DNA from: Endozoicomonas numazuensis
Lineage (GTDB): Bacteria; Pseudomonadota; Gammaproteobacteria; Pseudomonadales; Endozoicomonadaceae
DNA: 64,000 nucleotides
Reading direction: 5' to 3'
Assembly: GCF_000722635.1 (NCBI RefSeq)
Contig: NZ_JOKH01000001.1
Location: forward strand, 726,478-790,477
Both the position numbers and the translations under genes were made by a program. Positions 1 to 64,000 of the stretch are shown here, one piece after another. A model generated the notes under the pieces. It searched no databases. It saw only the letters and a list, made by a program, of their open reading frames with translations, and was not told where the DNA came from. Numbering within the stretch: position 1 is the stretch's first letter; each line of letters opens with the position of its first letter.

Positions 1-447
1 CGTGCGAAAGCCAAGCAAGCGGTTGCCAAACTTCACTATCGCATCAGCAACCAACGTCTGGCCATTCTGCATGAGGTCAGTGATTATCTGACGGCAAACT
101 TCAGCGTTATCGCTATTGAAGACCTGAATGTACGTGGCATGACGAAGAATCACAAACTGGCCCGGGCTGTGAACGACGCAGGTTTCGGAATGTTGCGCCA
201 GTTCATTGAATACAAGGCCGAATTACGGCAGCGCGAAGTGGTCATTGCTGACAGGTTCTTCCCGTCCAGCAAGACATGCAGTGGCTGTGGCCATAAAAAT
301 GATGCTGTGGTTCTTGGTGTCCAGTGGTGGGACTGCCCAAGCTGTAAAGCCCACCATAACCGAGACTTCAACGCCTCAGTTAATTTAGATAGATATGGTC
401 GAGACACGTTACAGCTCGACCTTAAACCCTACACAAGAGTGGCGTAA
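1..447 (+). CDS. tnpB: IS200/IS605-family TnpB (OrfB), 5'-truncated by window edge
   Basis: The reading frame is open from base 1, so only the C-terminal ~148 residues are visible. TnpB is the RNA-guided nuclease of IS200/IS605 elements. Visible landmarks are the IEDLNVRGM block (one of the RuvC acidic motifs, near bases 115-141), a zinc ribbon (CSGCG ... CPSC, bases ~277-345) and the final HNRDFNAS block with the last RuvC aspartate. No TnpA transposase is visible. The full gene would be about 370-400 residues and begins left of the window. The family assignment is very secure. Whether the missing N-terminus is intact cannot be judged. Confidence 0.93.
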   Translation, partial: RAKAKQAVAKLHYRISNQRLAILHEVSDYLTANFSVIAIEDLNVRGMTKNHKLARAVNDAGFGMLRQFIEYKAELRQREVVIADRFFPSSKTCSGCGHKNDAVVLGVQWWDCPSCKAHHNRDFNASVNLDRYGRDTLQLDLKPYTRVA

Positions 448-544
448 GACATACTTCGGTATGCAGCCGTGTTGACGGTGTAGATAAGCCCAGATAATCA
501 GTGATTGTCGTAGGTTTTTAGTAGCGGTAAGATTAACCATTCAA
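448..544 (+). other. Hairpin-rich right end of the IS605-type element (candidate omega-RNA 3' region)
   Basis: Directly after tnpB there is a perfect 5-bp hairpin with a TTCG loop (450-463), then a second hairpin CCGT/ACGG (467-478). A TCAA tetranucleotide occurs at 541-544. IS200/IS605 elements carry subterminal hairpins at their right end, and several are cleaved 3' of a TCAA-like tetramer. The guide RNA of TnpB derives from the same region. The hairpins are seen directly. The exact element end and the existence of the RNA are inferred. Confidence 0.4.
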
Positions 545-619
545 ATGATTTCCAGCTCAGACAATAAGCTGAATTAAGGGGTATCTGGGCGGTGAATGGC
601 CGCCCAATATAGCGAGTTA

Positions 620-976
620 TCAGATGGAAAAAGAAGAACCGCAACCACAAGTAGCCGTTGCATTGGGGTTTTTTACCAAAAACCTGGAGCCTTCCAGCCC
701 CTCTTCGTAATCCACTTCAGCGCCAACCAGATACTGGTAGCTCAGTGAATCTACGACCATTTCCGCTCCTTGCCTTTTAACCCGTGTATCGTCATCTGCA
801 AGCTGGTCATCAAACTTGAAACCATACTGAAAGCCTGAACAACCCCCGCCAGTCACGTAGACACGAAGCCTCAGAGACTTATTGTCTTCATCTTCCATGA
901 GCTGATTGACTTTATTCGCGGCATTATCCGTCAGTACGATCGGGTCCGGCATTACCGTTTCCACTACTGCGCTCAT
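620..976 (-). CDS. erpA: Iron-sulfur cluster insertion protein ErpA
   Basis: A 118-residue A-type Fe-S carrier, the usual length for ErpA. It binds and delivers [Fe-S] clusters to cytosolic apo-enzymes, notably those of isoprenoid synthesis and respiration. The three cluster-ligating cysteines are present: Cys46 in the GGGCSGF block, and Cys110 and Cys112 in the C-terminal CGCGSSF block. It lies upstream on the minus strand from the tnpB end and is followed, going upstream, by the DUF6776 gene, the same neighbourhood as in pseudomonads. ErpA is preferred over IscA because of the long acidic N-terminus and this context. Confidence 0.95.
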
Positions 977-1144
977 TTATCCTCCCGTGTTACCTGATCA
1001 ACTCAGATAACCACGCTGTCTCTCTATACCTGTTTCAGGGCATCGTTCAAAAGCCCTGTATGCATAACTTTAATAGTATACTGAGGCCATTATCCAAGTA
1101 ACCCAGTAAAGCAGTCAACTACTGGAAAACCACCTCCTGGATAA

Positions 1145-1942
1145 TCATCTACTTTCGGTCAGCTCACTTTTCATATCGGCTTCCAGCTCTTCCTGCCAAT
1201 TCAGGACACTGGTCAGGCTCCGTGCAGCGCCATTTTTCACCTTGATACTGACCATAACTTTCTCCGGTTCGAACCCATCGGGAAGCGTCAGCTTGATATA
1301 ATCGCGGTTATCAGGAAAAGACTGAAAATAACGAAACCCTAATGCCTGAGATTTTTCCATACCGGCCAGCTCCAACAGAGATAACGATTCTTTCTTATCT
1401 TCTTTCAGCCCCTTCACTGTGACATTGAGAGTACCTTTAAGAAAAGGGTTGTCTCTGGCCACCTGAGACACCACCATCCTGAAGCGATACTGATTCTTCT
1501 CTTCACCAGGAAGCAAGTCAAACGCATGAAGTCTGATACCATCAGCACTGTCTTCGGGCGCAAGAATACTCTTGTAAAATGCCAAATCCTTGCTCAGTAA
1601 AGCTTTTTCATCTTCCAGGTTACGAATGACAGTACGTACACTGTTTGTCGCTTCACGATCCACTTTGCTGGTTCTTTCCAGAATGACAAGCTTTTGCTTG
1701 AGTTTTTCCTTTTCACGTTCCAGCTCTTTTGACTGACTTTTAAGCTCAGAGTTCTCACGCTGGAGTTTAGCTGCCTCAGTATCGGAAATCCGCCCTCCAA
1801 GGTAGTAGGCAACCGCTGTCACCAGGATAACCCCCAACACCACAAAAAGTCTGATCTTGCGCTCTCTGCCAGGGTCATGGCGCACCACCTTCATATTACC
1901 TGGCGGTTTGACACCCTGAAAAATAGAACGAGGATCTGGCAT
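1145..1942 (-). CDS. DUF6776-family coiled-coil membrane protein
   Basis: 265 residues. After a basic N-terminus there is one transmembrane segment (about residues 30-48, rich in V, L, I), then a long Glu/Lys/Leu/Arg coiled coil (about 55-125), then a mixed C-terminal domain (about 135-250). This arrangement matches the DUF6776 family, which commonly sits beside erpA and argC in Pseudomonas relatives. The topology suggests an inner-membrane anchor with a periplasmic coiled coil and domain. Its molecular function is unknown. It is separated from erpA by 168 bp with no other gene. Confidence 0.75.
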   Translation of the reverse strand: MPDPRSIFQGVKPPGNMKVVRHDPGRERKIRLFVVLGVILVTAVAYYLGGRISDTEAAKLQRENSELKSQSKELEREKEKLKQKLVILERTSKVDREATNSVRTVIRNLEDEKALLSKDLAFYKSILAPEDSADGIRLHAFDLLPGEEKNQYRFRMVVSQVARDNPFLKGTLNVTVKGLKEDKKESLSLLELAGMEKSQALGFRYFQSFPDNRDYIKLTLPDGFEPEKVMVSIKVKNGAARSLTSVLNWQEELEADMKSELTESR

Positions 1943-2167
1943 GACTTGTGTCCTGATTGAAATCGGCTTCGTTGCCTTTGAGCTATTGCCCTGGAGTGTA
2001 CTTCTAACTCACTCATGACAGCTCATAGAGGTATATAAACAGAATCGGCTGGACTATACACAAGCCCAACAACCTTCTCAAACAAGCTACGCTGCTGCCT
2101 GTGATAGCGACTAAAGCGTACTCAATGTATGATAGTCTGCCATTAAAACAGACTCTTACACACAACA

Positions 2168-2830
2168 ATGCTTGATCGCTGGACCACCCGCTGGATCAGA
2201 GCGCCTCTGACGCTTCTTGCACATCCACTCAAGAATATGGGCATCCGTGCTGATCAGGTGACCTTTATAGGTTTCCTGATCGGACTCACCGCACTGCCTT
2301 TATTGGCATTTGAGTTCTACTTATCAGCGCTGACAGCCATACTTTGTAATCGCCTGTTGGATGGATTAGATGGTGCTCTGGCAAGAATAACTCATGCAAC
2401 CGATGCCGGTGGTTATCTGGATATTACTCTGGACTTCATCTTCTATTCTGCCATTGTTCTTGGCTTTGCCTTTGCAGACCCGGAAAAAAATGCCCTTATA
2501 GCCAGCTTGTTGATTTTCACTTTTATGGGCACCGGCTCCAGTTTTCTTGCCTATGCAATAATGGCGGAGAAGAAAGGCTTATCGGATCCAAACTTTAGCC
2601 ACAAATCCTTTTACTATTTGAATGGACTGGCTGAAGGGACAGAAACCATCGCTGTGTTTGTGCTCTTTTGCCTGTTCCCTGACTATTTCCCGATTCTGGC
2701 TGCAATTTTTGCAGTGATCTGTATCCTGACAACAATGACCCGGGTCTGGGGAGGTTACCAGACTATTAAACTGGCAGACGGGGTCGATACCCATAGCGAA
2801 AAAATGCCCATAGCGAAAAAATACCCATAG
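2168..2830 (+). CDS. CDP-alcohol phosphatidyltransferase family protein
   Basis: 220 residues, largely hydrophobic with about six membrane segments. It carries the complete family signature DG(x)2AR(x)8G(x)3D(x)3D at about residues 65-88 (DGLDGALAR ... GGYLDITLD), including the metal-binding aspartates. Members transfer a phosphatidyl group from CDP-diacylglycerol to an alcohol at the inner membrane. The sequence does not identify the acceptor: it is not clearly PgsA or PssA, and resembles the uncharacterised YnbA-type branch. The last ~14 codons are encoded within a 17-bp tandem repeat, so its C-terminus has been set by repeat copy number. Confidence 0.85.
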   Translation: MLDRWTTRWIRAPLTLLAHPLKNMGIRADQVTFIGFLIGLTALPLLAFEFYLSALTAILCNRLLDGLDGALARITHATDAGGYLDITLDFIFYSAIVLGFAFADPEKNALIASLLIFTFMGTGSSFLAYAIMAEKKGLSDPNFSHKSFYYLNGLAEGTETIAVFVLFCLFPDYFPILAAIFAVICILTTMTRVWGGYQTIKLADGVDTHSEKMPIAKKYP

Positions 2831-2840
2831 CGAAAAAATG
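2790..2840. repeat. 17-bp tandem repeat, 3 copies, bridging two genes
   Basis: Three copies of a 17-bp unit beginning CCCATAGCG run at 2790-2806, 2807-2823 and 2824-2840, followed by a partial CCCAT. Seventeen is not a multiple of three, so each copy is read in a different frame. The third copy supplies the TAG stop of the phosphatidyltransferase (2828-2830) and the ATG of the next small gene (2838-2840). Confidence 0.9.
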
Positions 2841-3017
2841 CCCATGGAATTATTAAAGATACTGTTTCTACTGTTTATTGCTCTGGCGGTGGTGGTCATG
2901 GCCACGGAACGATTTGGCAAACCCATGAGTCGGGAGAAACAATCGAAACTGTCTAAAATCGCTATCATCCTAATACTGGTCATGCTGGTAGCCAGACTGA
3001 TTAAAGAAATCGTTTAG
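2838..3017 (+). CDS. Small two-segment membrane protein, 59 residues
   Basis: An open frame of 59 codons, too short for most ORF callers. It has a hydrophobic stretch near residues 5-21, a basic polar stretch (about 24-41: ERFGKPMSREK...) and a second hydrophobic stretch (about 41-52). This is the hairpin-like topology of many small inner-membrane proteins. It starts 8 bp after the phosphatidyltransferase stop, so co-translation is likely. A second in-frame ATG lies at 2844, and no good ribosome-binding site precedes either. A strong terminator follows at 3049. No named family is recognised. Confidence 0.55.
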   Translation: MPMELLKILFLLFIALAVVVMATERFGKPMSREKQSKLSKIAIILILVMLVARLIKEIV

Positions 3018-3048
3018 CCACATGCCAGACTCTTAAGAGTCTAAACGC

Positions 3049-3077
3049 AAAAAGGCAGCTCAGAGGGCTGCCTTTTT
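3049..3077. terminator. Bidirectional intrinsic terminator
   Basis: A GGCAGC/GCTGCC stem (3054-3059 with 3067-3072) is flanked by A5 on the left and T5 on the right. It would terminate the upstream plus-strand small gene and the convergent minus-strand cold-shock gene. Confidence 0.85.
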
Positions 3078-3108
3078 CTTCACTACCTGAATGGGTAGCG
3101 ATCAGTAA

Positions 3109-3318
3109 TCAGTCGATTACTTCGATGTTCTCAGCCTGAGGACCTTTAGCGCCCTGAGTCACTTCGAACTTAACACGCTGGCCTTCAACCAGAGTTTTAA
3201 AGCCAGTACCGACGATAGCTCTGAAGTGAGCAAAAACGTCTGGACCAGAGTCCTGACTGATAAAGCCGTAACCTTTGGATTCGTTGAACCACTTAACTGT
3301 TCCGGTAGAAGCAGACAT
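3109..3318 (-). CDS. CspA-family cold-shock protein
   Basis: A 69-residue single cold-shock domain, the standard length. The RNA-binding motifs are present: RNP1 (KGYGFI, about residues 15-20) and RNP2 (DVFAHF, about 27-32; the usual V is A here). It acts as a cytoplasmic RNA chaperone. The ATG at 3318 is chosen because AGGA lies 8 bases upstream; a TTG two codons earlier is unlikely. It is alone on the minus strand between the terminator at 3049 and a gene-poor stretch that should carry its promoter and a long 5' UTR, as is usual for this family. Confidence 0.93.
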
Positions 3319-4058
3319 AATCAATTCCTGAAATTGAACAAAAATAGGATGGTCACACCGTATGACCGCTTAGCTGAAAGCATCGCTACTACTTATGATT
3401 TATCAGGAAGTACTACAACTATGGAACTTCGAAACGCAAGACATAAATATAAGACATAACTTAAAGCTAAGCTGATTGTATCTCAAATAGCTCCAGAAGC
3501 AATGAGTACAATACCATTAAAGATATCGCGAAAATCGTCAGATACAACCCCTTCAGCATTGATATCAAGACAAACTGCATGATTATTTTTCATAACCATT
3601 GATTAGCTTCATTCTTCCGTATCAGAACCTGCAACTGTGAGGCAGTCATCGACGAGTTTCCGACATCAAGCAACAAAAACAAAAAAGACCAGGCAGACAG
3701 GTTTTTTGAACTCAGAGAGCACCCAAAACCTGACTACCTGGAGCTCCGACCTCTTTTTCTTATTATTATCAGTCGAATATCAGCCCGTTTTTATTATTCT
3801 TATCGGCCTTGTTCTTTGCGGTGATCATATATACAAACCCCGTGCCAACTTTATCTTTCTGCCCTGAAGGACAACGGAGTAAGTACTTTCCGCAATCAGG
3901 ACATTTTATTACGCACCCTCAATAAGATAATCGTTGTTACCTTTCCCCACACCAAACCTCATACCACCCACATCAGGTAACACCCCGGGAATGGCTTGCA
4001 TAGAGCTATCAGGTAGAGAATACTTTGCCTTTGAGGTTGTCATAGAGATGTAGAGACC
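3319..4058. other. Gene-poor stretch of ~740 bp
   Basis: It contains the upstream region of the cold-shock gene and no gene that can be supported. An imperfect 17-bp inverted repeat (left arm starting CCAGGCAG near 3690, right arm ending CTACCTGG near 3741) is visible. Weak open frames of up to 76 codons lack start signals and family resemblance. Confidence 0.5.
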
Positions 4059-4577
4059 ATGGAAATAAAAATACGACACTTGGAAGACAGGGATTTCCCT
4101 CCTATCGCTGAAATGTTCGAGTATGAGGATTTAGTGGAGAATACCTCCCAGATTCCTTACAACCACTCTGATCACTGGAAGCAACTGTTCCAGTCTCGCA
4201 GTAATGAATCCGTTCAGCTCATTGCAGAAGTCGACGGCAAGGTTGCAGGCCATCTCGGTATCCAGATGTCCAGTAAACCGCGTAAAAAGCATGTAGCTAC
4301 ATTCGGCATCAGTGTTCACCCAGACTTTCAGGGTCAAGGCGTAGGTTCACGCCTTGTGGATGAAATGATTCAGCTTTGTGACAACTGGCTGAACATCGCC
4401 CGTATTGAGCTGGGTGTTTTTACAGAAAATGAACACGCTATTGCCCTCTATAAAAAGTATGGCTTTGACATTGAGGGCACCTCTCGTTTTGATTGCTTTC
4501 GCAGAGGGCAATATGGCAGCACCTATCAAATGGCCAGAATCAGGCCAGACCTGCTTGCACAACAACCTTCACTCTAA
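4059..4577 (+). CDS. aaaT: GNAT acetyltransferase, AaaT/YhhY-like (amino-acid N-acetyltransferase)
   Basis: 172 residues. The sequence aligns by eye along its full length with Escherichia coli YhhY/AaaT, a GNAT enzyme that acetylates the alpha-amino group of some L-amino acids. The acetyl-CoA-binding motif A is seen as the Q-G-Q-G-V-G-S-type block (about residues 91-97), followed by the CDNWL ... RIEL segment (about 108-118) and the conserved YKKYGF block (about 131-136). It ends at a run of 16/21-bp tandem repeats that separates it from the next GNAT gene. Substrate assignment rests on family resemblance only. Confidence 0.8.
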   Translation: MEIKIRHLEDRDFPPIAEMFEYEDLVENTSQIPYNHSDHWKQLFQSRSNESVQLIAEVDGKVAGHLGIQMSSKPRKKHVATFGISVHPDFQGQGVGSRLVDEMIQLCDNWLNIARIELGVFTENEHAIALYKKYGFDIEGTSRFDCFRRGQYGSTYQMARIRPDLLAQQPSL

Positions 4578-4660
4578 TAAGAACAGCCTTGAGCTATAAC
4601 AGCCTTGAGCTATAACAGCCTTGAGCTATATAAGAACAGCCTTGAGCTATATAAGAAAGC
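4578..4660. repeat. Tandem repeats of a 16/21-bp unit, 4 copies
   Basis: Four copies of a 16-bp core ACAGCCTTGAGCTATA (4583, 4599, 4615, 4636). The first and fourth are preceded by TAAGA, giving 21-bp units. The array starts immediately after the TAA stop of the upstream gene and runs to within 4 bp of the next start codon, so it forms the whole intergenic spacer. Confidence 0.9.
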
Positions 4661-4663
4661 ACT

Positions 4664-5092
4664 ATGAAAATAAGAGCTTTTGAAACCAGCGACGAAACCG
4701 CCGTTATCCAACTATGGAAAGAGTGTGGTCTGACTGTGCCATGGAATAACCCGCAACTGGACATAGAACGCAAACTTGCGGTTGGCAGAGATCTGTTTCT
4801 GGTCGGCATACAGGAAGACAACGTGATTGCCTCAGCTATGGGCGGCTATGAAGGGCATAGAGGCTGGGTCAACTACCTGGCTGTTAGCCTTGAGTTTCAA
4901 AAGCATGGCTGTGGCGCACAAATGATGGCGCACCTGGAATCACTGCTGATCGCAAAAGGTTGCCCCAAAATTAACTTACAGGTTCGATCCAGTAATTTAG
5001 GTGTCATTGAGTTCTATAAGTCGCTTGGTTATAAAATCGACGACACTGTGAGCCTGGGTAAGCGACTCACTGACGACTCCGCCTCCTCATAA
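4664..5092 (+). CDS. ypeA: YpeA-family GNAT acetyltransferase
   Basis: 142 residues with full-length resemblance to Escherichia coli YpeA. Landmarks are LW ... C.L..PWN.P..DIERK (residues 17-38), MGGYEGHRG (about 58-66), the GCGAQMM acetyl-CoA loop (about 82-88), GCPKINLQVR (about 99-108) and the C-terminal LGKRL block. It is a cytoplasmic GNAT enzyme of unknown substrate. It follows a second GNAT gene separated only by tandem repeats, and both may be on one transcript. The start is followed by coherent family sequence, though the ribosome-binding site (AAGAAAG) is weak. Confidence 0.85.
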   Translation: MKIRAFETSDETAVIQLWKECGLTVPWNNPQLDIERKLAVGRDLFLVGIQEDNVIASAMGGYEGHRGWVNYLAVSLEFQKHGCGAQMMAHLESLLIAKGCPKINLQVRSSNLGVIEFYKSLGYKIDDTVSLGKRLTDDSASS

Positions 5093-5599
5093 TCCATTTT
5101 CGTTGCAGGAACTCGCTTCCGTTGGCTTGACTATTGTTAACCTTGGGAATTCCTCCTGAAGTTCTACCCACTCTTTGGTAAACGGTTCGGTTCTGGAGTA
5201 GATCGCTTCTTTATACGCTTGTATCTTGTGTCTGTGCCTGTCAGGGCTTTCTTCAACCCGTCTATCCCAGACGCTTTGGGCCTGCCAGTACCCACCATCC
5301 GGCTTTAATGGGTGCAACTGTGCTGCCAACCAGGTAAGTGTCAAGCTATCAGGTTGCTGGGCTCTCAATACTTCCATCTGTTTAAGCGCACTGTCGTACA
5401 ATATCTATTACTGCTTGTTTAGTTGCCAGATGGACGCTAATGCTTCCCATAATTGCCGTATATAGAGTGCATTTTTCTGTTCTTTAAGCAGGACGCCTTC
5501 TTGCGTCATTGTGTTCAGAAACACCAGCAAGCCCTGCATAATGTTGAACGGCAGGAGCGTTACAGGAGGACGATCTTTGGATACGTTGAGATATGCTCT
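5087..5599 (-). pseudogene. Degraded gene remnant of unknown family
   Basis: One minus-strand frame carries protein-like sequence from 5599 down to 5087 but is interrupted by consecutive TAA and TAG codons at 5405-5410. The first part reads NVSKDRPPVTLLPFNIMQG..., the second ALKQMEVLRAQQPDSL... with a helical, TPR-like look. The second half can only start at a TTG. No family is recognised. The 3' end overlaps ypeA by 6 bp. The composition looks coding on both sides of the stops, so this is called a remnant rather than a gene. Confidence 0.35.
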
Positions 5600-5642
5600 C
5601 TAGTCAACGCCGACTAATTAACCCCCAATGGTTTAACCATGA

Positions 5643-6446
5643 TTAAAGCTCTACCTGTAAACACCCCTCAATCAAACTCCTTTTACTGAACGCAAAACGT
5701 GTTACGTAACTGGCCAGTTCTTCCGCACCTAACAAGGCTTGAGTGATTTCTCTCAGGCTCTTTCCCTGGCTTTGGAGAAGCTGAGCCTTTGAACTGAGCT
5801 CCAGCAGATAATCCAGTTTATCTTGCATAGCCTGCTTACCCTGTTCAACCACCCCACGATGGGGACAGAAAACAGTATCAAAGTCACAAGCCAGCACAGC
5901 GCGTATATCTTCTATCTGTTGAGGAAGGCTTTCTTTTTTGTGCATGAATTTTATAACTTTGGCGATGTAAAGATCTCCGGTAAACATCCACCCTCTGTCA
6001 GGCATAAAGTAGCAATGCATATCAGGACAGTGACCAGGTACATGAATCGGCAAAATAGATTCACCTCCTTCAAGTTCAATCTGTGCGGGCAATATCTTAG
6101 CCGAAGCTTTTGGCACACTTCCCCAGAAAATCCTGCCGGCCAGAGGTATAGAAAAACCTTTTCTTAATTGATCTACCGTAATGTCATGAGCCAGCGGTTC
6201 GATACCGAAAGACTGATTAAAGTTCAGTGAGTTACCACTATGATCTTCGTGATAGTGAGTAATCAGAACTTGCCTGACCGCTTTTTCTTCAAAAAAGGGC
6301 TTCAGCCACTGCCATTGATTCACCGGGCCACAGTCAATCAACGTATCTCCTATTCTGTAATTCACAAAAGATCCGGATATATGGTTTTGACGCCCGGTTC
6401 GGATCGCTTCAACACCTTGAAATTCAAATCGCTCAAAAACAGCCAT
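5643..6446 (-). CDS. Metallo-beta-lactamase-fold hydrolase
   Basis: 267 residues. It has the metal-binding motif THYHEDHSG (HxHxDH, about residues 64-72), a later PGHCPD histidine (about 137), the TGDLY aspartate (about 157) and CPHRG (about 196), giving a complete two-metal site. The C-terminal ~70 residues form a helical region typical of the LACTB2/RNase-Z-like or GloB-like hydrolase branches. It is probably a soluble cytoplasmic hydrolase of unknown substrate. It stands alone, minus strand, between a gene remnant and a MITE fragment. Confidence 0.85.
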   Translation of the reverse strand: MAVFERFEFQGVEAIRTGRQNHISGSFVNYRIGDTLIDCGPVNQWQWLKPFFEEKAVRQVLITHYHEDHSGNSLNFNQSFGIEPLAHDITVDQLRKGFSIPLAGRIFWGSVPKASAKILPAQIELEGGESILPIHVPGHCPDMHCYFMPDRGWMFTGDLYIAKVIKFMHKKESLPQQIEDIRAVLACDFDTVFCPHRGVVEQGKQAMQDKLDYLLELSSKAQLLQSQGKSLREITQALLGAEELASYVTRFAFSKRSLIEGCLQVEL

Positions 6447-6516
6447 AGTCTTTTTTTCTTCTTATACGGAAAGGTGAGAATAAGCAGAATTCTCTTTTCA
6501 GCCGAACCGTTTCACC

Positions 6517-6550
6517 AGGAGCCTGTCCGAGAATAGACAGGCCAGACTCT
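6517..6550. mobile_element. MITE terminal fragment
   Basis: The sequence GGAGCCTGTCCGAGAATAGA matches the terminal inverted repeat of the ~165-bp element seen complete at 22350 and 29201. It also forms a local hairpin GCCTGTC/GACAGGC (6521-6527 with 6536-6542) which could terminate the flanking transcripts. Confidence 0.55.
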
Positions 6551-6574
6551 AAGGAACGGTTCAGCAAGATAGCT

Positions 6575-7435
6575 TTAGAGCAACTCTTTCAGACGATTGG
6601 GATAGTCCGTAATAATGCCATCAACGCCCATATCAATCAGTTGAGTCATGTATTCAGGATCATTGATCGTCCAGACATCTACTTTGAGACCACGCGCTTT
6701 GGCATCTTTAAGGAAAGAATCAGTTAAAACAGTAATCCCTGAGTTCTCAGGTGGAACCTGCATGGCATAAGCTTTTACAGGCACCAGATGAGAAAGCCCC
6801 AGCTTCTGCATGATGATAAACGTTCTTGCTTCGCCAGAGGACATAGAGGTAGCCACTTCAGGGCATATACGGCGGAACGTCTCCAACGCCTCATCCTTGA
6901 AAGAGGCAACAATGGTTGACTGTTCAATCTTGTTATCACGAAGCTGCTGACAGAGTTTTGAGGAAATATCAGGCTCAACCTGTTTAATTTCCATCACATA
7001 ACGTCCCCTCGGCGTTCCCTCAATAACTTCCTGTAAGGTAGGAATTTGAATACCGATACCTCTGAACGAGTACATCTCATTTCCGTCTGGATCATGGCGG
7101 AACCCAGCATCCAGTTGCTTCAATTCTGCCAGAGTTTTCTCCTTGATCAGACCTTCTCCGTTTGTAGTCGCGTCCACTGTCTCATCGTGTCTGACGATCA
7201 GGTGGCCTTCTTTACTGGAATGAAGATCCAGCTCAATAACCGCACCCAGCTTGTTGGACAGTTGAGCCGCCTCCAGTGTGTTATTGGGCCTGAGCCCTTG
7301 CCCAGAACCATGGGCAATGACAGAAACGCCTTCAACATCCGCATAGAAAGGGTGTGAATCCAACTGATTGACGGGAGGGATAAAATAAAGAAGAGCCAGG
7401 GTGACAATGACAAGTGCCGTTATTTTCTTCAACAT
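6575..7435 (-). CDS. Glycerophosphodiester phosphodiesterase family protein, membrane-anchored or exported
   Basis: 286 residues from the chosen ATG. An earlier frame start at 7516 would place a polar extension before the signal sequence. Residues 2-20 are a hydrophobic signal/anchor. The GDPD barrel follows: HGSGQGLRPNNT (about 42-53), ELDLHSSKEG..VRHD (about 66-82), KTLAELKQLDAG, YVMEIK (about 146-151) and DVWTINDP near the end. These enzymes hydrolyse glycerophosphodiesters to glycerol-3-phosphate and an alcohol. The usual HRG and PENT motifs are HGS and PNNT here, so catalytic details may differ. Confidence 0.82.
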   Translation of the reverse strand: MLKKITALVIVTLALLYFIPPVNQLDSHPFYADVEGVSVIAHGSGQGLRPNNTLEAAQLSNKLGAVIELDLHSSKEGHLIVRHDETVDATTNGEGLIKEKTLAELKQLDAGFRHDPDGNEMYSFRGIGIQIPTLQEVIEGTPRGRYVMEIKQVEPDISSKLCQQLRDNKIEQSTIVASFKDEALETFRRICPEVATSMSSGEARTFIIMQKLGLSHLVPVKAYAMQVPPENSGITVLTDSFLKDAKARGLKVDVWTINDPEYMTQLIDMGVDGIITDYPNRLKELL

Positions 7436-7526
7436 GATGCTTCGCTCAGGGCTGTTGTTATTATTAATAAGCTGATTTTTTATATTGAGCCGCCATAGTA
7501 TCAGGTCTTCAAACAAGGAGTAATCT

Positions 7527-7748
7527 GTGAACCCAAAACGCTGTCCGCTCTGCCAACAGGAGAATCACTGCGCGATCAGCGCCGGAAAACCTGCCGAACA
7601 ATGCTGGTGTATGGAAGACGTGAAAACATCTTCACTCGATCAGCCTGCTGTTTTGATGCCTGTCCCGGAAGCGGACACCACCTGTTACTGCCAACCGTGC
7701 CTTGAGAAAGTAAAAAAGAATGGACAGCTTCAGAAACCACTGACCTGA
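7527..7748 (+). CDS. Cysteine-rich CWC-family small protein
   Basis: 73 residues with a CPLCQQ.N.C motif at 6-15, the family-defining CWC at about residues 26-28, and a C-terminal CYCQPCLEK motif (about 53-61). It matches the cysteine-rich CWC family of small, likely metal-binding proteins of unknown function. It is divergent from the glycerophosphodiesterase and precedes a methyltransferase gene by 65 bp. Confidence 0.78.
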   Translation: MNPKRCPLCQQENHCAISAGKPAEQCWCMEDVKTSSLDQPAVLMPVPEADTTCYCQPCLEKVKKNGQLQKPLT

Positions 7749-7813
7749 TAGTCTGTCTACAATTGTGTAGTTTTAGTCATACAGCCAAGAAGCAATAGAA
7801 GGACTCTGCAATA

Positions 7814-8485
7814 ATGACCGGAATAAGAAAGAGCACTGATCAGGAAGTGATTGACGGGCAGGCCATCTATACCAAAAGGTCACTTTTTTTTTACGATTTA
7901 TATGTTTTGGCACTATCGAACCATTTGATTTGGCGCTGCCCTACAAAACATATTAAGAGCCTCTATAACAGCCATCTTTCCAACCGGCATTTGGATGTTG
8001 GTGTCGGTACAGGCTATTTTCTGGATAAATGCCAGTTTCCAGATACTACTCCTACCGTAGCGCTCATTGATCTAAACAAAAACTCTCTGGATGCTACCGC
8101 CTTTCGTATCAAACGTTATCAGCCATCCACGTTTGTTCGAAATATTCTGGAGCCTGTGGAGCTGCCAGAAAGCAATTTTAAATCCATCGCCATCAATTAT
8201 CTTCTGCACTGCATACCCGGTTCGATTCCGGAGAAAGCCATTGTTTTTGACCATCTAACACCTCATCTTCAGAAAGGCGGTGTGTTATTTGGCAGCACGA
8301 TACTTCACAAGGGTGTGAATCGAGGGTTTCTTGCTAAAAAGCTAATGGCTCTCTACAACGACAAAGGCTTTTTCCACAACACACAAGACCGTCTGGAAGA
8401 CCTTGAACAAGCTTTGAGCAGCCGTTTCAGTCGTTTTGAAATAGAAGTCAAAGGTGTAGTAGCTATCTTTAGAGCATGGAAGTAA
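7814..8485 (+). CDS. Class I SAM-dependent methyltransferase
   Basis: 223 residues. Motif I is LDVGVGTGYFLD (about residues 58-69), the acidic strand-2 end is ALIDLNKNSL (about 86-95), and motif IV lies near SIAINYLLHCIPG (about 122-134). This is the standard AdoMet-binding Rossmann fold in a generic Methyltransf_11/12-type protein. The start has GGA upstream and is followed at once by polar sequence. The substrate is unknown. A terminator at 8495 separates it from the convergent argC. Confidence 0.85.
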   Translation: MTGIRKSTDQEVIDGQAIYTKRSLFFYDLYVLALSNHLIWRCPTKHIKSLYNSHLSNRHLDVGVGTGYFLDKCQFPDTTPTVALIDLNKNSLDATAFRIKRYQPSTFVRNILEPVELPESNFKSIAINYLLHCIPGSIPEKAIVFDHLTPHLQKGGVLFGSTILHKGVNRGFLAKKLMALYNDKGFFHNTQDRLEDLEQALSSRFSRFEIEVKGVVAIFRAWK

Positions 8486-8494
8486 CAAAGAAAA

Positions 8495-8516
8495 CGAGAG
8501 CCTGAACAGGCTCTCG
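8495..8516. terminator. Stem-loop between convergent genes
   Basis: Perfect 8-bp stem CGAGAGCC/GGCTCTCG with a 6-nt loop, between a plus-strand methyltransferase and minus-strand argC. An A-tract lies on the left side, suiting termination of the argC transcript. Confidence 0.65.
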
Positions 8517-8525
8517 ATCAGAACA

Positions 8526-9569
8526 TCAGGGCATCAGGGCTGGAGCTTCAAGACCGGCGGTTTCATTCAGTCCGCACATAATGTTCATATTCTGGATCGC
8601 CTGGCCTGCGGCCCCTTTCACCAGATTATCAATCACTGAAAGAATCACGACAGTATCGCCACCCTGTGGACGATGCACAGATAATCGACACTGGTTACAA
8701 GACTTGACGGAACGGGTTTCCGGATGACTGCCAGCAGGCAACACATCAACAAAAGGTTCATCACGAAACCGGTTTTCATACAACGCCTGAAGATCAATAG
8801 AATGATCTTTTACTGAAACATAAGACGTAGCATGTATACCCCGGATCATTGGCACCAGATGAGGTACAAAGACCAGTTCTCCGCCAAACGCACCAGCAGT
8901 ATTCACAGCCATACGCCCAAGGCCTTGCCTGATTTCTGGCAAATGTCTATGACCCGGAACACCATAAGCCTTGAATGATTCTGAAACTTCACACAACAAA
9001 CTGGCCACTTTGGCTTCACGACCAGCACCACTTACTCCAGACTTGGCATCTATTATGATATTGCCTTCCACCAGACCTTTTTCCATCAGAGGTAAAAGAC
9101 CTAGCTGCGCAGCCGTTGGATAACAGCCCGGATTAGCCACCAGCTGTGCTGATTGAATCTGCTCTCGATTCATTTCTGGTAACCCATAAACGGCTTCAGC
9201 TAACATCTCAGGGCAAGCATGATCGATGCCGTACCACTGCTTCCAGTCTTCAGCGTTGGACAGCCGAAAATCAGCAGCCAGATCCACAACCTTAACGCCT
9301 TTTTCCAACAGTTTTGGTACGGAATTCATGGCAATGCCATTGGGCGTTGCGAAGAAAACCAGGTCACAGGTGGCCAGAACATCATCGTCTGGCTGTGAAT
9401 AGGCAATATCCATTTTGCCTCGCAGACCGGGGTATAATTCGCTAACGGGTTTACCCGCTTCCTTTCTTGAAGTGATAACCGTTACTTCAACCTCAGGATG
9501 AACTGCCAGAAGACGCAGCAATTCTGCTCCGGTATAGCCGGTACCGCCAACAATGCCTGCCTTGATCAT
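8526..9569 (-). CDS. argC: N-acetyl-gamma-glutamyl-phosphate reductase
   Basis: 347 residues. It reduces N-acetylglutamyl-5-phosphate to the semialdehyde with NADPH, the third step of arginine synthesis. It shows the N-terminal [14 protein letters not shown] dinucleotide loop (about residues 8-21), the catalytic Cys in NPGCYPTA (about residue 149) and the HRHLPEI block. It is the long-type ArgC of most Proteobacteria. The upstream region (9577-9622) is strongly AT-rich with AGAATA/TATTT-like palindromes that could be ArgR boxes. It is the biosynthetic counterpart of the arginine-degrading ast cluster at 49-58 kb. Confidence 0.96.
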
Positions 9570-9619
9570 GGATACGCCACTCTAAATAGAATATTTATAC
9601 AAAAAATAAGAATAATTAT

Positions 9620-9967
9620 TTATTTTAATTCTTTCAAGGCCTGCTGATCAAATTGAATACCTTCCCAGCCATGCGCCATGAAATTACGGATATTACCATG
9701 ACTTTCACCTTCAGGGTTTTGCAGGACGTCTTCACGATAAAAGTGCCCAAAACAGCTCAAAGTCTCCTGCTCAGTCAATTGATTGAGAAGGCCAAAAGCA
9801 AAAATTTTACAGGACCCTTCATTAGTCCCTGCTTCATTGATAAGCCCACCATTCTGAAAAGTCACCGGAGTGTATTCATAGTGGTCATTAATAGCAGACA
9901 TAACCTGCTCAAATTCAACACTGTCAGGCGCAGTTTTGATGTTCTGCAACAAGCTATTCAGAGTCAT
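9620..9967 (-). CDS. HopJ-family protein
   Basis: 115 residues matching the HopJ type III effector family by its layout: an N-terminal helical segment, DHYEYTPVTFQNG (about 28-40), GSCKIFAFG (about 51-59), HFYREDVL (about 75-82) and NIRNFMAHGW (about 92-101). Despite the family name, members are widespread in non-pathogens and are probably ordinary cytoplasmic proteins of unknown function. No secretion system is encoded nearby. It sits upstream of argC, as in Pseudomonas. Confidence 0.8.
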   Translation of the reverse strand: MTLNSLLQNIKTAPDSVEFEQVMSAINDHYEYTPVTFQNGGLINEAGTNEGSCKIFAFGLLNQLTEQETLSCFGHFYREDVLQNPEGESHGNIRNFMAHGWEGIQFDQQALKELK

Positions 9968-10026
9968 AGGTCACTTCTTTTTACTGTTAAAATATTGAGA
10001 CTTGGGGACAATAAACCATGCTTTTT

Positions 10027-10245
10027 TCATTCATGCCGCTTTAAAGGCTTGATGATTTCAGTCAGACCATGAATGTGGATTTCCAGAGCCAACTGCAATA
10101 AACGACCAAGCTCTCCTTCAGGAAAGCCTTTCCTGGCAAACCAGAGCAAGTACTCTTCAGGAAGATCAATCAATACTCTGCCACTGTACTTGCCAAACGG
10201 CATGGGCATTCTGGCCAGTTTTAACAGATCTTCTTTCTCAAACAT
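10027..10245 (-). CDS. DUF3820-family protein
   Basis: 72 residues with the family's characteristic MPFGKYSGRVLIDLPEEYLLWF block (about residues 15-36) and FPEGELGRLL (about 41-50). DUF3820 proteins are small cytoplasmic proteins, sometimes linked by context to nucleic-acid metabolism, but no activity is established. It is probably in the same minus-strand run as the HopJ-like gene. Confidence 0.8.
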   Translation of the reverse strand: MFEKEDLLKLARMPMPFGKYSGRVLIDLPEEYLLWFARKGFPEGELGRLLQLALEIHIHGLTEIIKPLKRHE

Positions 10246-10486
10246 GATGTTCTATCCACCCAGGTTGCTTCAGAAGCCTTACCAGACAGGACAGCCTCTT
10301 CAAAACAGCAAACCACTCTAGCAGAGAGTGTTTCATCAAAACAACGCTCAAAACCAGGCAGAGCCAGCCATAACAGACTCTTAATGCCTTATGCCAAATT
10401 ACTCTGCAATATTGGTTTTTTATTCACCCAAAGCTGCAACCATTTAATTAAAAGGTTAATATTGGGAGCCTGAGCCGCCCGGGTTA

Positions 10487-12268
10487 TTGGATGTTACGGA
10501 GACAGGATTGCTAAACGCCCCCGAGAAAAAACTGTCATTGAATGCTCTGCGTATCCGTCTTTCCTCATCGGAAGCGCTGCCACAATTGACGATTCTGGGC
10601 TTGCTTACAGGCTTACTTGCCGGATCCCTGCTTATTGGGTTTAGAGAGTTACTGACTCTCATCTCCACAACACTGGTTCCTGAAGGCGAAGACCACTTCG
10701 AATCGCTCTCCTCTCTGCATCGTTTTCTGCTACCTATTGCTGGCTCGGTCGTTATTATTCTGATGGTAAAGCTCATCAGAAAAAAACGACGCAGTGTTGG
10801 TGTTGCTCATGTCATAGAACGACTTACGATGCACCGTGGACGCCTGCCATCCTCCAGTGTGGTACTGCAGTTTTTTACTGCTCTGATAGCTCTCGCCAGT
10901 GGTTTTTCTGTGGGTCGTGAAGGCCCTGCTGTACACATGGGTGCCGGAGTGGGCAGCACTCTTGGACAGCGACTCCAATTACCTGATAACACTCTGAGAA
11001 TTCTGGCTGGTTGTGGGGTAGCTACGGCCATATCCGTGTCATTTAATACTCCACTGGCGGGGGTTATTTTCGCCATGGAAGTGATCGTTAAACAATACTC
11101 CCTGGGCAACTTTATTCCGGTCATGGCTGCCTCAGTGGTTGCCGCTCTGATGGCTCAATTAATGTATGGCCCGGAGCCCGCATTTCATGTTCCCGCTATT
11201 GCTATGACTTCTATGGAAGAATTATTGATCGCCGCAGTCATGGCAGTCTGCATTGGCATTATGGCGGGTCTGTTCATCCGTTTGCAGACAACCATGATTG
11301 CCCGAAGAAAAGGACATTTAGTACTTCCTATTCTTTTCGCAGGTCTGATTATGGGTATTGCTGGTGTTATGGTGCCAGCAGTCATGGGCATTGGCTACGA
11401 CACCCTTGAGTCTCTTCTCAACGGAGGTCTATTTGGACTCTCTACTTTGGTAATCCTGCTTTTCACAAAACTGATTGTGACAGCAACCGTCACCGGTCTG
11501 GGCATTCCCGGTGGCATTATCGGACCTTCATTATTTATGGGTGCGGTGTGCGGAGCCGTCTTTGGATCTTTGGGAGAACAGCTACTGGATATTCCCAATC
11601 TGAACAGTTCTTTTCATGCACTGCTGGGCATGGTCGCCATGATGGCAGCCACTCTTCAGGCTCCCCTGGTTGCCCTGGTGACCGTTTTGGAATTAACGCA
11701 CAACCCAAACATTATCATGCCTGCCATGTTCGTTATCGTGATTGCCTGTCTGACTTCTGGCCGCTTCTTTCAGAACCGGGGCATTTTCGAAATACAACTG
11801 CTCAAGGGCGGCCATAATCTTGAAGCCTCACCACTCCACCAGCTCCTGAGACAAACCGGAGTGGGTAGTCTGATGAACCCAGCCTGCAGCCAGATCCCCA
11901 GACATCCTTCTGAAGAAGAGCTATATGATACGCTCGAGGAAACATCGGACTGGGTACTGATTTGTCATGAGCAATCATTGAGCCACGTCCTCCCCCCTGA
12001 AAAGTTACCCGATCAACACAGTCAGGATCTGGACTTACTGACCCTTCCAGAAGTGTCTGAAATTCACAGCATCAGCTTGCAGGCCACTCTTTATGAGGCG
12101 CTTGAACTCATGAACCGCCTATCTGTAGACACCCTCGCGGTCATCCCTAAAAGAACTTCAAAAAGAAAGTCCAGAAGCCGGAATCAGACAACCTCTCAAG
12201 CTTGTGGCATTATTACCCGCCAGGACATTGAAAACTTTTACCAGGGTAAAAGTGCTCTGGGGGTTTAA
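10487..12268 (+). CDS. ClC-family chloride channel/transporter with C-terminal CBS region
   Basis: 593 residues. The ClC selectivity motifs are visible: SVGREGPAVHMGAG (about residues 141-155) with its gating glutamate, and GLGIPGGIIGPSLFMG (about 338-353). About 10-12 membrane helices span residues 30-425. The last ~160 residues are soluble and CBS-like, ending in an IITRQDIENF segment. It moves chloride, possibly exchanging protons. No ATG fits the frame start. TTG at 10487 is listed, but TTG at 10508 has GGAG six bases upstream and may be the true start. Half of a MITE follows the stop. Confidence 0.88.
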   Translation: MDVTETGLLNAPEKKLSLNALRIRLSSSEALPQLTILGLLTGLLAGSLLIGFRELLTLISTTLVPEGEDHFESLSSLHRFLLPIAGSVVIILMVKLIRKKRRSVGVAHVIERLTMHRGRLPSSSVVLQFFTALIALASGFSVGREGPAVHMGAGVGSTLGQRLQLPDNTLRILAGCGVATAISVSFNTPLAGVIFAMEVIVKQYSLGNFIPVMAASVVAALMAQLMYGPEPAFHVPAIAMTSMEELLIAAVMAVCIGIMAGLFIRLQTTMIARRKGHLVLPILFAGLIMGIAGVMVPAVMGIGYDTLESLLNGGLFGLSTLVILLFTKLIVTATVTGLGIPGGIIGPSLFMGAVCGAVFGSLGEQLLDIPNLNSSFHALLGMVAMMAATLQAPLVALVTVLELTHNPNIIMPAMFVIVIACLTSGRFFQNRGIFEIQLLKGGHNLEASPLHQLLRQTGVGSLMNPACSQIPRHPSEEELYDTLEETSDWVLICHEQSLSHVLPPEKLPDQHSQDLDLLTLPEVSEIHSISLQATLYEALELMNRLSVDTLAVIPKRTSKRKSRSRNQTTSQACGIITRQDIENFYQGKSALGV

Positions 12269-12290
12269 CCCAAAATAGACAGGTTGGGCT

Positions 12291-12345
12291 AGGAGGCTGA
12301 CCGAGAATAGACAGCCCGGCCTAAAATCCAGAAAGAACAACCAGA
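12291..12345. mobile_element. MITE left half
   Basis: About 55 bp starting AGGAGGCTGACCGAGAATAG match the left half of the complete element at 22350/29201, including the internal CGGCCTAAAATCCAGAAAGAA block. The right end is not recognisable. A shorter related string (AATAGACAGG) lies just before it, at 12275. Confidence 0.7.
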
Positions 12346-12461
12346 TATCGAACTCTGGATCCATTTCCGCTACTCTCTATGAGCTTGTCAGGCTTCTGTT
12401 TTAGCGTAAATCAGATAGCCTGCTGGCAGCCTCTCTGAACAGAAATTCAAGGATCCCGTGA

Positions 12462-12884
12462 ATGCTCTGGGTTAAAGCTTTTCATATTATTGCCATGGTC
12501 TGCTGGTTTGCAGCCCTGTTTTACTTGCCAAGACTCTTTGTTTATCACGCCATGAGCGAAGACCAGGCCAGTAATGAACGATTTAAGGTCATGGAGCGCA
12601 AGTTGTATCGGGGAATTGCCCTGCCTTCAATGATTGCCACGCTGGCACTGGGTATCTGGTTAATCAGTTATAACCCTTCCTATTACATGAGCGGTGGCTG
12701 GATGCACGCCAAGCTGACTTTGGTGGTTCTGCTGATTGGCTATCACCACATGTGTGGCGCTTTCCTGAAGAAGTTTGCTAACGACGCCAACACAAAATCC
12801 GACAAGTTCTTCCGCATCTTTAATGAAGTCCCGGTTCTGTTCCTGGTCGGCATTGTCATTTTAGTGGTCGTTCGCCCCTTTTAG
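12462..12884 (+). CDS. hemJ: Protoporphyrinogen oxidase HemJ
   Basis: 140 residues with four membrane segments. HemJ (formerly UPF0093) oxidises protoporphyrinogen IX to protoporphyrin IX in haem synthesis at the inner membrane. Family landmarks are W.KAFHIIA...WFA.LFYLPRLFVYH (residues 3-29, with the essential histidine), ERKLYRGI (about 45-52), GWMHAKL (about 78-84, with the conserved lysine) and the C-terminal FNEVPVL. It lies near argC, as in pseudomonads. The stop codon is the first base triplet of an 18-bp tandem duplication. Confidence 0.93.
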   Translation: MLWVKAFHIIAMVCWFAALFYLPRLFVYHAMSEDQASNERFKVMERKLYRGIALPSMIATLALGIWLISYNPSYYMSGGWMHAKLTLVVLLIGYHHMCGAFLKKFANDANTKSDKFFRIFNEVPVLFLVGIVILVVVRPF

Positions 12885-12917
12885 CCCGGAAATGCCATAT
12901 AGCCCGGAAATGCCATA
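12882..12917. repeat. 18-bp tandem duplication at the hemJ stop
   Basis: Two exact copies of TAGCCCGGAAATGCCATA (12882-12899 and 12900-12917). The first begins with the hemJ stop codon. Confidence 0.9.
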
Positions 12918-13142
12918 AATGTAGAGCGAATCGCTCCGCTATTTTTGGGCTGATACGCTTTGTCGACACGTTCAAGCTGGCTGCCTGAATGTATCGACAA
13001 AATGCTGTCTCGGAGAAAAACCAGCTAGAAACCGCCCTTGGCTAAGACTTTAATATCTTGCGTTTTCGGTATAACGGCCGATAACACGCCCTGAGTGGAA
13101 ACACCCCGGACAGGTGTCTCCCAAAGCTCAAGGGACAGAGTT

Positions 13143-13970
13143 ATGAAGCGCAAAGATTATAAAGTCCTGTTTGAAGGACAGATTCTGCCGGACTTTTCCG
13201 AAGCTGAAGCCAGAAATAATCTGGCTCGGCTCTTTAATGCTGACGAACAACGTATCAACCGTCTTTTTTCGGGTAAGCCCTACGCTGTTCGAAAGCCCGT
13301 TACCGAGAAAGAAGCTCGAAAGTACGAAAAAGCCATCAACAAAGCAGGCGGACAATGCCGCATTGTGACAATGGATGGATCGAAGACGCTACCATCGCCT
13401 GATGAAAAAAACACCTCAATCTTTGCTGATAGCCCCCTGCCCAAAACCTCCAGACAAAACACCCTCGAGCCTTTAAGACTGATCCGTCGCATCGGACGAA
13501 CTCGCTATCTGGCACTGAGCTGGCTAGTAGTAGCAATAGAGGCAGTGGCCTTTCTGCTCCCTGACTATTTACCCATGCTCATCGGTGCAGCCCTGACCAT
13601 ACAGCAGACAGTATCTATGGTTCTTGGCATTCACAGTCTGGCCATCATGCTCACACTTTATCTGGTGATCACACGGCTTCATGATATGGATAGAAGTGGC
13701 TGGCTATGGCTATTTCTGGTCATCCCGATCGTTAACATTTTGTTCCTGTTCTGGCTCAGCGTTGGATCAGGCTCAGAAGGTAAGAACAACTACGGAGATC
13801 CCCCACTCCCACCAGCCAACCTGACTCGTGCAGTGGGTATTTACCTGCCTCTTTCACTGCTTGTTGTTGGTGTGGCTGGCGCCTACCTAAACCAGGAGCA
13901 ATTGGTAGCCTGGATTCAGCTACTGCCTGAAGCGACCTCAGAGTGGACTGGCCTTGAGTATCCGGGATAA
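13143..13970 (+). CDS. DUF805-domain membrane protein with N-terminal soluble domain
   Basis: 275 residues from the ATG at 13143, chosen because GGGA lies upstream; an in-frame ATG at 13095 lacks one. The N-terminal ~85 residues (DYKVLFEGQILPDF..., ADEQRINRLFSGKPYAV...) form a small soluble domain commonly fused to DUF805 proteins in gammaproteobacteria. The C-terminal part has about four membrane helices with the DUF805 hallmark TRLHDMDRSGWLWL (about 178-191) and YGDPP. Function is unknown. Confidence 0.8.
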   Translation: MKRKDYKVLFEGQILPDFSEAEARNNLARLFNADEQRINRLFSGKPYAVRKPVTEKEARKYEKAINKAGGQCRIVTMDGSKTLPSPDEKNTSIFADSPLPKTSRQNTLEPLRLIRRIGRTRYLALSWLVVAIEAVAFLLPDYLPMLIGAALTIQQTVSMVLGIHSLAIMLTLYLVITRLHDMDRSGWLWLFLVIPIVNILFLFWLSVGSGSEGKNNYGDPPLPPANLTRAVGIYLPLSLLVVGVAGAYLNQEQLVAWIQLLPEATSEWTGLEYPG

Positions 13971-14156
13971 ACGGCTACATTGTCAGTGAATCCCGAATAG
14001 ATTTCATAGCGTAAAATGTCTCATTTCCGAAAGTGATAAGACGTTATTCATTCGCTCATAGCTGTTTCGGTATGGTCTGCCTCCTATTGTGACTGTAGAA
14101 ATTCCGACAAAGGCATTACAGAAACAGTATCTGCATACGCATCTTTACGCAGTCCA

Positions 14157-14195
14157 TTGACCTATATCAATGGTTATAATCGAAACTTCTATAAT
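14157..14195 (+). promoter_or_regulatory. FNR/Anr-like box and -10 element upstream of ackA
   Basis: TTGACCTATATCAA (14157-14170) matches the FNR consensus TTGAT-N4-ATCAA at 9 of 10 positions. A perfect TATAAT lies at 14190-14195. The box centre is about 38-41 bp upstream of the expected start site, as in class II FNR promoters. This implies activation of ackA-pta under low oxygen, with a 5' UTR of about 235 nt. The motif match is direct; regulation is inferred. Confidence 0.55.
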
Positions 14196-14381
14196 GCTTG
14201 CCCGTTTACTGACCGGATATTCGTCTGGTGAATTGTAATCTATCTCTATTCACTTTCAATTACCGAATATCTGACCTGCGGGCCATCATGACGCGAACAG
14301 CCCCTCCAGTAAGGTTTCTTAAAGCTTTACTAAAGGTGCATCCCCTCTCGGAGGCAGTCTTTATCTGACAGCTTCCGGAGG

Positions 14382-14403
14382 CTGACCGGGGTTACCCTGT
14401 CAG
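14382..14403 (+). other. Hairpin in the ackA leader
   Basis: Stem CTGAC/GTCAG with an inner GGG/CCC pairing sits 36 bases before the ackA start, inside the predicted leader. It could shape mRNA stability or translation. No riboswitch class is recognised. Confidence 0.35.
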
Positions 14404-14439
14404 TCTCTTATTGCCCGTGTTCTGTTAGGTACTATTTCA

Positions 14440-15639
14440 ATGAGCAAAGACAGCATTCTGGTCATCAACTGCGGCAGCTCATCCCTCAAATTCGCAGTGA
14501 TCAACCCGGCAACGGAAGAAGAGAAAATCAATGGCATCGCTGAACGCCTTGGTAGCAGCGAAGCGATTCTTCGCTGGACTCTTCGTTACAAGAATAACGG
14601 CGAAAAGGGCAGTCAAACTCTGGGGTTGGCGGCTCATGAAGCAGCACTGGAAGGCCTCATGGGTCTACTGCGTGAAGAAGGTATGGTTGAAGGTATTTCC
14701 GCGATTGGCCACCGTGTCGTTCATGGTGGTGAGAAATTCTCCAAGTCATGCCTGGTAACCGATGAAGTTCTGCAAGCTATTGAGGACTGCATCAAACTCG
14801 CCCCACTGCATAATCCAGCTAACCTGACAGGTATTCGTGCAGCCCAGAAAATTTTCCCGGGGCTGCCTAATGCTGTTGTTTTTGACACAGCATTCCACCA
14901 GACCATGCCAGCCGAAGCCTATCTCTACCCGATTCCATACAGTCTGTACAAAGAACAGGGTGTTCGTCGCTATGGTTTCCACGGTACCAGCTACCGCTAT
15001 GTAGGTCAGGCGTCTGCTGACATGCTGGGCCTGGACATCAACAACAGTAATATTCTGGTGGCTCACCTGGGCAACGGTGCTTCTGCCTGCGCTATCAAAA
15101 ATGGCAAGTCCATAGACACCACTATGGGCCTGACACCTCTGGAAGGTCTGGTGATGGGTACTCGCTCCGGTGATGTTGACCCGAACCTATTCAGTTTCCT
15201 GAACAAAACTCTGGGCTACACCCTGGACGAAACGACAGATCTGCTGAACAAAAAAAGCGGGCTGCTCGGTCTGTCCGAGATGGACAGTGATTGCCGTGTC
15301 ATTGAAGATGCTGCCGTTGAAGGCAATGAACACGCTCAACTGACCCTGGACGTATTTTGTCACGTTCTGGCAGAGAAACTGGCTGGTTTTGCTGCTGCTA
15401 TGGGCAAGATTGATGCTCTGGTATTTACGGGCGGAATCGGTGAAAACTCCAGCATCATTCGCAAGAACGTTATCGAGCGTCTAAGCATTTTCGGCTTTAA
15501 GCTGGATGAACAACTCAATGATGAAACCTTCCGAGGCAAGAGCGGTGTTATCACCCAGGAAGGATCAACCGTTGGTATGGTAGTAGCCACTAACGAAGAG
15601 CTGATGATCTCCCGAGACACTCAGGTTCTGACAGCCTGA
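14440..15639 (+). CDS. ackA: Acetate kinase
   Basis: 399 residues, the usual length. It interconverts acetyl phosphate + ADP and acetate + ATP. The ASKHA-fold signatures are present: VINCGSSSLKFAVI (residues ~7-20), HRVVHGGE (about 90-97), the central GFHGTSYRYV, HLGNGASA (about 209-216) and the late FTGGIGENSS (about 329-338). It is followed by pta in the same orientation, forming the phosphotransacetylase-acetate kinase pathway. The FNR-like promoter upstream fits fermentative or overflow use. Hairpins in the 190-bp gap to pta may set the ratio of the two products. Confidence 0.97.
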   Translation: MSKDSILVINCGSSSLKFAVINPATEEEKINGIAERLGSSEAILRWTLRYKNNGEKGSQTLGLAAHEAALEGLMGLLREEGMVEGISAIGHRVVHGGEKFSKSCLVTDEVLQAIEDCIKLAPLHNPANLTGIRAAQKIFPGLPNAVVFDTAFHQTMPAEAYLYPIPYSLYKEQGVRRYGFHGTSYRYVGQASADMLGLDINNSNILVAHLGNGASACAIKNGKSIDTTMGLTPLEGLVMGTRSGDVDPNLFSFLNKTLGYTLDETTDLLNKKSGLLGLSEMDSDCRVIEDAAVEGNEHAQLTLDVFCHVLAEKLAGFAAAMGKIDALVFTGGIGENSSIIRKNVIERLSIFGFKLDEQLNDETFRGKSGVITQEGSTVGMVVATNEELMISRDTQVLTA

Positions 15640-15777
15640 TTCAGCCCGGAGCCTTCAGAACTATAGTCTGCAGGCTCCCTGTTTGACCGGACAGCCGCAG
15701 GATCCGGCTGTAATACAGCGATTATACAAAACTGCGCTTTCGCAAAAGAAAGACTGTTTCAATCGCTCAAAGCGGCT

Positions 15778-15801
15778 TAAAGGGGAGTAACAGTCCCCTT
15801 A
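15778..15801 (+). other. Hairpin in the ackA-pta gap
   Basis: AAGGGGA/TCCCCTT stem with a GTAACAG-like loop, about 30 bp before the pta start. A GGAGCCT/AGGCTCC hairpin also lies just after the ackA stop (about 15645-15680). Without a clear T-tract these are more likely mRNA-processing or partial-termination structures than full terminators. Confidence 0.4.
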
Positions 15802-15829
15802 TGTTTGCAAACACTTCTGGAACAGCACT

Positions 15830-17926
15830 ATGCGTACGTTTTTTCTGGCCCCCACCCGCTATGGGGTCGGTCTGACTTCAGTTTCTCTGGGTCTGGTACG
15901 GGCACTGGACACTCTGGGCCTGAGAGTCAAATTCTTCAAACCCATTGCTCAGCTGCACACGACGGATAAAGGACCTGAGCGTTCTACACGACTGGTTCAA
16001 CGGATTATGGACCATGAGCCACCGACACCGATTACCACTCAGAAAGTTGAAAACCTGCTGGGTGATAACAAAGGTGATGAACTCATGGAAGATATTGTCG
16101 CTCTGTTCGACGATGCTTCCGAAGGTGCTGAAGTCGTAGTGGTTGAAGGCTTGGTACCGACTCGCGATATGCCCTATGCCAATCGCCTGAACAGCGATAT
16201 GGCCAGAACACTCAACGCAGACATCATTCTGGTTTCGGAGCCGGGTAAGGACTCCCTGGAAGATGTTGCTGACAAACTGGAAATTGCTGCTGACAGCTTT
16301 GGTGGTATTAAAAACCCCAATGTCATCGGTTATATCTTGAATAAGCTGGATAAAGAGCTGGTTGAACAACTGACCGAAGATCATCAGTTCAAGCCTCTGC
16401 CAGAATTTACCCGCAAGAGCTTTCTACCACTGGGTTACATCAGCTATGAGCCCCAACTCAGCTCACACCGCACTCTGGATATAGCCCGTCATCTGGGCTG
16501 CGAAATCATTAACGGAGGTGATATTGCCCAACGCCGTGTAAATTCCTACACACTCAGTGCCAGAACGCCCAGCAACATGATTCATCACTTGAAGCCTGGC
16601 AATCTGATAATCACTGCCGGCGACCGTGATGACATTGTTCTGGCCACTTCCATGGCGGCTTCCAATGGTGTCCCTCTGCCTGGCTTGCTGCTCACCAGTG
16701 GAATCAGAATGTCGAATGCGGTTCATGAGCTGTGTGCCAGAGCATTTGCGACCGGCCTGCCCGTTTTGATGACAGAAGATGACTCTTATACGACAGCGAC
16801 CCGCCTGGATCGAATGAGTAACGAGCTGCCACTGGACGACCTTGAACGTATTGAGAAAGTGATGAACACCATTGCTGAGAACCTGAATAACCGCTGGTTC
16901 AAGCAACACTGCCAGAGTTTGGCAGAACGTCGTCTGTCTCCTCCTGCTTTCCGCTACACACTTGTGCAGCAAGCCAAAGCCGCTCGCAAGCGTATTGTTC
17001 TACCAGAAGGTGATGAGCCAAGAACCATACAGGCTGCGATTATCTGTCAGGAACGGGGTATTGCCGAATGTATCCTGCTGGGCAACCGCGAAGTGATCGA
17101 ACAAGTGGCTCGTGACAATGGGTTTGATCTGCCAGAAGGTCTGATCATCATGGATCCGGAGAGCATTCGTCATCGCTATATCGAGCCTATGGTAGAGCTG
17201 CGTAAGCACAAGGGCCTCAATGCTCCAATGGCTGAAGCACAGCTTGAAGACACTGTTGTAATGGGCACAATGATGCTGGCAATGGACGAAGTGGATGGTC
17301 TGGTTTCTGGCGCTGTACACACTACCGCTAACACCATTCGTCCGGCCTTCCAGCTGATCAAGCCGAAAAGAGACGCAGGCGGTCTGGTATCTTCCATCTT
17401 CTTTATGCTTCTGCCTGACCAGGTTCTGGTATACGGTGACTGTGCCGTAAACCCGAACCCTGACGCTGAAGCTCTGGCGAACATTGCCATTCAGAGTGCA
17501 GACTCTGCACAGGCCTTTGGCATTGAGCCTCGCATTGCAATGATCAGTTATTCCACAGGTTCTTCCGGTATCGGTGAAGACGTAGAACGCGTTCGCGATG
17601 CTACCCAGCTGGTTCGTGAAAAACGTCCTGACCTGGTTGTTGACGGTCCATTGCAGTATGACGCAGCTTCTGTTGAGTCTGTCGCCAAGAGTAAAGCACC
17701 AGAGTCAAGCGTTGCTGGTCGTGCAACTGTCTTTGTATTCCCTGACCTCAATACTGGTAATACAACATACAAGGCTGTACAGCGTAGTGCCAATGTTATC
17801 AGCGTTGGTCCAATGTTGCAGGGCCTGAACAAACCTGTAAACGATCTGTCTCGTGGCGCTCTGGTTGAAGACATTGTCTACACCATAGCTCTGACTGCGA
17901 TTCAGGCTGCTGCAGAAAAAGCCTGA
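15830..17926 (+). CDS. pta: Phosphate acetyltransferase, long form
   Basis: 698 residues. It makes acetyl phosphate and CoA from acetyl-CoA and phosphate, coupling to AckA. It is the three-domain long form: an N-terminal P-loop-like DTBS/AAA_26 domain (FFLAPTRYGVGLTSVSLG, residues ~3-20), a central DRTGG regulatory domain (about 215-330) and the catalytic PTA_PTB domain from about residue 370, with IVLPEGDEPRTIQAA, GLVSGAVHTTANTIRPA and the YSTGSSG block. The start follows a hairpin-rich gap after ackA, and a 12-bp terminator follows the stop. Confidence 0.97.
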   Translation: MRTFFLAPTRYGVGLTSVSLGLVRALDTLGLRVKFFKPIAQLHTTDKGPERSTRLVQRIMDHEPPTPITTQKVENLLGDNKGDELMEDIVALFDDASEGAEVVVVEGLVPTRDMPYANRLNSDMARTLNADIILVSEPGKDSLEDVADKLEIAADSFGGIKNPNVIGYILNKLDKELVEQLTEDHQFKPLPEFTRKSFLPLGYISYEPQLSSHRTLDIARHLGCEIINGGDIAQRRVNSYTLSARTPSNMIHHLKPGNLIITAGDRDDIVLATSMAASNGVPLPGLLLTSGIRMSNAVHELCARAFATGLPVLMTEDDSYTTATRLDRMSNELPLDDLERIEKVMNTIAENLNNRWFKQHCQSLAERRLSPPAFRYTLVQQAKAARKRIVLPEGDEPRTIQAAIICQERGIAECILLGNREVIEQVARDNGFDLPEGLIIMDPESIRHRYIEPMVELRKHKGLNAPMAEAQLEDTVVMGTMMLAMDEVDGLVSGAVHTTANTIRPAFQLIKPKRDAGGLVSSIFFMLLPDQVLVYGDCAVNPNPDAEALANIAIQSADSAQAFGIEPRIAMISYSTGSSGIGEDVERVRDATQLVREKRPDLVVDGPLQYDAASVESVAKSKAPESSVAGRATVFVFPDLNTGNTTYKAVQRSANVISVGPMLQGLNKPVNDLSRGALVEDIVYTIALTAIQAAAEKA

Positions 17927-17934
17927 TTCTGTCT

Positions 17935-17964
17935 GATCGGTAGAAACCATATTTTCTACCGATC
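17935..17964 (+). terminator. Intrinsic terminator after pta
   Basis: Perfect 12-bp stem GATCGGTAGAAA/TTTCTACCGATC with a 6-nt loop, beginning 9 bases after the pta stop and followed by a T/C-rich tract. Confidence 0.85.
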
Positions 17965-18078
17965 ATTCTCTTTCTTTAAACTTCAAAATCACCTCTGTAG
18001 TGGCCCACCATTCCGTAGAGCCAATGAGTTTGTTCTTCTGCAATTACAGGGGGAATACAGCTAGCAGGAAAGCTCAAT

Positions 18079-18228
18079 ATGCTTGACACCAAAATAAAAT
18101 ATGAAGAAGAAACATGGATCGAACAATGTCCAGGCTGTCGAATCAATAAGCAAGATCGTACAGAAGCAGAAATAGCCGACAGTATGCTATTCAGAGTTCA
18201 GGTGCATAAAGTCACTGAATACCTTTGA
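18079..18228 (+). CDS. Small CxxC protein, 49 residues
   Basis: A 49-codon frame starting with ATG at 18079, preceded by AGGAA at good spacing. It contains a single CPGC motif (about residues 17-20) with charged surroundings (EEETWIEQ ... NKQDRTEAE). No family is recognised. It lies between the pta terminator and another small Cys-rich gene, so it may belong to the same small-protein group. It is a possible real gene on the strength of its ribosome-binding site and zinc-ribbon-like motif. Confidence 0.4.
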   Translation: MLDTKIKYEEETWIEQCPGCRINKQDRTEAEIADSMLFRVQVHKVTEYL

Positions 18229-18333
18229 ACAGGATTCAGTGTGAAATGAATTTAAAGAAAAGGCAGATAACACATAACTGTCACACTTCTTGCTTAACAT
18301 TCACGTGAACATTCATTCAAGAAAGGAGGGTAA

Positions 18334-18387
18334 ATGTCGATATGTGTATATTACGCCCTAAAGAAAATAACAAAAGAAGAAACTTAA
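18334..18387 (+). CDS. 17-residue leader peptide with a strong Shine-Dalgarno
   Basis: ATG at 18334 follows AAGGAGGG (18323-18330), the strongest ribosome-binding site in this region. The frame is 17 codons (MSICVYYALKKITKEET) and stops at 18385-18387, three bases before the ATG of the next gene, which has no good site of its own. The arrangement suggests translational coupling. The peptide itself has no recognised signature. Confidence 0.4.
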   Translation: MSICVYYALKKITKEET

Positions 18388-18390
18388 ATT

Positions 18391-18675
18391 ATGAAACTTC
18401 ATCTTAATACTGAATCAACAATCACCTGCAGCAGTTGTGGCCATTCAGAAAATGAAACCATGCCACTGGACGCCTGCGTTTATCTTTATGAATGCACAAG
18501 CTGTAAAAATCTGATGACCCCCCAGAGTGGCGACTGCTGCATTTTCTGCTCACGTGGAACCCACCCTTGCCCAACCAGTCAGAGAGATAGCAGAAGTTAT
18601 CGAGTTATCCCCAAGCAAGAAAACGCAGCTCTGGAATCTTCACACTATGAGACAAACCGCTCTTTGGCAGGATAA
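18391..18675 (+). CDS. Cys-rich small protein (GDCC.FCS motif family)
   Basis: 94 residues with three cysteine pairs: CSSC (about 12-15), CTSC (about 34-37) and the distinctive GDCCIFCSRG ... CP motif (about 46-60). Proteins with this GDCC-FCS...CPP ending are a conserved family of small, probable metal-binding proteins of unknown role, often found near metal-handling genes. Translation is probably coupled to the short leader frame just upstream. The C-terminal ~30 residues are polar and less conserved-looking. Confidence 0.65.
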   Translation: MKLHLNTESTITCSSCGHSENETMPLDACVYLYECTSCKNLMTPQSGDCCIFCSRGTHPCPTSQRDSRSYRVIPKQENAALESSHYETNRSLAG

Positions 18676-18876
18676 CCTGTCGACCAGACCCCAATTGAGC
18701 CAGTGAAGCCGACTCATCCACTCAGACCACCGTCAGTACACTGGCTTTTCAATATCCCGTCGACTATTTGACTTCAACCATTCTTACTCCGTTCTTTCTT
18801 TTTAGCCATCAGTCACACACCAGAGTTGATTTCTTCCCTTGCTAGACTCACTGTAATTACAGGGAGCGAGTACCAA

Positions 18877-20313
18877 ATGGCCGTTGGAAATGACAAGGAC
18901 AGTTCTTCCCTCTGGGGGTGGGTCAGTGGAACCCGTGAGACATTAAAATCGAAGGTTGCCGAAGCATTAGGTTACAGCTGGGGCAGTTCAATCACTACGC
19001 CAGATGCAGAAATCATTCCCTACATTCAACAGAAAAAAGTGGCCTTTCATAAACCTATCCATGTCCGATACATCGAAAACATCCATTCATTGAGTTATAC
19101 CGAATTAAGGGATCAACTGATTCAGGCTCTGCAAGAACAACACGAACCTGCTAATGCAGGAGATCAGATTGACCGGATCAGAAGAGGTGTAATCGATATT
19201 TGCATAGCCAATCTAGCCACTGATGATCATGACAAACTGCTCCGAAACTGGGCCAATTTCGAACACCTCATGCCCGGATTTCCTAAAGACCTTCTCCTCT
19301 CCAAGTGGTATCAGGAACAAAACAAAGACCCACTGGAGTCTCTTACACCTGCATTACCCGACCTGATCAATATCTGGGACCCAAAACTAATACCGGAGGC
19401 ATCTGTTGAAGACCTGGATGATGTTATGAGGGTATTTGAGTCCTTATTCGAAAAATACAAAAAGGATGATAACGAAGACCATCCAGACACCCGGGTATTC
19501 ACTGTGCGTTGGGCCTATGATTTCATGCGGCACAACCGACTCGATCTGTTTCTGGATCTCTATCGCAACTCCCGCTGGTTACAGCAGGTACTGCCTAAAA
19601 GTTGCATACTGGCTATTCAGAAGTCACTGGCTGGCAACAAGATCACAGACATCTATATAGGATTGGCTAAAAAAGATCTCGATCGTACTCAACGAGATGT
19701 TGTAGACGACAAAACCATCTCTTTCAGAAGAGCAGCCATGCTGCAGAAGTCTTCACACCAATATAATTCAGCCATTGCAGGTTTAAGAGAAGCTCTGAAA
19801 GCCAATCGAACTAAAGAATATGGAGCTTCGGAGGCAGATCTCCCCCAGTATCAAGCCAGAAAAAAGCAGCTCGAATCCATTAGAGAGCTGCTTGCAGCCG
19901 GGCAATGGAAAAAAGCTCATGTAGAGGCTCAAAAAGACGAGGAGCTCTTCACTGAAATAGGTGAAATGACTGCAGACATGACAGAAAGAGACGCTTTCCA
20001 GCTGGCAGGCATGTATGTACCGCAGGTTCTTCACGCCCGGTTATTGATCGCTTATCAGTCCTGTCTGGCCAAGGGCAACACCGACGAGTTCTTTCAATTT
20101 TTCCGGCCTGATCCTTGCAGTTACAACCACTGGACCTGTGTATTAGAGCGCAGTGAATTTGAAAACCTGAAAGACCAGATTCAGGAAGCCCTTTCTACCC
20201 GGCTTAATGAAGACCGTAAGGTGGTCAGTCGAACCCCGGACGAGATTGAGCAGGAACTTGACCGATTCGAAGAAGGCCTTCAGAAGTTCATGCTGAACAA
20301 ATTTGAAGAGTAG
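18877..20313 (+). CDS. Uncharacterised protein A of a paralogous pair
   Basis: 478 residues from the ATG at 18877, chosen because GGGAG precedes it and because the downstream paralogue also begins MAV. An in-frame ATG at 18826 would add 17 residues. No known family is recognised. It is soluble, without a signal peptide or membrane segments, and mostly helical. It starts with a Ser/Trp-rich stretch (LWGWVSGTRETL), and the C-terminal half has helical repeat-like segments (about 290-420). It shares segment order with the next gene: an N-terminal Trp/Ser block, an 'LYxxSxWLQxxLP' block and an 'xARLLIAYxxxL' block. Confidence 0.7.
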   Translation: MAVGNDKDSSSLWGWVSGTRETLKSKVAEALGYSWGSSITTPDAEIIPYIQQKKVAFHKPIHVRYIENIHSLSYTELRDQLIQALQEQHEPANAGDQIDRIRRGVIDICIANLATDDHDKLLRNWANFEHLMPGFPKDLLLSKWYQEQNKDPLESLTPALPDLINIWDPKLIPEASVEDLDDVMRVFESLFEKYKKDDNEDHPDTRVFTVRWAYDFMRHNRLDLFLDLYRNSRWLQQVLPKSCILAIQKSLAGNKITDIYIGLAKKDLDRTQRDVVDDKTISFRRAAMLQKSSHQYNSAIAGLREALKANRTKEYGASEADLPQYQARKKQLESIRELLAAGQWKKAHVEAQKDEELFTEIGEMTADMTERDAFQLAGMYVPQVLHARLLIAYQSCLAKGNTDEFFQFFRPDPCSYNHWTCVLERSEFENLKDQIQEALSTRLNEDRKVVSRTPDEIEQELDRFEEGLQKFMLNKFEE

Positions 20314-20325
20314 AAGGGAGATTCT

Positions 20326-21630
20326 ATGGCTGTCTCAAATAATCAGGACCCACAAACCCAGAACTGGTTAGGAACCTTCACTTCTTCAGTCAGTTCATTA
20401 AGCTCCAGTGTATGGGGAATGCTGACCTCATCCATAAAAGAGCCTGAAAAGCACCTTCCTGTGCCACAAAAGCTATACAGCATGAAACCCATTATATTTC
20501 GGAATGTAGAATCCACTGCTACAACAGAAGAAGCTTATCAAGACCTTAAAAAACAAGTGAAGGAGGATTTGCGTTCGGTTACAGATAAAGCGAGCCAAAG
20601 TCATCTGGACAGCACAACAGTGACAACTCTGTTAATGACGGTTCAGCAATGTATTACCGATGATGATTTTTTAGAGTTGACTCGATTCACTAAAAATTTT
20701 CCCGTTTTGCTGACTCACTTTTCACCTGCTCTGGGCACTCTCATGGATGCCTATGAAAAGGTTTATCCCGATCGCCTTTCACCCTGGGAAGCCTTAAATC
20801 AAGATAACTTTCCTGGCTCTCCTGTTCAAAACGAATTAAATATTGAATCTCAGGGAATAATAGAGCTCAAAAGCGCAGCCCATGAAGCTCTGGACTCATT
20901 CCGTAAACCTGCTGCCAGAGCAGAAGCTCGACCGACTTCAGCAGAAGTGACAGCAGAGCTGGCTCTGCGATATCTGGACTCAGAGGACTATGGAAACTTC
21001 ATAGCGCTCTATGAGCAAAGCGCCTGGTTACAGGCAAAACTCCCTCTCAATAAAGAGCACATTCTTCTCAGGAGAGAAGAACTTCAGAAACTTGATACGG
21101 CTCTGGCTTCTGCAAAATCTAAAGTACATAAATCAGTACACAATACCGATTGCAGCCTCGAATCAGTGGCTCTGCAGACTGCCCACAAAGGCTCCTGGGA
21201 TATGCTTTTCCAAATCCTGAAAGGGTACGAATCTTTGGAACTGGCAAAGCAGGCAACCGCAGCTCTCGAAAGAGATGACATTGATGAAGTCAGTCGTCTG
21301 GTGGAGCAAAATCCTGAACTAAAAGATGCTTGTTCAATACCAATCACTACACTGCTTGAGAAATGGAATGAGCAAAAAGAAGAGTTATTAGTTAACACAC
21401 TACATTGCAGGGCACTGTTGGCTTATAGAACGGCTTTAATGTCAGAAAGACATGAGAATTTTAAAACAGTGGCTTCCAGTACCGGATTCTGGCCCCATCA
21501 ACTTTGCAACGGTCGATTTGACATTACCCGTGAACTTCAGGAAATCTGTAAAAATCCAGCTAAGCGACAAAGAACGGATGCCTTCCTTCGCTGCTTGATT
21601 AAAGATCCGGAATGGAATGGGTTAAAATGA
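20326..21630 (+). CDS. Uncharacterised protein B of a paralogous pair
   Basis: 434 residues. It starts 12 bp after its paralogue with a good AAGGGAG site, so the two form an operon. Shared blocks with protein A are the N-terminal W..x..SSVW segment, IALYEQSAWLQAKLP (about residues 226-240) matching DLYRNSRWLQQVLP, and HCRALLAYRTALMS (about 364-377) matching HARLLIAYQSCLA. It is helical, soluble and without recognised catalytic motifs. The pair may make a heteromeric complex or scaffold (inference). A strong bidirectional terminator overlaps its stop codon. Confidence 0.7.
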   Translation: MAVSNNQDPQTQNWLGTFTSSVSSLSSSVWGMLTSSIKEPEKHLPVPQKLYSMKPIIFRNVESTATTEEAYQDLKKQVKEDLRSVTDKASQSHLDSTTVTTLLMTVQQCITDDDFLELTRFTKNFPVLLTHFSPALGTLMDAYEKVYPDRLSPWEALNQDNFPGSPVQNELNIESQGIIELKSAAHEALDSFRKPAARAEARPTSAEVTAELALRYLDSEDYGNFIALYEQSAWLQAKLPLNKEHILLRREELQKLDTALASAKSKVHKSVHNTDCSLESVALQTAHKGSWDMLFQILKGYESLELAKQATAALERDDIDEVSRLVEQNPELKDACSIPITTLLEKWNEQKEELLVNTLHCRALLAYRTALMSERHENFKTVASSTGFWPHQLCNGRFDITRELQEICKNPAKRQRTDAFLRCLIKDPEWNGLK

Positions 21631-21659
21631 AAAGAGCGACACCCATCGCTCTTTTCATT
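21626..21659. terminator. Bidirectional terminator overlapping a stop codon
   Basis: Perfect 14-bp stem (AATGAAAAGAGCGA with its complement) around a 6-nt loop. The A-rich and T-rich flanks serve both the plus-strand pair and the convergent minus-strand OmpA-like gene. The TGA stop of the plus-strand gene (21628-21630) lies inside the left arm. Confidence 0.9.
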
Positions 21660-21664
21660 GTTCA

Positions 21665-22324
21665 TTACTTCTGAGGTGCAGGCCTCAAATTAATCTCAAC
21701 CCGCCTGTTCATGGCACGGCCTTCTTTAGTTTTGTTATCGCCAATAGGATTGGATGCACCGGCACCAAAGTAGGTGATTCGAGTACCGGAAACCCCCTGA
21801 TGAATCAGATAATCCGCCACACTCTTGGCCCGCTCCTGAGAAAGGGGCAAGTTAATTTTGTCTCCGCCTGAGCTGTCGGTATAACCAACCACTTCAATCA
21901 GGTTCTTGTCGTATTCCTTGAATACTTTGCCAACAGAACCCAAAACTGAATAGAAGCTTGACTTGATGTCCGACTTGCTGGAATCAAACGTGATGTTTGA
22001 AGGCATGATCAGCTGAAGGTTATCCCCCTGTCTGTAAACCTGAACACCTGTTCCCTGCAACTGTTGTCTCAGCGCAGCTTCCTGCTTATCCGTGTAATAG
22101 CCATAGCCAGCACCTGCTGCGCCACCAATGGCCGCACCTTTCAAAGCACCTTCACCGCCATCGACCAAGCCACCAATGACAGCACCGGTAACGGCACCAA
22201 TACCACCATATTTGGTGGTCTTATTCACTTCCTGCTCGCCGGTATAAGGGTTAGTCGTCTGACAACCCGCTACGATGGCTGCAGCAGCAACCACCAGAGA
22301 CATTCTTTTTATCTGTATTAACAT
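21665..22324 (-). CDS. OmpA-family lipoprotein (YiaD-like)
   Basis: 219 residues from the ATG at 22324, chosen because AAGGAG lies 7 bases upstream; an upstream frame extension runs into the MITE. Signal peptide with lipobox VAGC (Cys ~20), then two glycine-rich segments (GGIGAVTGAVIGGL..., GAAIGGAAGAGYGYY, about residues 37-75) of the glycine-zipper type, then a C-terminal OmpA peptidoglycan-binding domain with TFDSSKSDIK, VVGYTDSSG and LSQERAKSVADYL. It probably anchors the outer membrane to peptidoglycan. A MITE lies 25 bp upstream. Confidence 0.9.
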   Translation of the reverse strand: MLIQIKRMSLVVAAAAIVAGCQTTNPYTGEQEVNKTTKYGGIGAVTGAVIGGLVDGGEGALKGAAIGGAAGAGYGYYTDKQEAALRQQLQGTGVQVYRQGDNLQLIMPSNITFDSSKSDIKSSFYSVLGSVGKVFKEYDKNLIEVVGYTDSSGGDKINLPLSQERAKSVADYLIHQGVSGTRITYFGAGASNPIGDNKTKEGRAMNRRVEINLRPAPQK

Positions 22325-22349
22325 GTTCACTTCTCCTTGCTGGCTATCC

Positions 22350-22514
22350 AGAAGCCTGATCGAGAATAAACAGCCCGGCCTAAAATCCAGAAAGAACGGC
22401 CATCTTTCCCACTGAATTCGCTTAAATAGGTCAACTATTCGCACAAACCCAGTGAAAAAGCAGACTCGCCCTACTGAGCTTTATGCTCGGACGCTATTCT
22501 CGGTCAGGCTCCTA
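22350..22514. mobile_element. Complete MITE-like element, ~165 bp
   Basis: Imperfect terminal inverted repeats (AGAAGCCTGATCGAGAATA at the left; the complement of AGGAGCCTGACCGAGAATAG at the right) enclose a non-coding interior that shares the CGGCCTAAAATCCAGAAAGAA and ACTATTCGCACAAA blocks with the copy at 29201. It has no transposase. It lies between the OmpA-like and MBL-fold genes, and its right terminus supplies the stop codon of the MBL-fold gene. Confidence 0.8.
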
Positions 22515-23156
22515 GCCGCGAATAATGCTGTTTTCCCGAATTTCTTCACCAATACGGGTATCCGGACCATGACCAGTAACTACAGTGGTTTCTTCATCGA
22601 GTGTATAGAGTCGGTCACGAATGGACTTCTCTATTGTCTTGAAGTCACCACCCCAGAGATCGGTTCTACCGATTGAGCGACGAAATAGTGTGTCGCCGGC
22701 AATCAACAGATTCTCTTTTTCAAAGTGAAAACACATAGATCCCGGAGTATGTCCAGGGGTATGCATAGCCACTCCTTCACAACACGGCAGCTCCTGATCA
22801 TCGCTCAACCAGTAATCAGGATCTGGAATAGGATTATAGGGCACACCAAACATACGACACTGGGTCTCAAGGCTATCCCAGAGAAATTTATCTTCTTTAT
22901 GGAGGTGAATGGGTGCACCGGTCTTTTTCTTGATTTCACCACTGGCCAGAAAATGATCCAGATGTGCATGGGTATGAATCAAAGCCATAGCCTTGAGACC
23001 ATGTGCTTCCAGTTTGGACATAATGATATCCGGATCACCGCCTGGATCGATCACAATGGCTTTTTTGGTTATAGGATCACCAATGATGGTGCAGTTGCAC
23101 TGCAAAGGCCCCACAGGAAATGTTTCTTTTATCAGTGCTGGATTTTGCTCAGTCAT
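22512..23156 (-). CDS. Metallo-beta-lactamase-fold hydrolase (GloB/YcbL-like)
   Basis: 214 residues from MTEQNP at 23156, which matches the usual family start; an upstream ATG adds seven residues. The full glyoxalase II-type metal site is present: THAHLDH (about residues 61-67), the TPGHTPGS histidine (about 132-139), GDTLF (about 154-158) and TGHG (about 193-196). It lacks the C-terminal substrate-binding helices of true GloB, so it fits the short YcbL/Type II branch. The TAG stop is formed by the end of a MITE. Confidence 0.88.
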   Translation of the reverse strand: MTEQNPALIKETFPVGPLQCNCTIIGDPITKKAIVIDPGGDPDIIMSKLEAHGLKAMALIHTHAHLDHFLASGEIKKKTGAPIHLHKEDKFLWDSLETQCRMFGVPYNPIPDPDYWLSDDQELPCCEGVAMHTPGHTPGSMCFHFEKENLLIAGDTLFRRSIGRTDLWGGDFKTIEKSIRDRLYTLDEETTVVTGHGPDTRIGEEIRENSIIRG

Positions 23157-23314
23157 GCTAACGGCCCCAAAACGCAAGACCGGTCATTCTAAAACAGTGT
23201 GCGGGTATTGCACATTATCTGTTTCACAGTTGTCAGGTAAGCAGATTGAAAATTTTTCCGATTATTCTCACATTCCGGTGTATTTTGCCTTTCTGGTGCC
23301 TCACCAAAATAGTG

Positions 23315-23902
23315 TCATAGACGAAAGTAACAAGGGATTTTTTTATAACCAGCCGTAGGCAGCTTTATCCCTTTACCCTCTATAGCTTCCAGTAACATAT
23401 AAATGGGACTGCCATGGCTGAATATAAGAACATACCCGTCCGACAGGCAGTGTTCAGACAGAGCCTGACTATAGACTTGATTCATCCTGTCTCGGATTTG
23501 CTCAGATGTTTCGCCACCAAAAGACTCCGGATCCTCCGGAAACCAGAAGTCCGAATCATGATATTGATGATACTGCTGCCCTTCACGATCACCTGCATTG
23601 GACTCAATCACTCTCTTATCCCGCTCCATTATGTTTATTGGAACATTCAAAGCATTCAGGACGATAGTGGCCGTTTCAATAGTACGGGGCAGAGGCGATA
23701 CGATCACCTTGCAGATATTTTCTCTGCTTAGCCCGGCTTCCAAAAGTTCAGAGGCCAGCATAGACGCCTGTTTTCGACCTAATTCGGTCAATCTCGACTC
23801 AATGTAGTTGGGATGTTCAGGATCTGAACTGTAATACTCACCAGTGTTGTGTGTTCCTTCTCCATGGCGGGCAACAATCACTCCCTGAAGTGTGCAATCC
23901 AT
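23315..23902 (-). CDS. Histidine phosphatase (phosphoglycerate mutase-like) family protein
   Basis: 195 residues from the ATG at 23902, chosen for AAGGA seven bases upstream and because the phosphatase fold begins at once; longer frames reach 24028. The catalytic RHG motif is VARHGEGTHN (about residues 9-18). RLTELGRKQA, VSPLPRTIETA and FSHGSP (the second catalytic His) follow in order. It is probably a cytoplasmic phosphomonoesterase, with unknown substrate. The frame ends just before an AT-rich gap. Confidence 0.88.
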   Translation of the reverse strand: MDCTLQGVIVARHGEGTHNTGEYYSSDPEHPNYIESRLTELGRKQASMLASELLEAGLSRENICKVIVSPLPRTIETATIVLNALNVPINIMERDKRVIESNAGDREGQQYHQYHDSDFWFPEDPESFGGETSEQIRDRMNQVYSQALSEHCLSDGYVLIFSHGSPIYMLLEAIEGKGIKLPTAGYKKIPCYFRL

Positions 23903-24078
23903 ACCGGGTTCCTTGTCTTTTTCTACAATCATCCGTAGCAGCCTGAATACAATTCTCAATGACGAGCTGACACCGTAATTGCATTCTGCCAGCCACCTGA
24001 CTTTTCTCTTTGAAATACCAGGCTTCAAGCAACAACAGAGGCATCACAATTATATCCCTGCTCTCTTACAAGAATAAC

Positions 24079-24327
24079 TCAGGGAAGTTTCAGCAACACT
24101 TTTTTGCGCCCACGGTTCTGATTAAAACCAATCCTCAAACGAGTACTGACAGGAGCACCACGAATATTCAGCCTGATCAATGAAGAGTTCACTGCCAGCC
24201 GCCTCATAGCGACTTCTTCTAGCAACCCGTCAACTATAGGGTAAGGAAAACAGGGTTCTGAGTCATAAGACTCCTGTTCTTCCTCAAAGTCTTCCATCAA
24301 ATCAGGCAGATCAAAACGGAGAGCCAT
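24079..24327 (-). CDS. Hypothetical protein, 82 residues
   Basis: A well-positioned GGAGG precedes the ATG. The N-terminal third is acidic (DLPDLMEDFEEEQESYDSE) and the C-terminal third is basic (RGRKKVLLKLP), a charge-polarised small protein. No family is recognised. It lies upstream of the phosphatase gene on the same strand, with ~176 bp between the stop and the chosen phosphatase start. Confidence 0.45.
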   Translation of the reverse strand: MALRFDLPDLMEDFEEEQESYDSEPCFPYPIVDGLLEEVAMRRLAVNSSLIRLNIRGAPVSTRLRIGFNQNRGRKKVLLKLP

Positions 24328-24808
24328 GATAAAACCTCCAGGCAGCCATCAGTGGAAAGTGCCAGTCATTACCAATCTATCAGCCAGAAGTAGAGCAAAG
24401 AACACATCTGCCCCTGCATGTGAGAGAGACTTGAATCGTATGATGCTCCGCACTTCCGTACTAACCATCCAGACTGGATAGCTCGACAATTGTAGACAAA
24501 GTCTGCGAGGGAAAAGGATCTTTTTGACTTAGAAATTCGACACAAAAATGAATGCTTTATTCAGATTTTCCGAGAGCCCCCATTGAGTCAGCGTTCCAGG
24601 CCTACTCAACGCAGTCTGGAACGCAATAACCAAATGCCAAATTAACCTTACGCTTCTGAACAGAAGGTCTAATCTTGGATTTCTGGGAGACTACCCATAA
24701 CGTTTCGTGAGGCAATCATTCTCAAATCACCATGAGCAAAAAAGTTGCGCCTATGGAAGAGGGAAAAATGACTTTCGCGATCAATAATAATCCAAATGGA
24801 GCTTATTC
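24328..24808. other. Gene-free stretch of ~480 bp
   Basis: Presumed promoter region for the minus-strand hypothetical gene and the plus-strand symporter. A palindromic word around ACAATTGTAGACA (near 24485) recurs as its near-complement at 7750. A 33-codon frame (24731-24832) overlaps the symporter start but lacks a ribosome-binding site. Nothing else is supported. Confidence 0.4.
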
Positions 24809-26044
24809 ATGTGCGACAGCCATAAGCATGTAAGCATTAACTCACCGGCTATCCTTATTGGTGCAGCTGTTCTTGGCTTGCTCAGTGGCTGGCTGGATAT
24901 TGCTATGGTTAACCAGATCTGCGAGGTGGTTGCAGATATTTTTATCAGGCTGCTAAAACTTGTTAGCCTGCCCATTATATTCTTCTCTCTGGTAGCAACC
25001 CTGTCGGGCATGAGTGACATGGCAGACGTTCGGTCTCTGGGCGGGCGGGTAGTCAAGTACACACTCCTGACAACCCTGCTCTCTGCAAGCCTGGCTCTGG
25101 GCTTATATCTCTTGCTGAACCCTTCTCAAAATGCATCTGGGCTGTTGGATAGCAGCACACCTGCTGTGACTACGGTCAGTTATTGGAACCATCTTCTCAA
25201 TATCATTCCTTCAAACCTCATTGAGCCCTTCCTCAACAATAACGTGATGGGTGTCCTGTTTCTGGCTTTTGTACTCAGTGGCTCTATCCTCTCTCTGGGA
25301 AAGGAACACAAACAAACTTTGCACCAGCTCTTTGAAAGCTTGTTTGCTGCCGTGATGAAAATGACCGGGTTCTTTCTGAAATTAATGCCTCTGGCGGTTT
25401 GGGCCTTTGTCACTCTGTTCGTCAAGGATGTACAGAATCATGAGGTACTGCAGGGGCTCGCACTTTATTTGCTTTGTGTATTGCTTGCCAACCTGATTCA
25501 GGCAGGGGTTGTTTTACCCACTCTGTTGAAAATTCGTGGGATTCCACCAGTCAATGCTCTCAAGGCCATGTGGCCAGCCCTGACCATTGCTTTCTTTGCC
25601 AAGTCATCCAGCGCCGCCCTGCCTTCGGCCGTTGATTGTGCAGAGCGACGATTAGGCCTTCAACGAAAAGTGGCTCGCTTCAGCATGCCGCTGTGCATAA
25701 CTGTCAATATGAATGCCTGTGCAGCCTATATCCTGATCACAGTACTCTTCGTCTCCCAGAGTAATGGCGTGCAATTTACTTCGCTGGAGATGTTTTCCTG
25801 GATTATTGTGGCCACCATTGCAGCTATAGGAAATGCAGGCGTCCCTATGGGATGCTACATGTTATCCAGCGCTTTCCTGGCTGCCATGGGAGTAGAGATG
25901 CAACTGATGGTGCTTATTCTGCCGTTTTATGCCTTTATCGATATGCTGGAGAGTGCCATCAATGTCTGGTCAGACTCTTGCGTTACGGCCATGGTCAACC
26001 AGGAATTGGTTGCGGAAGGAGAACAGTCTCTGGAAGAAGTTTAG
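24809..26044 (+). CDS. Dicarboxylate/amino acid:cation symporter (SDF/DAACS family)
   Basis: 411 residues with about eight membrane helices and two hairpins. Signatures are the FIRLLKLVSLPIIFFSLVATLSG block (about residues 46-68), the serine-rich re-entrant loop FFAKSSSAALPSAVDCAERR (about 267-286), NMNACAAYI (about 303-311, usually NMDGTA), and GNAGVPMG (about 342-349). It takes up dicarboxylates or small amino acids (Glu, Asp or Ser) with Na+ or H+. The altered NMDGTA motif (NMNACA) warns against naming a substrate. Convergent with bioA. Confidence 0.9.
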   Translation: MCDSHKHVSINSPAILIGAAVLGLLSGWLDIAMVNQICEVVADIFIRLLKLVSLPIIFFSLVATLSGMSDMADVRSLGGRVVKYTLLTTLLSASLALGLYLLLNPSQNASGLLDSSTPAVTTVSYWNHLLNIIPSNLIEPFLNNNVMGVLFLAFVLSGSILSLGKEHKQTLHQLFESLFAAVMKMTGFFLKLMPLAVWAFVTLFVKDVQNHEVLQGLALYLLCVLLANLIQAGVVLPTLLKIRGIPPVNALKAMWPALTIAFFAKSSSAALPSAVDCAERRLGLQRKVARFSMPLCITVNMNACAAYILITVLFVSQSNGVQFTSLEMFSWIIVATIAAIGNAGVPMGCYMLSSAFLAAMGVEMQLMVLILPFYAFIDMLESAINVWSDSCVTAMVNQELVAEGEQSLEEV

Positions 26045-26054
26045 GGGCCAGCCA

Positions 26055-26078
26055 CTCCCTGTCCTTCAGAACAGGGAG
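26055..26078. terminator. Stem-loop between convergent symporter and bioA
   Basis: Perfect 8-bp stem CTCCCTGT/ACAGGGAG with an 8-nt loop, in the 48-bp gap between convergent genes. It has no long T-tract. Confidence 0.6.
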
Positions 26079-26092
26079 CATCAACTTTCCTG

Positions 26093-27448
26093 TTAACTGA
26101 TCGACTTAACAACAGTACAAATAGCCTTGCACAGTGTCTCCAGGTCTTCATCAGAAATGACATAAGGCGGCATAACATACACCAACTTGCCGAAAGGTCT
26201 GACCCAAACCCCCTGCTCAGGGAATCGGGGTTGAATCTCAGACATCACGACAGGCTCCTTTAGCTCCACCACACCAATAGCACCCAGCACCCGAACATTA
26301 TCAACGGTGTTCAGCTCTGCGCAGGGAGATAAACCATCCCATAGTTTTTTCTCAATATTAGCCACCTGATCTATCCACGCCCCTGTGGAGAGAATGTCCA
26401 TGCTCGCAACGCCTGCTGCACAGGCCAGGGGATTGGCCATGAAAGTAGGGCCATGCATGATAGGGCCTGAGGCACAGATGGTCTTACTGATTTCCTCAGT
26501 GCACATCACAGCAGACAGAGTCATATAGCCACCGGTCAGCGCTTTACCCACACACATGATGTCAGGGATAACATCAGCATGTTCACAGGCAAACATTTTG
26601 CCTGTTCGGCCAAAGCCCGTAGCAATCTCATCATGAATCAGCAGGACATCATGTTCATCGCAAAGTTCTCTGACCTTTTTCAGAAAATCCGGTGAGTAGA
26701 AATGCATACCACCAGCTCCCTGAACAATAGGCTCAATAATGACAGCTGCCACCTGATGATTCAGAGATTCCAACTCAGTACGAAATGTCTGAATATGATG
26801 ATCTTCAAAGGTTTCATCAAAGCCGCACCCAGGTCTCGGTACAAAATGATGCTCAGGAAGAATACCCGTGAACAATTGATGCATACCGCTATCAGGGTCA
26901 CAGACAGCCATCCCTCCCGTGGTATCACCGAAATACCCTCCTTTGAATGTCAGTAGCTTGTTTTTATGGGTTTCCCCTTTGCACTGCCAATACTGCATGG
27001 CCATCTTGATGGCAACTTCTACAGCGACTGATCCGGAATCAGCAAAAAATACGGTTTTGATAGGCTCGGGGGTCAACTCGATCAGTCTTCGAGTCAATTC
27101 GATAGCAGGCTTATGAGTCAATCCACCGAACATGACATGGGACATGGAATCGACCTGATCCTTAACGGCCTGATTCATCACCGGATGGTTATAACCATGC
27201 ACCATACACCACCAGGAAGACATTCCATCAATCACTTCCCTGCCATCACTCAGGCGAAGTCTGACGCCTGAAGCACTTTCAACAGCAAACAGCTCATACT
27301 GGCTGGGTGTTGTCCCATAGGGGTGCCAGATATGGCGGGCATCAAACTCAAGATCAGACTGTGTGATGGTTCGATCCAAAATTGGCTCCAACGTCTTCAG
27401 GTATACAGAAAGTAATGAATAATATGCTAAATCCCCGGAACAATTCAC
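26093..27448 (-). CDS. bioA: Adenosylmethionine-8-amino-7-oxononanoate aminotransferase
   Basis: 451 residues. A PLP-dependent class III aminotransferase that makes 7,8-diaminopelargonate in biotin synthesis, using SAM as amino donor. Landmarks are RHIWHPYGTT (about 38-47), SSWWCMVHGYNHP (about 77-89), DSGSVAVEVAIKMA (about 135-148), the HDEIATGFGRTG cofactor block and the catalytic lysine in CVGKALTGGY. The frame opens at a GTG (27448) with no clear ribosome-binding site; the true start may be nearer the RHIWHPY block. No other bio genes are nearby, and a broken DUF547 gene lies immediately upstream. Confidence 0.94.
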   Translation of the reverse strand: MNCSGDLAYYSLLSVYLKTLEPILDRTITQSDLEFDARHIWHPYGTTPSQYELFAVESASGVRLRLSDGREVIDGMSSWWCMVHGYNHPVMNQAVKDQVDSMSHVMFGGLTHKPAIELTRRLIELTPEPIKTVFFADSGSVAVEVAIKMAMQYWQCKGETHKNKLLTFKGGYFGDTTGGMAVCDPDSGMHQLFTGILPEHHFVPRPGCGFDETFEDHHIQTFRTELESLNHQVAAVIIEPIVQGAGGMHFYSPDFLKKVRELCDEHDVLLIHDEIATGFGRTGKMFACEHADVIPDIMCVGKALTGGYMTLSAVMCTEEISKTICASGPIMHGPTFMANPLACAAGVASMDILSTGAWIDQVANIEKKLWDGLSPCAELNTVDNVRVLGAIGVVELKEPVVMSEIQPRFPEQGVWVRPFGKLVYVMPPYVISDEDLETLCKAICTVVKSIS

Positions 27449-27492
27449 CGATAGCTGCCTTATTCCTGAAATAATTTTAAGTACACAACTTC

Positions 27493-28166
27493 ATGACAAA
27501 AATGAGCCAGAACGACAGAGTCAGCCACCTTTATACCCATTGGATTTCAAGATGCTACCAGGAGGCCGTCCTCTCCTCCCTAATTGAGCATCACTACGAT
27601 CTTCGAACCGACTGTTTTGACTATGAAGCCTGTAAAACATCGGGCGATTACAGCAAGATTCAATCCATTATGGATAAGCAGGATTTTTTCAGGGATTTCG
27701 TTATCAACTCAAACCTCATGCCTTTTCACTGGATGAGATTGAACATGGTATTCTCAGGGCCAATACCCCCTCTTTCAGAAAACTGAGAAAACCTCTGCAA
27801 CGTCGTCATCCGGCTTATCTCTATACTATGAGCCAGCTCGATCCCAGAATTCATATGGCTTTCCACTGTGCCTGCCAAAGCTCAGCACCTCTCAGAGCCT
27901 TCTGTCCAGAATCCATAGAACAAGAGCTCGAAGCCGCTTCTGCTGACTTCCTTAATCGTCACGCCTCTATCCATGAAAACAAGCTGTCTTTGCCTCGGTG
28001 TTTCTACTGGTACAAAAAAGATTTTGGACAATAGTCCGGAATTCTGAACTTTGTTGAACAGCATCATCCTGACCCTGAATTCAGGCACCAGATTGCCTTG
28101 CAGGGCAGTCGTATGAAAATCCATTTCACAGAATTTGACTGGAGACTGAACAGTAAGGAGAAATGA
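27493..28166 (+). pseudogene. DUF547-family gene, frameshifted and nonsense-interrupted
   Basis: Three pieces join to a recognisable DUF547 C-terminal region. Frame one runs to about 27700 (...IMDKQDFFRDF). The sequence then continues in another frame with FSLDEIEHGILR, a hallmark of the family, and DPRIHMAFHCACQSSAPL ... LPRCFYWYKKDFGQ. A TAG at 28032-28034 is followed in the same frame by SGILNFVEQH ... FTEFDWRLN, the normal family end, stopping at 28166. So there is one frameshift and one amber codon, and the N-terminal half also seems missing. DUF547 function is unknown. Confidence 0.75.
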
Positions 28167-28217
28167 GTTACAATTGTCCGATTAACCCATTATTTTTTTC
28201 AGCCGCAGTAGAACCCA

Positions 28218-29072
28218 ATGACCGCATTGTTCGTCAACCAGCTCACCACTCTCGATTTCAGTTATCTTTCCCCGGAACGAGGGGTTGTAGGGGAAACCTG
28301 GCTGGTCGATGTCGTGCTAAAAGGCAATTTGGATGAACAAGGCATGGTGTTTGACTTTGGCCATGTTAAAAAGCAGATAAAAGCATCTTTGGACCTTCTG
28401 GCTGATCACCGTTTGCTTGTGCCCACAGCTCATCAGGCCCTGACAATCAAAGCCGACAATGAAGAGCGCCTCTCTGTTCAGATGCAGACCAGCAGTGGTG
28501 ACATCATTGAGTGTAAAGCTCCGGCTCAAGCCATCCTGCTGGTTAATGCTCAAGAAATCACACCCCAGGCTCTGACCCCTTTTCTGGAAAAAACACTGCT
28601 TGATGAACTGCCTGATAATGTCAGCGGTGTTGAGCTGCAGATTTATCCTGAACAGTTCTCCGGTGCCTTTTACCATTACAGCCACGGCCTTAAAAAGCAT
28701 CTGGGTGACTGCCAGAGAATTGCACATGGTCATCGCTCCCCAATCCATATCTACTTGAATGGACAGCGTGACCCTATGGAGGAAGCAGGCTGGGCTGAAA
28801 CCTGGAAAGACATTTACATAGCCACCCGTGAAGATTTGCTGGAGACAGTCACTCTGGGTAAGCAAGAGCACTTTCGTTTTGGCTATACCTCTGACCAGGG
28901 CTATTTCGAGCTGACCATCGCTGAAGACCGCTGCTACCTGATTGATACAGACAGTACCGTAGAACTTCTGGCTGAACATATTGCGTCTATGCTGAAGAGC
29001 CGCCATCCGGACCAGTCAGTCCGAGTGGTCGCCTTTGAAGGTTTTAACAAAGGCGCTGTTGCAGAAAAATAA
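28218..29072 (+). CDS. 6-pyruvoyl-tetrahydropterin synthase-family protein (QueD-like, two-part)
   Basis: 284 residues. The N-terminal half has the PTPS pattern: a GETWLVDVVLKG strand (about residues 25-36) then GMVFDFGHVKKQI (about 42-54) and LADHRLLVP (about 61-69). The C-terminal half has QRIAHGHRSPIHIYLNG (about 165-181) with the histidines expected of a metal site. The arrangement resembles the long 6-carboxytetrahydropterin synthase-type proteins of Proteobacteria, linked to queuosine or pterin synthesis. The exact reaction is not certain. A perfect hairpin follows the stop. Confidence 0.75.
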   Translation: MTALFVNQLTTLDFSYLSPERGVVGETWLVDVVLKGNLDEQGMVFDFGHVKKQIKASLDLLADHRLLVPTAHQALTIKADNEERLSVQMQTSSGDIIECKAPAQAILLVNAQEITPQALTPFLEKTLLDELPDNVSGVELQIYPEQFSGAFYHYSHGLKKHLGDCQRIAHGHRSPIHIYLNGQRDPMEEAGWAETWKDIYIATREDLLETVTLGKQEHFRFGYTSDQGYFELTIAEDRCYLIDTDSTVELLAEHIASMLKSRHPDQSVRVVAFEGFNKGAVAEK

Positions 29073-29093
29073 ACCTTCCCACCTTTCCCCTTC

Positions 29094-29117
29094 AGGAATC
29101 TTCGACTGAAGATTCCT
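29094..29117 (+). terminator. Perfect 10-bp hairpin after the PTPS-family gene
   Basis: AGGAATCTTC-GACT-GAAGATTCCT begins 22 bases after the stop codon. It probably terminates or protects the transcript. No T-tract follows. Confidence 0.6.
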
Positions 29118-29148
29118 GTCAACCATTGCACCAATCGATTCCATCGAT

Positions 29149-29200
29149 GACCTCGTTCTACTGAATGTTATTCTTGACCACTATTCTCAGTCAGACGCCT
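29149..29200. mobile_element. MITE right-end fragment
   Basis: About 52 bp match the right end of the complete element that follows (CCTCGTTCTACTGAAT... through CTATTCTC.GTCAG). It directly abuts the left terminus of the next copy, giving a head-to-tail partial tandem. Confidence 0.7.
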
Positions 29201-29364
29201 AGGAGCCTGACCGAGAATAGGCAGGTCGGCCTAAAATCCAGAAAGAACGGCCCATTTTTCCGATAAATTTGATTGAATAGGCCCACTATTCGCACAAATT
29301 TATCGAAAAAATGGCCTCGTTCTACTGAATTTTATTCTCGACCACTATTCTCGGTCAGCCTCCT
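29201..29364. mobile_element. Complete MITE-like element, 164 bp
   Basis: Terminal inverted repeats of ~20 bp: AGGAGCCTGACCGAGAATAG at the left and the complement of AGGAGGCTGACCGAGAATAG at the right. The interior contains a further long inverted pair (CCATTTTTCCGATAAATTT... with AAATTTATCGAAAAAATGG), so a single strand would fold into one long hairpin. It has no coding capacity. The same family occurs at 6517, 12291 and 22350. Confidence 0.85.
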
Positions 29365-29411
29365 AGAATTAAAGTAAGGTGCATCGATGAACTGTCTGAA
29401 ATGGATTTCTT

Positions 29412-30068
29412 ATGGCAATCGAAGATATCAATAATCGTCCTGTCCAACCCTCTTCGGTCAAACAAGATCCGGAACTAGGTGTATCCGGTGAGCAACAGGT
29501 TGAAGAAGAGGTTGAAAGTACTTTTGAAGACTTGAAAAGCAACATGGAAGAGATGCTGCAATTCAATTACGCCATCATCCATGAACTGCTAGGACAAATT
29601 GCAGCGATCAGTCCTTATCGGGCCGATATGGCTCAGGGAAAACAGCCCGAAGTCGCAGCCATCGAAGCTTCAGACTCTGCCAAAGCAACACCCGTGGCTC
29701 CTGTGGGAGAAGCCAGTGCTTCTGCTTACCTGGCTGGCTTGCAGCACATTGAAGGTATGATGGGCAACCATGATATCAAACTTCAGGAAATGTTCGACAA
29801 GCTGGCCTTGTCACGTTCAGGCAGAAAGTCAGACCTGAAAAACCAGGGTCTGGAATTTGAACGCCTGAAGTCCATCATCATTCAGGCTGAAGGTCGAATG
29901 AATCAGACACTGAGCCAGATGCCTGAAACTCTGCCGGAACATACCGGTAGAATGATGAAGGACATGCTGCCAGAGTTTATTGAAAAGTTGCAAAAATACG
30001 ATGGTAGTTTTCGTGAAGCGCTGACAGAGGTGCGTGAAGAAATTCTCAGGGTCAGCTCACACCAGTGA
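29412..30068 (+). CDS. Uncharacterised coiled-coil protein
   Basis: 218 residues, no recognised family. The N-terminal ~45 residues are acidic and Glu-rich (EQQVEEEVESTFEDLKSNMEE), the middle (about 70-105) is Ala/Pro/Ser-rich and probably disordered, and the C-terminal half (about 110-215) is amphipathic helix with Met/Gln/Leu-rich heptads. No signal peptide or membrane segment. The gene starts 47 bp after a complete MITE and overlaps the 3' end of the convergent iron operon by 12 bp. Confidence 0.6.
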   Translation: MAIEDINNRPVQPSSVKQDPELGVSGEQQVEEEVESTFEDLKSNMEEMLQFNYAIIHELLGQIAAISPYRADMAQGKQPEVAAIEASDSAKATPVAPVGEASASAYLAGLQHIEGMMGNHDIKLQEMFDKLALSRSGRKSDLKNQGLEFERLKSIIIQAEGRMNQTLSQMPETLPEHTGRMMKDMLPEFIEKLQKYDGSFREALTEVREEILRVSSHQ

Positions 30069-31157
30069 TAACATATGGTTATCCCACTGGTTGTGCCTGA
30101 ATTGTGCCTTAGAAACTTCTTCTGCCTGCCCGTTTTGACATTTCAGAAGTTGAATCCCCCCCAAACCATTGCTAATCGCCAGCAGTCCTGATGCGGTTCT
30201 GGCCGCTCCTGAGCAATCCCGATTATGGATAAGCGTTTTCAATGTTCCTGACATGACATCAATTAGCCCAACCCTGTTACCTCTGGGGCTCGTCACCGCC
30301 AGAGTATTGTTATCGGGCATAAAACAGACACTGGCAATATAACCATGGAAGGATAACCATTCAGCTTCCGTCGCTTTAACCGGTTTCAATGGTTCCCCCC
30401 TTTGATGCAGAGCCACCAGCGGCAGAACACCCGGATCGCCCTGATATTGCATACCAACAGCAACTGTACCGTCAGGCATTACATCCAGATGACGAATGCT
30501 TAAAGCATGATCAATGAGAACCTGCCTCTCCAACTCTGCTCCCGAATCACGATCAATGTAGAGCAAAGCGGGTTTCATATTATCCGGATTCAATGGTGTA
30601 CGCCCTGAGTCCGGGTGGGTCTTAATACCTCCCAAAGCGACCACCAGTGTTTCACCATCGGGCATCATAGCCACCTCATGGGGGCCAGAACCATCCAGTT
30701 GAAACTCTCCTGCTCTTTTATACCCCTGCCCGGCATCATAGATACCCACTACACCCTGCAGAGTTTCAAGATTATTTTCAGTGGTATATAGCCACCGGCC
30801 ATCCTCACTGAATACACCATGACCATAAAAGTGCCGTAATGAATCACTGTTCACCGTCTGAATAGCCTGCTCCGGCTTATGCCAATCCAGATGATAAAGT
30901 AATTTCCCCGGCCTTCTGTCGAACACAACCACTTCTGAGCTGAAAGGTCTGGCAGCTATATCGTGCGCTCTTGCAGGGATTGGCCAGCATCCTGTTACTT
31001 CACCATTATGGGTAAAGGTCTGAATGAAATATTGGTCATTCGGATCTCTGGCAACACTGATCAATACTGACGAAGTCTGGAGTGATATTGAGCAACCTGA
31101 CAATGAGAGCCCCGCTAATCCCAAACCGGTTTTGAGAAAAGTACGCCGATTCAACAC
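30057..31157 (-). CDS. DUF1513-family periplasmic protein, last gene of iron operon
   Basis: 366 residues. A twin-arginine-type signal (NRRTFLKTGLGLAGLSLSGC, residues 3-22) with a possible lipobox Cys at 22. The mature part looks like a beta-propeller with repeated PDG-type turns (SEDGRWLYTT, MPDGETLVVALGG, MPDGTVAVGMQYQG, MPDNNTLAVTSPRG), the DUF1513 pattern. It ends a four-gene operon with two imelysin proteins and a di-haem protein, as in pseudomonads. Its role in iron uptake is by association only. Confidence 0.88.
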   Translation of the reverse strand: MLNRRTFLKTGLGLAGLSLSGCSISLQTSSVLISVARDPNDQYFIQTFTHNGEVTGCWPIPARAHDIAARPFSSEVVVFDRRPGKLLYHLDWHKPEQAIQTVNSDSLRHFYGHGVFSEDGRWLYTTENNLETLQGVVGIYDAGQGYKRAGEFQLDGSGPHEVAMMPDGETLVVALGGIKTHPDSGRTPLNPDNMKPALLYIDRDSGAELERQVLIDHALSIRHLDVMPDGTVAVGMQYQGDPGVLPLVALHQRGEPLKPVKATEAEWLSFHGYIASVCFMPDNNTLAVTSPRGNRVGLIDVMSGTLKTLIHNRDCSGAARTASGLLAISNGLGGIQLLKCQNGQAEEVSKAQFRHNQWDNHMLSLV

Positions 31158-32192
31158 TTAGTCACCGTCGTTAGTATTAAAACCGAGGGGTATATTCAGG
31201 GCGGATGAAGCCTTCTGGATATTCATTCTCAAGCCTGACAGATTATCGTTTAATACAATGAGACGACCTCTGCCATGTGATTCCACCAAGCCATTAATAG
31301 AAGCAGGTAATTGCTCCACCTCTCTGTTAATTCGGCTCAAGTCCTCCGACAACTGCTGCCATATCAATCGGTCTTGTTCAGACAAATGGCCATCAAGGAC
31401 AAAAGACGTCATTTTCAAACCTGCTGACAGAGAATGTCTGAGATTGCTTAATGACTGTCCACTGCGCCAGGATTCAGCCAGGTAGTGATTAACCTTCTTT
31501 TTCCCTAATGGCAGCCTGATTTCTCGAATCAACCGTGAAGACAATACGTCAAGACTGTTCAATACCAGTACCGAAACCGTCACCTGTTTCTCAGGATCCG
31601 AGCTGGTGTATTCATTATAAAGAACACCATGACCCTGCCACTTCCCGACCATCTCAGCAGCATTCAAAACCAGTGTATTGCTGACCGATTTCAAAAAACG
31701 ACAACGGTTTGCTTCACCCAAAAGAATGCGCTGGCCACTGCTTGGATCAAACAATAAATATTCCAGAGCAGAAAGCCCTTGAACGATGACACTCTCTTCA
31801 GTTAGATCAGAGCCAACAGGCTTTTTCAACAAAGCTTCTATTTTCCGACCGATCAGATTTTTTTTGTCAGGCCAGAATTGAAAACGCCAGCTTTCCATGT
31901 TCTCTTCAAGATAAATCTGGGAGACAGCCTCAACGCTCTGCCAGGCAGACATGGACTCACTCCAGCTGTCGCGAAGAGTCAGAAAGTTTTTTTCGACAGG
32001 ACTCGAACAAAACCGGTCTGCCTGCTGACTCAGCTGAACAGCTCTTTGCTGCATTGCGGAAAGATCAGCAATGATGACGTCATTCAGATAGCGGGTCTTG
32101 CTTGCAACCTTTTCGCCTTTATCCTGACTGCACCCTGTTAACAACAAAGACAAACTGACTGCACACATTAAGGGACTCAAGAAGCGTGTCAT
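31158..32192 (-). CDS. Imelysin-family lipoprotein (second copy)
   Basis: 344 residues from the ATG at 32192, which gives a clean lipoprotein signal (LSLLLTGC, Cys ~20); longer frames run into the upstream gene. It overlaps the upstream stop by 4 bp (translational coupling) and abuts the next gene. Imelysin/EfeO-type domains bind iron in the periplasm. The family motif GxHxxE appears here as GLSALEYLLF (histidine replaced by serine), so iron binding may be weakened compared with the first imelysin of the operon. Confidence 0.85.
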   Translation of the reverse strand: MTRFLSPLMCAVSLSLLLTGCSQDKGEKVASKTRYLNDVIIADLSAMQQRAVQLSQQADRFCSSPVEKNFLTLRDSWSESMSAWQSVEAVSQIYLEENMESWRFQFWPDKKNLIGRKIEALLKKPVGSDLTEESVIVQGLSALEYLLFDPSSGQRILLGEANRCRFLKSVSNTLVLNAAEMVGKWQGHGVLYNEYTSSDPEKQVTVSVLVLNSLDVLSSRLIREIRLPLGKKKVNHYLAESWRSGQSLSNLRHSLSAGLKMTSFVLDGHLSEQDRLIWQQLSEDLSRINREVEQLPASINGLVESHGRGRLIVLNDNLSGLRMNIQKASSALNIPLGFNTNDGD

Positions 32193-33595
32193 AAAGAACC
32201 TATAAACTTCAGCAGTGCTGACCTCTGTTCTTTTTCCATGGCAACAAAACGATCTCTTGCAGCCTGAGCTTCGCCACCATGCCAAAGAATGGCTTCCTGG
32301 ATTGTTCGGGCTCTGCCATCGTGCAGGAAAGTAGCTTCAATACTGACTTCATGGGTTTTGCTGATTCCCCAGAGCGGTGGAGTACGCCATTCAACACCAC
32401 TGGCGAGGAACTCAGGTCGATGATCTGCAAGCCCTTCACCCATGTCGTGTAACAGTAAATCACTGTAAGGCCAGATCAACTGATCAGATTGTTCTGGCTG
32501 ATTTTTTAGTCGAGGCGTTTTATAACTGGGTATATGACAGGCTGCACAACCGATATCGTTAAACAGTTTCTTGCCTTTAAGTACCGTTTTATTTTTTGCC
32601 TCAGACCTGACAGGAACCGCCAGGTTGCGGGTATAAAACGTCACCTTTTTGAGAATCTTGTCAGAAATTTCAGGCTTTTCCCCGGTCAACAGATCTCTGC
32701 AGGAGGTCTGGGCTTCACTGCAATTCTCTTCGGGAAACAGTATTGAAGTAATGCCCATATCACCATTAAAGGCTGCCGCATTCTGCTGCTTGAGGTCAGG
32801 CTGCCCTGCTTTCCAGCCAAATCGCCCCATTACCGTTTTGTTTTGCTCCAAATCCCATACCCGGTTGGCACGTCCGGAAATGCCATCATCATCCCGGTCA
32901 TCAGGGTCTTCATAGGTTAACAGGCTGGAGTCTGTTAATGCTTCAAGCAGCCCTAACCCGATCATGGGCGAAGCTACCCGGGGAGACATCATCAGATTTT
33001 CAGGCAATGGCCCATAACCTGGATGAGTAATACTGAAGAAAGGCTTTCTCAGCTCAACTTTCTCCCCCCCTTTCAGGATGACCTCAGAATATTCATAGCG
33101 AACCTGAACTCTCCCCTCAGGCACACTGCCAGGCAATGCAAAGTCCTGAATCTGCCCCCCATAAACAGGATGAGGAACAAAGCCACTTTTGAGTAACACT
33201 TGTGGATCGGTCTCATCGGTAGCTGGCACACTGATTCTCATTAACAGTGAGACTTTGTTGAGATCACCCTTTTTAGGCGCATGACCCCGTCCATCTTTGA
33301 TATGACAATTCTGGCAGCTGTTGGTATTGAAGAGCGGACCCAGCCCGTCCCGAGCAGTTGTCGAGGATGGAGAAGCTATCCAGGGATTACGGAAAAAACT
33401 GTTTCCGACATTAAAATCCAGCCTGCGTGTCACCTTCATGTTACCCGCTGGCATTGAGAAAGCATTGCGACCAGCGATGGTGACTGACGTGTCACCACCC
33501 GGCCTGTCTTCACCAGGCTCATAAACAGACAACTCTTCCTGAGAGCAGCCTGTCAATATCAACACCAGTGTCAGAAAACCTATCCTTGTTTTCAT
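32189..33595 (-). CDS. Di-haem oxidoreductase (DUF1111, thiol-oxidoreductase-like)
   Basis: 468 residues. A lipoprotein-type signal (LVLILTGC, Cys ~17), then two c-type haem attachment motifs: CQNCH (about residues 97-101) and CAACH (about 352-356). The DUF1111 hallmarks FFRNPW, FNTNSCQNCHIKDGRGH and the C-terminal TPPLWG ... FLHDGRA are all present. It is probably a periplasmic electron-transfer or peroxidase-like protein serving iron oxidation state in this operon. It starts 3 bp after the upstream imelysin stop. Confidence 0.92.
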   Translation of the reverse strand: MKTRIGFLTLVLILTGCSQEELSVYEPGEDRPGGDTSVTIAGRNAFSMPAGNMKVTRRLDFNVGNSFFRNPWIASPSSTTARDGLGPLFNTNSCQNCHIKDGRGHAPKKGDLNKVSLLMRISVPATDETDPQVLLKSGFVPHPVYGGQIQDFALPGSVPEGRVQVRYEYSEVILKGGEKVELRKPFFSITHPGYGPLPENLMMSPRVASPMIGLGLLEALTDSSLLTYEDPDDRDDDGISGRANRVWDLEQNKTVMGRFGWKAGQPDLKQQNAAAFNGDMGITSILFPEENCSEAQTSCRDLLTGEKPEISDKILKKVTFYTRNLAVPVRSEAKNKTVLKGKKLFNDIGCAACHIPSYKTPRLKNQPEQSDQLIWPYSDLLLHDMGEGLADHRPEFLASGVEWRTPPLWGISKTHEVSIEATFLHDGRARTIQEAILWHGGEAQAARDRFVAMEKEQRSALLKFIGSL

Positions 33596-33597
33596 TC

Positions 33598-34902
33598 TCA
33601 GAACTCGTGATCAGCATTATCCGGATTCAACTGGGTAATTCCCATGACACCAGCGACTTCTTCTATTGTTGTCGTTTGTGCAACCAGAGCATTTATCGCT
33701 GTCTCTACCAGCTCATGCCCTTCCTTGTTCTCCGCAGCAATCAACTGATCGAATGCCACATTGTCGTTTTCAGCAGAGTCCACAATGGCCTGAAGCGCGT
33801 CACGGGTTGTATTCAGCTGTTGCAATGCTTTATCTGAAAGCGTCTTGTCTGCTTCTTTCAACCACTTCAGTATGCTCGGTCCTTCTATCTTCGAGCCATC
33901 CACTCTTTGATAGCTGCCTGCAAAGACATTACGAACGCCCTGAGCATTATAAAAATGGGAGAAATGGGTGTTATCACTGAAACAATCGTGTTCATCTTCA
34001 GTGGAATTGGCTTCCAGTGCGACTTTCATCCTTTCGCCGGCCAACTCTCCAAGGCTTAAGCTACCCATGCCAAAAAGCATTTTCCTCAACCCTTGGTCAA
34101 CAGGCTCTTGAAGCAACTTTGAACGATAGTTATCAGCCACATCAGGCTGCCACTGCGCTACCATATACTCCAGATCTTTAATCAACAGATCCGTCACCTT
34201 CAGCAGATACGAACCTCTCCTTTCACAGTGGCCATTGGTACAATCCAGACCTTTGGCATAATCGGTAGCCGGACGCTCACCCGCTCCCGGACCATTGCCA
34301 TTCAGATCCTGCCCCCACAAGAGAAATTCTACTGCGTGATACCCTGTTGCAACATTGGCCTCACTGCCACCCAGTTCATTAAGACTGGCCAGTAACTCAG
34401 GCGTTATGGCATCCAGATTTAATGTGTGCTCGCCCAACATCAGTTGGGGATTGGCAACAATATTTGCCTCAGCACCAGCATTACCCATTTCATGACCATA
34501 CTGACCAGCATCAACGTAATCAATCATTCCTTCATCCAGTGGCCAGGCATTCAACTGCCCCTCCCAATTGTCGACCACCGAGTTTCCGAAACGGAATACT
34601 TCTGACTGCATATAAGGAACACGTGCGGCTTTCCAAGCCTCACGAGCATGCCGTAAAGTGGTTTCATCAGGGTTAATGACCAACTGTCCAGCAGCAACAC
34701 GCAGTGCTTTTGCCGTGATCAGGGCATCTTCAAATGTGGCTAGAGCAACATCTGCATATTGCCTGATTACTGGCTCTGCAGACTGTTGAGAAATAGTGAG
34801 GGCGGAGAGCGATTCGTTGACATCCGCTTTTTTACTGTCACTGCAACCTGCCAGCAGGAGTCCAGACATCGTCAGCACGGCTATTGCTTGCTTGGAAATC
34901 AT
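33598..34902 (-). CDS. Imelysin-family iron-regulated lipoprotein (IrpA-like), first gene of operon
   Basis: 434 residues from the ATG at 34902, chosen because AAGGAAGG lies just upstream and it yields a clean lipoprotein signal (SGLLLAGC, Cys ~20). The imelysin iron motif is intact: GYHAVEFLLWGQD (GxHxxE, about residues 190-202). Family blocks WPLDEGMIDYVD and FGMGSLSLGELAGERM are also present. It is the promoter-proximal gene of the iron operon, transcribed leftward from the Fur box at 34959. Confidence 0.92.
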   Translation of the reverse strand: MISKQAIAVLTMSGLLLAGCSDSKKADVNESLSALTISQQSAEPVIRQYADVALATFEDALITAKALRVAAGQLVINPDETTLRHAREAWKAARVPYMQSEVFRFGNSVVDNWEGQLNAWPLDEGMIDYVDAGQYGHEMGNAGAEANIVANPQLMLGEHTLNLDAITPELLASLNELGGSEANVATGYHAVEFLLWGQDLNGNGPGAGERPATDYAKGLDCTNGHCERRGSYLLKVTDLLIKDLEYMVAQWQPDVADNYRSKLLQEPVDQGLRKMLFGMGSLSLGELAGERMKVALEANSTEDEHDCFSDNTHFSHFYNAQGVRNVFAGSYQRVDGSKIEGPSILKWLKEADKTLSDKALQQLNTTRDALQAIVDSAENDNVAFDQLIAAENKEGHELVETAINALVAQTTTIEEVAGVMGITQLNPDNADHEF

Positions 34903-34958
34903 GAAACCTTCCTTGTAATTTTGTGTTCTTATTCTGGGATTCACTGGCAGCGAATTAT

Positions 34959-34977
34959 ATTGAGAATAATTCTCATT
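34959..34977 (-). promoter_or_regulatory. Fur box
   Basis: ATTGAGAATAATTCTCATT is a near-perfect 19-bp palindrome containing the GAGAAT-N-ATTCTC core of Fur boxes. It lies 57 bp upstream of the first imelysin gene. Iron-replete repression of the four-gene operon is inferred. Confidence 0.85.
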
Positions 34978-35155
34978 ACAACTAAAAGAATAAGATCTTG
35001 TCATCACTTACCTTGTTGTATCGGTAATGAGCAACAGAATACAAGGTCATTCTTCATCAACAGAAGCAACCAACAGACACCTTTCTTCAAATGCCTGCTT
35101 CAGGGAAGGCGAAAATAAGTCCTGTGGTGTTATAACCAGCCAGAGGGGTTCAGAA

Positions 35156-35743
35156 TCAAGGCAACATGGAAAGGAATACTTTCAAAGCTTTGGATAGGTC
35201 AAAGTCTGCTCCGGTATCAGGATGACAATTATCTATCCCCTCCAGAATCATGCTCGTGTGCCCCTTGATCAAAGCTGCAGCATTAATCGTGATATACCAG
35301 AGTGTTTCATCGGATTCAGGCGCACTGAGTTTAAGCTGTATCAGTGCCTGCAGTGCTTTAATACAGCTTTCAGCAGACTCATAAAGCTCCGGGCAGGACT
35401 CTTTGTTAGCCAGCGCCGGTCCAAACATCAGCTTATACAAGGCGGTATTATTTTTTGCAAAATCAACATAAGCCAGCCCTACTTCCACAAGAGCAGAATC
35501 CAGGTCTGGACTGGCTCCTGACCGGGCTACCAAATACTGCCGAAGCTCCTCAAAGCCACTGGTTGCCATGGCTATCATCAGTGCGTTCTTATCGGGAAAA
35601 TGCCGGTAAGGCGCGGTTTGGGAAACACCCACTGTCCTTGCCAGAGCCCTGAGACTGAGCTTGTCTATACCTTCTTTTTCAAGCTGTTTGCGCGCCTCTG
35701 CCAGAAGTGTTTCTCTCAAGTTTCCGTGATGGTAAGAAGCCAT
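35156..35743 (-). CDS. TetR-family transcriptional regulator
   Basis: 195 residues. N-terminal TetR helix-turn-helix (LSLRALARTVGVSQTAPYRHFPDKNALM, about residues 29-56) and a C-terminal WHG-type ligand domain (TetR_C_13 pattern, about 85-190). It is divergent from the RND pump genes, and a perfect GTCAAC-ATT-GTTGAC palindrome lies between them, so it is the likely local repressor of the pump. Ligand unknown. Confidence 0.9.
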   Translation of the reverse strand: MASYHHGNLRETLLAEARKQLEKEGIDKLSLRALARTVGVSQTAPYRHFPDKNALMIAMATSGFEELRQYLVARSGASPDLDSALVEVGLAYVDFAKNNTALYKLMFGPALANKESCPELYESAESCIKALQALIQLKLSAPESDETLWYITINAAALIKGHTSMILEGIDNCHPDTGADFDLSKALKVFLSMLP

Positions 35744-35834
35744 AAATCAACTCGTCACAATAAAGATGCCAATATATGGGAAATGAACCCGTATATCGTT
35801 GTTCATTCTATTTTTATCGTCTGATGTTACCAAC

Positions 35835-35874
35835 GTCAACATTGTTGACACTGAACACATTAGTCGCCTAGCAT
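35835..35874 (+). promoter_or_regulatory. Pump promoter with overlapping TetR operator
   Basis: Perfect inverted repeat GTCAAC (35835-35840)/GTTGAC (35844-35849). The right arm contains the -35 hexamer TTGACA (35845-35850). A TAGCAT -10-like hexamer lies 18 bp further on (35869-35874). A repressor bound here would block RNA polymerase. It also shows that the adaptor gene must start downstream of ~35880. Confidence 0.6.
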
Positions 35875-35891
35875 TACTTAAAACAATAAAG

Positions 35892-36977
35892 ATGGCAACC
35901 AACGGAATGCTGCTAATGCTTCTCAACAGTCGACTCTCCGCCTGCCTGGCTTCCATCGTGCTGTCTGGGTTCGGTTCAATCGCCATGGCTGAAGATAAAC
36001 CTCCCCCCATGGTTGAAATCGTGCCCGTTGAATATCAGGCTTACGCCAAACCTATTCGCACCAGCGGTATTCTCTCCTATAAATCCCAGCAATCCCTGTC
36101 ATTCAAAACTGCCGGCCCGATTCAGTATCTTGACGTCAACGAAGGAGACAGAATCGAAGCTGGACAGTTGCTGGCCAGACTTTCACCCGAGGAAATAAAA
36201 GCCCAGGTGGATGAAGCTCAGGCCAGAGTAGAAATGGCTAGAAATAATATGAACCGCTTCAGCCAATTGCATAAGAATAATGTGCTCTCTCTGGAACAGT
36301 TGCAGTCCGCTGAAACCGACCTTGCTGTGGCTGAGAGTCGATTAAAAATCAATCGATTCAACCTCAAGTACTCGAGTATAGAAGCCCCATCCAAGGGCCT
36401 TGTTCTAAGAACGTTTGTCGAAGAGAACGAGCTGGTCAACGCTTATCAGCCCGTAGTTATGGTGGCAGACACGGATCAGGGCTGGGTCATCCAGACAGGT
36501 GTCACCGATGAAGACATTGTACGACTAAAAAAAGGTGATAAGGCCAAAGTTGAATTTGATGCCTGGCCCGGAGAAGTGTTCAAAGGTACAGTCAGTCAGC
36601 TGGCTACTCTGGCAGACGAAAAGACCGGAACCTTTGAAATAGAGATTACTTTACCTGAAAAGAATAATCGCCTCCGCTCAGGTTTCATTGGTCAGGTGAC
36701 CCTGATCCCTTCTAACAAAAAACAGGTCGCCCTGTTTTCTATCAACGCCATTGTCAGAATGGCTCAACAAGAAGCTGAAGTCTTTATTTATGATCCGGCC
36801 ACCCGTCGTGTAAACCTCAGGAAAATCACACTGGACTTTCTGGAGCCCGGTCGCGCTGCCAGCAGTAATGGATTAAAAGCAGGAGATCTTCTAGTCACCC
36901 TCGGAGCAGGGCTGCTCAAGGATGGAGAGCATGTCACTCCATCCTCTGACTCCACTCTGCTTACTGCAGGAGAGTGA
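35892..36977 (+). CDS. RND efflux periplasmic adaptor (membrane fusion protein)
   Basis: 361 residues from the ATG at 35892; the frame is open to a TTG at 35799, but the promoter lies inside that extension. In-frame ATGs at 35907 and 35916 are alternatives. Hydrophobic signal sequence ending at ASIAMA-type residues, then the lipoyl-like half-motifs (FKTAGPIQYLDVNEGDRIEAGQLLARL, about 76-102), a helical hairpin (about 105-150) and the second half-motif near SIEAPSKGLV. It bridges the inner-membrane pump to an outer-membrane factor. It overlaps the pump gene by 4 bp. Confidence 0.92.
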   Translation: MATNGMLLMLLNSRLSACLASIVLSGFGSIAMAEDKPPPMVEIVPVEYQAYAKPIRTSGILSYKSQQSLSFKTAGPIQYLDVNEGDRIEAGQLLARLSPEEIKAQVDEAQARVEMARNNMNRFSQLHKNNVLSLEQLQSAETDLAVAESRLKINRFNLKYSSIEAPSKGLVLRTFVEENELVNAYQPVVMVADTDQGWVIQTGVTDEDIVRLKKGDKAKVEFDAWPGEVFKGTVSQLATLADEKTGTFEIEITLPEKNNRLRSGFIGQVTLIPSNKKQVALFSINAIVRMAQQEAEVFIYDPATRRVNLRKITLDFLEPGRAASSNGLKAGDLLVTLGAGLLKDGEHVTPSSDSTLLTAGE

Positions 36978-39900
36978 CTGCTATGAAGTTGCCTGCCATT
37001 GCCATTAAAAACCGTCGTTTTACCCTTGTCCTTCTGCTGCTATTGATCATGCTCGGTGTGGTATCTGTTCAAAATATGCCTCGCTCAGAAGATCCTCAGT
37101 TTGAATTCCCTGCCACAATGATTCGTGTCGTTTATCCTGGTACCAATACCATGGATATGGAAAAGCTCATTGTTGACCCGATAGAAGAAGCCATTAATGA
37201 GCTGGATGACATCAAAGTTCTAAAGTCCAATATTGAAGACGGCCTTGCTGTTATCAATGTCGAGTTTCTTTATGGATCAGACTCCCAGGAAAAATACGAC
37301 GATGTTGTTTCTTCTGTTTCCAGAATTCGGGACGATCTTCCAGAAGATATTGCTGTTCTTGATATGGATAGAATCTCTCCGGTAGATGTCAATATTATCC
37401 AGATTGCTCTGATGTCAGACACTCAGGGATACGGAGTGTTAAAGCCTCTGGCTGAGAAGCTGGAGAAAACACTTGAACGCATTGCCGGTGTAAAAAGAGC
37501 CAATGTCGAAGCTTTTGCCGAACAGCAACTTCAGGTTAAAGCCGATCTTGAAAAGATGAGAGAACTGGGCATAGGTATTGAAGATCTGATTCAGTCTATC
37601 CAGGTCTCAGGAGCCAACCTACCGGGTGGGCATGTCCTTTCTGGCAACCGCCGCTTTACTGTACAAACCAGTGGTGATTTCAGCTCAATTGAAGATTTAA
37701 AAAGAACCGCTGTTCATTCGAGTCCCGGCAAAGTCATCTATGTGGAAGATGTTGCTAATGTGGAACTGGCTGATGCACTGCCCAGCTATCAGGCTCGTTA
37801 TGAAGGGGTAAAGTCTGTCTTTGTCACTGTAGTTCAGAGAGAAGGCAGTAATATTTTCCAGGTCATGGATAACATCAAGTCTGAAATCAGCAAGCTGGAA
37901 GCCAGACTGCCAGATGGCGTGACTCTGGATATAACTCATGACCAGACAGAATCCGTTGAAGACCGTATCAGCCAGTTCTTCGATAGTCTGGTTCAGGGGC
38001 TGATCCTGGTTGGGATTTTGACTCTCATCTTTCTGGGTTTTCGTCCTGCTCTGGTGATTATTTTTGCTATTCCATTGTCGTTTTACATTGGCATTGGCTG
38101 GCTGGATATTGCCGGGTTTGGTATTCAACAAATGTCCATTGCCGGATTGGTCATCGCTCTGGGTCTGCTGGTAGACAACGCCATTGTTGTGACTGAAAAT
38201 GTTGACCGTTTTCTACGCAAAGGACTTCCTCCGGCGGAGGCTGCGGCAAAAGGTGCCAGTCAGGTGGGCTGGGCAGTCATCAGTGGTACCATGACAACAA
38301 TTCTGGCCTTTGTCCCTATTCTGATGCTGCAGACAGGTGCCGGGGTTTTCCTTCGCTCCATGCCTGTGACGGTGATTCTGACTCTTCTGGCCTCACTGCT
38401 GATTGCGTTAACGCTCTCACCACTGCTGGCCAGCTACCTTCTGAAGAAGAGAAAGCAAGAACCTCCATTCATGCAAAAGCAGGTTTTTAAGTTTGCCAGT
38501 GGTCATTATAAAAAGCTGCTGACCTACTCTTTGAACCACCCATACCTTGTACTTTTGATTGCCATTCTGATTCTTGTTGGCTCTGTTGGACTGGCGGGTA
38601 AATTGGGCGTCAGCATGTTCCCAAAAGCTGAAAAACCCATGATCATGGTGAATATTGAACTACCTGAAGGTGCCAGCTTTAATCAAACTCAAGCCATTGC
38701 CGAACAAGCAGAAGCCGCGGTTCGTCAGCATGAGCTGGTTCGCTCAGTGGCCACCAATATTGGTAAAGGCAACCCTCGCATCTATTACAATATTTTCCCC
38801 AGCCGTCAGGTACCCAATTATGCTCAACTGGTTGTCAGGTTGAGCACTGGCAAGCTCTCCATTGTCGAACCTTTTGTTGCCGAACTGCGAGAAACCTTTG
38901 CCGATATTCCGGGTGCACGGATTACCATCAAAGAATTACTGCAGGGTCCGCCTTATGAAGCCCCCATCGCTATACGAGTGGTGGGAGACGACCCGGACAA
39001 AGTTCTGCTGGCTTCCCGAGATGTGGAAAAATTCATAACCAGCACCCCGGGTACGGTTAACGTAGACAACCCTCTTGATAAACCCAAGGTTGATCTGAAG
39101 GTCACTATCAACAGGGCAAAAGCCGCTATGTATGCCGTGCCAGTCAATGCCATCGATCAGGCGGTCAGAGCCAGCCTTGTTGGCCTGACTGTCAGTGACT
39201 TCCGGGATGAAAATGGCGAAGACTACCCCATAGTCGTCAAATACCAGGGCGCAGATCGCCCCCGAATAGAAGACTTCGACGCCATGATGGTTAAATCCAC
39301 CTCCGGCTCACTCATTCCTCTGAAGCAGTTAATAAAACTGGAATTACACAGCGCTCTACCTCGTTTTCAACATCATATGACAGAACGAATGGTTAGAATT
39401 ACTGCTGATATTGAAGGCAGTTATCAAGCCGAAGCCTTGACCAATGAAATTGTGGACAAGCTGGAGCAGTATGACTGGCCTGAAGGAGTCTTCTACCAGG
39501 TGGGAGGAGAACAGGAACAGCGCAAAGAGTCGTTTAATGGTATGGCTAAAGTTCTTCTCATCGCTCTGCTGGGCATATTTGCAATTCTGGTTCTTCAGTT
39601 TAATTCCTTTACCCAACCTATAGTGATTTTTGCCGCTATTCCCTTTGCTGTGACAGGTATGATTCTGGGTCTCTGGGTAGCTGGTTTCACCTTCTCGTTC
39701 ACCGCCTTCATCGGCCTGACGTCTCTGGTAGGCATTGTCGTCAACAACTCCATTATTCTGGTTGATTATGCCAACCAGCTGCGCAAAGACGGTCATGATA
39801 TCCGTGAAGCGGTCATGTTATCGGCACAGACCCGAATGCTCCCCATTTTGCTCACAACAATGACGACTATTGGCGGCCTTCTGCCCCTGACACTCTCAGG

Positions 39901-40018
39901 GTCTTCCATGTGGTCTCCTATGGGCTCCACCATCATTGGCGGACTACTGGTTTCCACTCTGCTGACCCTGATTGTGGTTCCGGTGCTGTATCAGCTTTTA
40001 AGCAGTAAACATACGTAA
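36974..40018 (+). CDS. RND-family efflux permease (AcrB/HAE-1-like)
   Basis: 1014 residues with the RND layout: one helix, large periplasmic loop, helices 2-6, second loop, helices 7-12. Motifs include MPRSEDPQFEFPATMI (about 31-46), the TM4 proton-relay block GLVIALGLLVDNAIVVTENVDRF (about 390-412) and the late GIVVNNSIILVDYANQLR (about 915-932). It pumps drugs, biocides or other amphiphiles out of the periplasm or inner membrane, powered by protons. No outer-membrane channel gene follows, so it probably shares a TolC-type protein encoded elsewhere. Confidence 0.95.
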   Translation: MTAMKLPAIAIKNRRFTLVLLLLLIMLGVVSVQNMPRSEDPQFEFPATMIRVVYPGTNTMDMEKLIVDPIEEAINELDDIKVLKSNIEDGLAVINVEFLYGSDSQEKYDDVVSSVSRIRDDLPEDIAVLDMDRISPVDVNIIQIALMSDTQGYGVLKPLAEKLEKTLERIAGVKRANVEAFAEQQLQVKADLEKMRELGIGIEDLIQSIQVSGANLPGGHVLSGNRRFTVQTSGDFSSIEDLKRTAVHSSPGKVIYVEDVANVELADALPSYQARYEGVKSVFVTVVQREGSNIFQVMDNIKSEISKLEARLPDGVTLDITHDQTESVEDRISQFFDSLVQGLILVGILTLIFLGFRPALVIIFAIPLSFYIGIGWLDIAGFGIQQMSIAGLVIALGLLVDNAIVVTENVDRFLRKGLPPAEAAAKGASQVGWAVISGTMTTILAFVPILMLQTGAGVFLRSMPVTVILTLLASLLIALTLSPLLASYLLKKRKQEPPFMQKQVFKFASGHYKKLLTYSLNHPYLVLLIAILILVGSVGLAGKLGVSMFPKAEKPMIMVNIELPEGASFNQTQAIAEQAEAAVRQHELVRSVATNIGKGNPRIYYNIFPSRQVPNYAQLVVRLSTGKLSIVEPFVAELRETFADIPGARITIKELLQGPPYEAPIAIRVVGDDPDKVLLASRDVEKFITSTPGTVNVDNPLDKPKVDLKVTINRAKAAMYAVPVNAIDQAVRASLVGLTVSDFRDENGEDYPIVVKYQGADRPRIEDFDAMMVKSTSGSLIPLKQLIKLELHSALPRFQHHMTERMVRITADIEGSYQAEALTNEIVDKLEQYDWPEGVFYQVGGEQEQRKESFNGMAKVLLIALLGIFAILVLQFNSFTQPIVIFAAIPFAVTGMILGLWVAGFTFSFTAFIGLTSLVGIVVNNSIILVDYANQLRKDGHDIREAVMLSAQTRMLPILLTTMTTIGGLLPLTLSGSSMWSPMGSTIIGGLLVSTLLTLIVVPVLYQLLSSKHT

Positions 40019-40089
40019 ACATAACCCTACGGAGCCTGTTTCGCCTCATGGTACAATTATGTTTATTACCCTGCTGATAGGTCTGAGAC

Positions 40090-41244
40090 ATGACGACGTT
40101 TTATCTGAAGGCAAAGGAGATTTTCACTGAAGAAGGCATTCTTCAGGACAGTTTCCTGAAAATTGCGGACGGTCGCATTGCGGCTATTAACTGTGAGCCT
40201 GAAGAAGACTCGGACATCATGGATCTGGGAGACAACCGAATTGTCCCCGGATTCATTGATCTGCACATCCACGGCAGTGGCGGCTTTGATGTCATGGATG
40301 CCAGCCACGAAGCCATTAACACGATCTCCAAAACCATCGCTGCCAAAGGCGTTGTGGGCTTTCTTGCCACAACCGTCACTGATACCTGGGAAAGGAATCT
40401 CGCGGCTCTGAAAAACGTTAGGCAGTGCATTGAGCAAGGTGTTGAGGGTGCACAAGTACTGGGTTCCTTCAGCGAAGCTATTTTCTTTTCCGAACGTTTC
40501 AAAGGTGCCCATGAAGGCAGCTACTTTCTGGAGCCGACTCAGGAAAGACTGGATGCAATGCTGGAAGCATCCGGCGGTACTCTTCGCTCTCTGGCGCTGG
40601 CTCCTGAAATTGAGGGTGGTATTGAAGCCATCAAATACCTGACCAGCAAAAATATCCGCGTCATGATTGGCCACACTGGCGCTACTTACGATGTCTGTAA
40701 GAAAGCCTTTGAAGCCGGAGCAGTAGGTGGTGTCCATATCTTCAACCAGATGCTCGGATTGCATCATCGACAGCCAGGTACAGCCGGTGCGGTTCTGCAT
40801 CATCGTGATATTTATGCAGAATTGATCGCCGACGGTGTGCATGTCGACCCTGTTGTAATGGATCTGGTCTACCGCCTCAAAGGCGCGGATAAAACCGCTC
40901 TGATTACAGACTGCATGTGTGCTGGCGGTTTAAACGATGGCGAATACCCACTGGGTCTTCTGACTGTGCATGTAAAAGATGGCGTGGCCAGAACCGAATC
41001 GGGCGCACTGGCAGGAAGCACTCTGACACTCAACCGTGCCGTAGCCAATATGATAGAAAAAGTGGATGTAGATCCGCTAAGTGCTGTTCATATGGCATCC
41101 CTGACGCCAGCTACCCTGCTCGGCCTGAATGACGAGCTGGGCAGCATTAAGGTTGGCAAGCGGGCATCTATAGCTGTTATGAACAAAAACCACGAAATTC
41201 TGATGACATTTGTCGATGGCAAACAGGTATTCAGTCTGTACTGA
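40090..41244 (+). CDS. nagA: N-acetylglucosamine-6-phosphate deacetylase
   Basis: 384 residues. Deacetylates GlcNAc-6-phosphate in aminosugar and cell-wall recycling. Amidohydrolase blocks present: GFIDLHIHGSGGFDVMD (about residues 55-71), MIGHTGATYD (about 194-203), HIFNQMLGLHHRQPGTAG (about 217-234), ITDCMCAGG with the catalytic Asp (about 274-282) and GALAGSTLTL. The usual HLEGPF metal motif is replaced by SFSEAIFF (about 120-127): the glutamate is kept but its neighbours differ. No nagB or transporter is adjacent. Confidence 0.88.
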   Translation: MTTFYLKAKEIFTEEGILQDSFLKIADGRIAAINCEPEEDSDIMDLGDNRIVPGFIDLHIHGSGGFDVMDASHEAINTISKTIAAKGVVGFLATTVTDTWERNLAALKNVRQCIEQGVEGAQVLGSFSEAIFFSERFKGAHEGSYFLEPTQERLDAMLEASGGTLRSLALAPEIEGGIEAIKYLTSKNIRVMIGHTGATYDVCKKAFEAGAVGGVHIFNQMLGLHHRQPGTAGAVLHHRDIYAELIADGVHVDPVVMDLVYRLKGADKTALITDCMCAGGLNDGEYPLGLLTVHVKDGVARTESGALAGSTLTLNRAVANMIEKVDVDPLSAVHMASLTPATLLGLNDELGSIKVGKRASIAVMNKNHEILMTFVDGKQVFSLY

Positions 41245-41256
41245 TCACTCACTGAC

Positions 41257-41285
41257 AGGTCTTCCAGTCTAAAGATGGAAGGCCT
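41257..41285. terminator. Terminator between convergent nagA and glxA-type gene
   Basis: AGGTCTTCCA/TGGAAGGCCT stem (one mismatch) with a 9-nt loop, in the 56-bp gap. Confidence 0.65.
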
Positions 41286-41300
41286 TAAATTGAGTTGAAC

Positions 41301-42200
41301 TTAAGCTTGCTTTTCTTCTCTGGGGGTCAGACCAAAATGGTTTTTATAGGCAGTGCTGAAGTGTGAAGCATTGGAAAATCCACAGGCAATACCCACCTCC
41401 ACGACAGGCATTTCAACTTCTCTTAACAACTGTCTGGCATACTCAAGCCTGAGTTTCAGGTAGTGTTTGGAAGGAACCGTATCGAGATACTTACGGAACA
41501 GTCTCTCCAATTGTCTGCGAGAAATACCCACCAGAGAAGCCAGTTCATCGGCCCCCAGAGGCTCTTCGATATTAGCAGCCATCAACTGCGTGGCTTCCTC
41601 TATCTGGGGTTGAGGTTTCTTTACTATTCTGGGAACAAATGAGGATCTTGGCGGCACGCCAAGACGATCCCTGACCAGTAACTCCGACACACTGGAAGCC
41701 AGATCAACGCCCTGCTCTCTGGCAACCAGAGAAAGCATCATATCCAGAGCGGCTGTCCCGGCCCCACACGTCATTCTGCTTCTGTCCAGTTCAAAAGCGC
41801 CCTGACTTAGCTCAATAGTGGGGTACTGCATCTGAAGTTCATCAGCAGTCCCTTCCAATCTCGCCCGAAATCCATCAAGGAGCCCAGCTTGCGCCAGAAG
41901 ATTAGCGCCTTTGCCAATACCTCCCAACATGGCAATATCAGACAACACAGTAACAGGGATAGTTACATCGGTGCCTGAAGCCACCAGAATGACTATATCC
42001 ATAAGCCCCAGAGCTGCCTGTGAAGGCTCCAAAGACAACCCAACATTACTGACTACAGATGATTCAGCTACAACAGCACTTTCATAAACGGTATCCCCTG
42101 TCACCCGGTTCACTGCCCTCAATACTTCAAGAGCTGAAGATACCCCTAACAGAGAGAAATCGGGATACAAAAGAAAACCAACCTTACAAGGCTTACTCAT
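41301..42200 (-). CDS. GlxA-family AraC-type transcriptional regulator
   Basis: 299 residues. N-terminal DJ-1/PfpI-like (GATase1) domain (about 1-180; KVGFLLYPDFSLLGVSSALEVLR, ACGAGTAALDMML-type block) and a C-terminal AraC DNA-binding domain (GADELASLVGISRRQLERLFRKYL and VGIACGFSNASHFSTAYKNHFGLTPRE, about 215-295). The class includes regulators of arginine (Pseudomonas ArgR), carnitine and glycine betaine catabolism. The ast arginine cluster begins 6.8 kb away, which makes arginine a plausible but unproven signal. Confidence 0.9.
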   Translation of the reverse strand: MSKPCKVGFLLYPDFSLLGVSSALEVLRAVNRVTGDTVYESAVVAESSVVSNVGLSLEPSQAALGLMDIVILVASGTDVTIPVTVLSDIAMLGGIGKGANLLAQAGLLDGFRARLEGTADELQMQYPTIELSQGAFELDRSRMTCGAGTAALDMMLSLVAREQGVDLASSVSELLVRDRLGVPPRSSFVPRIVKKPQPQIEEATQLMAANIEEPLGADELASLVGISRRQLERLFRKYLDTVPSKHYLKLRLEYARQLLREVEMPVVEVGIACGFSNASHFSTAYKNHFGLTPREEKQA

Positions 42201-42434
42201 CTATCATTCTCCCCTGCTTTCCCATCATTTTTTTGAGTCAACTGTCACGAGTGAATGAAAAATATTCTAACCTTGGAAACAGCAAAATTTTATTGCTCAT
42301 AGTAGAAAAACATTGCCCAAAAAGCGCTTGGCTGCGCCCTTTAAGACAAATAATAAAGATTCCAAAAGTGAATAATAGCAGCATCAGAAACGTACTCCTA
42401 ATACACAAATAAAAACCAAAAAACAAACTCTATT

Positions 42435-42479
42435 TGTGCCCCAAGTCACACTTGAACAAAAACTCAAAACTGTAATAAT
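42435..42479 (+). promoter_or_regulatory. CRP-like site and promoter for csgD
   Basis: TGTGCCCCAAGTCACA (42435-42450) matches the CRP palindrome TGTGA-N6-TCACA with one mismatch. TTGAAC (42452-42457) and an extended -10 TGT-AATAAT (42471-42479) follow with 16-bp spacing. The CRP centre would be near -43, close to a class II activator position. Confidence 0.5.
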
Positions 42480-42531
42480 GCTTTTTGATAATTGATCCAC
42501 AAAAACCAAAAGCTGGGAACAGGATGTTCTT

Positions 42532-43176
42532 ATGAAAAGCGTCGTTTATCTGATAACTGAGAACAGTTTCCAGATTACCTTACTTGAAAACAGCTTACAG
42601 AAGCACTTTGATTTTATAACGATTTCACCCGAGGAGATCATTTCCACACGAATCATTTCTCATCGTTCGCTATTCCTTATGGATATGAGCATTCTTTCAA
42701 AAAACTGTATTAATGATGTCATCACAAGTCTGATAAACAACACGCCTAACCCCCGTATTGCTTTATTTAATACCGAGAGAGATCAGTGTATTCAGTTTTT
42801 GTTCGAGCAGTACGATATACGAGGACTGTTCTATAAAGATGATTCACTGAGCCACTTAATCAAGGGAATTCAATTCATTCATAACGGCGACTATTGGATC
42901 CCCAGAAAAACACTGGCTAATGTGATCAACAAGATGAGGCTGAGTCATAAGACTGACAAGCAATCTCAAAATTCTATTCCAGATGAACTGACTCCCAGAG
43001 AAAAAGAAATACTCATACTGGTATCAACCGGAGCGACTAATACGGAAATTGCGAGAAGGATCTTCTTGAGTGAAAACACCGTCAAAACGCACCTTTCCAA
43101 CCTCTATAAGAAGCTGGAAATTAAAAACCGAACTCAAGCTTCTGCCTGGGTAAAATATCATAGTCCATCGCCCTGA
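42532..43176 (+). CDS. csgD: CsgD-like LuxR-family regulator of curli
   Basis: 214 residues. N-terminal receiver-like domain lacking the full phosphoacceptor set (about 1-125; LFLMDMSILSKN) and a C-terminal LuxR helix-turn-helix (TPREKEILILVSTGATNTEIARRIFLSENTVKTHLSNLYKKLEI, about 151-195). The first position in a csgDEFG run and the resemblance to CsgD support the name. It activates curli subunit genes in enterobacteria. AGGA precedes the ATG. csgE follows after 15 bp. Confidence 0.88.
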   Translation: MKSVVYLITENSFQITLLENSLQKHFDFITISPEEIISTRIISHRSLFLMDMSILSKNCINDVITSLINNTPNPRIALFNTERDQCIQFLFEQYDIRGLFYKDDSLSHLIKGIQFIHNGDYWIPRKTLANVINKMRLSHKTDKQSQNSIPDELTPREKEILILVSTGATNTEIARRIFLSENTVKTHLSNLYKKLEIKNRTQASAWVKYHSPSP

Positions 43177-43191
43177 CCCAGAGGAAGTGAC

Positions 43192-43626
43192 ATGCGCTGC
43201 TTAGCTCTTCAACATTCATCGCTACTGCTGATCTCTGGCTTTATCTTGACCTTTCTGGCTCATGCTGCCGACCCGACACTGCCTTCGACAGGTGCAAGGA
43301 GTCCGCTTCAGGGGCTGGTTATTGATAAAACGCTGACCCCACCGGGCCGCAATTTTTACAAACAGTTTGCCCGACTATGGTGGGAGCTCAATCCAACACT
43401 CAGAGATAACCTGGTCATTGCTGAAAACCCCGATGCCCTCAGAGGCAGCCAAATCATCATCACCATGAACAGAAAGTTGCTTTACATTACAGCATTAAGC
43501 CCCGCACGTTCAGAGATTGAAAAGAAAGCCTCGAATGCTGTGAACTCTGTTGAGCATAGAGTGAAGTATTTACTGAACCCCTCAAACATTCAGGCCAGTG
43601 AAGATTTGGCAGAAGATGAATTTTAG
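43192..43626 (+). CDS. csgE: Curli production assembly/transport protein CsgE
   Basis: 144 residues, signal peptide ending at AHA-A (about residue 25). Mature CsgE pattern: LQGLVIDKTLTPPGRNFYKQFARLWW (about 39-64), NLVIAENPDALRGSQIII (about 73-90) and VNSVEHRVKYLL. CsgE is the periplasmic cap of the CsgG channel that directs curlin subunits to secretion. GAGGAAG precedes the start. The position after csgD and before csgF fits. Confidence 0.92.
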   Translation: MRCLALQHSSLLLISGFILTFLAHAADPTLPSTGARSPLQGLVIDKTLTPPGRNFYKQFARLWWELNPTLRDNLVIAENPDALRGSQIIITMNRKLLYITALSPARSEIEKKASNAVNSVEHRVKYLLNPSNIQASEDLAEDEF

Positions 43627-43737
43627 TAACCTGTCGGGCTGACTAAAAGTAAACAACAAAGACACAGTACCCCGTTCAATTTGATGAACGGAACAGAGAA
43701 CCATTTTTTAAGGAAACCTGGAATCAGGAAGATCACC

Positions 43738-44136
43738 ATGAAACCATACCTATTCAATGCTGCACTGCTTTTTATTGCTTCACAGAGTCTCGCCAGTGAG
43801 CTGGTATACTCCCCCGTCAACCCGTCATTTGGGGGAAACCCGATTAATGGCACCTACCTGCTGGGTAACGCCCAGTCCCAAAACAAACACACCTCTGGCA
43901 CCACCAGTTCTTCTCAAAGAAGCAGCCTGGATCGTTTTAATGACTCACTTCAGTCTCGCCTTCTGAGTCAGCTACTGGCAGACATTGGCGAAGGCGGCCA
44001 AAACTCGGGCATGCTCAGTACCGACGATTTTATCGTTCAGATTGAGCAAGGCAGCGGTGGACTGAATATCATTTCTACCGACAAAAACACCGGTGAATCG
44101 ACGTCAATCACCGTAGACGGACTGATCGCAGACTAG
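43738..44136 (+). CDS. csgF: Curli production assembly/transport protein CsgF
   Basis: 132 residues from the ATG at 43738, chosen for AGGAAG and the signal peptide that begins there (ending SLA-S, about 18-20); an earlier in-frame ATG (43681) adds a polar tail. The mature N-terminus ELVYSPVNPSFGGNP is the CsgF segment that inserts into the CsgG pore. The SRLLSQLLADI and C-terminal SITVDGLIAD blocks are typical. CsgF anchors the CsgB nucleator at the cell surface. Confidence 0.93.
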   Translation: MKPYLFNAALLFIASQSLASELVYSPVNPSFGGNPINGTYLLGNAQSQNKHTSGTTSSSQRSSLDRFNDSLQSRLLSQLLADIGEGGQNSGMLSTDDFIVQIEQGSGGLNIISTDKNTGESTSITVDGLIAD

Positions 44137-44147
44137 GGACAGTGACC

Positions 44148-44996
44148 ATGCAAAAAGTAGTTTTCGTTCTGGTCATTTTACTGATCAGCGGGTGTGCAGG
44201 TAATCCGATTACGGGCAAGTTTCCGTCGTCAGAAGAAGCACCCACCCTTATGCCAAGAAGTGTCACTTACCAGGATCTGTCTTCTTTGCCTGAGCCAGCC
44301 GGTAAGATCATTACATCGGTCTATGCCTTTCAGGACCAGACAGGGCAGTATCGCCCTGCTCCATCCAGTAACTTTTCTACGGCGGTGACACAAGGCGCTA
44401 CCGCTATGCTGAATACTGCCCTGAAAGATTCCGGCTGGTTTATCCCCCTTGAGAGGGAAGGTTTGCAAAACTTGCTGACCGAAAGAAAAATCATTCGTGC
44501 CGCCAGTAAAGGCCAGGACTCTTCTCAGTCACTGCCTCCTCTGGCATCGGCCAGTGTATTACTGGAAGGAGGCATCATTGCCTATGAAAGTAATGTCCGA
44601 ACCGGCGGAGCGGGTGCCCGCTATTTTGGTATTGGCAGTTCAGGGAAATATCGTCAGGATCAGGTCACAGTAAATTTACGTGCTGTTGATATTTATACCG
44701 GGCAGATTCTACACAGCGTTAATGTTACCAAGACAATTCTGTCCCATGAAATTCAAGCTGGCGTATATCAGTTCATTGAATATAAACGACTGCTTGAAGC
44801 TGAGGGAGGGTATACAAATAACGAACCCGTTCAGTTGTGTGTTATGTCAGCCATAGAGTCTGCTGTACTTCATCTGATTGCTCAGGGTATTCAGGCAAAC
44901 TCATGGCAATTGAAAAACCCACAGGAACTTAATAACCCTGTTCTTTCCCCTTACCTGAACGCCACCCCTCCCAGTTCATTGTCTGCTATCGAATAA
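44148..44996 (+). CDS. csgG: Curli secretion channel lipoprotein CsgG
   Basis: 282 residues from the ATG at 44148; a GTG two codons earlier is less likely. Lipobox ISGCAG (Cys ~17). The CsgG domain shows VYAFQDQTGQYRPAPSSNFSTAVTQGA (about 62-88), WFIPLEREGLQNLLTERKII (about 101-120) and YRQDQVTVNLRAVD. CsgG forms the nonameric outer-membrane pore for curlin subunits. It starts 12 bp after csgF, and a terminator follows. Confidence 0.95.
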   Translation: MQKVVFVLVILLISGCAGNPITGKFPSSEEAPTLMPRSVTYQDLSSLPEPAGKIITSVYAFQDQTGQYRPAPSSNFSTAVTQGATAMLNTALKDSGWFIPLEREGLQNLLTERKIIRAASKGQDSSQSLPPLASASVLLEGGIIAYESNVRTGGAGARYFGIGSSGKYRQDQVTVNLRAVDIYTGQILHSVNVTKTILSHEIQAGVYQFIEYKRLLEAEGGYTNNEPVQLCVMSAIESAVLHLIAQGIQANSWQLKNPQELNNPVLSPYLNATPPSSLSAIE

Positions 44997-45017
44997 GCCT
45001 GAAAAATTAGATACATC

Positions 45018-45042
45018 AACTCACCCGAAAGGGTGAGTTTTA
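45018..45042 (+). terminator. Intrinsic terminator after csgG
   Basis: AACTCACCC-GAAA-GGGTGAGTT, 9-bp perfect stem with a GAAA tetraloop followed by TTAAT. It separates the csgDEFG and csgBA transcripts. The right arm (GGGTGAGTTTT) also resembles the CGGGKGAGNKA CsgD box, noted but not relied on. Confidence 0.8.
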
Positions 45043-45142
45043 ATGTAAAACAGTTCAAATTTTCATCCTTTTTGATGATACCTGTACACACTCATATCCC
45101 ACAAAATTAATACCGATATGGATTCTTATCAGGTGTTTCATT

Positions 45143-45628
45143 TTGAGCAGTTGGCTGTGTTTTTTATTACTGATTTTTTCTCTCCCGGTTATCGCTCTAG
45201 ATCTGGATGGCTGGGACGAATTATCTGCAGGCGAAGGTAATACGGCGAGTGTCTGGCAATCAGGTGCCGATCAAAATCTGACTCTGGAACAGTCTGGAGA
45301 AGCCAACTTTTTTCGCAGTGCCCAGTTTGATTTCAACAACAACCTCAAGGCCTCTCAAAACGGTTTTGCCAACAGTATTACCGCCATTCAAAGAGGTTCT
45401 GGCAATCAGGCCAGTATTTCCCAGACCGGTGACTATAACGATGTGGTGATGCATCAGTCAGGTTTTGACAATTACTCAGAAATCACACAGGTGGGCAGTT
45501 TTAATGTTGCCGAGTTAACACAACTTGGCGAAAACAATTCGGCCTACATTATTCAAAACGGATACGGACTGTCTGTCAGTGTTATTCAGTCTGGTAACCA
45601 GAATGTTCAGATAGAACAGAATAACTAA
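45143..45628 (+). CDS. csgB: CsgB-like minor curlin / nucleator
   Basis: 161 residues from a TTG start (45143). Signal peptide (about 1-19), then imperfect curlin repeats with regularly spaced Q..G.xN patterns: VWQSGADQNLTLEQSGEAN, NGFANSITAIQRGSGNQ, ISQTGDYNDVVMHQSGFDN, ITQVGSFNVAELTQLGENN. These are amyloid-forming beta-strand-loop-strand units. It is shorter and less regular than the next gene and precedes it, so CsgB is the better name. A terminator isolates it from csgG. Confidence 0.82.
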   Translation: MSSWLCFLLLIFSLPVIALDLDGWDELSAGEGNTASVWQSGADQNLTLEQSGEANFFRSAQFDFNNNLKASQNGFANSITAIQRGSGNQASISQTGDYNDVVMHQSGFDNYSEITQVGSFNVAELTQLGENNSAYIIQNGYGLSVSVIQSGNQNVQIEQNN

Positions 45629-45648
45629 CCCAAAAACAAGGAAAGATC

Positions 45649-46794
45649 ATGAGAAAGTTAACACCTCTGGCCCTCGCACTGATTATGTCTGGTAGTGCCT
45701 ATGCCGCTTCCAGCGATAACCGCGCCACAGTGAATCAGAGTGGTCAGAATCTGACTGCCACTGTTAACCAGGTAGTAGCAGCCAACAATAACAATGCCAA
45801 TGTTAATCAGGCGGGTACCACCAGTTCTGCGGTAGTTAATCAGAGTGGCAGAAACGGTCTGGCCACCATCTTTCAGGTAGACGCTACTGACAATACCGCT
45901 CAGGCTGATCAGACCGGTGACCAGAACGAAGCCAACCTTAGACAGTTTTCACAATCAACCAGTACCGTTACCAGCACTCAAACTGGCAACCTGAATAACG
46001 CAACCCTGTCTCAAATTAACGGTGCTAACAACACGGTTACGTCTGCACAGACTGGAGACAATAACGCCACCAAAGTTGATCAGGTCAACACTCAAGACTC
46101 TAATGTATCTGTTCAACAACTGCAGAATGACAACGTTGCCAACCTGCAGCAGGAAGGTAACGGCCTTTCCATCACAGCCATTCAGGTTGGCACAGCCAAC
46201 ACCATCCAGGGCAGCTCATCCGTGCCACAGGTTTACCAGGGCGGACAGCTGGGTAATAGCCTGAATGCCCGCTTGACTCAGCTCGGTAACGACAACCTGA
46301 TTGAGTTCAAACAAATGGGGGATGCCAGTACCCTGAACGTCAGACAGATCGGTGGCAAGAACAGTGCTACTTCCTCACAGGAAGGTAACGGAAACTTTTC
46401 TGAGTTTAATCAGAGAGGCATCAGTAATACCGGTACCCTTTCTCAACTGGGTGACAGCAACCGTTCCGGAATCAAGCAGATTGGTGATAACAACCTGGCT
46501 ACGGTTACTCAGGAAGGCAACAATAACAGGGCTAACAACAACGCCCGTGGTGACAATAATGACGCCATCATCACTCAGACAGGTGACGGCAACAGAGGTG
46601 TCATAGAATCCTGGCCTGGCAGCAGCTTTGACAGCACAGGTCTGCTGGTTCAAACCGGTAATAACAACGATGCTCACCTGGACCAGGCAGGCAACAACCA
46701 CAGCATTACTGTTACGCAGACAAATAACAACAACTACACTTACAGCCTCCAGACTGGCAGCTCTAACACAGCTACCGTCACTCAAGGTATGTAA
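45649..46794 (+). CDS. csgA: CsgA-like major curlin, unusually long
   Basis: 381 residues, about two and a half times the length of enterobacterial CsgA (151). A signal peptide ending SAYA-A (about 20) is followed by more than a dozen ~22-residue curlin units with V.Q.G..N spacing, Asn/Gln/Gly/Thr-rich throughout. It should form the fibre body of curli-type amyloid outside the cell. AAGGAAAG lies before the ATG. A strong terminator follows, before the CsgH-like gene. Repeat number may vary between strains because the DNA units are similar. Confidence 0.9.
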   Translation: MRKLTPLALALIMSGSAYAASSDNRATVNQSGQNLTATVNQVVAANNNNANVNQAGTTSSAVVNQSGRNGLATIFQVDATDNTAQADQTGDQNEANLRQFSQSTSTVTSTQTGNLNNATLSQINGANNTVTSAQTGDNNATKVDQVNTQDSNVSVQQLQNDNVANLQQEGNGLSITAIQVGTANTIQGSSSVPQVYQGGQLGNSLNARLTQLGNDNLIEFKQMGDASTLNVRQIGGKNSATSSQEGNGNFSEFNQRGISNTGTLSQLGDSNRSGIKQIGDNNLATVTQEGNNNRANNNARGDNNDAIITQTGDGNRGVIESWPGSSFDSTGLLVQTGNNNDAHLDQAGNNHSITVTQTNNNNYTYSLQTGSSNTATVTQGM

Positions 46795-46800
46795 TGGCTT

Positions 46801-46830
46801 AAAGGTTGCCTTCGGGCAACCTTTTCTTTT
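46801..46830 (+). terminator. Intrinsic terminator after csgA
   Basis: AAAGGTTGCC-TTCG-GGCAACCTTT, 10-bp perfect stem with a TTCG loop and a T-rich tail, 6 bp after the csgA stop. It may reduce read-through into the CsgH-like gene. Confidence 0.92.
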
Positions 46831-46859
46831 AACTCCTCCTCAGAAGTGCCAGAACAAAA

Positions 46860-47255
46860 ATGACCATCAATAATCTTCTGAAACCTCTGGCCCTTACAAC
46901 ACTTCTGATCACCCAACAGGCTCAAGCCTCCGACGTTCTCATTAAAATCAACTCTGAATGGGAAGGTAATACACTCAGCCTGAACCCCACTGCAACCAGC
47001 CAAAAGCCTGGTACTTTCCAGTATCTCATCGAAGTACAGAAATCAGGTAAACAAGGCAGCGCGACTACCCGACAAAGCAGTCAAACAACATTGTCACCCA
47101 ATCGCCAAACCCGGCTTTCAAGCACAACCTTTAATCTGATGGAAGGAGACCAACTCTCTTTCAAAGTCACTCTTACCAGTGAAGGCAACAGTGTTGCCCA
47201 CCTTGAACGCCTCTTCACTCTGCCCTCTAAACACCAGCAAGAACCTGATGCCTGA
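46860..47255 (+). CDS. csgH: CsgH/CsgC-like curli chaperone
   Basis: 131 residues. Signal peptide ending QAQA-S (about 23), then a small Ig-like beta domain with the CsgH-type pattern: GTFQYLIEVQKSGKQGSATTRQSSQTTL (about 57-84), where a lysine-glycine-x-G turn precedes alternating Thr/Ser strands. CsgC/CsgH proteins act in the periplasm to stop premature amyloid assembly of curlins. Its position right after csgA supports the call. The C-terminal tail is polar. Confidence 0.72.
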   Translation: MTINNLLKPLALTTLLITQQAQASDVLIKINSEWEGNTLSLNPTATSQKPGTFQYLIEVQKSGKQGSATTRQSSQTTLSPNRQTRLSSTTFNLMEGDQLSFKVTLTSEGNSVAHLERLFTLPSKHQQEPDA

Positions 47256-47293
47256 GCACTTTCTGCCGACAACCAGACTGAGAGAAATATTGG

Positions 47294-48040
47294 GTGATCA
47301 CTGTGAAGACAGACAAGGCAGGAGCTATTCAGCTCTCTCCTCATGCACATAAATTACTTCCACAAAAGCAGCATGGCCAATGGCTGGGCTATAAGCTGAC
47401 CCATGTTGATACTGAAAAGAACACCCCCGAGCCCCCCTCCTGGTTTCAACATAAAAGTAAAAACCTGTCAGAAAGACTGGCCAGCTACCACGGCACTCTA
47501 AAAGGGCTGCTAAAACCTCTGATTAACTTCTGCATAAAGCAGCAAATTCACAAAGTGCAGCAATACGCTGACCGGATTTTGGATTTAGATGATATTAAGC
47601 ACATACAGGCTCATGTCTCAGAATTTGACCACCAGCTGCGAACCCTTGGAAATATAACGGTCACAACCCAAACATATGGTTCCAAAAGCCTTTCCTGGTT
47701 GAGAGATGAAGCGATAAGAACCTATCTGGAAATATGTCTGGAAGAAGGCCCTCTGTCTGCAGAGAATGTGGCCGAACTGATAGAACTCCATCAGTCCATC
47801 ATTAATCACCAATATGAAGACCACTCTGTCGGTACAGACCAACTCATGGGATATCTGTGCCTTAAGGCTGCTGAGTACACGACTGATTCAGAGAACAGAC
47901 AAGCCTTGTTGCTCCATTCAAGGAAACTGTTTAACGAGACTCAACTCGCTATAGAAGATGACGATATGGCAACATTCAGAAGCCACTGGCACTCAGATCT
48001 TAAATCCCATAAGTTTACCCATCATCTGCCCAGAATGTAG
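47294..48040 (+). CDS. Uncharacterised protein downstream of the curli genes
   Basis: 248 residues from a GTG at 47294 (another GTG lies three codons on). No signal peptide or membrane segment. Mostly helical, with an N-terminal ~50-residue mixed segment and a long helical body with two CIKQQ/ICLEEG-type segments. It starts 39 bp after the CsgH-like gene in the same direction, so it may be on the curli transcript. It overlaps the convergent methyltransferase by 19 bp. No family recognised. Confidence 0.55.
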   Translation: MITVKTDKAGAIQLSPHAHKLLPQKQHGQWLGYKLTHVDTEKNTPEPPSWFQHKSKNLSERLASYHGTLKGLLKPLINFCIKQQIHKVQQYADRILDLDDIKHIQAHVSEFDHQLRTLGNITVTTQTYGSKSLSWLRDEAIRTYLEICLEEGPLSAENVAELIELHQSIINHQYEDHSVGTDQLMGYLCLKAAEYTTDSENRQALLLHSRKLFNETQLAIEDDDMATFRSHWHSDLKSHKFTHHLPRM

Positions 48041-48732
48041 ATGCTGAAAAGAGGCGAGTACAGCTCATCTTTCCAGGGCAGACCATCATCAACTTTGCCC
48101 AATGACTGATGCCACTCCAGAACGTTTAGACCCGACTTTGAGAAAACCGATCGATAGTCTTCATCGGTCCAGAAGAAATCTTCAAAGATGACATCAGAGC
48201 CCACCACACGACATTTAACATGAGCACCACTGGTAAGTTTTCTGTTCTCCGGGAAATCATTATCCACCAGCAACCAGTGACCTTGGAACTTTTGTTCTGA
48301 ACTGACAATAACCACAGCTACGCCACCGGGCTTCATCACTCTGTAAACTTCATGGAGAACAGCCTCCATTTCGGACAAAGAAGCCATTTCAACCAGGACA
48401 TAAGACAGCATGACCAAGTCGTACAATCGATCAGGACGTGGAACAGAGGCAGAATTAATATGAGTGAATGCCGTATTTTTATGATCACTGACAGCCACAC
48501 TGAGCATATTGGCCGAGATATCCATACCCTCTAAATCAAACCTTGCCTCTTTAAGAAGAGGCATCATTAACCCTGCGCCACAGCCATAGTCCAGTGCCCT
48601 GATACCCGTTTTGACGTATTGATTCAAAAGTCCGGGAAGGTCTCTCTGAGTCATAAACCCCAGATGCCTTTTTCCTTTGCGTAGCCTTTGGCCTGATCTG
48701 ATGTGTACTCCATAACCCAATTTCACTATCAC
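48022..48732 (-). CDS. Class I SAM-dependent methyltransferase
   Basis: 236 residues from a GTG. An internal ATG at 48654 (MTQRDL) is an alternative start. AdoMet motif I is ALDYGCGAGLMMPLL (about 46-60), the strand-2 end is LEGMDISANML (about 67-77), and the post-motif blocks are YDLVMLSYVLVEM and VMKPGGVAVV (about 134-143), the Methyltransf_11 pattern. Substrate unknown. Its 3' end overlaps the convergent gene after the curli cluster. Confidence 0.85.
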   Translation of the reverse strand: MIVKLGYGVHIRSGQRLRKGKRHLGFMTQRDLPGLLNQYVKTGIRALDYGCGAGLMMPLLKEARFDLEGMDISANMLSVAVSDHKNTAFTHINSASVPRPDRLYDLVMLSYVLVEMASLSEMEAVLHEVYRVMKPGGVAVVIVSSEQKFQGHWLLVDNDFPENRKLTSGAHVKCRVVGSDVIFEDFFWTDEDYRSVFSKSGLNVLEWHQSLGKVDDGLPWKDELYSPLFSIYILGR

Positions 48733-48872
48733 TGAAACATAAGGATGAAAAATAGCAGAACAACCTGAAAAAAATTCTATTACCCAACGGTTCTGAGAGA
48801 AAACTCCTGGTCGCCTGGTGTAAACTCTTTGCTTCGGCTTTGATCCATAATGAGAGACTGACAGCTATAACA

Positions 48873-48911
48873 ATGAATTCATGTCATTACTGTAGCGATG
48901 AATAATTTCAT
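48873..48911 (+). promoter_or_regulatory. Pair of ArgR-like palindromes upstream of astC
   Basis: ATGAATTCAT (48873-48882) and ATGAATAATTTCAT (48898-48911) are perfect palindromes. Both resemble half or whole ARG boxes (TGAAT-WWWW-ATTCA). Their centres are about 27 bp apart, rather than the usual ~21. Arginine-responsive control of the ast cluster is inferred. Confidence 0.4.
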
Positions 48912-48978
48912 GATAAATCAGCCATGAGCGAAAGCAGCATTTAACACCCTCCATCGTGTTGAAAGATGCTCACTATAA

Positions 48979-50220
<1,242 letters not shown>

Positions 50221-50330
50221 TGTGATCTGCACCGGTTCATAGCCGGTGCCCCTCTTCTCCTGACCTGTCCGTATCAGAATACTTCCTGTCGCAAAATCGA
50301 GAGTGATGGCTCTCAGCAGTTCATATACTT

Positions 50331-50390
50331 AAGCAGCCATGAGCTAAAAAAAGCAGCCATGAGCTAAAAAAAGCAGCCATGAGCTAAAAA
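50331..50390. repeat. 20-bp tandem repeat, exactly three copies
   Basis: AAGCAGCCATGAGCTAAAAA three times without mismatch (50331-50350, 50351-50370, 50371-50390), then a diverged start of a fourth. It lies between astC and the M20 gene. Its AGCC-TGAGCTA core resembles the repeat unit at 4583. Confidence 0.92.
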
Positions 50391-50463
50391 AAGCCGCCAG
50401 AACAAAGCTAATATCAGAATGGAATGCCTGCTTATTGTGCATTTCAATAAAAAAAGGTGTTTC

Positions 50464-51726
50464 ATGTCCGACCTTCTTGCCCCGATTCACGCCCAGTTAA
50501 AGAGTCTGGATAGCCTTCAGGCAGAAATGCTTAAACACACCATTGAGTTGGCTGAAATAAATTCTGGCAGCTTGAATGCCGAAGGTGTAAATCAGGTTAT
50601 GGCACACCTCCGACAATTGACCGCATCGCTGGGTGGAGCTCAGGAAGTCATTGATCTGAAACCTTATGAGGTTATTAATGATCTGGGAGAGGTGACACAA
50701 CATGAGCTGGGCAAAGCACTGAGAATTCGTAAACGCCCGGAGGCTCCGCTTCAGGTTTTTCTATGTGCTCATATGGACACCGTTTTCCCCAAAGACAGTC
50801 CTTTTCAAAACGTTGTTTATCTGGATGAAGATACCATTAATGGTCCAGGGGTAACGGATCTGAAAGGCGGCATTATTGTCATGCTGAATGCACTGAAAGT
50901 TTTGGAGGCAAGTCCCTGGGCAGAACATATCGGCTGGGAAATCCTGTTTAATCCCGATGAAGAAATTGGCTCTCCCGGCTCTGCCTCCCTGATCAAAGAC
51001 GCAGCAAGCCGCGTGAACCTGGGCATGATCTATGAACCCAGTTTCCCCGATGGTAGCCTGGCGGGCCAACGCAAAGGCAGCGGTAACTTTACCGCCGTCT
51101 GCTATGGCAAAGCCGCACATGCTGGCAGGGAGCATCATCTTGGTCGCAATGCCATTCGAGCTTTATGCGACTTTGTATCGGCCATGGACAAACTGAACGG
51201 TAAACGTGAAGGAGTCACTTTTAATCCCGGTTATATTCATGGTGGTGGCCCAACCAATATTGTGCCAGACAAGTGTATCAGCCGATTCAATATCCGCCTT
51301 GAAAGACCCGAAGATGAAGCCTGGTGCCTGCAGGAACTCCAGATGATCGTGAATGAAGTCAGCAGCCTAAACGGCATTCGTCTTGAGTTACATGGCAATT
51401 TTGGCAGAAAGCCCAAAGTTCTGTCACCCGCTAACCAGCAGTTGCTTGCACTCGCTAAAGAGTGTGGCCATGCGTTGGGGTTGAGCATTGATATCAAACC
51501 CACAGGGGGTTGCTGCGATGGCAACAATCTGGCTTCAGCAGGGATTCCCAATATCGATACGCTGGGTGTACAAGGTGGACATATTCACAGCGAACAGGAA
51601 TATATGAAGATCAGCAGCCTGGTACCCAGAGCCAAGCTGAGTGCTGCCCTGCTACTGACCCTGGCCAGAAATGAAGCGCTGGGTAACGGTAATGACTGGC
51701 TGAAGAGAAAGGAGGCCAAGTCATGA
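50464..51726 (+). CDS. M20-family zinc hydrolase in the arginine (ast) cluster
   Basis: 420 residues from the ATG at 50464, chosen for AAAGGTG upstream. M20 metallopeptidase/deacylase: metal block CAHMDTVFP (about 101-109), D of GPGVTDLKGG (about 127-136), catalytic and metal Glu pair in FNPDEEIGS (about 161-169), dimerisation domain (about 195-310) and a late GGCCDGNN. The superfamily includes ArgE and DapE, the latter removing a succinyl group. It overlaps astA by 4 bp. With no astE in the window, it may cleave N-succinylglutamate (inference). Confidence 0.85.
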   Translation: MSDLLAPIHAQLKSLDSLQAEMLKHTIELAEINSGSLNAEGVNQVMAHLRQLTASLGGAQEVIDLKPYEVINDLGEVTQHELGKALRIRKRPEAPLQVFLCAHMDTVFPKDSPFQNVVYLDEDTINGPGVTDLKGGIIVMLNALKVLEASPWAEHIGWEILFNPDEEIGSPGSASLIKDAASRVNLGMIYEPSFPDGSLAGQRKGSGNFTAVCYGKAAHAGREHHLGRNAIRALCDFVSAMDKLNGKREGVTFNPGYIHGGGPTNIVPDKCISRFNIRLERPEDEAWCLQELQMIVNEVSSLNGIRLELHGNFGRKPKVLSPANQQLLALAKECGHALGLSIDIKPTGGCCDGNNLASAGIPNIDTLGVQGGHIHSEQEYMKISSLVPRAKLSAALLLTLARNEALGNGNDWLKRKEAKS

Positions 51727-52754
51727 AAGTCGTCAGACCTATTGAATACCATGACCTCAGCGCTTTGGAAGCGTTAGCCAACAACGCCCGGGGGTCAATG
51801 ACAACGTTGCCGGCCAATCGAGATCATCTGGCAGAACTTATTTGCAAAACCCGGGACTCACTCAAGAAAGACATTGAGAGTGCCGGGGAAGAAAGCTACC
51901 ACTTTGTGCTGGAAGATTTGGACAGCGGTGAAATTCTGGGAATTTCAGGCATTATCGCGACGGTCGGACTGGCCGCTCCCTTTTATAATTTCCGGGTGGA
52001 CGAAGAAGTACATGCCTCCGACACCCTGCAGACCATCAACCGAATGACAGCTTTAAAGCTTTGTCAGGATTACACAGGCTATACCAGCCTTTGCACTCTT
52101 TTCATGTCTCCAGATAATGACAGCTGGTCTAACCTTCAGTTGCTGAGCCGTGCGAGGCTGCTCTTTATAGCTGAGAACCGTGACCGCTTTGCGGACCGGG
52201 TGCTGGCAGAAATTCAGGGGGTTGTTGACGAAAACGACCGTTCAGCCTTCTGGGACAGTCTGGGGGCTCATTTTTTTCCTATGGAAATGTCCAAGGCCAA
52301 CTATCTAACCGGACTTCAGGAAAAGAACTTTATTGCAGACCTGATGCCCCGGTATCCGATCTATACACGCTTGCTGCCTAAACAGGCCAGAGCCGTTATC
52401 GGCGAACCCCGGCCCGATAGAGAACCAGTGTTTAACATCCTTGAGCGAGAAGGCTTCAGCTACCAGGGATACATTGATATTTTTGATGCAGGTCCAACCC
52501 TTGAGACAGGGACAGATCGTCTGACAACACTGCGTGACAGCCAGATCTGCAAGCCTGAAGCGTCCAGCACACCCACAGGTGAAGAAAAACCTTTTACAAA
52601 CAGCAATGACTATCTGGTAGCAAGCACATCTACCCAATCTTTTCGATGCATCAGTACAGCTTTCAATCCTGAAACCGCTGTTCTGACGCAGAAAGAAATA
52701 GACCGGCTGCAACTGAGTGACGGCGACCCCGTCAGAGTTGTCAGCCGCTATTAA
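51723..52754 (+). CDS. astA: Arginine N-succinyltransferase subunit (AruF/AruG type), first copy
   Basis: 343 residues. Catalyses or helps catalyse succinylation of arginine, first step of the AST pathway. AstA landmarks: VRPIEYHDL at the start, SYHFVLEDLDSGEILGISGI (about 59-78), PFYNFRVDEEVHAS (about 87-100), FIADLMPRYPIYTRLLP (about 202-218) and GYIDIFDAGPTLE (about 249-261). It is most like the AruG subunit of Pseudomonas. Its start overlaps the M20 gene stop (ATGA). A second copy lies downstream, so a heteromeric enzyme is likely. Confidence 0.92.
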   Translation: MKVVRPIEYHDLSALEALANNARGSMTTLPANRDHLAELICKTRDSLKKDIESAGEESYHFVLEDLDSGEILGISGIIATVGLAAPFYNFRVDEEVHASDTLQTINRMTALKLCQDYTGYTSLCTLFMSPDNDSWSNLQLLSRARLLFIAENRDRFADRVLAEIQGVVDENDRSAFWDSLGAHFFPMEMSKANYLTGLQEKNFIADLMPRYPIYTRLLPKQARAVIGEPRPDREPVFNILEREGFSYQGYIDIFDAGPTLETGTDRLTTLRDSQICKPEASSTPTGEEKPFTNSNDYLVASTSTQSFRCISTAFNPETAVLTQKEIDRLQLSDGDPVRVVSRY

Positions 52755-52842
52755 ATCGCCATGTGCTCTGATAGAGCTATGAGCAACACACTTTTTCATC
52801 ATCACCCCTGATGAAAAATGCACAAGGTAGAGGAATCAGGCA

Positions 52843-53658
52843 ATGACAGAAGCCAAAACAAACAATATCAAACCTCTTCTGGAAGCCATGTGGCAGAACT
52901 ATCTGGAATTGACCCCTGACGCCAGGAAAATCCATGCACTGTTTGCCAATCAGAATGATGGGCTAGTGATCAATGATCATATTGCCCTGCGCACCTATAA
53001 TCTGGACAAGGTCAACCTGGAGAAAGTGGCTCGTCCTTTTCTAGAGGCCGGCTATATTGCTGGTGGTGACTACGATTTTCCAGGCAGAAAGCTGGTCGCC
53101 AAGCATTTTCAGCATCCAGATGACACACTTCCAAAAGTATTTATCAGTGAGCTGCTCGTCGAAGCGCTTTCTGAGAACGCCCAGAAAACCATTCACAACC
53201 TGGTAGAGCAGGTCAGTGACCAGGCAGCGATGCAAGATAACTTCTGCTTTTCAGGCCGTCCATGGGATGTCAGCCTGCGAACTTATGATGAACTGTTGCA
53301 GGAAAGTGAATACGCTGCCTGGGTGGCTGCATTTGGGTATCGTCCCAACCACTTCACTGTATCCATCAATCACCTGCAATCCCACGATGACATTCATGTT
53401 CTGAATCAAATGTTGCAAAACCACAACTTTGTACTGAATGAAAGCGGTGGGTTGGTGAAAGGCTCTCCCGAGGTATTGTTGGAGCAGTCTTCTACCATGG
53501 CAGGTAAAGTCAGCATCCGATTTTCAGATGGCGAAAGGGAAATACCCGGCTGCTTCTATGAGTTTGCCAAACGCTACCCTATGTCTGATGGCAAACTTTA
53601 TCAGGGGTTTGTGGCAGCTTCTGCCGACAAGATTTTTGAAAGCACTGACACCCAGTGA
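52843..53658 (+). CDS. DUF1338-family protein (2-oxoadipate dioxygenase/decarboxylase-like)
   Basis: 271 residues with the DUF1338 hallmark INDHIALRTYNLDKVNLEKVARPF (about 45-68), whose His and Arg are an iron ligand and a substrate-binding residue in characterised members, and later HFTVSINHL and VLEQSSTMAG blocks. Characterised relatives (HglS/YdcJ type) convert 2-oxoadipate to 2-hydroxyglutarate. Here it lies between two astA genes, suggesting a role linked to amino-acid degradation. AGAGGAA lies just before the ATG. Confidence 0.85.
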   Translation: MTEAKTNNIKPLLEAMWQNYLELTPDARKIHALFANQNDGLVINDHIALRTYNLDKVNLEKVARPFLEAGYIAGGDYDFPGRKLVAKHFQHPDDTLPKVFISELLVEALSENAQKTIHNLVEQVSDQAAMQDNFCFSGRPWDVSLRTYDELLQESEYAAWVAAFGYRPNHFTVSINHLQSHDDIHVLNQMLQNHNFVLNESGGLVKGSPEVLLEQSSTMAGKVSIRFSDGEREIPGCFYEFAKRYPMSDGKLYQGFVAASADKIFESTDTQ

Positions 53659-53791
53659 GCTTGCTGTTTTCTACCTCATCGACCTGAACGAGTTCAGTCC
53701 TGAGGAACACAGCAAAGCAGTCATTCCAACAGCTGCATTGCTCAACCCAAAAGAATCATAATACACGACCATTGAGGCCTGACTATTTCTC

Positions 53792-54832
53792 ATGATGATT
53801 ATCAGACCGATTAAAGAACAGGACCACGACGCACTCTGGCAGATTGCCCAGATTACCGGCGTAGGCTTCTCTTCACTGCAACCTGACCCGGAAATGGTTC
53901 AGAAAAAACTCGACTGGGCAGTCAAATCCTTCCGTGCAGACAAAGCATTGGAAGAGGCGTACTACCTGTTTGTAATGGAAGATACTGAAACAGGAAAGGT
54001 CGTCGGCGTGACCGGTATTGAGTCCGCTGTTGGCCTTAAAGATCCCTGGTATAACTACAAGGTCAACACTCAGGTTCATGCTTCCAGAGAGCTGGATGTT
54101 TATACCCGCATCAAGACCCTGACACTCTGCAGTGATTATACCGGCCATTCAGAACTGTGTACCTTGTTCCTGACCCCTGAGTTCAGAAAGTCCTACAACG
54201 GGCACTTACTATCAAAATGTCGTTTTCTTTTCATGGCGGCCCATGAACCACGCTTCGACGACAGCATCATTGCAGAACTGCGCGGTTACTCCGACGAAGA
54301 TGGTGAGTCCCCCTTCTGGGAAGCACTGGGCAGACACTTCTTTGCCGTCGATTTTGTCGAAGCAGATCAACAGGTTTCTCGTGGTAAATCCTTTATCGCA
54401 GAGCTGATGCCACGTAATCCTATCTACACCAATCTGTTACCCGCCAAGGCACAGAGCGTCATTGGCCAGACTCATCAGGATACCGTACCCGCCAGAAAAC
54501 TACTGGAGAGCGAAGGCTTCAGGTATACCGGCTATATCGATATTTTTGACGGGGGCCCGGTTCTGGAAACCCAGGTTGATGACATTCGGGCGGTCAGAGA
54601 TTCTCGACGCTACCGGGTTAGAGTTCATGATTCTGTGGACACAGACGAAACTGTCTGGTTGATCGCCAACAGTCAATTCCGAGATTTTCGCTGTATGGCC
54701 GGACACCTGTCATTTGAAGGACTGGAATTCGTCAATATCAGTCGAGCTCAGGCTGAGGCACTGAATGTACAGGAAGGTGACGAACTCAGAGTCGTACCAC
54801 TCTTCAATCCACAACGAAACAGTCATCGATAA
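53792..54832 (+). CDS. astA: Arginine N-succinyltransferase subunit, second copy
   Basis: 346 residues, paralogous to the gene at 51723 and closer to the single AstA of enterobacteria and vibrios: MIIRPIKEQDHDALW start, DPWYNYKVNTQVHASREL (about 86-103), LCTLFLTPEFRKS.NGHLLSK, SPFWEALGRHFFAVDF (about 172-187), FIAELMPRNPIYT and GYIDIFDGGPVLE. It probably pairs with the first copy in a hetero-oligomer, as AruF/AruG do. It starts 133 bp after the DUF1338 gene and 28 bp before astD. Confidence 0.93.
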   Translation: MMIIRPIKEQDHDALWQIAQITGVGFSSLQPDPEMVQKKLDWAVKSFRADKALEEAYYLFVMEDTETGKVVGVTGIESAVGLKDPWYNYKVNTQVHASRELDVYTRIKTLTLCSDYTGHSELCTLFLTPEFRKSYNGHLLSKCRFLFMAAHEPRFDDSIIAELRGYSDEDGESPFWEALGRHFFAVDFVEADQQVSRGKSFIAELMPRNPIYTNLLPAKAQSVIGQTHQDTVPARKLLESEGFRYTGYIDIFDGGPVLETQVDDIRAVRDSRRYRVRVHDSVDTDETVWLIANSQFRDFRCMAGHLSFEGLEFVNISRAQAEALNVQEGDELRVVPLFNPQRNSHR

Positions 54833-54857
54833 CCAGCCCTGAGCATATAGGAGTTAA

Positions 54858-56327
<1,470 letters not shown>

Positions 56328-56378
56328 TTGATACAGACAGGCCTGTGAGCCTGTCTGAGCTTTGGAAAATATATACGC

Positions 56379-57731
56379 ATGAGTAAAACAGTTGAAGCAA
56401 ATTTTGACGGTCTGGTAGGCCCAACACATAACTACGCAGGCTTATCTCTGGGCAATATAGCCTCAACCAGCAATCAGTCTGCACCTTCCAACCCAAAACA
56501 GGCTGCTTTGCAGGGCCTGGCCAAGATGAAAGCATTGCACGACATGGGGTTGGTACAAGGGGTGTTGGCACCTCACGAAAGACCTGACGTTTATACCCTG
56601 CGCAAGCTAGGCTTCAGCGGCAGTGACGAACAGGTTCTTGCTCAGGCTTCTCAACAGGCCCCCAAAATTCTGGCTGCCTGCGGCTCAGCGTCGACCATGT
56701 GGACCGCCAATGCTGCTACCGTATCACCCAGTGCTGATACAACATCTGGTACTGTGCACTTCACACCCGCTAATCTGTGCAGCAAGTTCCACCGATCTAT
56801 TGAGCATGAGACAACGGGTAATATCTTGAAAGCCGTTTTCTCCAGCGAAAAACATTTCACCCATCATCCGGCGCTAAACAGCACCTCTCATTTCGGTGAT
56901 GAAGGCGCAGCAAACCACACCCGTTTCTGTCAGAACTATGGAGAGGCCGGTGTTGAGTTTTTTGTCTTTGGTCAATACAGTTTTGATGACTCAAAACCTG
57001 CACCGTTACGATACCCAGCCCGACAAACAATGGAAGCTTCCCAAGCTATTGCCCGAAGACATCAGTTAAATACCAGTAGAACAGTCTTTGCCCAGCAAAA
57101 CCCTGAAGTCATTGATCAGGGCGTTTTCCATAATGACGTGATTGCAGTGGGTAACCGCAACGTCCTGTTTTGTCATGAGAAAGCGTTTCTGAATCAGGCT
57201 CAGGTCTACAATGACCTGAAAACAGCCTATGGCCATGATGATTTCTGTATTATTGAAGTGCCTGAAAGTCAGATCCGAGTTGAAACGGCAGTAAACAGTT
57301 ACCTCTTCAATAGCCAGCTACTCAGTACATCGGATAATAATATGACCATCGTCGTACCTTCTGATTGTCAGAGCGATCGACAGGTAACGGCCTATCTGGA
57401 AGAGCTGGTAGCGTCCAATAATCCCATTAATGACGTCAAAGTGTTCGACCTTCGCCAAAGCATGAACAATGGGGGAGGTCCCGCCTGCCTGCGATTAAGA
57501 GTGGTACTAACCCCCGAAGAACTGTCTGCCACCAACCAGGCCTGCCTGATGAACGAAAGCCTTTACTCAACGCTTTGCCAATGGGTAGAAAAACATTATC
57601 GCGACAGATTGAAAGAAACTGACCTTGCCGACCCTCAATTGTTAGTTGAGTCTCGCACAGCTTTGGATGAACTGACCCAGATTTTAAAGCTTGGCTCTGT
57701 TTATCAATTCCAAAAAAACCAATCCTCTTAG
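56379..57731 (+). CDS. astB: N-succinylarginine dihydrolase
   Basis: 450 residues, typical length. Converts N2-succinylarginine to N2-succinylornithine, ammonia and CO2, step two of the AST pathway. Landmarks: [21 protein letters not shown] (residues 6-26), [12 protein letters not shown] (about 110-121), the [11 protein letters not shown] active-site block (about 174-184), HNDVIAVGN (about 249-257) and the C-terminal catalytic Cys in [14 protein letters not shown] (about 364-377). It ends the visible ast run. The next genes do not include astE. Confidence 0.96.
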
Positions 57732-57966
57732 TCCAATACGGCAGGCATGCTCTCATGTCTGCCTATTTCAAACACGCCTTCTTTTGCTCAGTTTTAATAA
57801 TAGTTAAGGAAGGTACGAACAAGTCCGATGCCTGCTCTTCAAGGCATAACAACTGAAGGACAATGTAAATTCATAGATGAACAAACAGGTCATTGAGAAA
57901 CTGAAATAAATATAGCAACATCGGCGCTTATCAAACTTTTGATATTCTTATTCTTCGGAGAAAAGC

Positions 57967-58524
57967 ATGAAATTCACGGCCGCTGCTTTGCTTACCGCTA
58001 TTTCTATCATGCTTGCAGGCTGCGTCAGTGTGACGATACCTCAGGAAAAGCCCAAGGTTTCACCTTTATCCATTACGTCTTCCCCTCTTCACCGTTTTTC
58101 TCTAAAGGACTTTGATGGATTAATGTTCGAACCCATTATTCCTGGTGAAGCTGACCCGATGTTTCCCAATCGTGACAGTGTCTATCAAAACATAGAATTC
58201 GAGATTGCCCACCAGCTGTCTGCAAAAATGAACATTAATCCCGAGCAACTGCCTCAAGCGCCACTGATCGTTCGCTATGGTATAGCTTCTGACACAACGG
58301 TTTCTGATGCTGAGCTGGTTCGTTTCTTTGGGACAACGCCAGGTCTTGTCACCAAACCGGGTCAGGAAAAACTCACCATCGCCATCGCATTGGTGAGACC
58401 CACTACCGGAGATCCACTCTGGAAAGGTGTCGCCCAGGGCACTATTGTACCAGAGCTAAACAGTGAGATGCGTCTGGCCAGAGCAGAAGCCGCTATAGCC
58501 AGAATGCTGAGTAACCTTCAATAA
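57967..58524 (+). CDS. DUF4136-like lipoprotein
   Basis: 185 residues with lipobox MLAGCV (Cys ~19). The mature protein has the short DUF4136-like layout: a RYGIASDTTVS strand (about 99-109), a GQEKLTIAIALVRPTTGDPLWKGVAQG segment (about 136-162) and a helical end with repeated Ala/Arg. It is probably anchored to the outer membrane. Function unknown. It stands 235 bp after astB, which argues against membership of the ast transcript. Confidence 0.7.
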   Translation: MKFTAAALLTAISIMLAGCVSVTIPQEKPKVSPLSITSSPLHRFSLKDFDGLMFEPIIPGEADPMFPNRDSVYQNIEFEIAHQLSAKMNINPEQLPQAPLIVRYGIASDTTVSDAELVRFFGTTPGLVTKPGQEKLTIAIALVRPTTGDPLWKGVAQGTIVPELNSEMRLARAEAAIARMLSNLQ

Positions 58525-58533
58525 AGGAAGTGT

Positions 58534-59175
58534 TTATTCTTTATTGATAAATTTCGCGTCTTCTTTCATTCGTAGCTGGAATGCAGGATGTGCCTTGACC
58601 CGTTGTAGATAAGCGGCAAAGAGTGGGTACTGTGCTGCATCAGGATCAAAGCCGGCATAGCCAGCATTAATAAAATTAGACCCTATTGCAATATCTGCCA
58701 TCATTAAAGATTCACCCAACAGAAAGCCATTTTCAGGCATAACACTTTCCATATATTGAAGGGTAGAGGGCATATTGTCTCTGAGGTTTTTCTGAACTTT
58801 TTCTTCATTGGTTTCCATACCCAATAACGGTTTCACAACACGTTCAAAATATAAACCTTCTGCCGTCACCTTCATCAGAACCGTATCTGCGTATTCCTCA
58901 AACCATCGAGCCTTTGCTTTCAGAACGGGATCAGTGGGATACAATGCCACGTCAGGGTAACGATCTTCCAGATACTCACAGATAATGGTTGAGTCTGCTA
59001 ACTTGACCTCGCCATCTTCCAGGGCAGGAATCCTTTTTAAAGGACTTATTTTTTCAAAACCCTCAGGAGTATGAAAAGGAATAACCGGATCCAGCTCATA
59101 CTCCAGACCTTTCATTTCCAGAGCCACCACGACCTTACGCACCATGGGGGAAAGTGTTGCTCCATAGACTTTCAT
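58534..59175 (-). CDS. Glutathione S-transferase family protein
   Basis: 213 residues. N-terminal thioredoxin-like domain with the glutathione-binding patterns SPMVRKVVVALEMKG (about 9-23), LKRIPALEDGEVKLADSTIICEYLE (about 46-70), then the all-helical C-terminal domain with LMMADIAIGS (N-capping box, about 157-166). A soluble detoxification or redox enzyme of unspecified substrate. Convergent with the lipoprotein gene, 9 bp apart. Confidence 0.9.
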   Translation of the reverse strand: MKVYGATLSPMVRKVVVALEMKGLEYELDPVIPFHTPEGFEKISPLKRIPALEDGEVKLADSTIICEYLEDRYPDVALYPTDPVLKAKARWFEEYADTVLMKVTAEGLYFERVVKPLLGMETNEEKVQKNLRDNMPSTLQYMESVMPENGFLLGESLMMADIAIGSNFINAGYAGFDPDAAQYPLFAAYLQRVKAHPAFQLRMKEDAKFINKE

Positions 59176-59400
59176 TATTATTATCCTTATACAGACTTTG
59201 AGAATCCACTCAGGACTTTCTTCAAAGAGAGCAAGAAAATCCTATGGTATTTTTTCACGAACTCAAAAACACTGTCTGATACTACCAGAGGAAGAAGACA
59301 ACAAGAAAACATCCCTCCTCTACTTACTCCTCTTTATCTTTCAGATATTTCTCAACATGCCAGTCTTTCTGGCCCAGCTGGTTCACCAGGTTGTTAAAAC

Positions 59401-61124
59401 GAGGGTGTCTTAAAAGCCAAAATTCAAACCCAGTGAGGCGCTTTGCTCGGTGTAGAATGACACTTCATTGGGACTCTTTCCCAGCTGTCCATTTTTTCTA
59501 TAAATGGGTGACACTTCTCAAACAACGCCCAGAGAAGCCAGTTGTACCATAAAATAGCGTAAATATTGGCCTTTACAGCCCTACTCAGGTTGTAAGCCAG
59601 CAAGTGCAAACCAAATTCCAGTTTAACCTTTTCCAGCCCCTTGCGACGGAAGCGGTTTAATCCCTGTACATCCCGTAAATAGGCAAACACAGGTTCAACC
59701 ATCGCCTTCCTTTTGCTGAAAGACTTTTTGGCTTTCGGATGCTGCATAACCTGCCTCAGTGCATCTTTAGCATCATCCATTGCATAGCGCTTTATGCGCC
59801 GCCCCTTCTTATTGCTCGTGCATTTATCTTTGAGAAGGCAGCCTTCGCAAGGCCCATTGCCATATATCTTCTGCTCCTTTGTGCGAGCGCTCCCTTTTAT
59901 CTTACCAATGGGAGTCAACTCTTTTCCTGCAGGGCAACGATAAACGTCATTGGTTTCATCGTAATAAAAATGTCCCTTCTGGAACTTTTTGGATTCTTTG
60001 GGTTTGCCTGGTTCTTTACCCTCAGGGCATAGCAGGCTGATATCGTGCTCCAGACTGGTTGCAATGACTTCATCATTAAAATAACCAGCATCCAATAGCA
60101 TTTCATCGACTGGTTTACCCGTGATCTGCATTGACTGATCAAGCATTGGATTTACGACAGTAGTTTCATTGGTAGGGTCTACAGCCTGAGCCAGTACCAC
60201 CCGCTTGTTATTAGCTAATACGGATGGCTTGTAACTCGTTGTGTACCCTCGCCCCCGTTTCATCTTTTGGACAACAGCTTCAGGCTCTGTAGGGCTTACG
60301 ACAGCACTTTCTGACTTACCGTTCTTCTTTCGCTTCGCGTTGCGTTCAACGACTGCTTCGAGAGCACTGCTGGCCATCTCCAGATTCTTTTGGCTTTCAG
60401 GGCAATCTGGATGGTTGTCAGCTTGCGTTTGTGCTGCTTCATGCACCTGTTGCGCAGCTTCCTGCTTCATCAGGTTGTAATTTGAGCAAGCGGCTTCTAT
60501 AACGGTCCCATCACCAGCCAGACAACTTCCATCGGAGTCTGTTTTTTTGAGAACGGCTCGTGTCAGGCTTTCAAAGAAAGCACCGGTCATGGACTCGCTG
60601 TGCATATTGATGAAGCGACCAATAATGGCATGGTCTGGAAAAATCCCTCCGGTAACCCACATACAGCCAAGATCGACACGGGCTAATCGTTCCAGAGTTC
60701 TCAACGAGGTAATGCCTTGCATAATGCCATAGAGAATCAAACCCATCATATTACGGGGTGAATAAGGAGGACGTCCTTCTAATGCATACCTTTGCTCAAA
60801 ATCAGACCAGTCCTGTTCATCAAGAAGGGATGCAACGGTAAAAGGTGTTTTTTGACCGGTTAGTTCAAGGTGCTCTTTCAGGTTAGTGTTGCCAAGAGTG
60901 ATTGCGTTGGGGTCAGGAGCAACAAAACGTCGTTTGCCTGTTTTGTTGGCTGATCTTTTGGATTCATCCTGTTTTTTGTGATCAGAACTACTGGCTGTAC
61001 CTGAAAAAATATCGAGCTGTGGAGCAGTATTAATTTTTATTTGAGTTCTTGTCGTCATGCTGAAGCCGGTAAAGCTACTTGAATATACAGATTACCGGCT
61101 TGTAGTAGGTTTTGCGACACCCTC
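59401..61124 (-). mobile_element. IS1182-family insertion sequence, 1724 bp, complete with target duplication
   Basis: Terminal inverted repeats begin GAGGGTGTC at 59401 and end GACACCCTC at 61124 (16 of the first ~18 positions related). The 6-bp word TAAAAC flanks both ends (59395-59400 and 61125-61130) as a target-site duplication. Removing the element and one copy of TAAAAC restores an open IS91 transposase frame. One full-length transposase gene lies inside, so the copy may be active. Confidence 0.9.
59424..61058 (-). CDS. IS1182-family DDE transposase
   Basis: 544 residues, intact. N-terminal DUF772-type domain (YSPRNMMGLILYGIMQGITSLRTLERL, about 99-125) and a DDE domain with acidic residues in LAGDGTVIEA (about 179-188), LLDAGYFND (about 319-327) and RKAMVEPVFAYLRD (about 453-466). 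Between them is a Cys-rich CEGCLLKDKC insert. The gene fills the element. Its stop lies 23 bp from the left inverted repeat. Members cut and paste by the DDE mechanism. Confidence 0.95.
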   Translation of the reverse strand: MTTRTQIKINTAPQLDIFSGTASSSDHKKQDESKRSANKTGKRRFVAPDPNAITLGNTNLKEHLELTGQKTPFTVASLLDEQDWSDFEQRYALEGRPPYSPRNMMGLILYGIMQGITSLRTLERLARVDLGCMWVTGGIFPDHAIIGRFINMHSESMTGAFFESLTRAVLKKTDSDGSCLAGDGTVIEAACSNYNLMKQEAAQQVHEAAQTQADNHPDCPESQKNLEMASSALEAVVERNAKRKKNGKSESAVVSPTEPEAVVQKMKRGRGYTTSYKPSVLANNKRVVLAQAVDPTNETTVVNPMLDQSMQITGKPVDEMLLDAGYFNDEVIATSLEHDISLLCPEGKEPGKPKESKKFQKGHFYYDETNDVYRCPAGKELTPIGKIKGSARTKEQKIYGNGPCEGCLLKDKCTSNKKGRRIKRYAMDDAKDALRQVMQHPKAKKSFSKRKAMVEPVFAYLRDVQGLNRFRRKGLEKVKLEFGLHLLAYNLSRAVKANIYAILWYNWLLWALFEKCHPFIEKMDSWERVPMKCHSTPSKAPHWV

Positions 61125-61851
61125 TAAAACGAGCGGGGAGCAGGTTGTCCGGTTTTCTTAACAAGTCTGCGTATTGCTTCAAGGCCGCACAGAATTTCCC
61201 TCTGAAGAGCCGCATGATGACGTGATAAGGCAGGAAACATTTTTTGACCGGTTGAACCCACTCTCCCTGAGTATTCAGTCCACCATGACTGATCAGACAA
61301 TGCAGGTGGGGATGAAGACTCAAGTTACGTCCCCAGGTATGCAGGTTAAGAAGAAAACCGGTATCGGCTCCCTGGTACTTTTTGTCGTTTAAGAGTTGTT
61401 TAAGCGTTTCACTGGCGCTCTGGAACAGGATGTCGGTCATCAGGCTACTGCTCATCAACCAGAGTTCATTCAACTCATGGGGAAGCGTAAACACCAGGTG
61501 GCGATGAGTCGTATCCAGAAGAATATTCTTTTTACTGTCGAGCCAACGTTCAATTTGTATTTTGTTGCACTGGGGGCAGTTACGGTGTCGGCATGAGTTG
61601 TAACTGACTCGTTCAACATGCCCTTCGGGGCAGGCTTGTATATGGCCACCCATAGCGGCTGTTCTGCAGCTTATGAAGTCACGGGCGGCTTTATAATGAT
61701 GCAGTGGCAGTTTTTTGTTTTTGGTTTAGGCTTCAAAGGTCTGTCTGAATATCTTCTGAACGGTTGTGTTCATAGGTTCTATCGGATAATTAAGAACTCT
61801 CAAAGATAGAACACAATCCGGCTATCAACTTGCTCCAGCGTAGCTGGGCGC

Positions 61852-61938
61852 GTCCAACGCCTGCTTAAGCCGCGCCGCCACAGGTGGCGTCGAGTGGAGG
61901 GGCAAAGCCCCGAAACGAACTGGAAGCATTTGTTATGC
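61852..61938 (+). other. Integron attC site (attC1)
   Basis: R'' box GTCCAAC (61852-61858, fits RYYYAAC) and R' box GTTATGC (61932-61938) bracket an 87-bp imperfect palindrome with matching inner arms TGCTT ... AAGCA. The final TTATGC belongs to the cassette that follows, and it pairs with GCATAAC at that cassette's other end. This is the normal hybrid structure of attC in a cassette array. Confidence 0.65.
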
Positions 61939-61975
61939 CTATACTCAAATCCAAGTTAATGACAGGTAGGCAAAA

Positions 61976-62437
61976 ATGAACTCTTTAGGTCAGAAAGTTT
62001 TTGTAACTGTTCTCATAGTATTGACTATAAGGTTAGTTGCTGCTGATGACCAAATTGAAATTTGTATATCTAGGCAGCAGTTGAATACAAATATTATTCA
62101 ACAGCAACAGAACCCAATACAAGCAGAACAAGTAGCGGTATTTTTAGGACAGCAGGCAGCTAATCACGTTATTCCTGTTCTTATTCACGGAACTAATATG
62201 CCGAATAACCAGCGAACAAATTATTTGGGCAAAATTTTTGTAGGGACAGTGCTTGTAGCCTCTACCATAATCATATTAGTTGGTGTAGGTCCTCTTGTGT
62301 GGGGGGCAGTAGATATAGGTGATGGTTTAGAAGAAAAAGACGACACTGGCCTGATTACAATTGGCAGTAGCGGATTGATTATTGGCATATTAGGTATTAC
62401 AGGAAGCGTCATTTATTTGATTTGTAAGTGTCGTTAA
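61976..62437 (+). CDS. Cassette-borne small membrane protein of unknown function
   Basis: 153 residues. Signal-like N-terminus (about 5-24: VFVTVLIVLTIRLVAA), a Gln/Asn-rich segment (about 35-60), then two hydrophobic helices (about 84-108: VGTVLVASTIIILVGVGPLVW; about 126-148: IGSSGLIIGILGITGSVIYLI) and a CKCR end. No family recognised. It lies wholly within an integron-type cassette: TTATGC start at 61933 and GCATAAC at 62441, 3 bp past the stop. Its base composition is lower in GC than the neighbouring chromosome. Confidence 0.6.
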   Translation: MNSLGQKVFVTVLIVLTIRLVAADDQIEICISRQQLNTNIIQQQQNPIQAEQVAVFLGQQAANHVIPVLIHGTNMPNNQRTNYLGKIFVGTVLVASTIIILVGVGPLVWGAVDIGDGLEEKDDTGLITIGSSGLIIGILGITGSVIYLICKCR

Positions 62438-62440
62438 GAG

Positions 62441-62482
62441 GCATAACGCTTGCATCAGGTGCGCCTCCGGCGTCACCTGGAT
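62441..62482 (+). other. Integron attC site (attC2), left part
   Basis: R'' box GCATAAC (62441-62447) is the exact complement of GTTATGC at 61932. The inner palindrome CAGGTG-C-GCC ... GGC-GT-CACCTG follows. The expected R' does not follow at once: an inserted element begins instead, and the R' box GTTAGGTGC appears only at 63154. Confidence 0.65.
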
Positions 62483-63153
62483 TTACTTGATACTTATTGA
62501 GCCTTCTCCCCAGCTTACTGCCAAAACAGTAAGCTGGAAGGCGACGAAACCAAAAAGGAGAAGACCCAGAGCCGCTTATTACATGTTAAAAACAGGGAGC
62601 GTTTTCGATGAAGCACGACTCTTAAACGGGTAAGTCGCCACAGGCAGTAAGCTCGACGCCTAACTGGTCATTATCGCGAAAATTATGGCTACAACCGTCC
62701 CAACAGATGAATGGTCCGCGAGGCCGAGAGTGTTGCAGGTATTTCAACAGCGCGAACCCGGTTTTTTGATTAGATGCTGCCTGTGTGCGCAACAAGAGAA
62801 CTTAGCAAGATCGTTTACACCTGAGCTGAGCCTGAAACTAACTGGACGACACGAAGCATCTTATTTGAATAGTGCCAACAAGGGTTAACCGATAAATGTC
62901 TCGGCTTTGGCATCCTGCGTCGCTCTATCGACTATGTCCATATAGTCGTAGTGCCCCTGAGGTTAACAGGAGTAAACCATCAGGCAGTGGTGAGACCACA
63001 GTAAGAGAGCCTCAATATGTGTTTGCTGTAAACGATTGATTTAACAGCGGATCATGACAGAACGAAGTTAATGGCTCTTGCTAAGTTATTTTTTATTGGC
63101 TCCTGCTGCCAAGGGTACTGTTTTTACTCTTGACACCGAGTTGGCTCATATGT
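62483..63153 (+). mobile_element. Inserted element splitting attC2, with RNA-like hairpins
   Basis: About 671 bp separate the L' arm of attC2 from R' at 63154. The first ~58 bp, including an 11-13-bp stem CCAGCTTACTG/CAGTAAGCTGG (62511-62537), recur at 63898 in the same position of the next attC. Further hairpins lie at 62929-62948 (7 bp), 62956-62984 (5+4 bp) and 62987-62999 (5 bp). No transposase or reverse transcriptase is encoded; the longest frames are about 67 codons. It could be a deleted attC-specific IS (IS1111-attC type) or an intron relic. Confidence 0.5.
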
Positions 63154-63162
63154 GTTAGGTGC
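63154..63162 (+). other. attC R' box / start of the toxin-antitoxin cassette
   Basis: GTTAGGTGC is the exact 9-bp complement of GCACCTAAC at 63858-63866, immediately after the toxin gene. This matched pair defines the ends of one gene cassette. Confidence 0.65.
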
Positions 63163-63216
63163 GTTGTTTGACCGGATGGCATTTAGCAACCATTATGAAA
63201 TTTTGGGAGGCACATA

Positions 63217-63459
63217 ATGCCAGCAATTACGGTTAAAAACATACCTGAAACTCTTTATAACAGGCTCAAAGAAGCAGCCTCTGTCCACCACAGAAGCATA
63301 AATAGTGAGCTAATTCATTGCCTTGAGCAAATGCTCTTGCCTAAACGGGTAAACCCCCATGAGCACTTGCAGCGTGCCAGGGAACTACGCAAAGGAATTG
63401 ATACCAACTTGGTTGATATTGAAAGTATCCAAGATGCAATTAATGAAGGCAGAGCATGA
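63217..63459 (+). CDS. FitA/VapB-type ribbon-helix-helix antitoxin
   Basis: 80 residues. N-terminal ribbon-helix-helix DNA-binding domain: AITVKNIPETLYNRLKEAASVHHRSINSELIHCLEQML (about 3-40), the FitA/Arc-like pattern. The acidic, helical C-terminus would bind the toxin. GGGAGG precedes the ATG. It overlaps the toxin gene by ATGA, the usual coupling of vapBC pairs. The frame is intact although the toxin frame is not. Confidence 0.85.
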   Translation: MPAITVKNIPETLYNRLKEAASVHHRSINSELIHCLEQMLLPKRVNPHEHLQRARELRKGIDTNLVDIESIQDAINEGRA

Positions 63460-63857
63460 TTATTGTCGACACTAACGTACTTGTTTATCTGTACTTGCCA
63501 ACGAAATATACCCCACATGCGTAAAAACTTCTTGAGATTGATCCGGTATGGGTTGCTCCTCACCTCTGGCGTAGCGAATTTAGAAATGTTTTAGCTCTGT
63601 ATTTGAGAAAAAAACTCATTACCTACGACAAGTCTCTTCAGATACAGAATGAAGCTGAAACATTAATGGCTGGCAATGAATACGATATTAAGTCTCTGAA
63701 TGTATTATCACTTGTAAATCAGAGTAACTGCTCAGCATACGACTGTGAATATGTGTCGTTAGCTATGAATCTTGGAACAAAACTGTTCACCATGGATAAA
63801 AAAGTGATTTCTGAATTTCCTCTCGTCGCAGAACCATTACGTGATGTAGAGTTGTGA
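63456..63857 (+). pseudogene. vapC: VapC-type PIN-domain toxin with a premature stop
   Basis: The frame starts MIIVDTNVLVYLYLP, the PIN-domain opening with its first catalytic Asp (residue 5). A TAA at codon 23 (63522-63524) interrupts it. The same frame then continues to 63857 with APHLWRSEFRNVL (second acidic residue), SAYDCEYVSLA (third, usually D) and LFTMDKKV, the full PIN pattern. A single nonsense mutation has probably inactivated the RNase toxin. Restart from within the gene would lack the first aspartate. Confidence 0.8.
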
Positions 63858-63900
63858 GCACCTAACGCCTAAATCAGCCGCGCCGTAGGCGTCACATGGA
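63858..63900 (+). other. Integron attC site (attC3), left part
   Basis: GCACCTAACGCCTAAATCAG begins right at the toxin stop. R'' is ACCTAAC (fits RYYYAAC), followed by the GCCG...GGCGTC palindromic arms. As in attC2, the expected R' is replaced by the repeated element sequence from about 63898. Confidence 0.65.
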
Positions 63901-64000
63901 TTTACTTGATACTTATTGAGCCTTCTCCCCAGCTTACTACCAAAACAGTAAGCTGGGGCTAAGTTGCCTTTATCTGTTGTTTGAACCAATGTTCTGCGAT
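63898..64000 (+). mobile_element. Second copy of the attC-inserted element, cut by window edge
   Basis: The first ~58 bp are nearly identical to 62479-62537 (one difference in the hairpin loop side), with a 12-bp stem CCCCAGCTTACT/AGTAAGCTGGGG here. It then diverges. On the minus strand the last ~40 bases could encode the end of a protein (IAEHWFKQQIKAT then a stop at about 63960), a hint that this copy may carry a gene beyond the window. Confidence 0.5.

What the first reader, a model, noticed from the sequence alone, without database searches (positions are those of the whole stretch)
61852..63866. Orphan integron cassettes with self-matching core boxes
Two cassettes show the signature pairing of a circular intermediate: GTTATGC (61932) with GCATAAC (62441), and GTTAGGTGC (63154) with GCACCTAAC (63858). 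Each encloses a promoterless-style small gene set, one a membrane protein and the other a toxin-antitoxin pair, the classic content of sedentary cassette arrays. No integrase is in view, so this resembles an attC cluster lacking an integron integrase.
Basis: partly seen in the sequence, partly recalled or inferred. Interest (0 to 1): 0.7.

Follow-up and report, generated by a model that had tools for sequence, protein, structure and literature searches.

The report
Integron cassettes locked by IS1111 remnants
A small, stranded piece of integron with two gene cassettes sits between two ordinary genes of a bacterium, and both of its cassette exit sites are plugged by broken copies of a known kind of insertion sequence that targets such sites; one copy has lost its transposase gene but kept its guide-RNA region.

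Summary
A covariance model built from 26 attC sites elsewhere in this genome finds three attC sites in the window: 61852-61938, 62441-62495 and 63860-63914. They bound two integron cassettes with no integrase nearby. Core-box matches alone would be weak evidence. The genome is not integrase-free: it gives at least 131 attC matches and two near-full-length intI genes on other contigs, one with a stop where the catalytic tyrosine is expected. At 62490-63154 both ends and the noncoding guide-RNA region remain but the transposase gene is deleted. At 63909 only a left end survives, cut by an IS1595-like element. Relatives with transposases sit at the same point of their target. Cassette 2 recurs in genome G010, homology ending at the core boxes; its toxin frame here is interrupted by a stop codon. 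Known kinds, instructive combination.

The parts
61852..61938 (+). attC0: complete long-type attC closing a lost upstream cassette; its R' box (61932-61938) opens cassette 1
   Evidence: CM R1 52.5 bits, E 4.7e-12; 32 places elsewhere in the genome match it over nearly its whole length, up to 94% identical
61933..62489 (+). Cassette 1, up to the IS insertion point in its attC
   Evidence: core boxes and CM hits at both ends; no DNA relative in the other 10 genomes of the genus, no protein relative in plasmids
61976..62437 (+). ORF of 153 aa, putative membrane or exported protein, no family found
62441..62489 (+). attC1 of cassette 1, short type, interrupted at the crossover point; the CM hit runs on to 62495 into the IS end
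   Evidence: CM R1 37.3 bits; complete short-type relatives in the own genome
62490..63154 (+). IS1111-attC derivative of 665 nt without its transposase gene, inserted in attC1 at TTG^TTA
62490..62567 (+). IS left end, up to just before the start codon of the deleted transposase gene; deletion junction at about 62566-62569
   Evidence: query 16-129 (window 62455-62568, attC part included) 85% identical to the G006 element, which carries a 348-aa transposase
62634..63154 (+). IS 3' noncoding region (predicted source of a bridge/seekRNA), with right end GGCTCATATGTG at 63143-63154
   Evidence: window 62567-63157 83% identical to G006; covarying helices in 43 relatives
62901..62948 (.). 48-nt insertion in the noncoding region, inside a conserved block; a similar sequence lies at C6:56957-57006
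63155..63908 (+). Cassette 2, up to the IS insertion point in its attC
   Evidence: 92% identical copy in G010 with boundaries at the core boxes
63217..63459 (+). FitA-like ribbon-helix-helix antitoxin, 80 aa
   Evidence: PF22513, E 5.3e-11
63456..63857 (+). PIN-like toxin frame interrupted by a stop codon at 63522-63524
   Evidence: pieces reach PIN models only below the cut-off; an intact relative in G010 matches PF01850 at 7.8e-11
63860..63908 (+). attC2 of cassette 2, interrupted at the crossover point; the CM hit runs on to 63914
   Evidence: CM R1 39.7 bits
63909..63956 (+). Left end of a second IS1111-attC copy, cut by an IS1595-like element that continues past the window end
   Evidence: 97% identical to the first copy over 68 nt, about 20 of them attC; inverted repeats L021 4431-4464 and 5374-5407; DDE_Tnp_IS1595
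61075..61653 (-). IS91-like transposase ORF (192 aa, partial match), next to attC0
   Evidence: PF04986 and PF14319
59424..61058 (-). IS1182 family transposase, left part of the inserted stretch
   Evidence: NF033551, 290.4 bits, cut-off 270

Best explanation
This is a relic CALIN: a fragment of a cassette array with attC sites of the same types as this genome's large arrays, stranded between a GST-like gene and a ycfD-like gene and bordered by unrelated insertion sequences. Both cassette-own attC sites were hit by the same attC-targeting IS1111 (IS110-family) element. It inserts at the IntI crossover point (TTG^TTA), so each hit separates the R''-L''-L' part of the site from its R' box and should lock the upstream cassette in place. 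The first copy lost nearly all of its transposase gene by an internal deletion, which left the left end, the noncoding guide-RNA region and the right end. The second copy was cut by an IS1595-like element. Shown: attC identity, insertion point, anatomy, no match to the relative's transposase in this genome, synteny with three relatives. Inferred: loss of IntI recombination, RNA-guided targeting in this clade, and the order of events.
For: Three attC hits by CM; attC pairs covary (98.6% of 430 cells paired, score 0.388 against 0.096 in shuffles). At least 131 attC matches in the genome (150 of 2264 first-look candidates scored). Of 83 relatives scanned, 81 show the left-end motif and 68 the right-end motif; the left flank ends in TTG in 77 of 78 with at least 4 flank bases, the right flank begins TTA in 64 of 68, though TTA was part of the right-end search motif with 2 mismatches allowed. 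Over 203 loci (overlapping ones counted apart) 71 of 81 left-to-right-end distances are 1500-1699 nt, and 665 nt occurs only at this place (7 overlapping loci). G006 carries the element with a 348-aa IS110 transposase. No match to that transposase in this genome at E 1e-10. GST-like and ycfD-like genes are neighbours with a short gap in G001, G009 and G010. Cassette 2 recurs in G010 with core-box boundaries.
Against: No experiment shows that the split attC sites are dead, and the CM still scores attC1 and attC2 across the IS end. Three other left-to-right-end distances fall outside 1500-1699 (bins 1300, 2800, 4000 or more) and were not looked at. 15 of 83 relatives gave no right-end motif and 2 no left-end motif; they were not followed one by one. 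An R''-like pattern was found upstream in 58 of 80 relatives (background 91 of 480 chunks), so attC was not shown for each. The deletion junction rests on one full close relative. Synteny was read in 3 of the 5 other genomes with a GST match; G006 and G007 were not read.
Confidence: 0.9

Rival explanations
1. A working CALIN: the C6 integrase still mobilises the two cassettes in trans, the IS ends being tolerated.
For: C6 integrase ORF of 315 aa (TIGR02249 420 bits); CALIN cassettes can be mobilised in trans by a functional IntI (PMC12444791, passage seen).
Against: Both attC sites lose the R' box at G^TT; the left end supplies GATACT in its place. Cassette 2 has a stop in the toxin frame.
Confidence: 0.06
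2. The 665-nt element is a non-autonomous, guide-RNA-bearing mini-IS that moved, or can move, into attC sites with a transposase supplied in trans.
For: Both ends, the noncoding region and the insertion point are kept; covarying RNA helices in relatives.
Against: Single place among 203 loci; no match to the relative's transposase in this genome; a 48-nt insertion splits a conserved block of the noncoding region.
Confidence: 0.07
3. The core-box matches are chance and there are no cassettes.
For: 7-mer pairs are frequent by chance.
Against: CM hits, genome-wide relatives and the G010 copy of cassette 2.
Confidence: 0.01

Closest known systems
[quoted passage not shown] term seen in PMC12444791)
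   Same: At least two attC sites, no intI nearby, intI elsewhere in the genome
   Different: Both cassette-own attC sites are interrupted by IS ends; only three sites
IS1111-attC group (Tetu and Holmes 2008; Post and Hall 2009; ISKpn4, ISPst6, ISPa25)
   Same: Relatives have an IS110-family transposase, subterminal inverted repeats and a long 3' noncoding region, and insert in attC at a fixed point
   Different: Here the transposase gene is deleted, or cut away in copy 2; the relatives found are mostly Gammaproteobacteria by record title, with noncoding regions of 451-569 nt; not compared by sequence with ISKpn4
seekRNA / bridge RNA of IS1111 and IS110 elements (PMC11187229, PMC11208160; passages and one section seen)
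   Same: Noncoding region downstream of the transposase frame, with conserved helices in relatives; ACTAAC and TTTG segments lie in the order top-strand match then bottom-strand match described for IS1111
   Different: No RNA shown here; the matches are 4-6 nt and untested; 48-nt insertion in this copy

Membership tests
Integron gene cassette / attC | attC fold: R''/L'' pairing with L'/R' and an extrahelical base | tested here: met
   Pair counts and CM: attC0 fully; attC1 and attC2 only up to the R' box
Integron gene cassette / attC | The unit recurs elsewhere with its ends at the core boxes | tested here: met
   Cassette 2 in G010; cassette 1 had no relative
CALIN | At least two attC sites without a nearby integrase | tested here: met
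   Three attC sites; TIGR02249 matches over the cut-off only on C3 and C6, none listed on C1
IS1111-attC group | IS110-family transposase gene | tested here: not met
   Present in relatives, deleted in the window element, so a derivative and not a working member
IS1111-attC group | Insertion at a fixed point of attC | tested here: met
IS1111-attC group | Subterminal inverted repeats and long 3' noncoding region | tested here: met
   TTGAGCC and GGCTCA near the ends, 521-nt region
seekRNA / bridge RNA | Expressed structured RNA bound by the transposase | not testable with these tools
   Only conserved structure in relatives
MITE-like non-autonomous IS | Several copies of the same internally deleted form | tested here: not met
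   One place among 203 loci

The most novel reading that the evidence does not exclude
A transposase-less IS1111 derivative that keeps both ends and its own attC-seeking guide RNA acts as a non-autonomous, RNA-guided plug of integron exit sites, able to move when a related transposase enters the cell.
Probability: 0.07. Interest if true: 0.65.

Novelty: new member of a known kind. Interest (0 to 1): 0.33.

Why it matters
It shows a concrete route by which cassettes can become sedentary: an insertion sequence of an RNA-guided family strikes exactly the integrase crossover point, then decays and leaves the cassettes locked. The set of relatives collected here, with ends, flanks and noncoding regions, could be used to test guide-RNA pairing with attC.

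Tried and rejected
Catalogued RNA (such as a group II intron) at 62490-63154: no Rfam family at gathering threshold in the window, and one chance-level hit, E 0.18, in 61800-64000. Single-sequence folding of the element gave z -1.56 on the + strand and z -4.63 on the - strand; the expected RNA strand is +, so this speaks neither for nor against a guide RNA, and I relied on the alignment of relatives. Five G010 places with an 83-92-nt piece of the noncoding region, 1.4-2.9 kb apart, are not tandem IS copies but lie between tandem paralogous ORFs. A script that looked for L''/L' complementarity was too strict (22 sites in the fetched own-genome loci, none in the window) and gave way to the covariance model. 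A DNA search of the toxin's 5' piece against plasmids found nothing. Core-box counting as proof was rejected. No attC hit was found near the C9 right-end remnant (L034) or in L027, the 8 kb around the C6 integrase.

Literature: 'IS110 + bridge RNA + non-autonomous' gave 0 papers. 'IS1111 + MITE' gave 12, 10 listed; of these I saw passages of two: in PMC5896051 a MITE is a target of IS1111, not its derivative, and PMC10969869 repeats this. 'attC + IS1111 + CALIN' gave 2, of which passages of PMC12444791 were seen. 'Endozoicomonas + integron' gave 4, listing only; 'attC + miniature inverted-repeat + cassette array' 9, listing only. These searches do not prove that the combination is unpublished. 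Tetu and Holmes 2008 is not held (the same paper); Post and Hall 2009 was not looked up; both are known from citations and recall. Of PMC11187229 I read section 9 and passages, of PMC11208160 and PMC11089894 passages.

The names GST-like and ycfD-like rest on recall, not on a family search; the position of the integrase's catalytic tyrosine is recalled too.

Full report
Observation. Alone they would not carry the claim: reverse-complement GTT-initial 7-mer pairs at cassette-like distance occur 91 times in the window against a mean of 56.5 in 10 Markov resamplings, and 9-mer pairs 12 times against 4.2.

attC test. A DNA search with 61852-63866 gives 50 matches elsewhere in the genome, most of them to 61856-61941 (32 of nearly full attC0 length) or to 62438-62493. 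I aligned 26 attC sites from own-genome arrays, none from the window (two of the rows were mistyped in their first one or two letters). With a structure drawn by hand, 98.6% of 430 cells pair against 82.1% in shuffles, with a covariation score of 0.388 against 0.096; sliding the partners by 1-3 columns lowers pairing to 32-46%. The model finds three window sites: 61852-61938, 62441-62495 and 63860-63914; the next hit in window plus L021 has E 0.3. Over the whole genome it gives 131 matches at E 0.01 or better with 150 of 2264 first-look candidates scored, a lower bound.

Integrase. The genome has integron integrase matches over the curated cut-off on C3 (56456-57397) and C6 (77135-78055), and a partial match at C3:810183-810428. 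The C6 ORF has 315 aa and runs through the C-terminal motif. The C3 ORF stops at the residue where I expect the catalytic tyrosine, an assignment from recall. 8 of 11 genomes of the genus, the own one included, have an integrase at E 1e-60 or better.

What splits the sites. After GGATTTACTTG both attC1 and attC2 run into ATACTTATTGAGCCTTCTCC...; the two copies are 97% identical over 68 nt, about 20 of them attC. In G006 the same left end is followed by a 348-aa transposase (NF033542, IS110 family RNA-guided transposase, 212 bits), then by a noncoding region that matches window 62567-63157 at 83%, then GGCTCATATGTG|TTA. Plasmids of Vibrio campbellii and Alteromonas macleodii show the same order with an annotated IS110 transposase. 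In Catenovulum the DNA match covers only the noncoding region behind the transposase, and the left end appears in the motif scan.

Relatives. A scan of species genomes kept the best 80 of 220 loci that encode a relative of the transposase. With three plasmid loci that makes 83: 81 show the left-end motif and 68 the right-end motif. Left flanks end in TTG in 77 of 78 with at least 4 flank bases; right flanks begin TTA in 64 of 68, but TTA was part of the search motif, with 2 mismatches allowed. TTG^TTA contains the IntI crossover point G^TT. An R''-like pattern lies upstream in 58 of 80 (background 91 of 480 chunks). This agrees with the published IS1111-attC group, known to me from passages and citations and recall.

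The deleted copy. Over 203 loci, overlapping ones counted apart, 71 of 81 distances from a left end to the next right end are 1500-1699 nt; three fall in other bins and seven are 665 nt, all seven at this one place. Compared with G006, the deletion runs from about the start codon to the last 21 or so codons. The own genome holds no match to the transposase at E 1e-10. Another right end lies at C9:137337-137351.

Guide RNA. 69 noncoding regions, the window's included, were reduced to 44. Without the window copy, 43 sequences support two helices (13 pairs): 96.1% of 557 cells pair and 81 cells carry a change on both sides, against means of 82.6% and 25 in 500 shuffles (maxima 85.5% and 37); sliding the partners lowers pairing to 24-47%. 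Consensus pair 32-96 has six pair types and no mispair, while pairs 22-204 and 34-94 fail in 8 and 7 of 43. These controls do not correct for relatedness, and most of the region is unpaired in the consensus. CTAACTGG is in 40 of 44 (36 of 44 after position 120; it occurs twice in the consensus), ACTAACTGG in 32 and TTGAATAG in 41. ACTAAC can pair with the top strand GTTAGT and YTTG equals the left target, in the order described for IS1111 seekRNAs (PMC11187229, section 9). Matches of 4-6 nt are only a suggestion. The window copy keeps both (62837, 62864) but carries a 48-nt insertion at 62901-62948, inside a block that fits a strict pattern in 28 of 44.

Context. GST-like and ycfD-like genes are divergent neighbours with a short gap in G001, G009 and G010; in G000 about 5.9 kb separate them. 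G006 and G007, which also have a GST match, were not read, and the other five genomes gave none at E 1e-60. The left part of the inserted stretch holds an IS1182 transposase and an IS91-like transposase ORF, the right part an IS1595-like element in broken frames. I found no target duplication by eye and ran no search for one.

Host. A taxonomy look-up of that title found nothing.

Cassettes. Cassette 2 has a 92% identical copy in G010, with homology from 63154 to 63870, that is from the R' box to just past the R'' box; a different attC body follows (26.8 bits, E 2.9e-5). That copy has an uninterrupted 133-aa ORF with a PIN domain; the window frame is interrupted. Cassette 1 has no DNA relative in the other 10 genomes of the genus and no protein relative in the plasmid collection.

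Verdict. A real, locally orphan cassette cluster, better described as a decayed array fragment plugged by IS1111-attC remnants: known kinds in an instructive combination.

Noticed in passing
L009 (G000:C3:56456-57397) and L014 (C3:810183): The integrase ORF beside the C3 array stops at the expected catalytic tyrosine, and a broken copy of its N-terminal part (about the first 60 residues alike) lies at the other C3 array.
   Followed up: partly
window 62479-62489 and 63898-63908: The L' half of attC1 (GGATTTACTTG) fits the L'' of attC2 better than its own L''; with the near-identical IS left ends this hints at recombination or conversion between the two copies. Seen by eye.
   Followed up: no
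L072 (G010:C1:6518000-6534500): Seven tandem paralogous ORFs of 404-451 aa, alanine- and glycine-rich by eye, with pieces of the IS1111 noncoding region in five of the gaps.
   Followed up: no
L034 (G000:C9:137337): Another IS1111-attC right end followed by TTATCTGCGC; no attC hit in this 8-kb stretch.
   Followed up: partly
window 62901-62948 and L026 near 3960-4010: A short repeat-like sequence (CTCGGCTTTGGCATCCTGCGTCGC...) sits both in the IS noncoding region and on C6.
   Followed up: partly
L079 and L203 (Salinivibrio plasmids): Pieces of the IS1111 noncoding region without an annotated transposase directly upstream.
   Followed up: no
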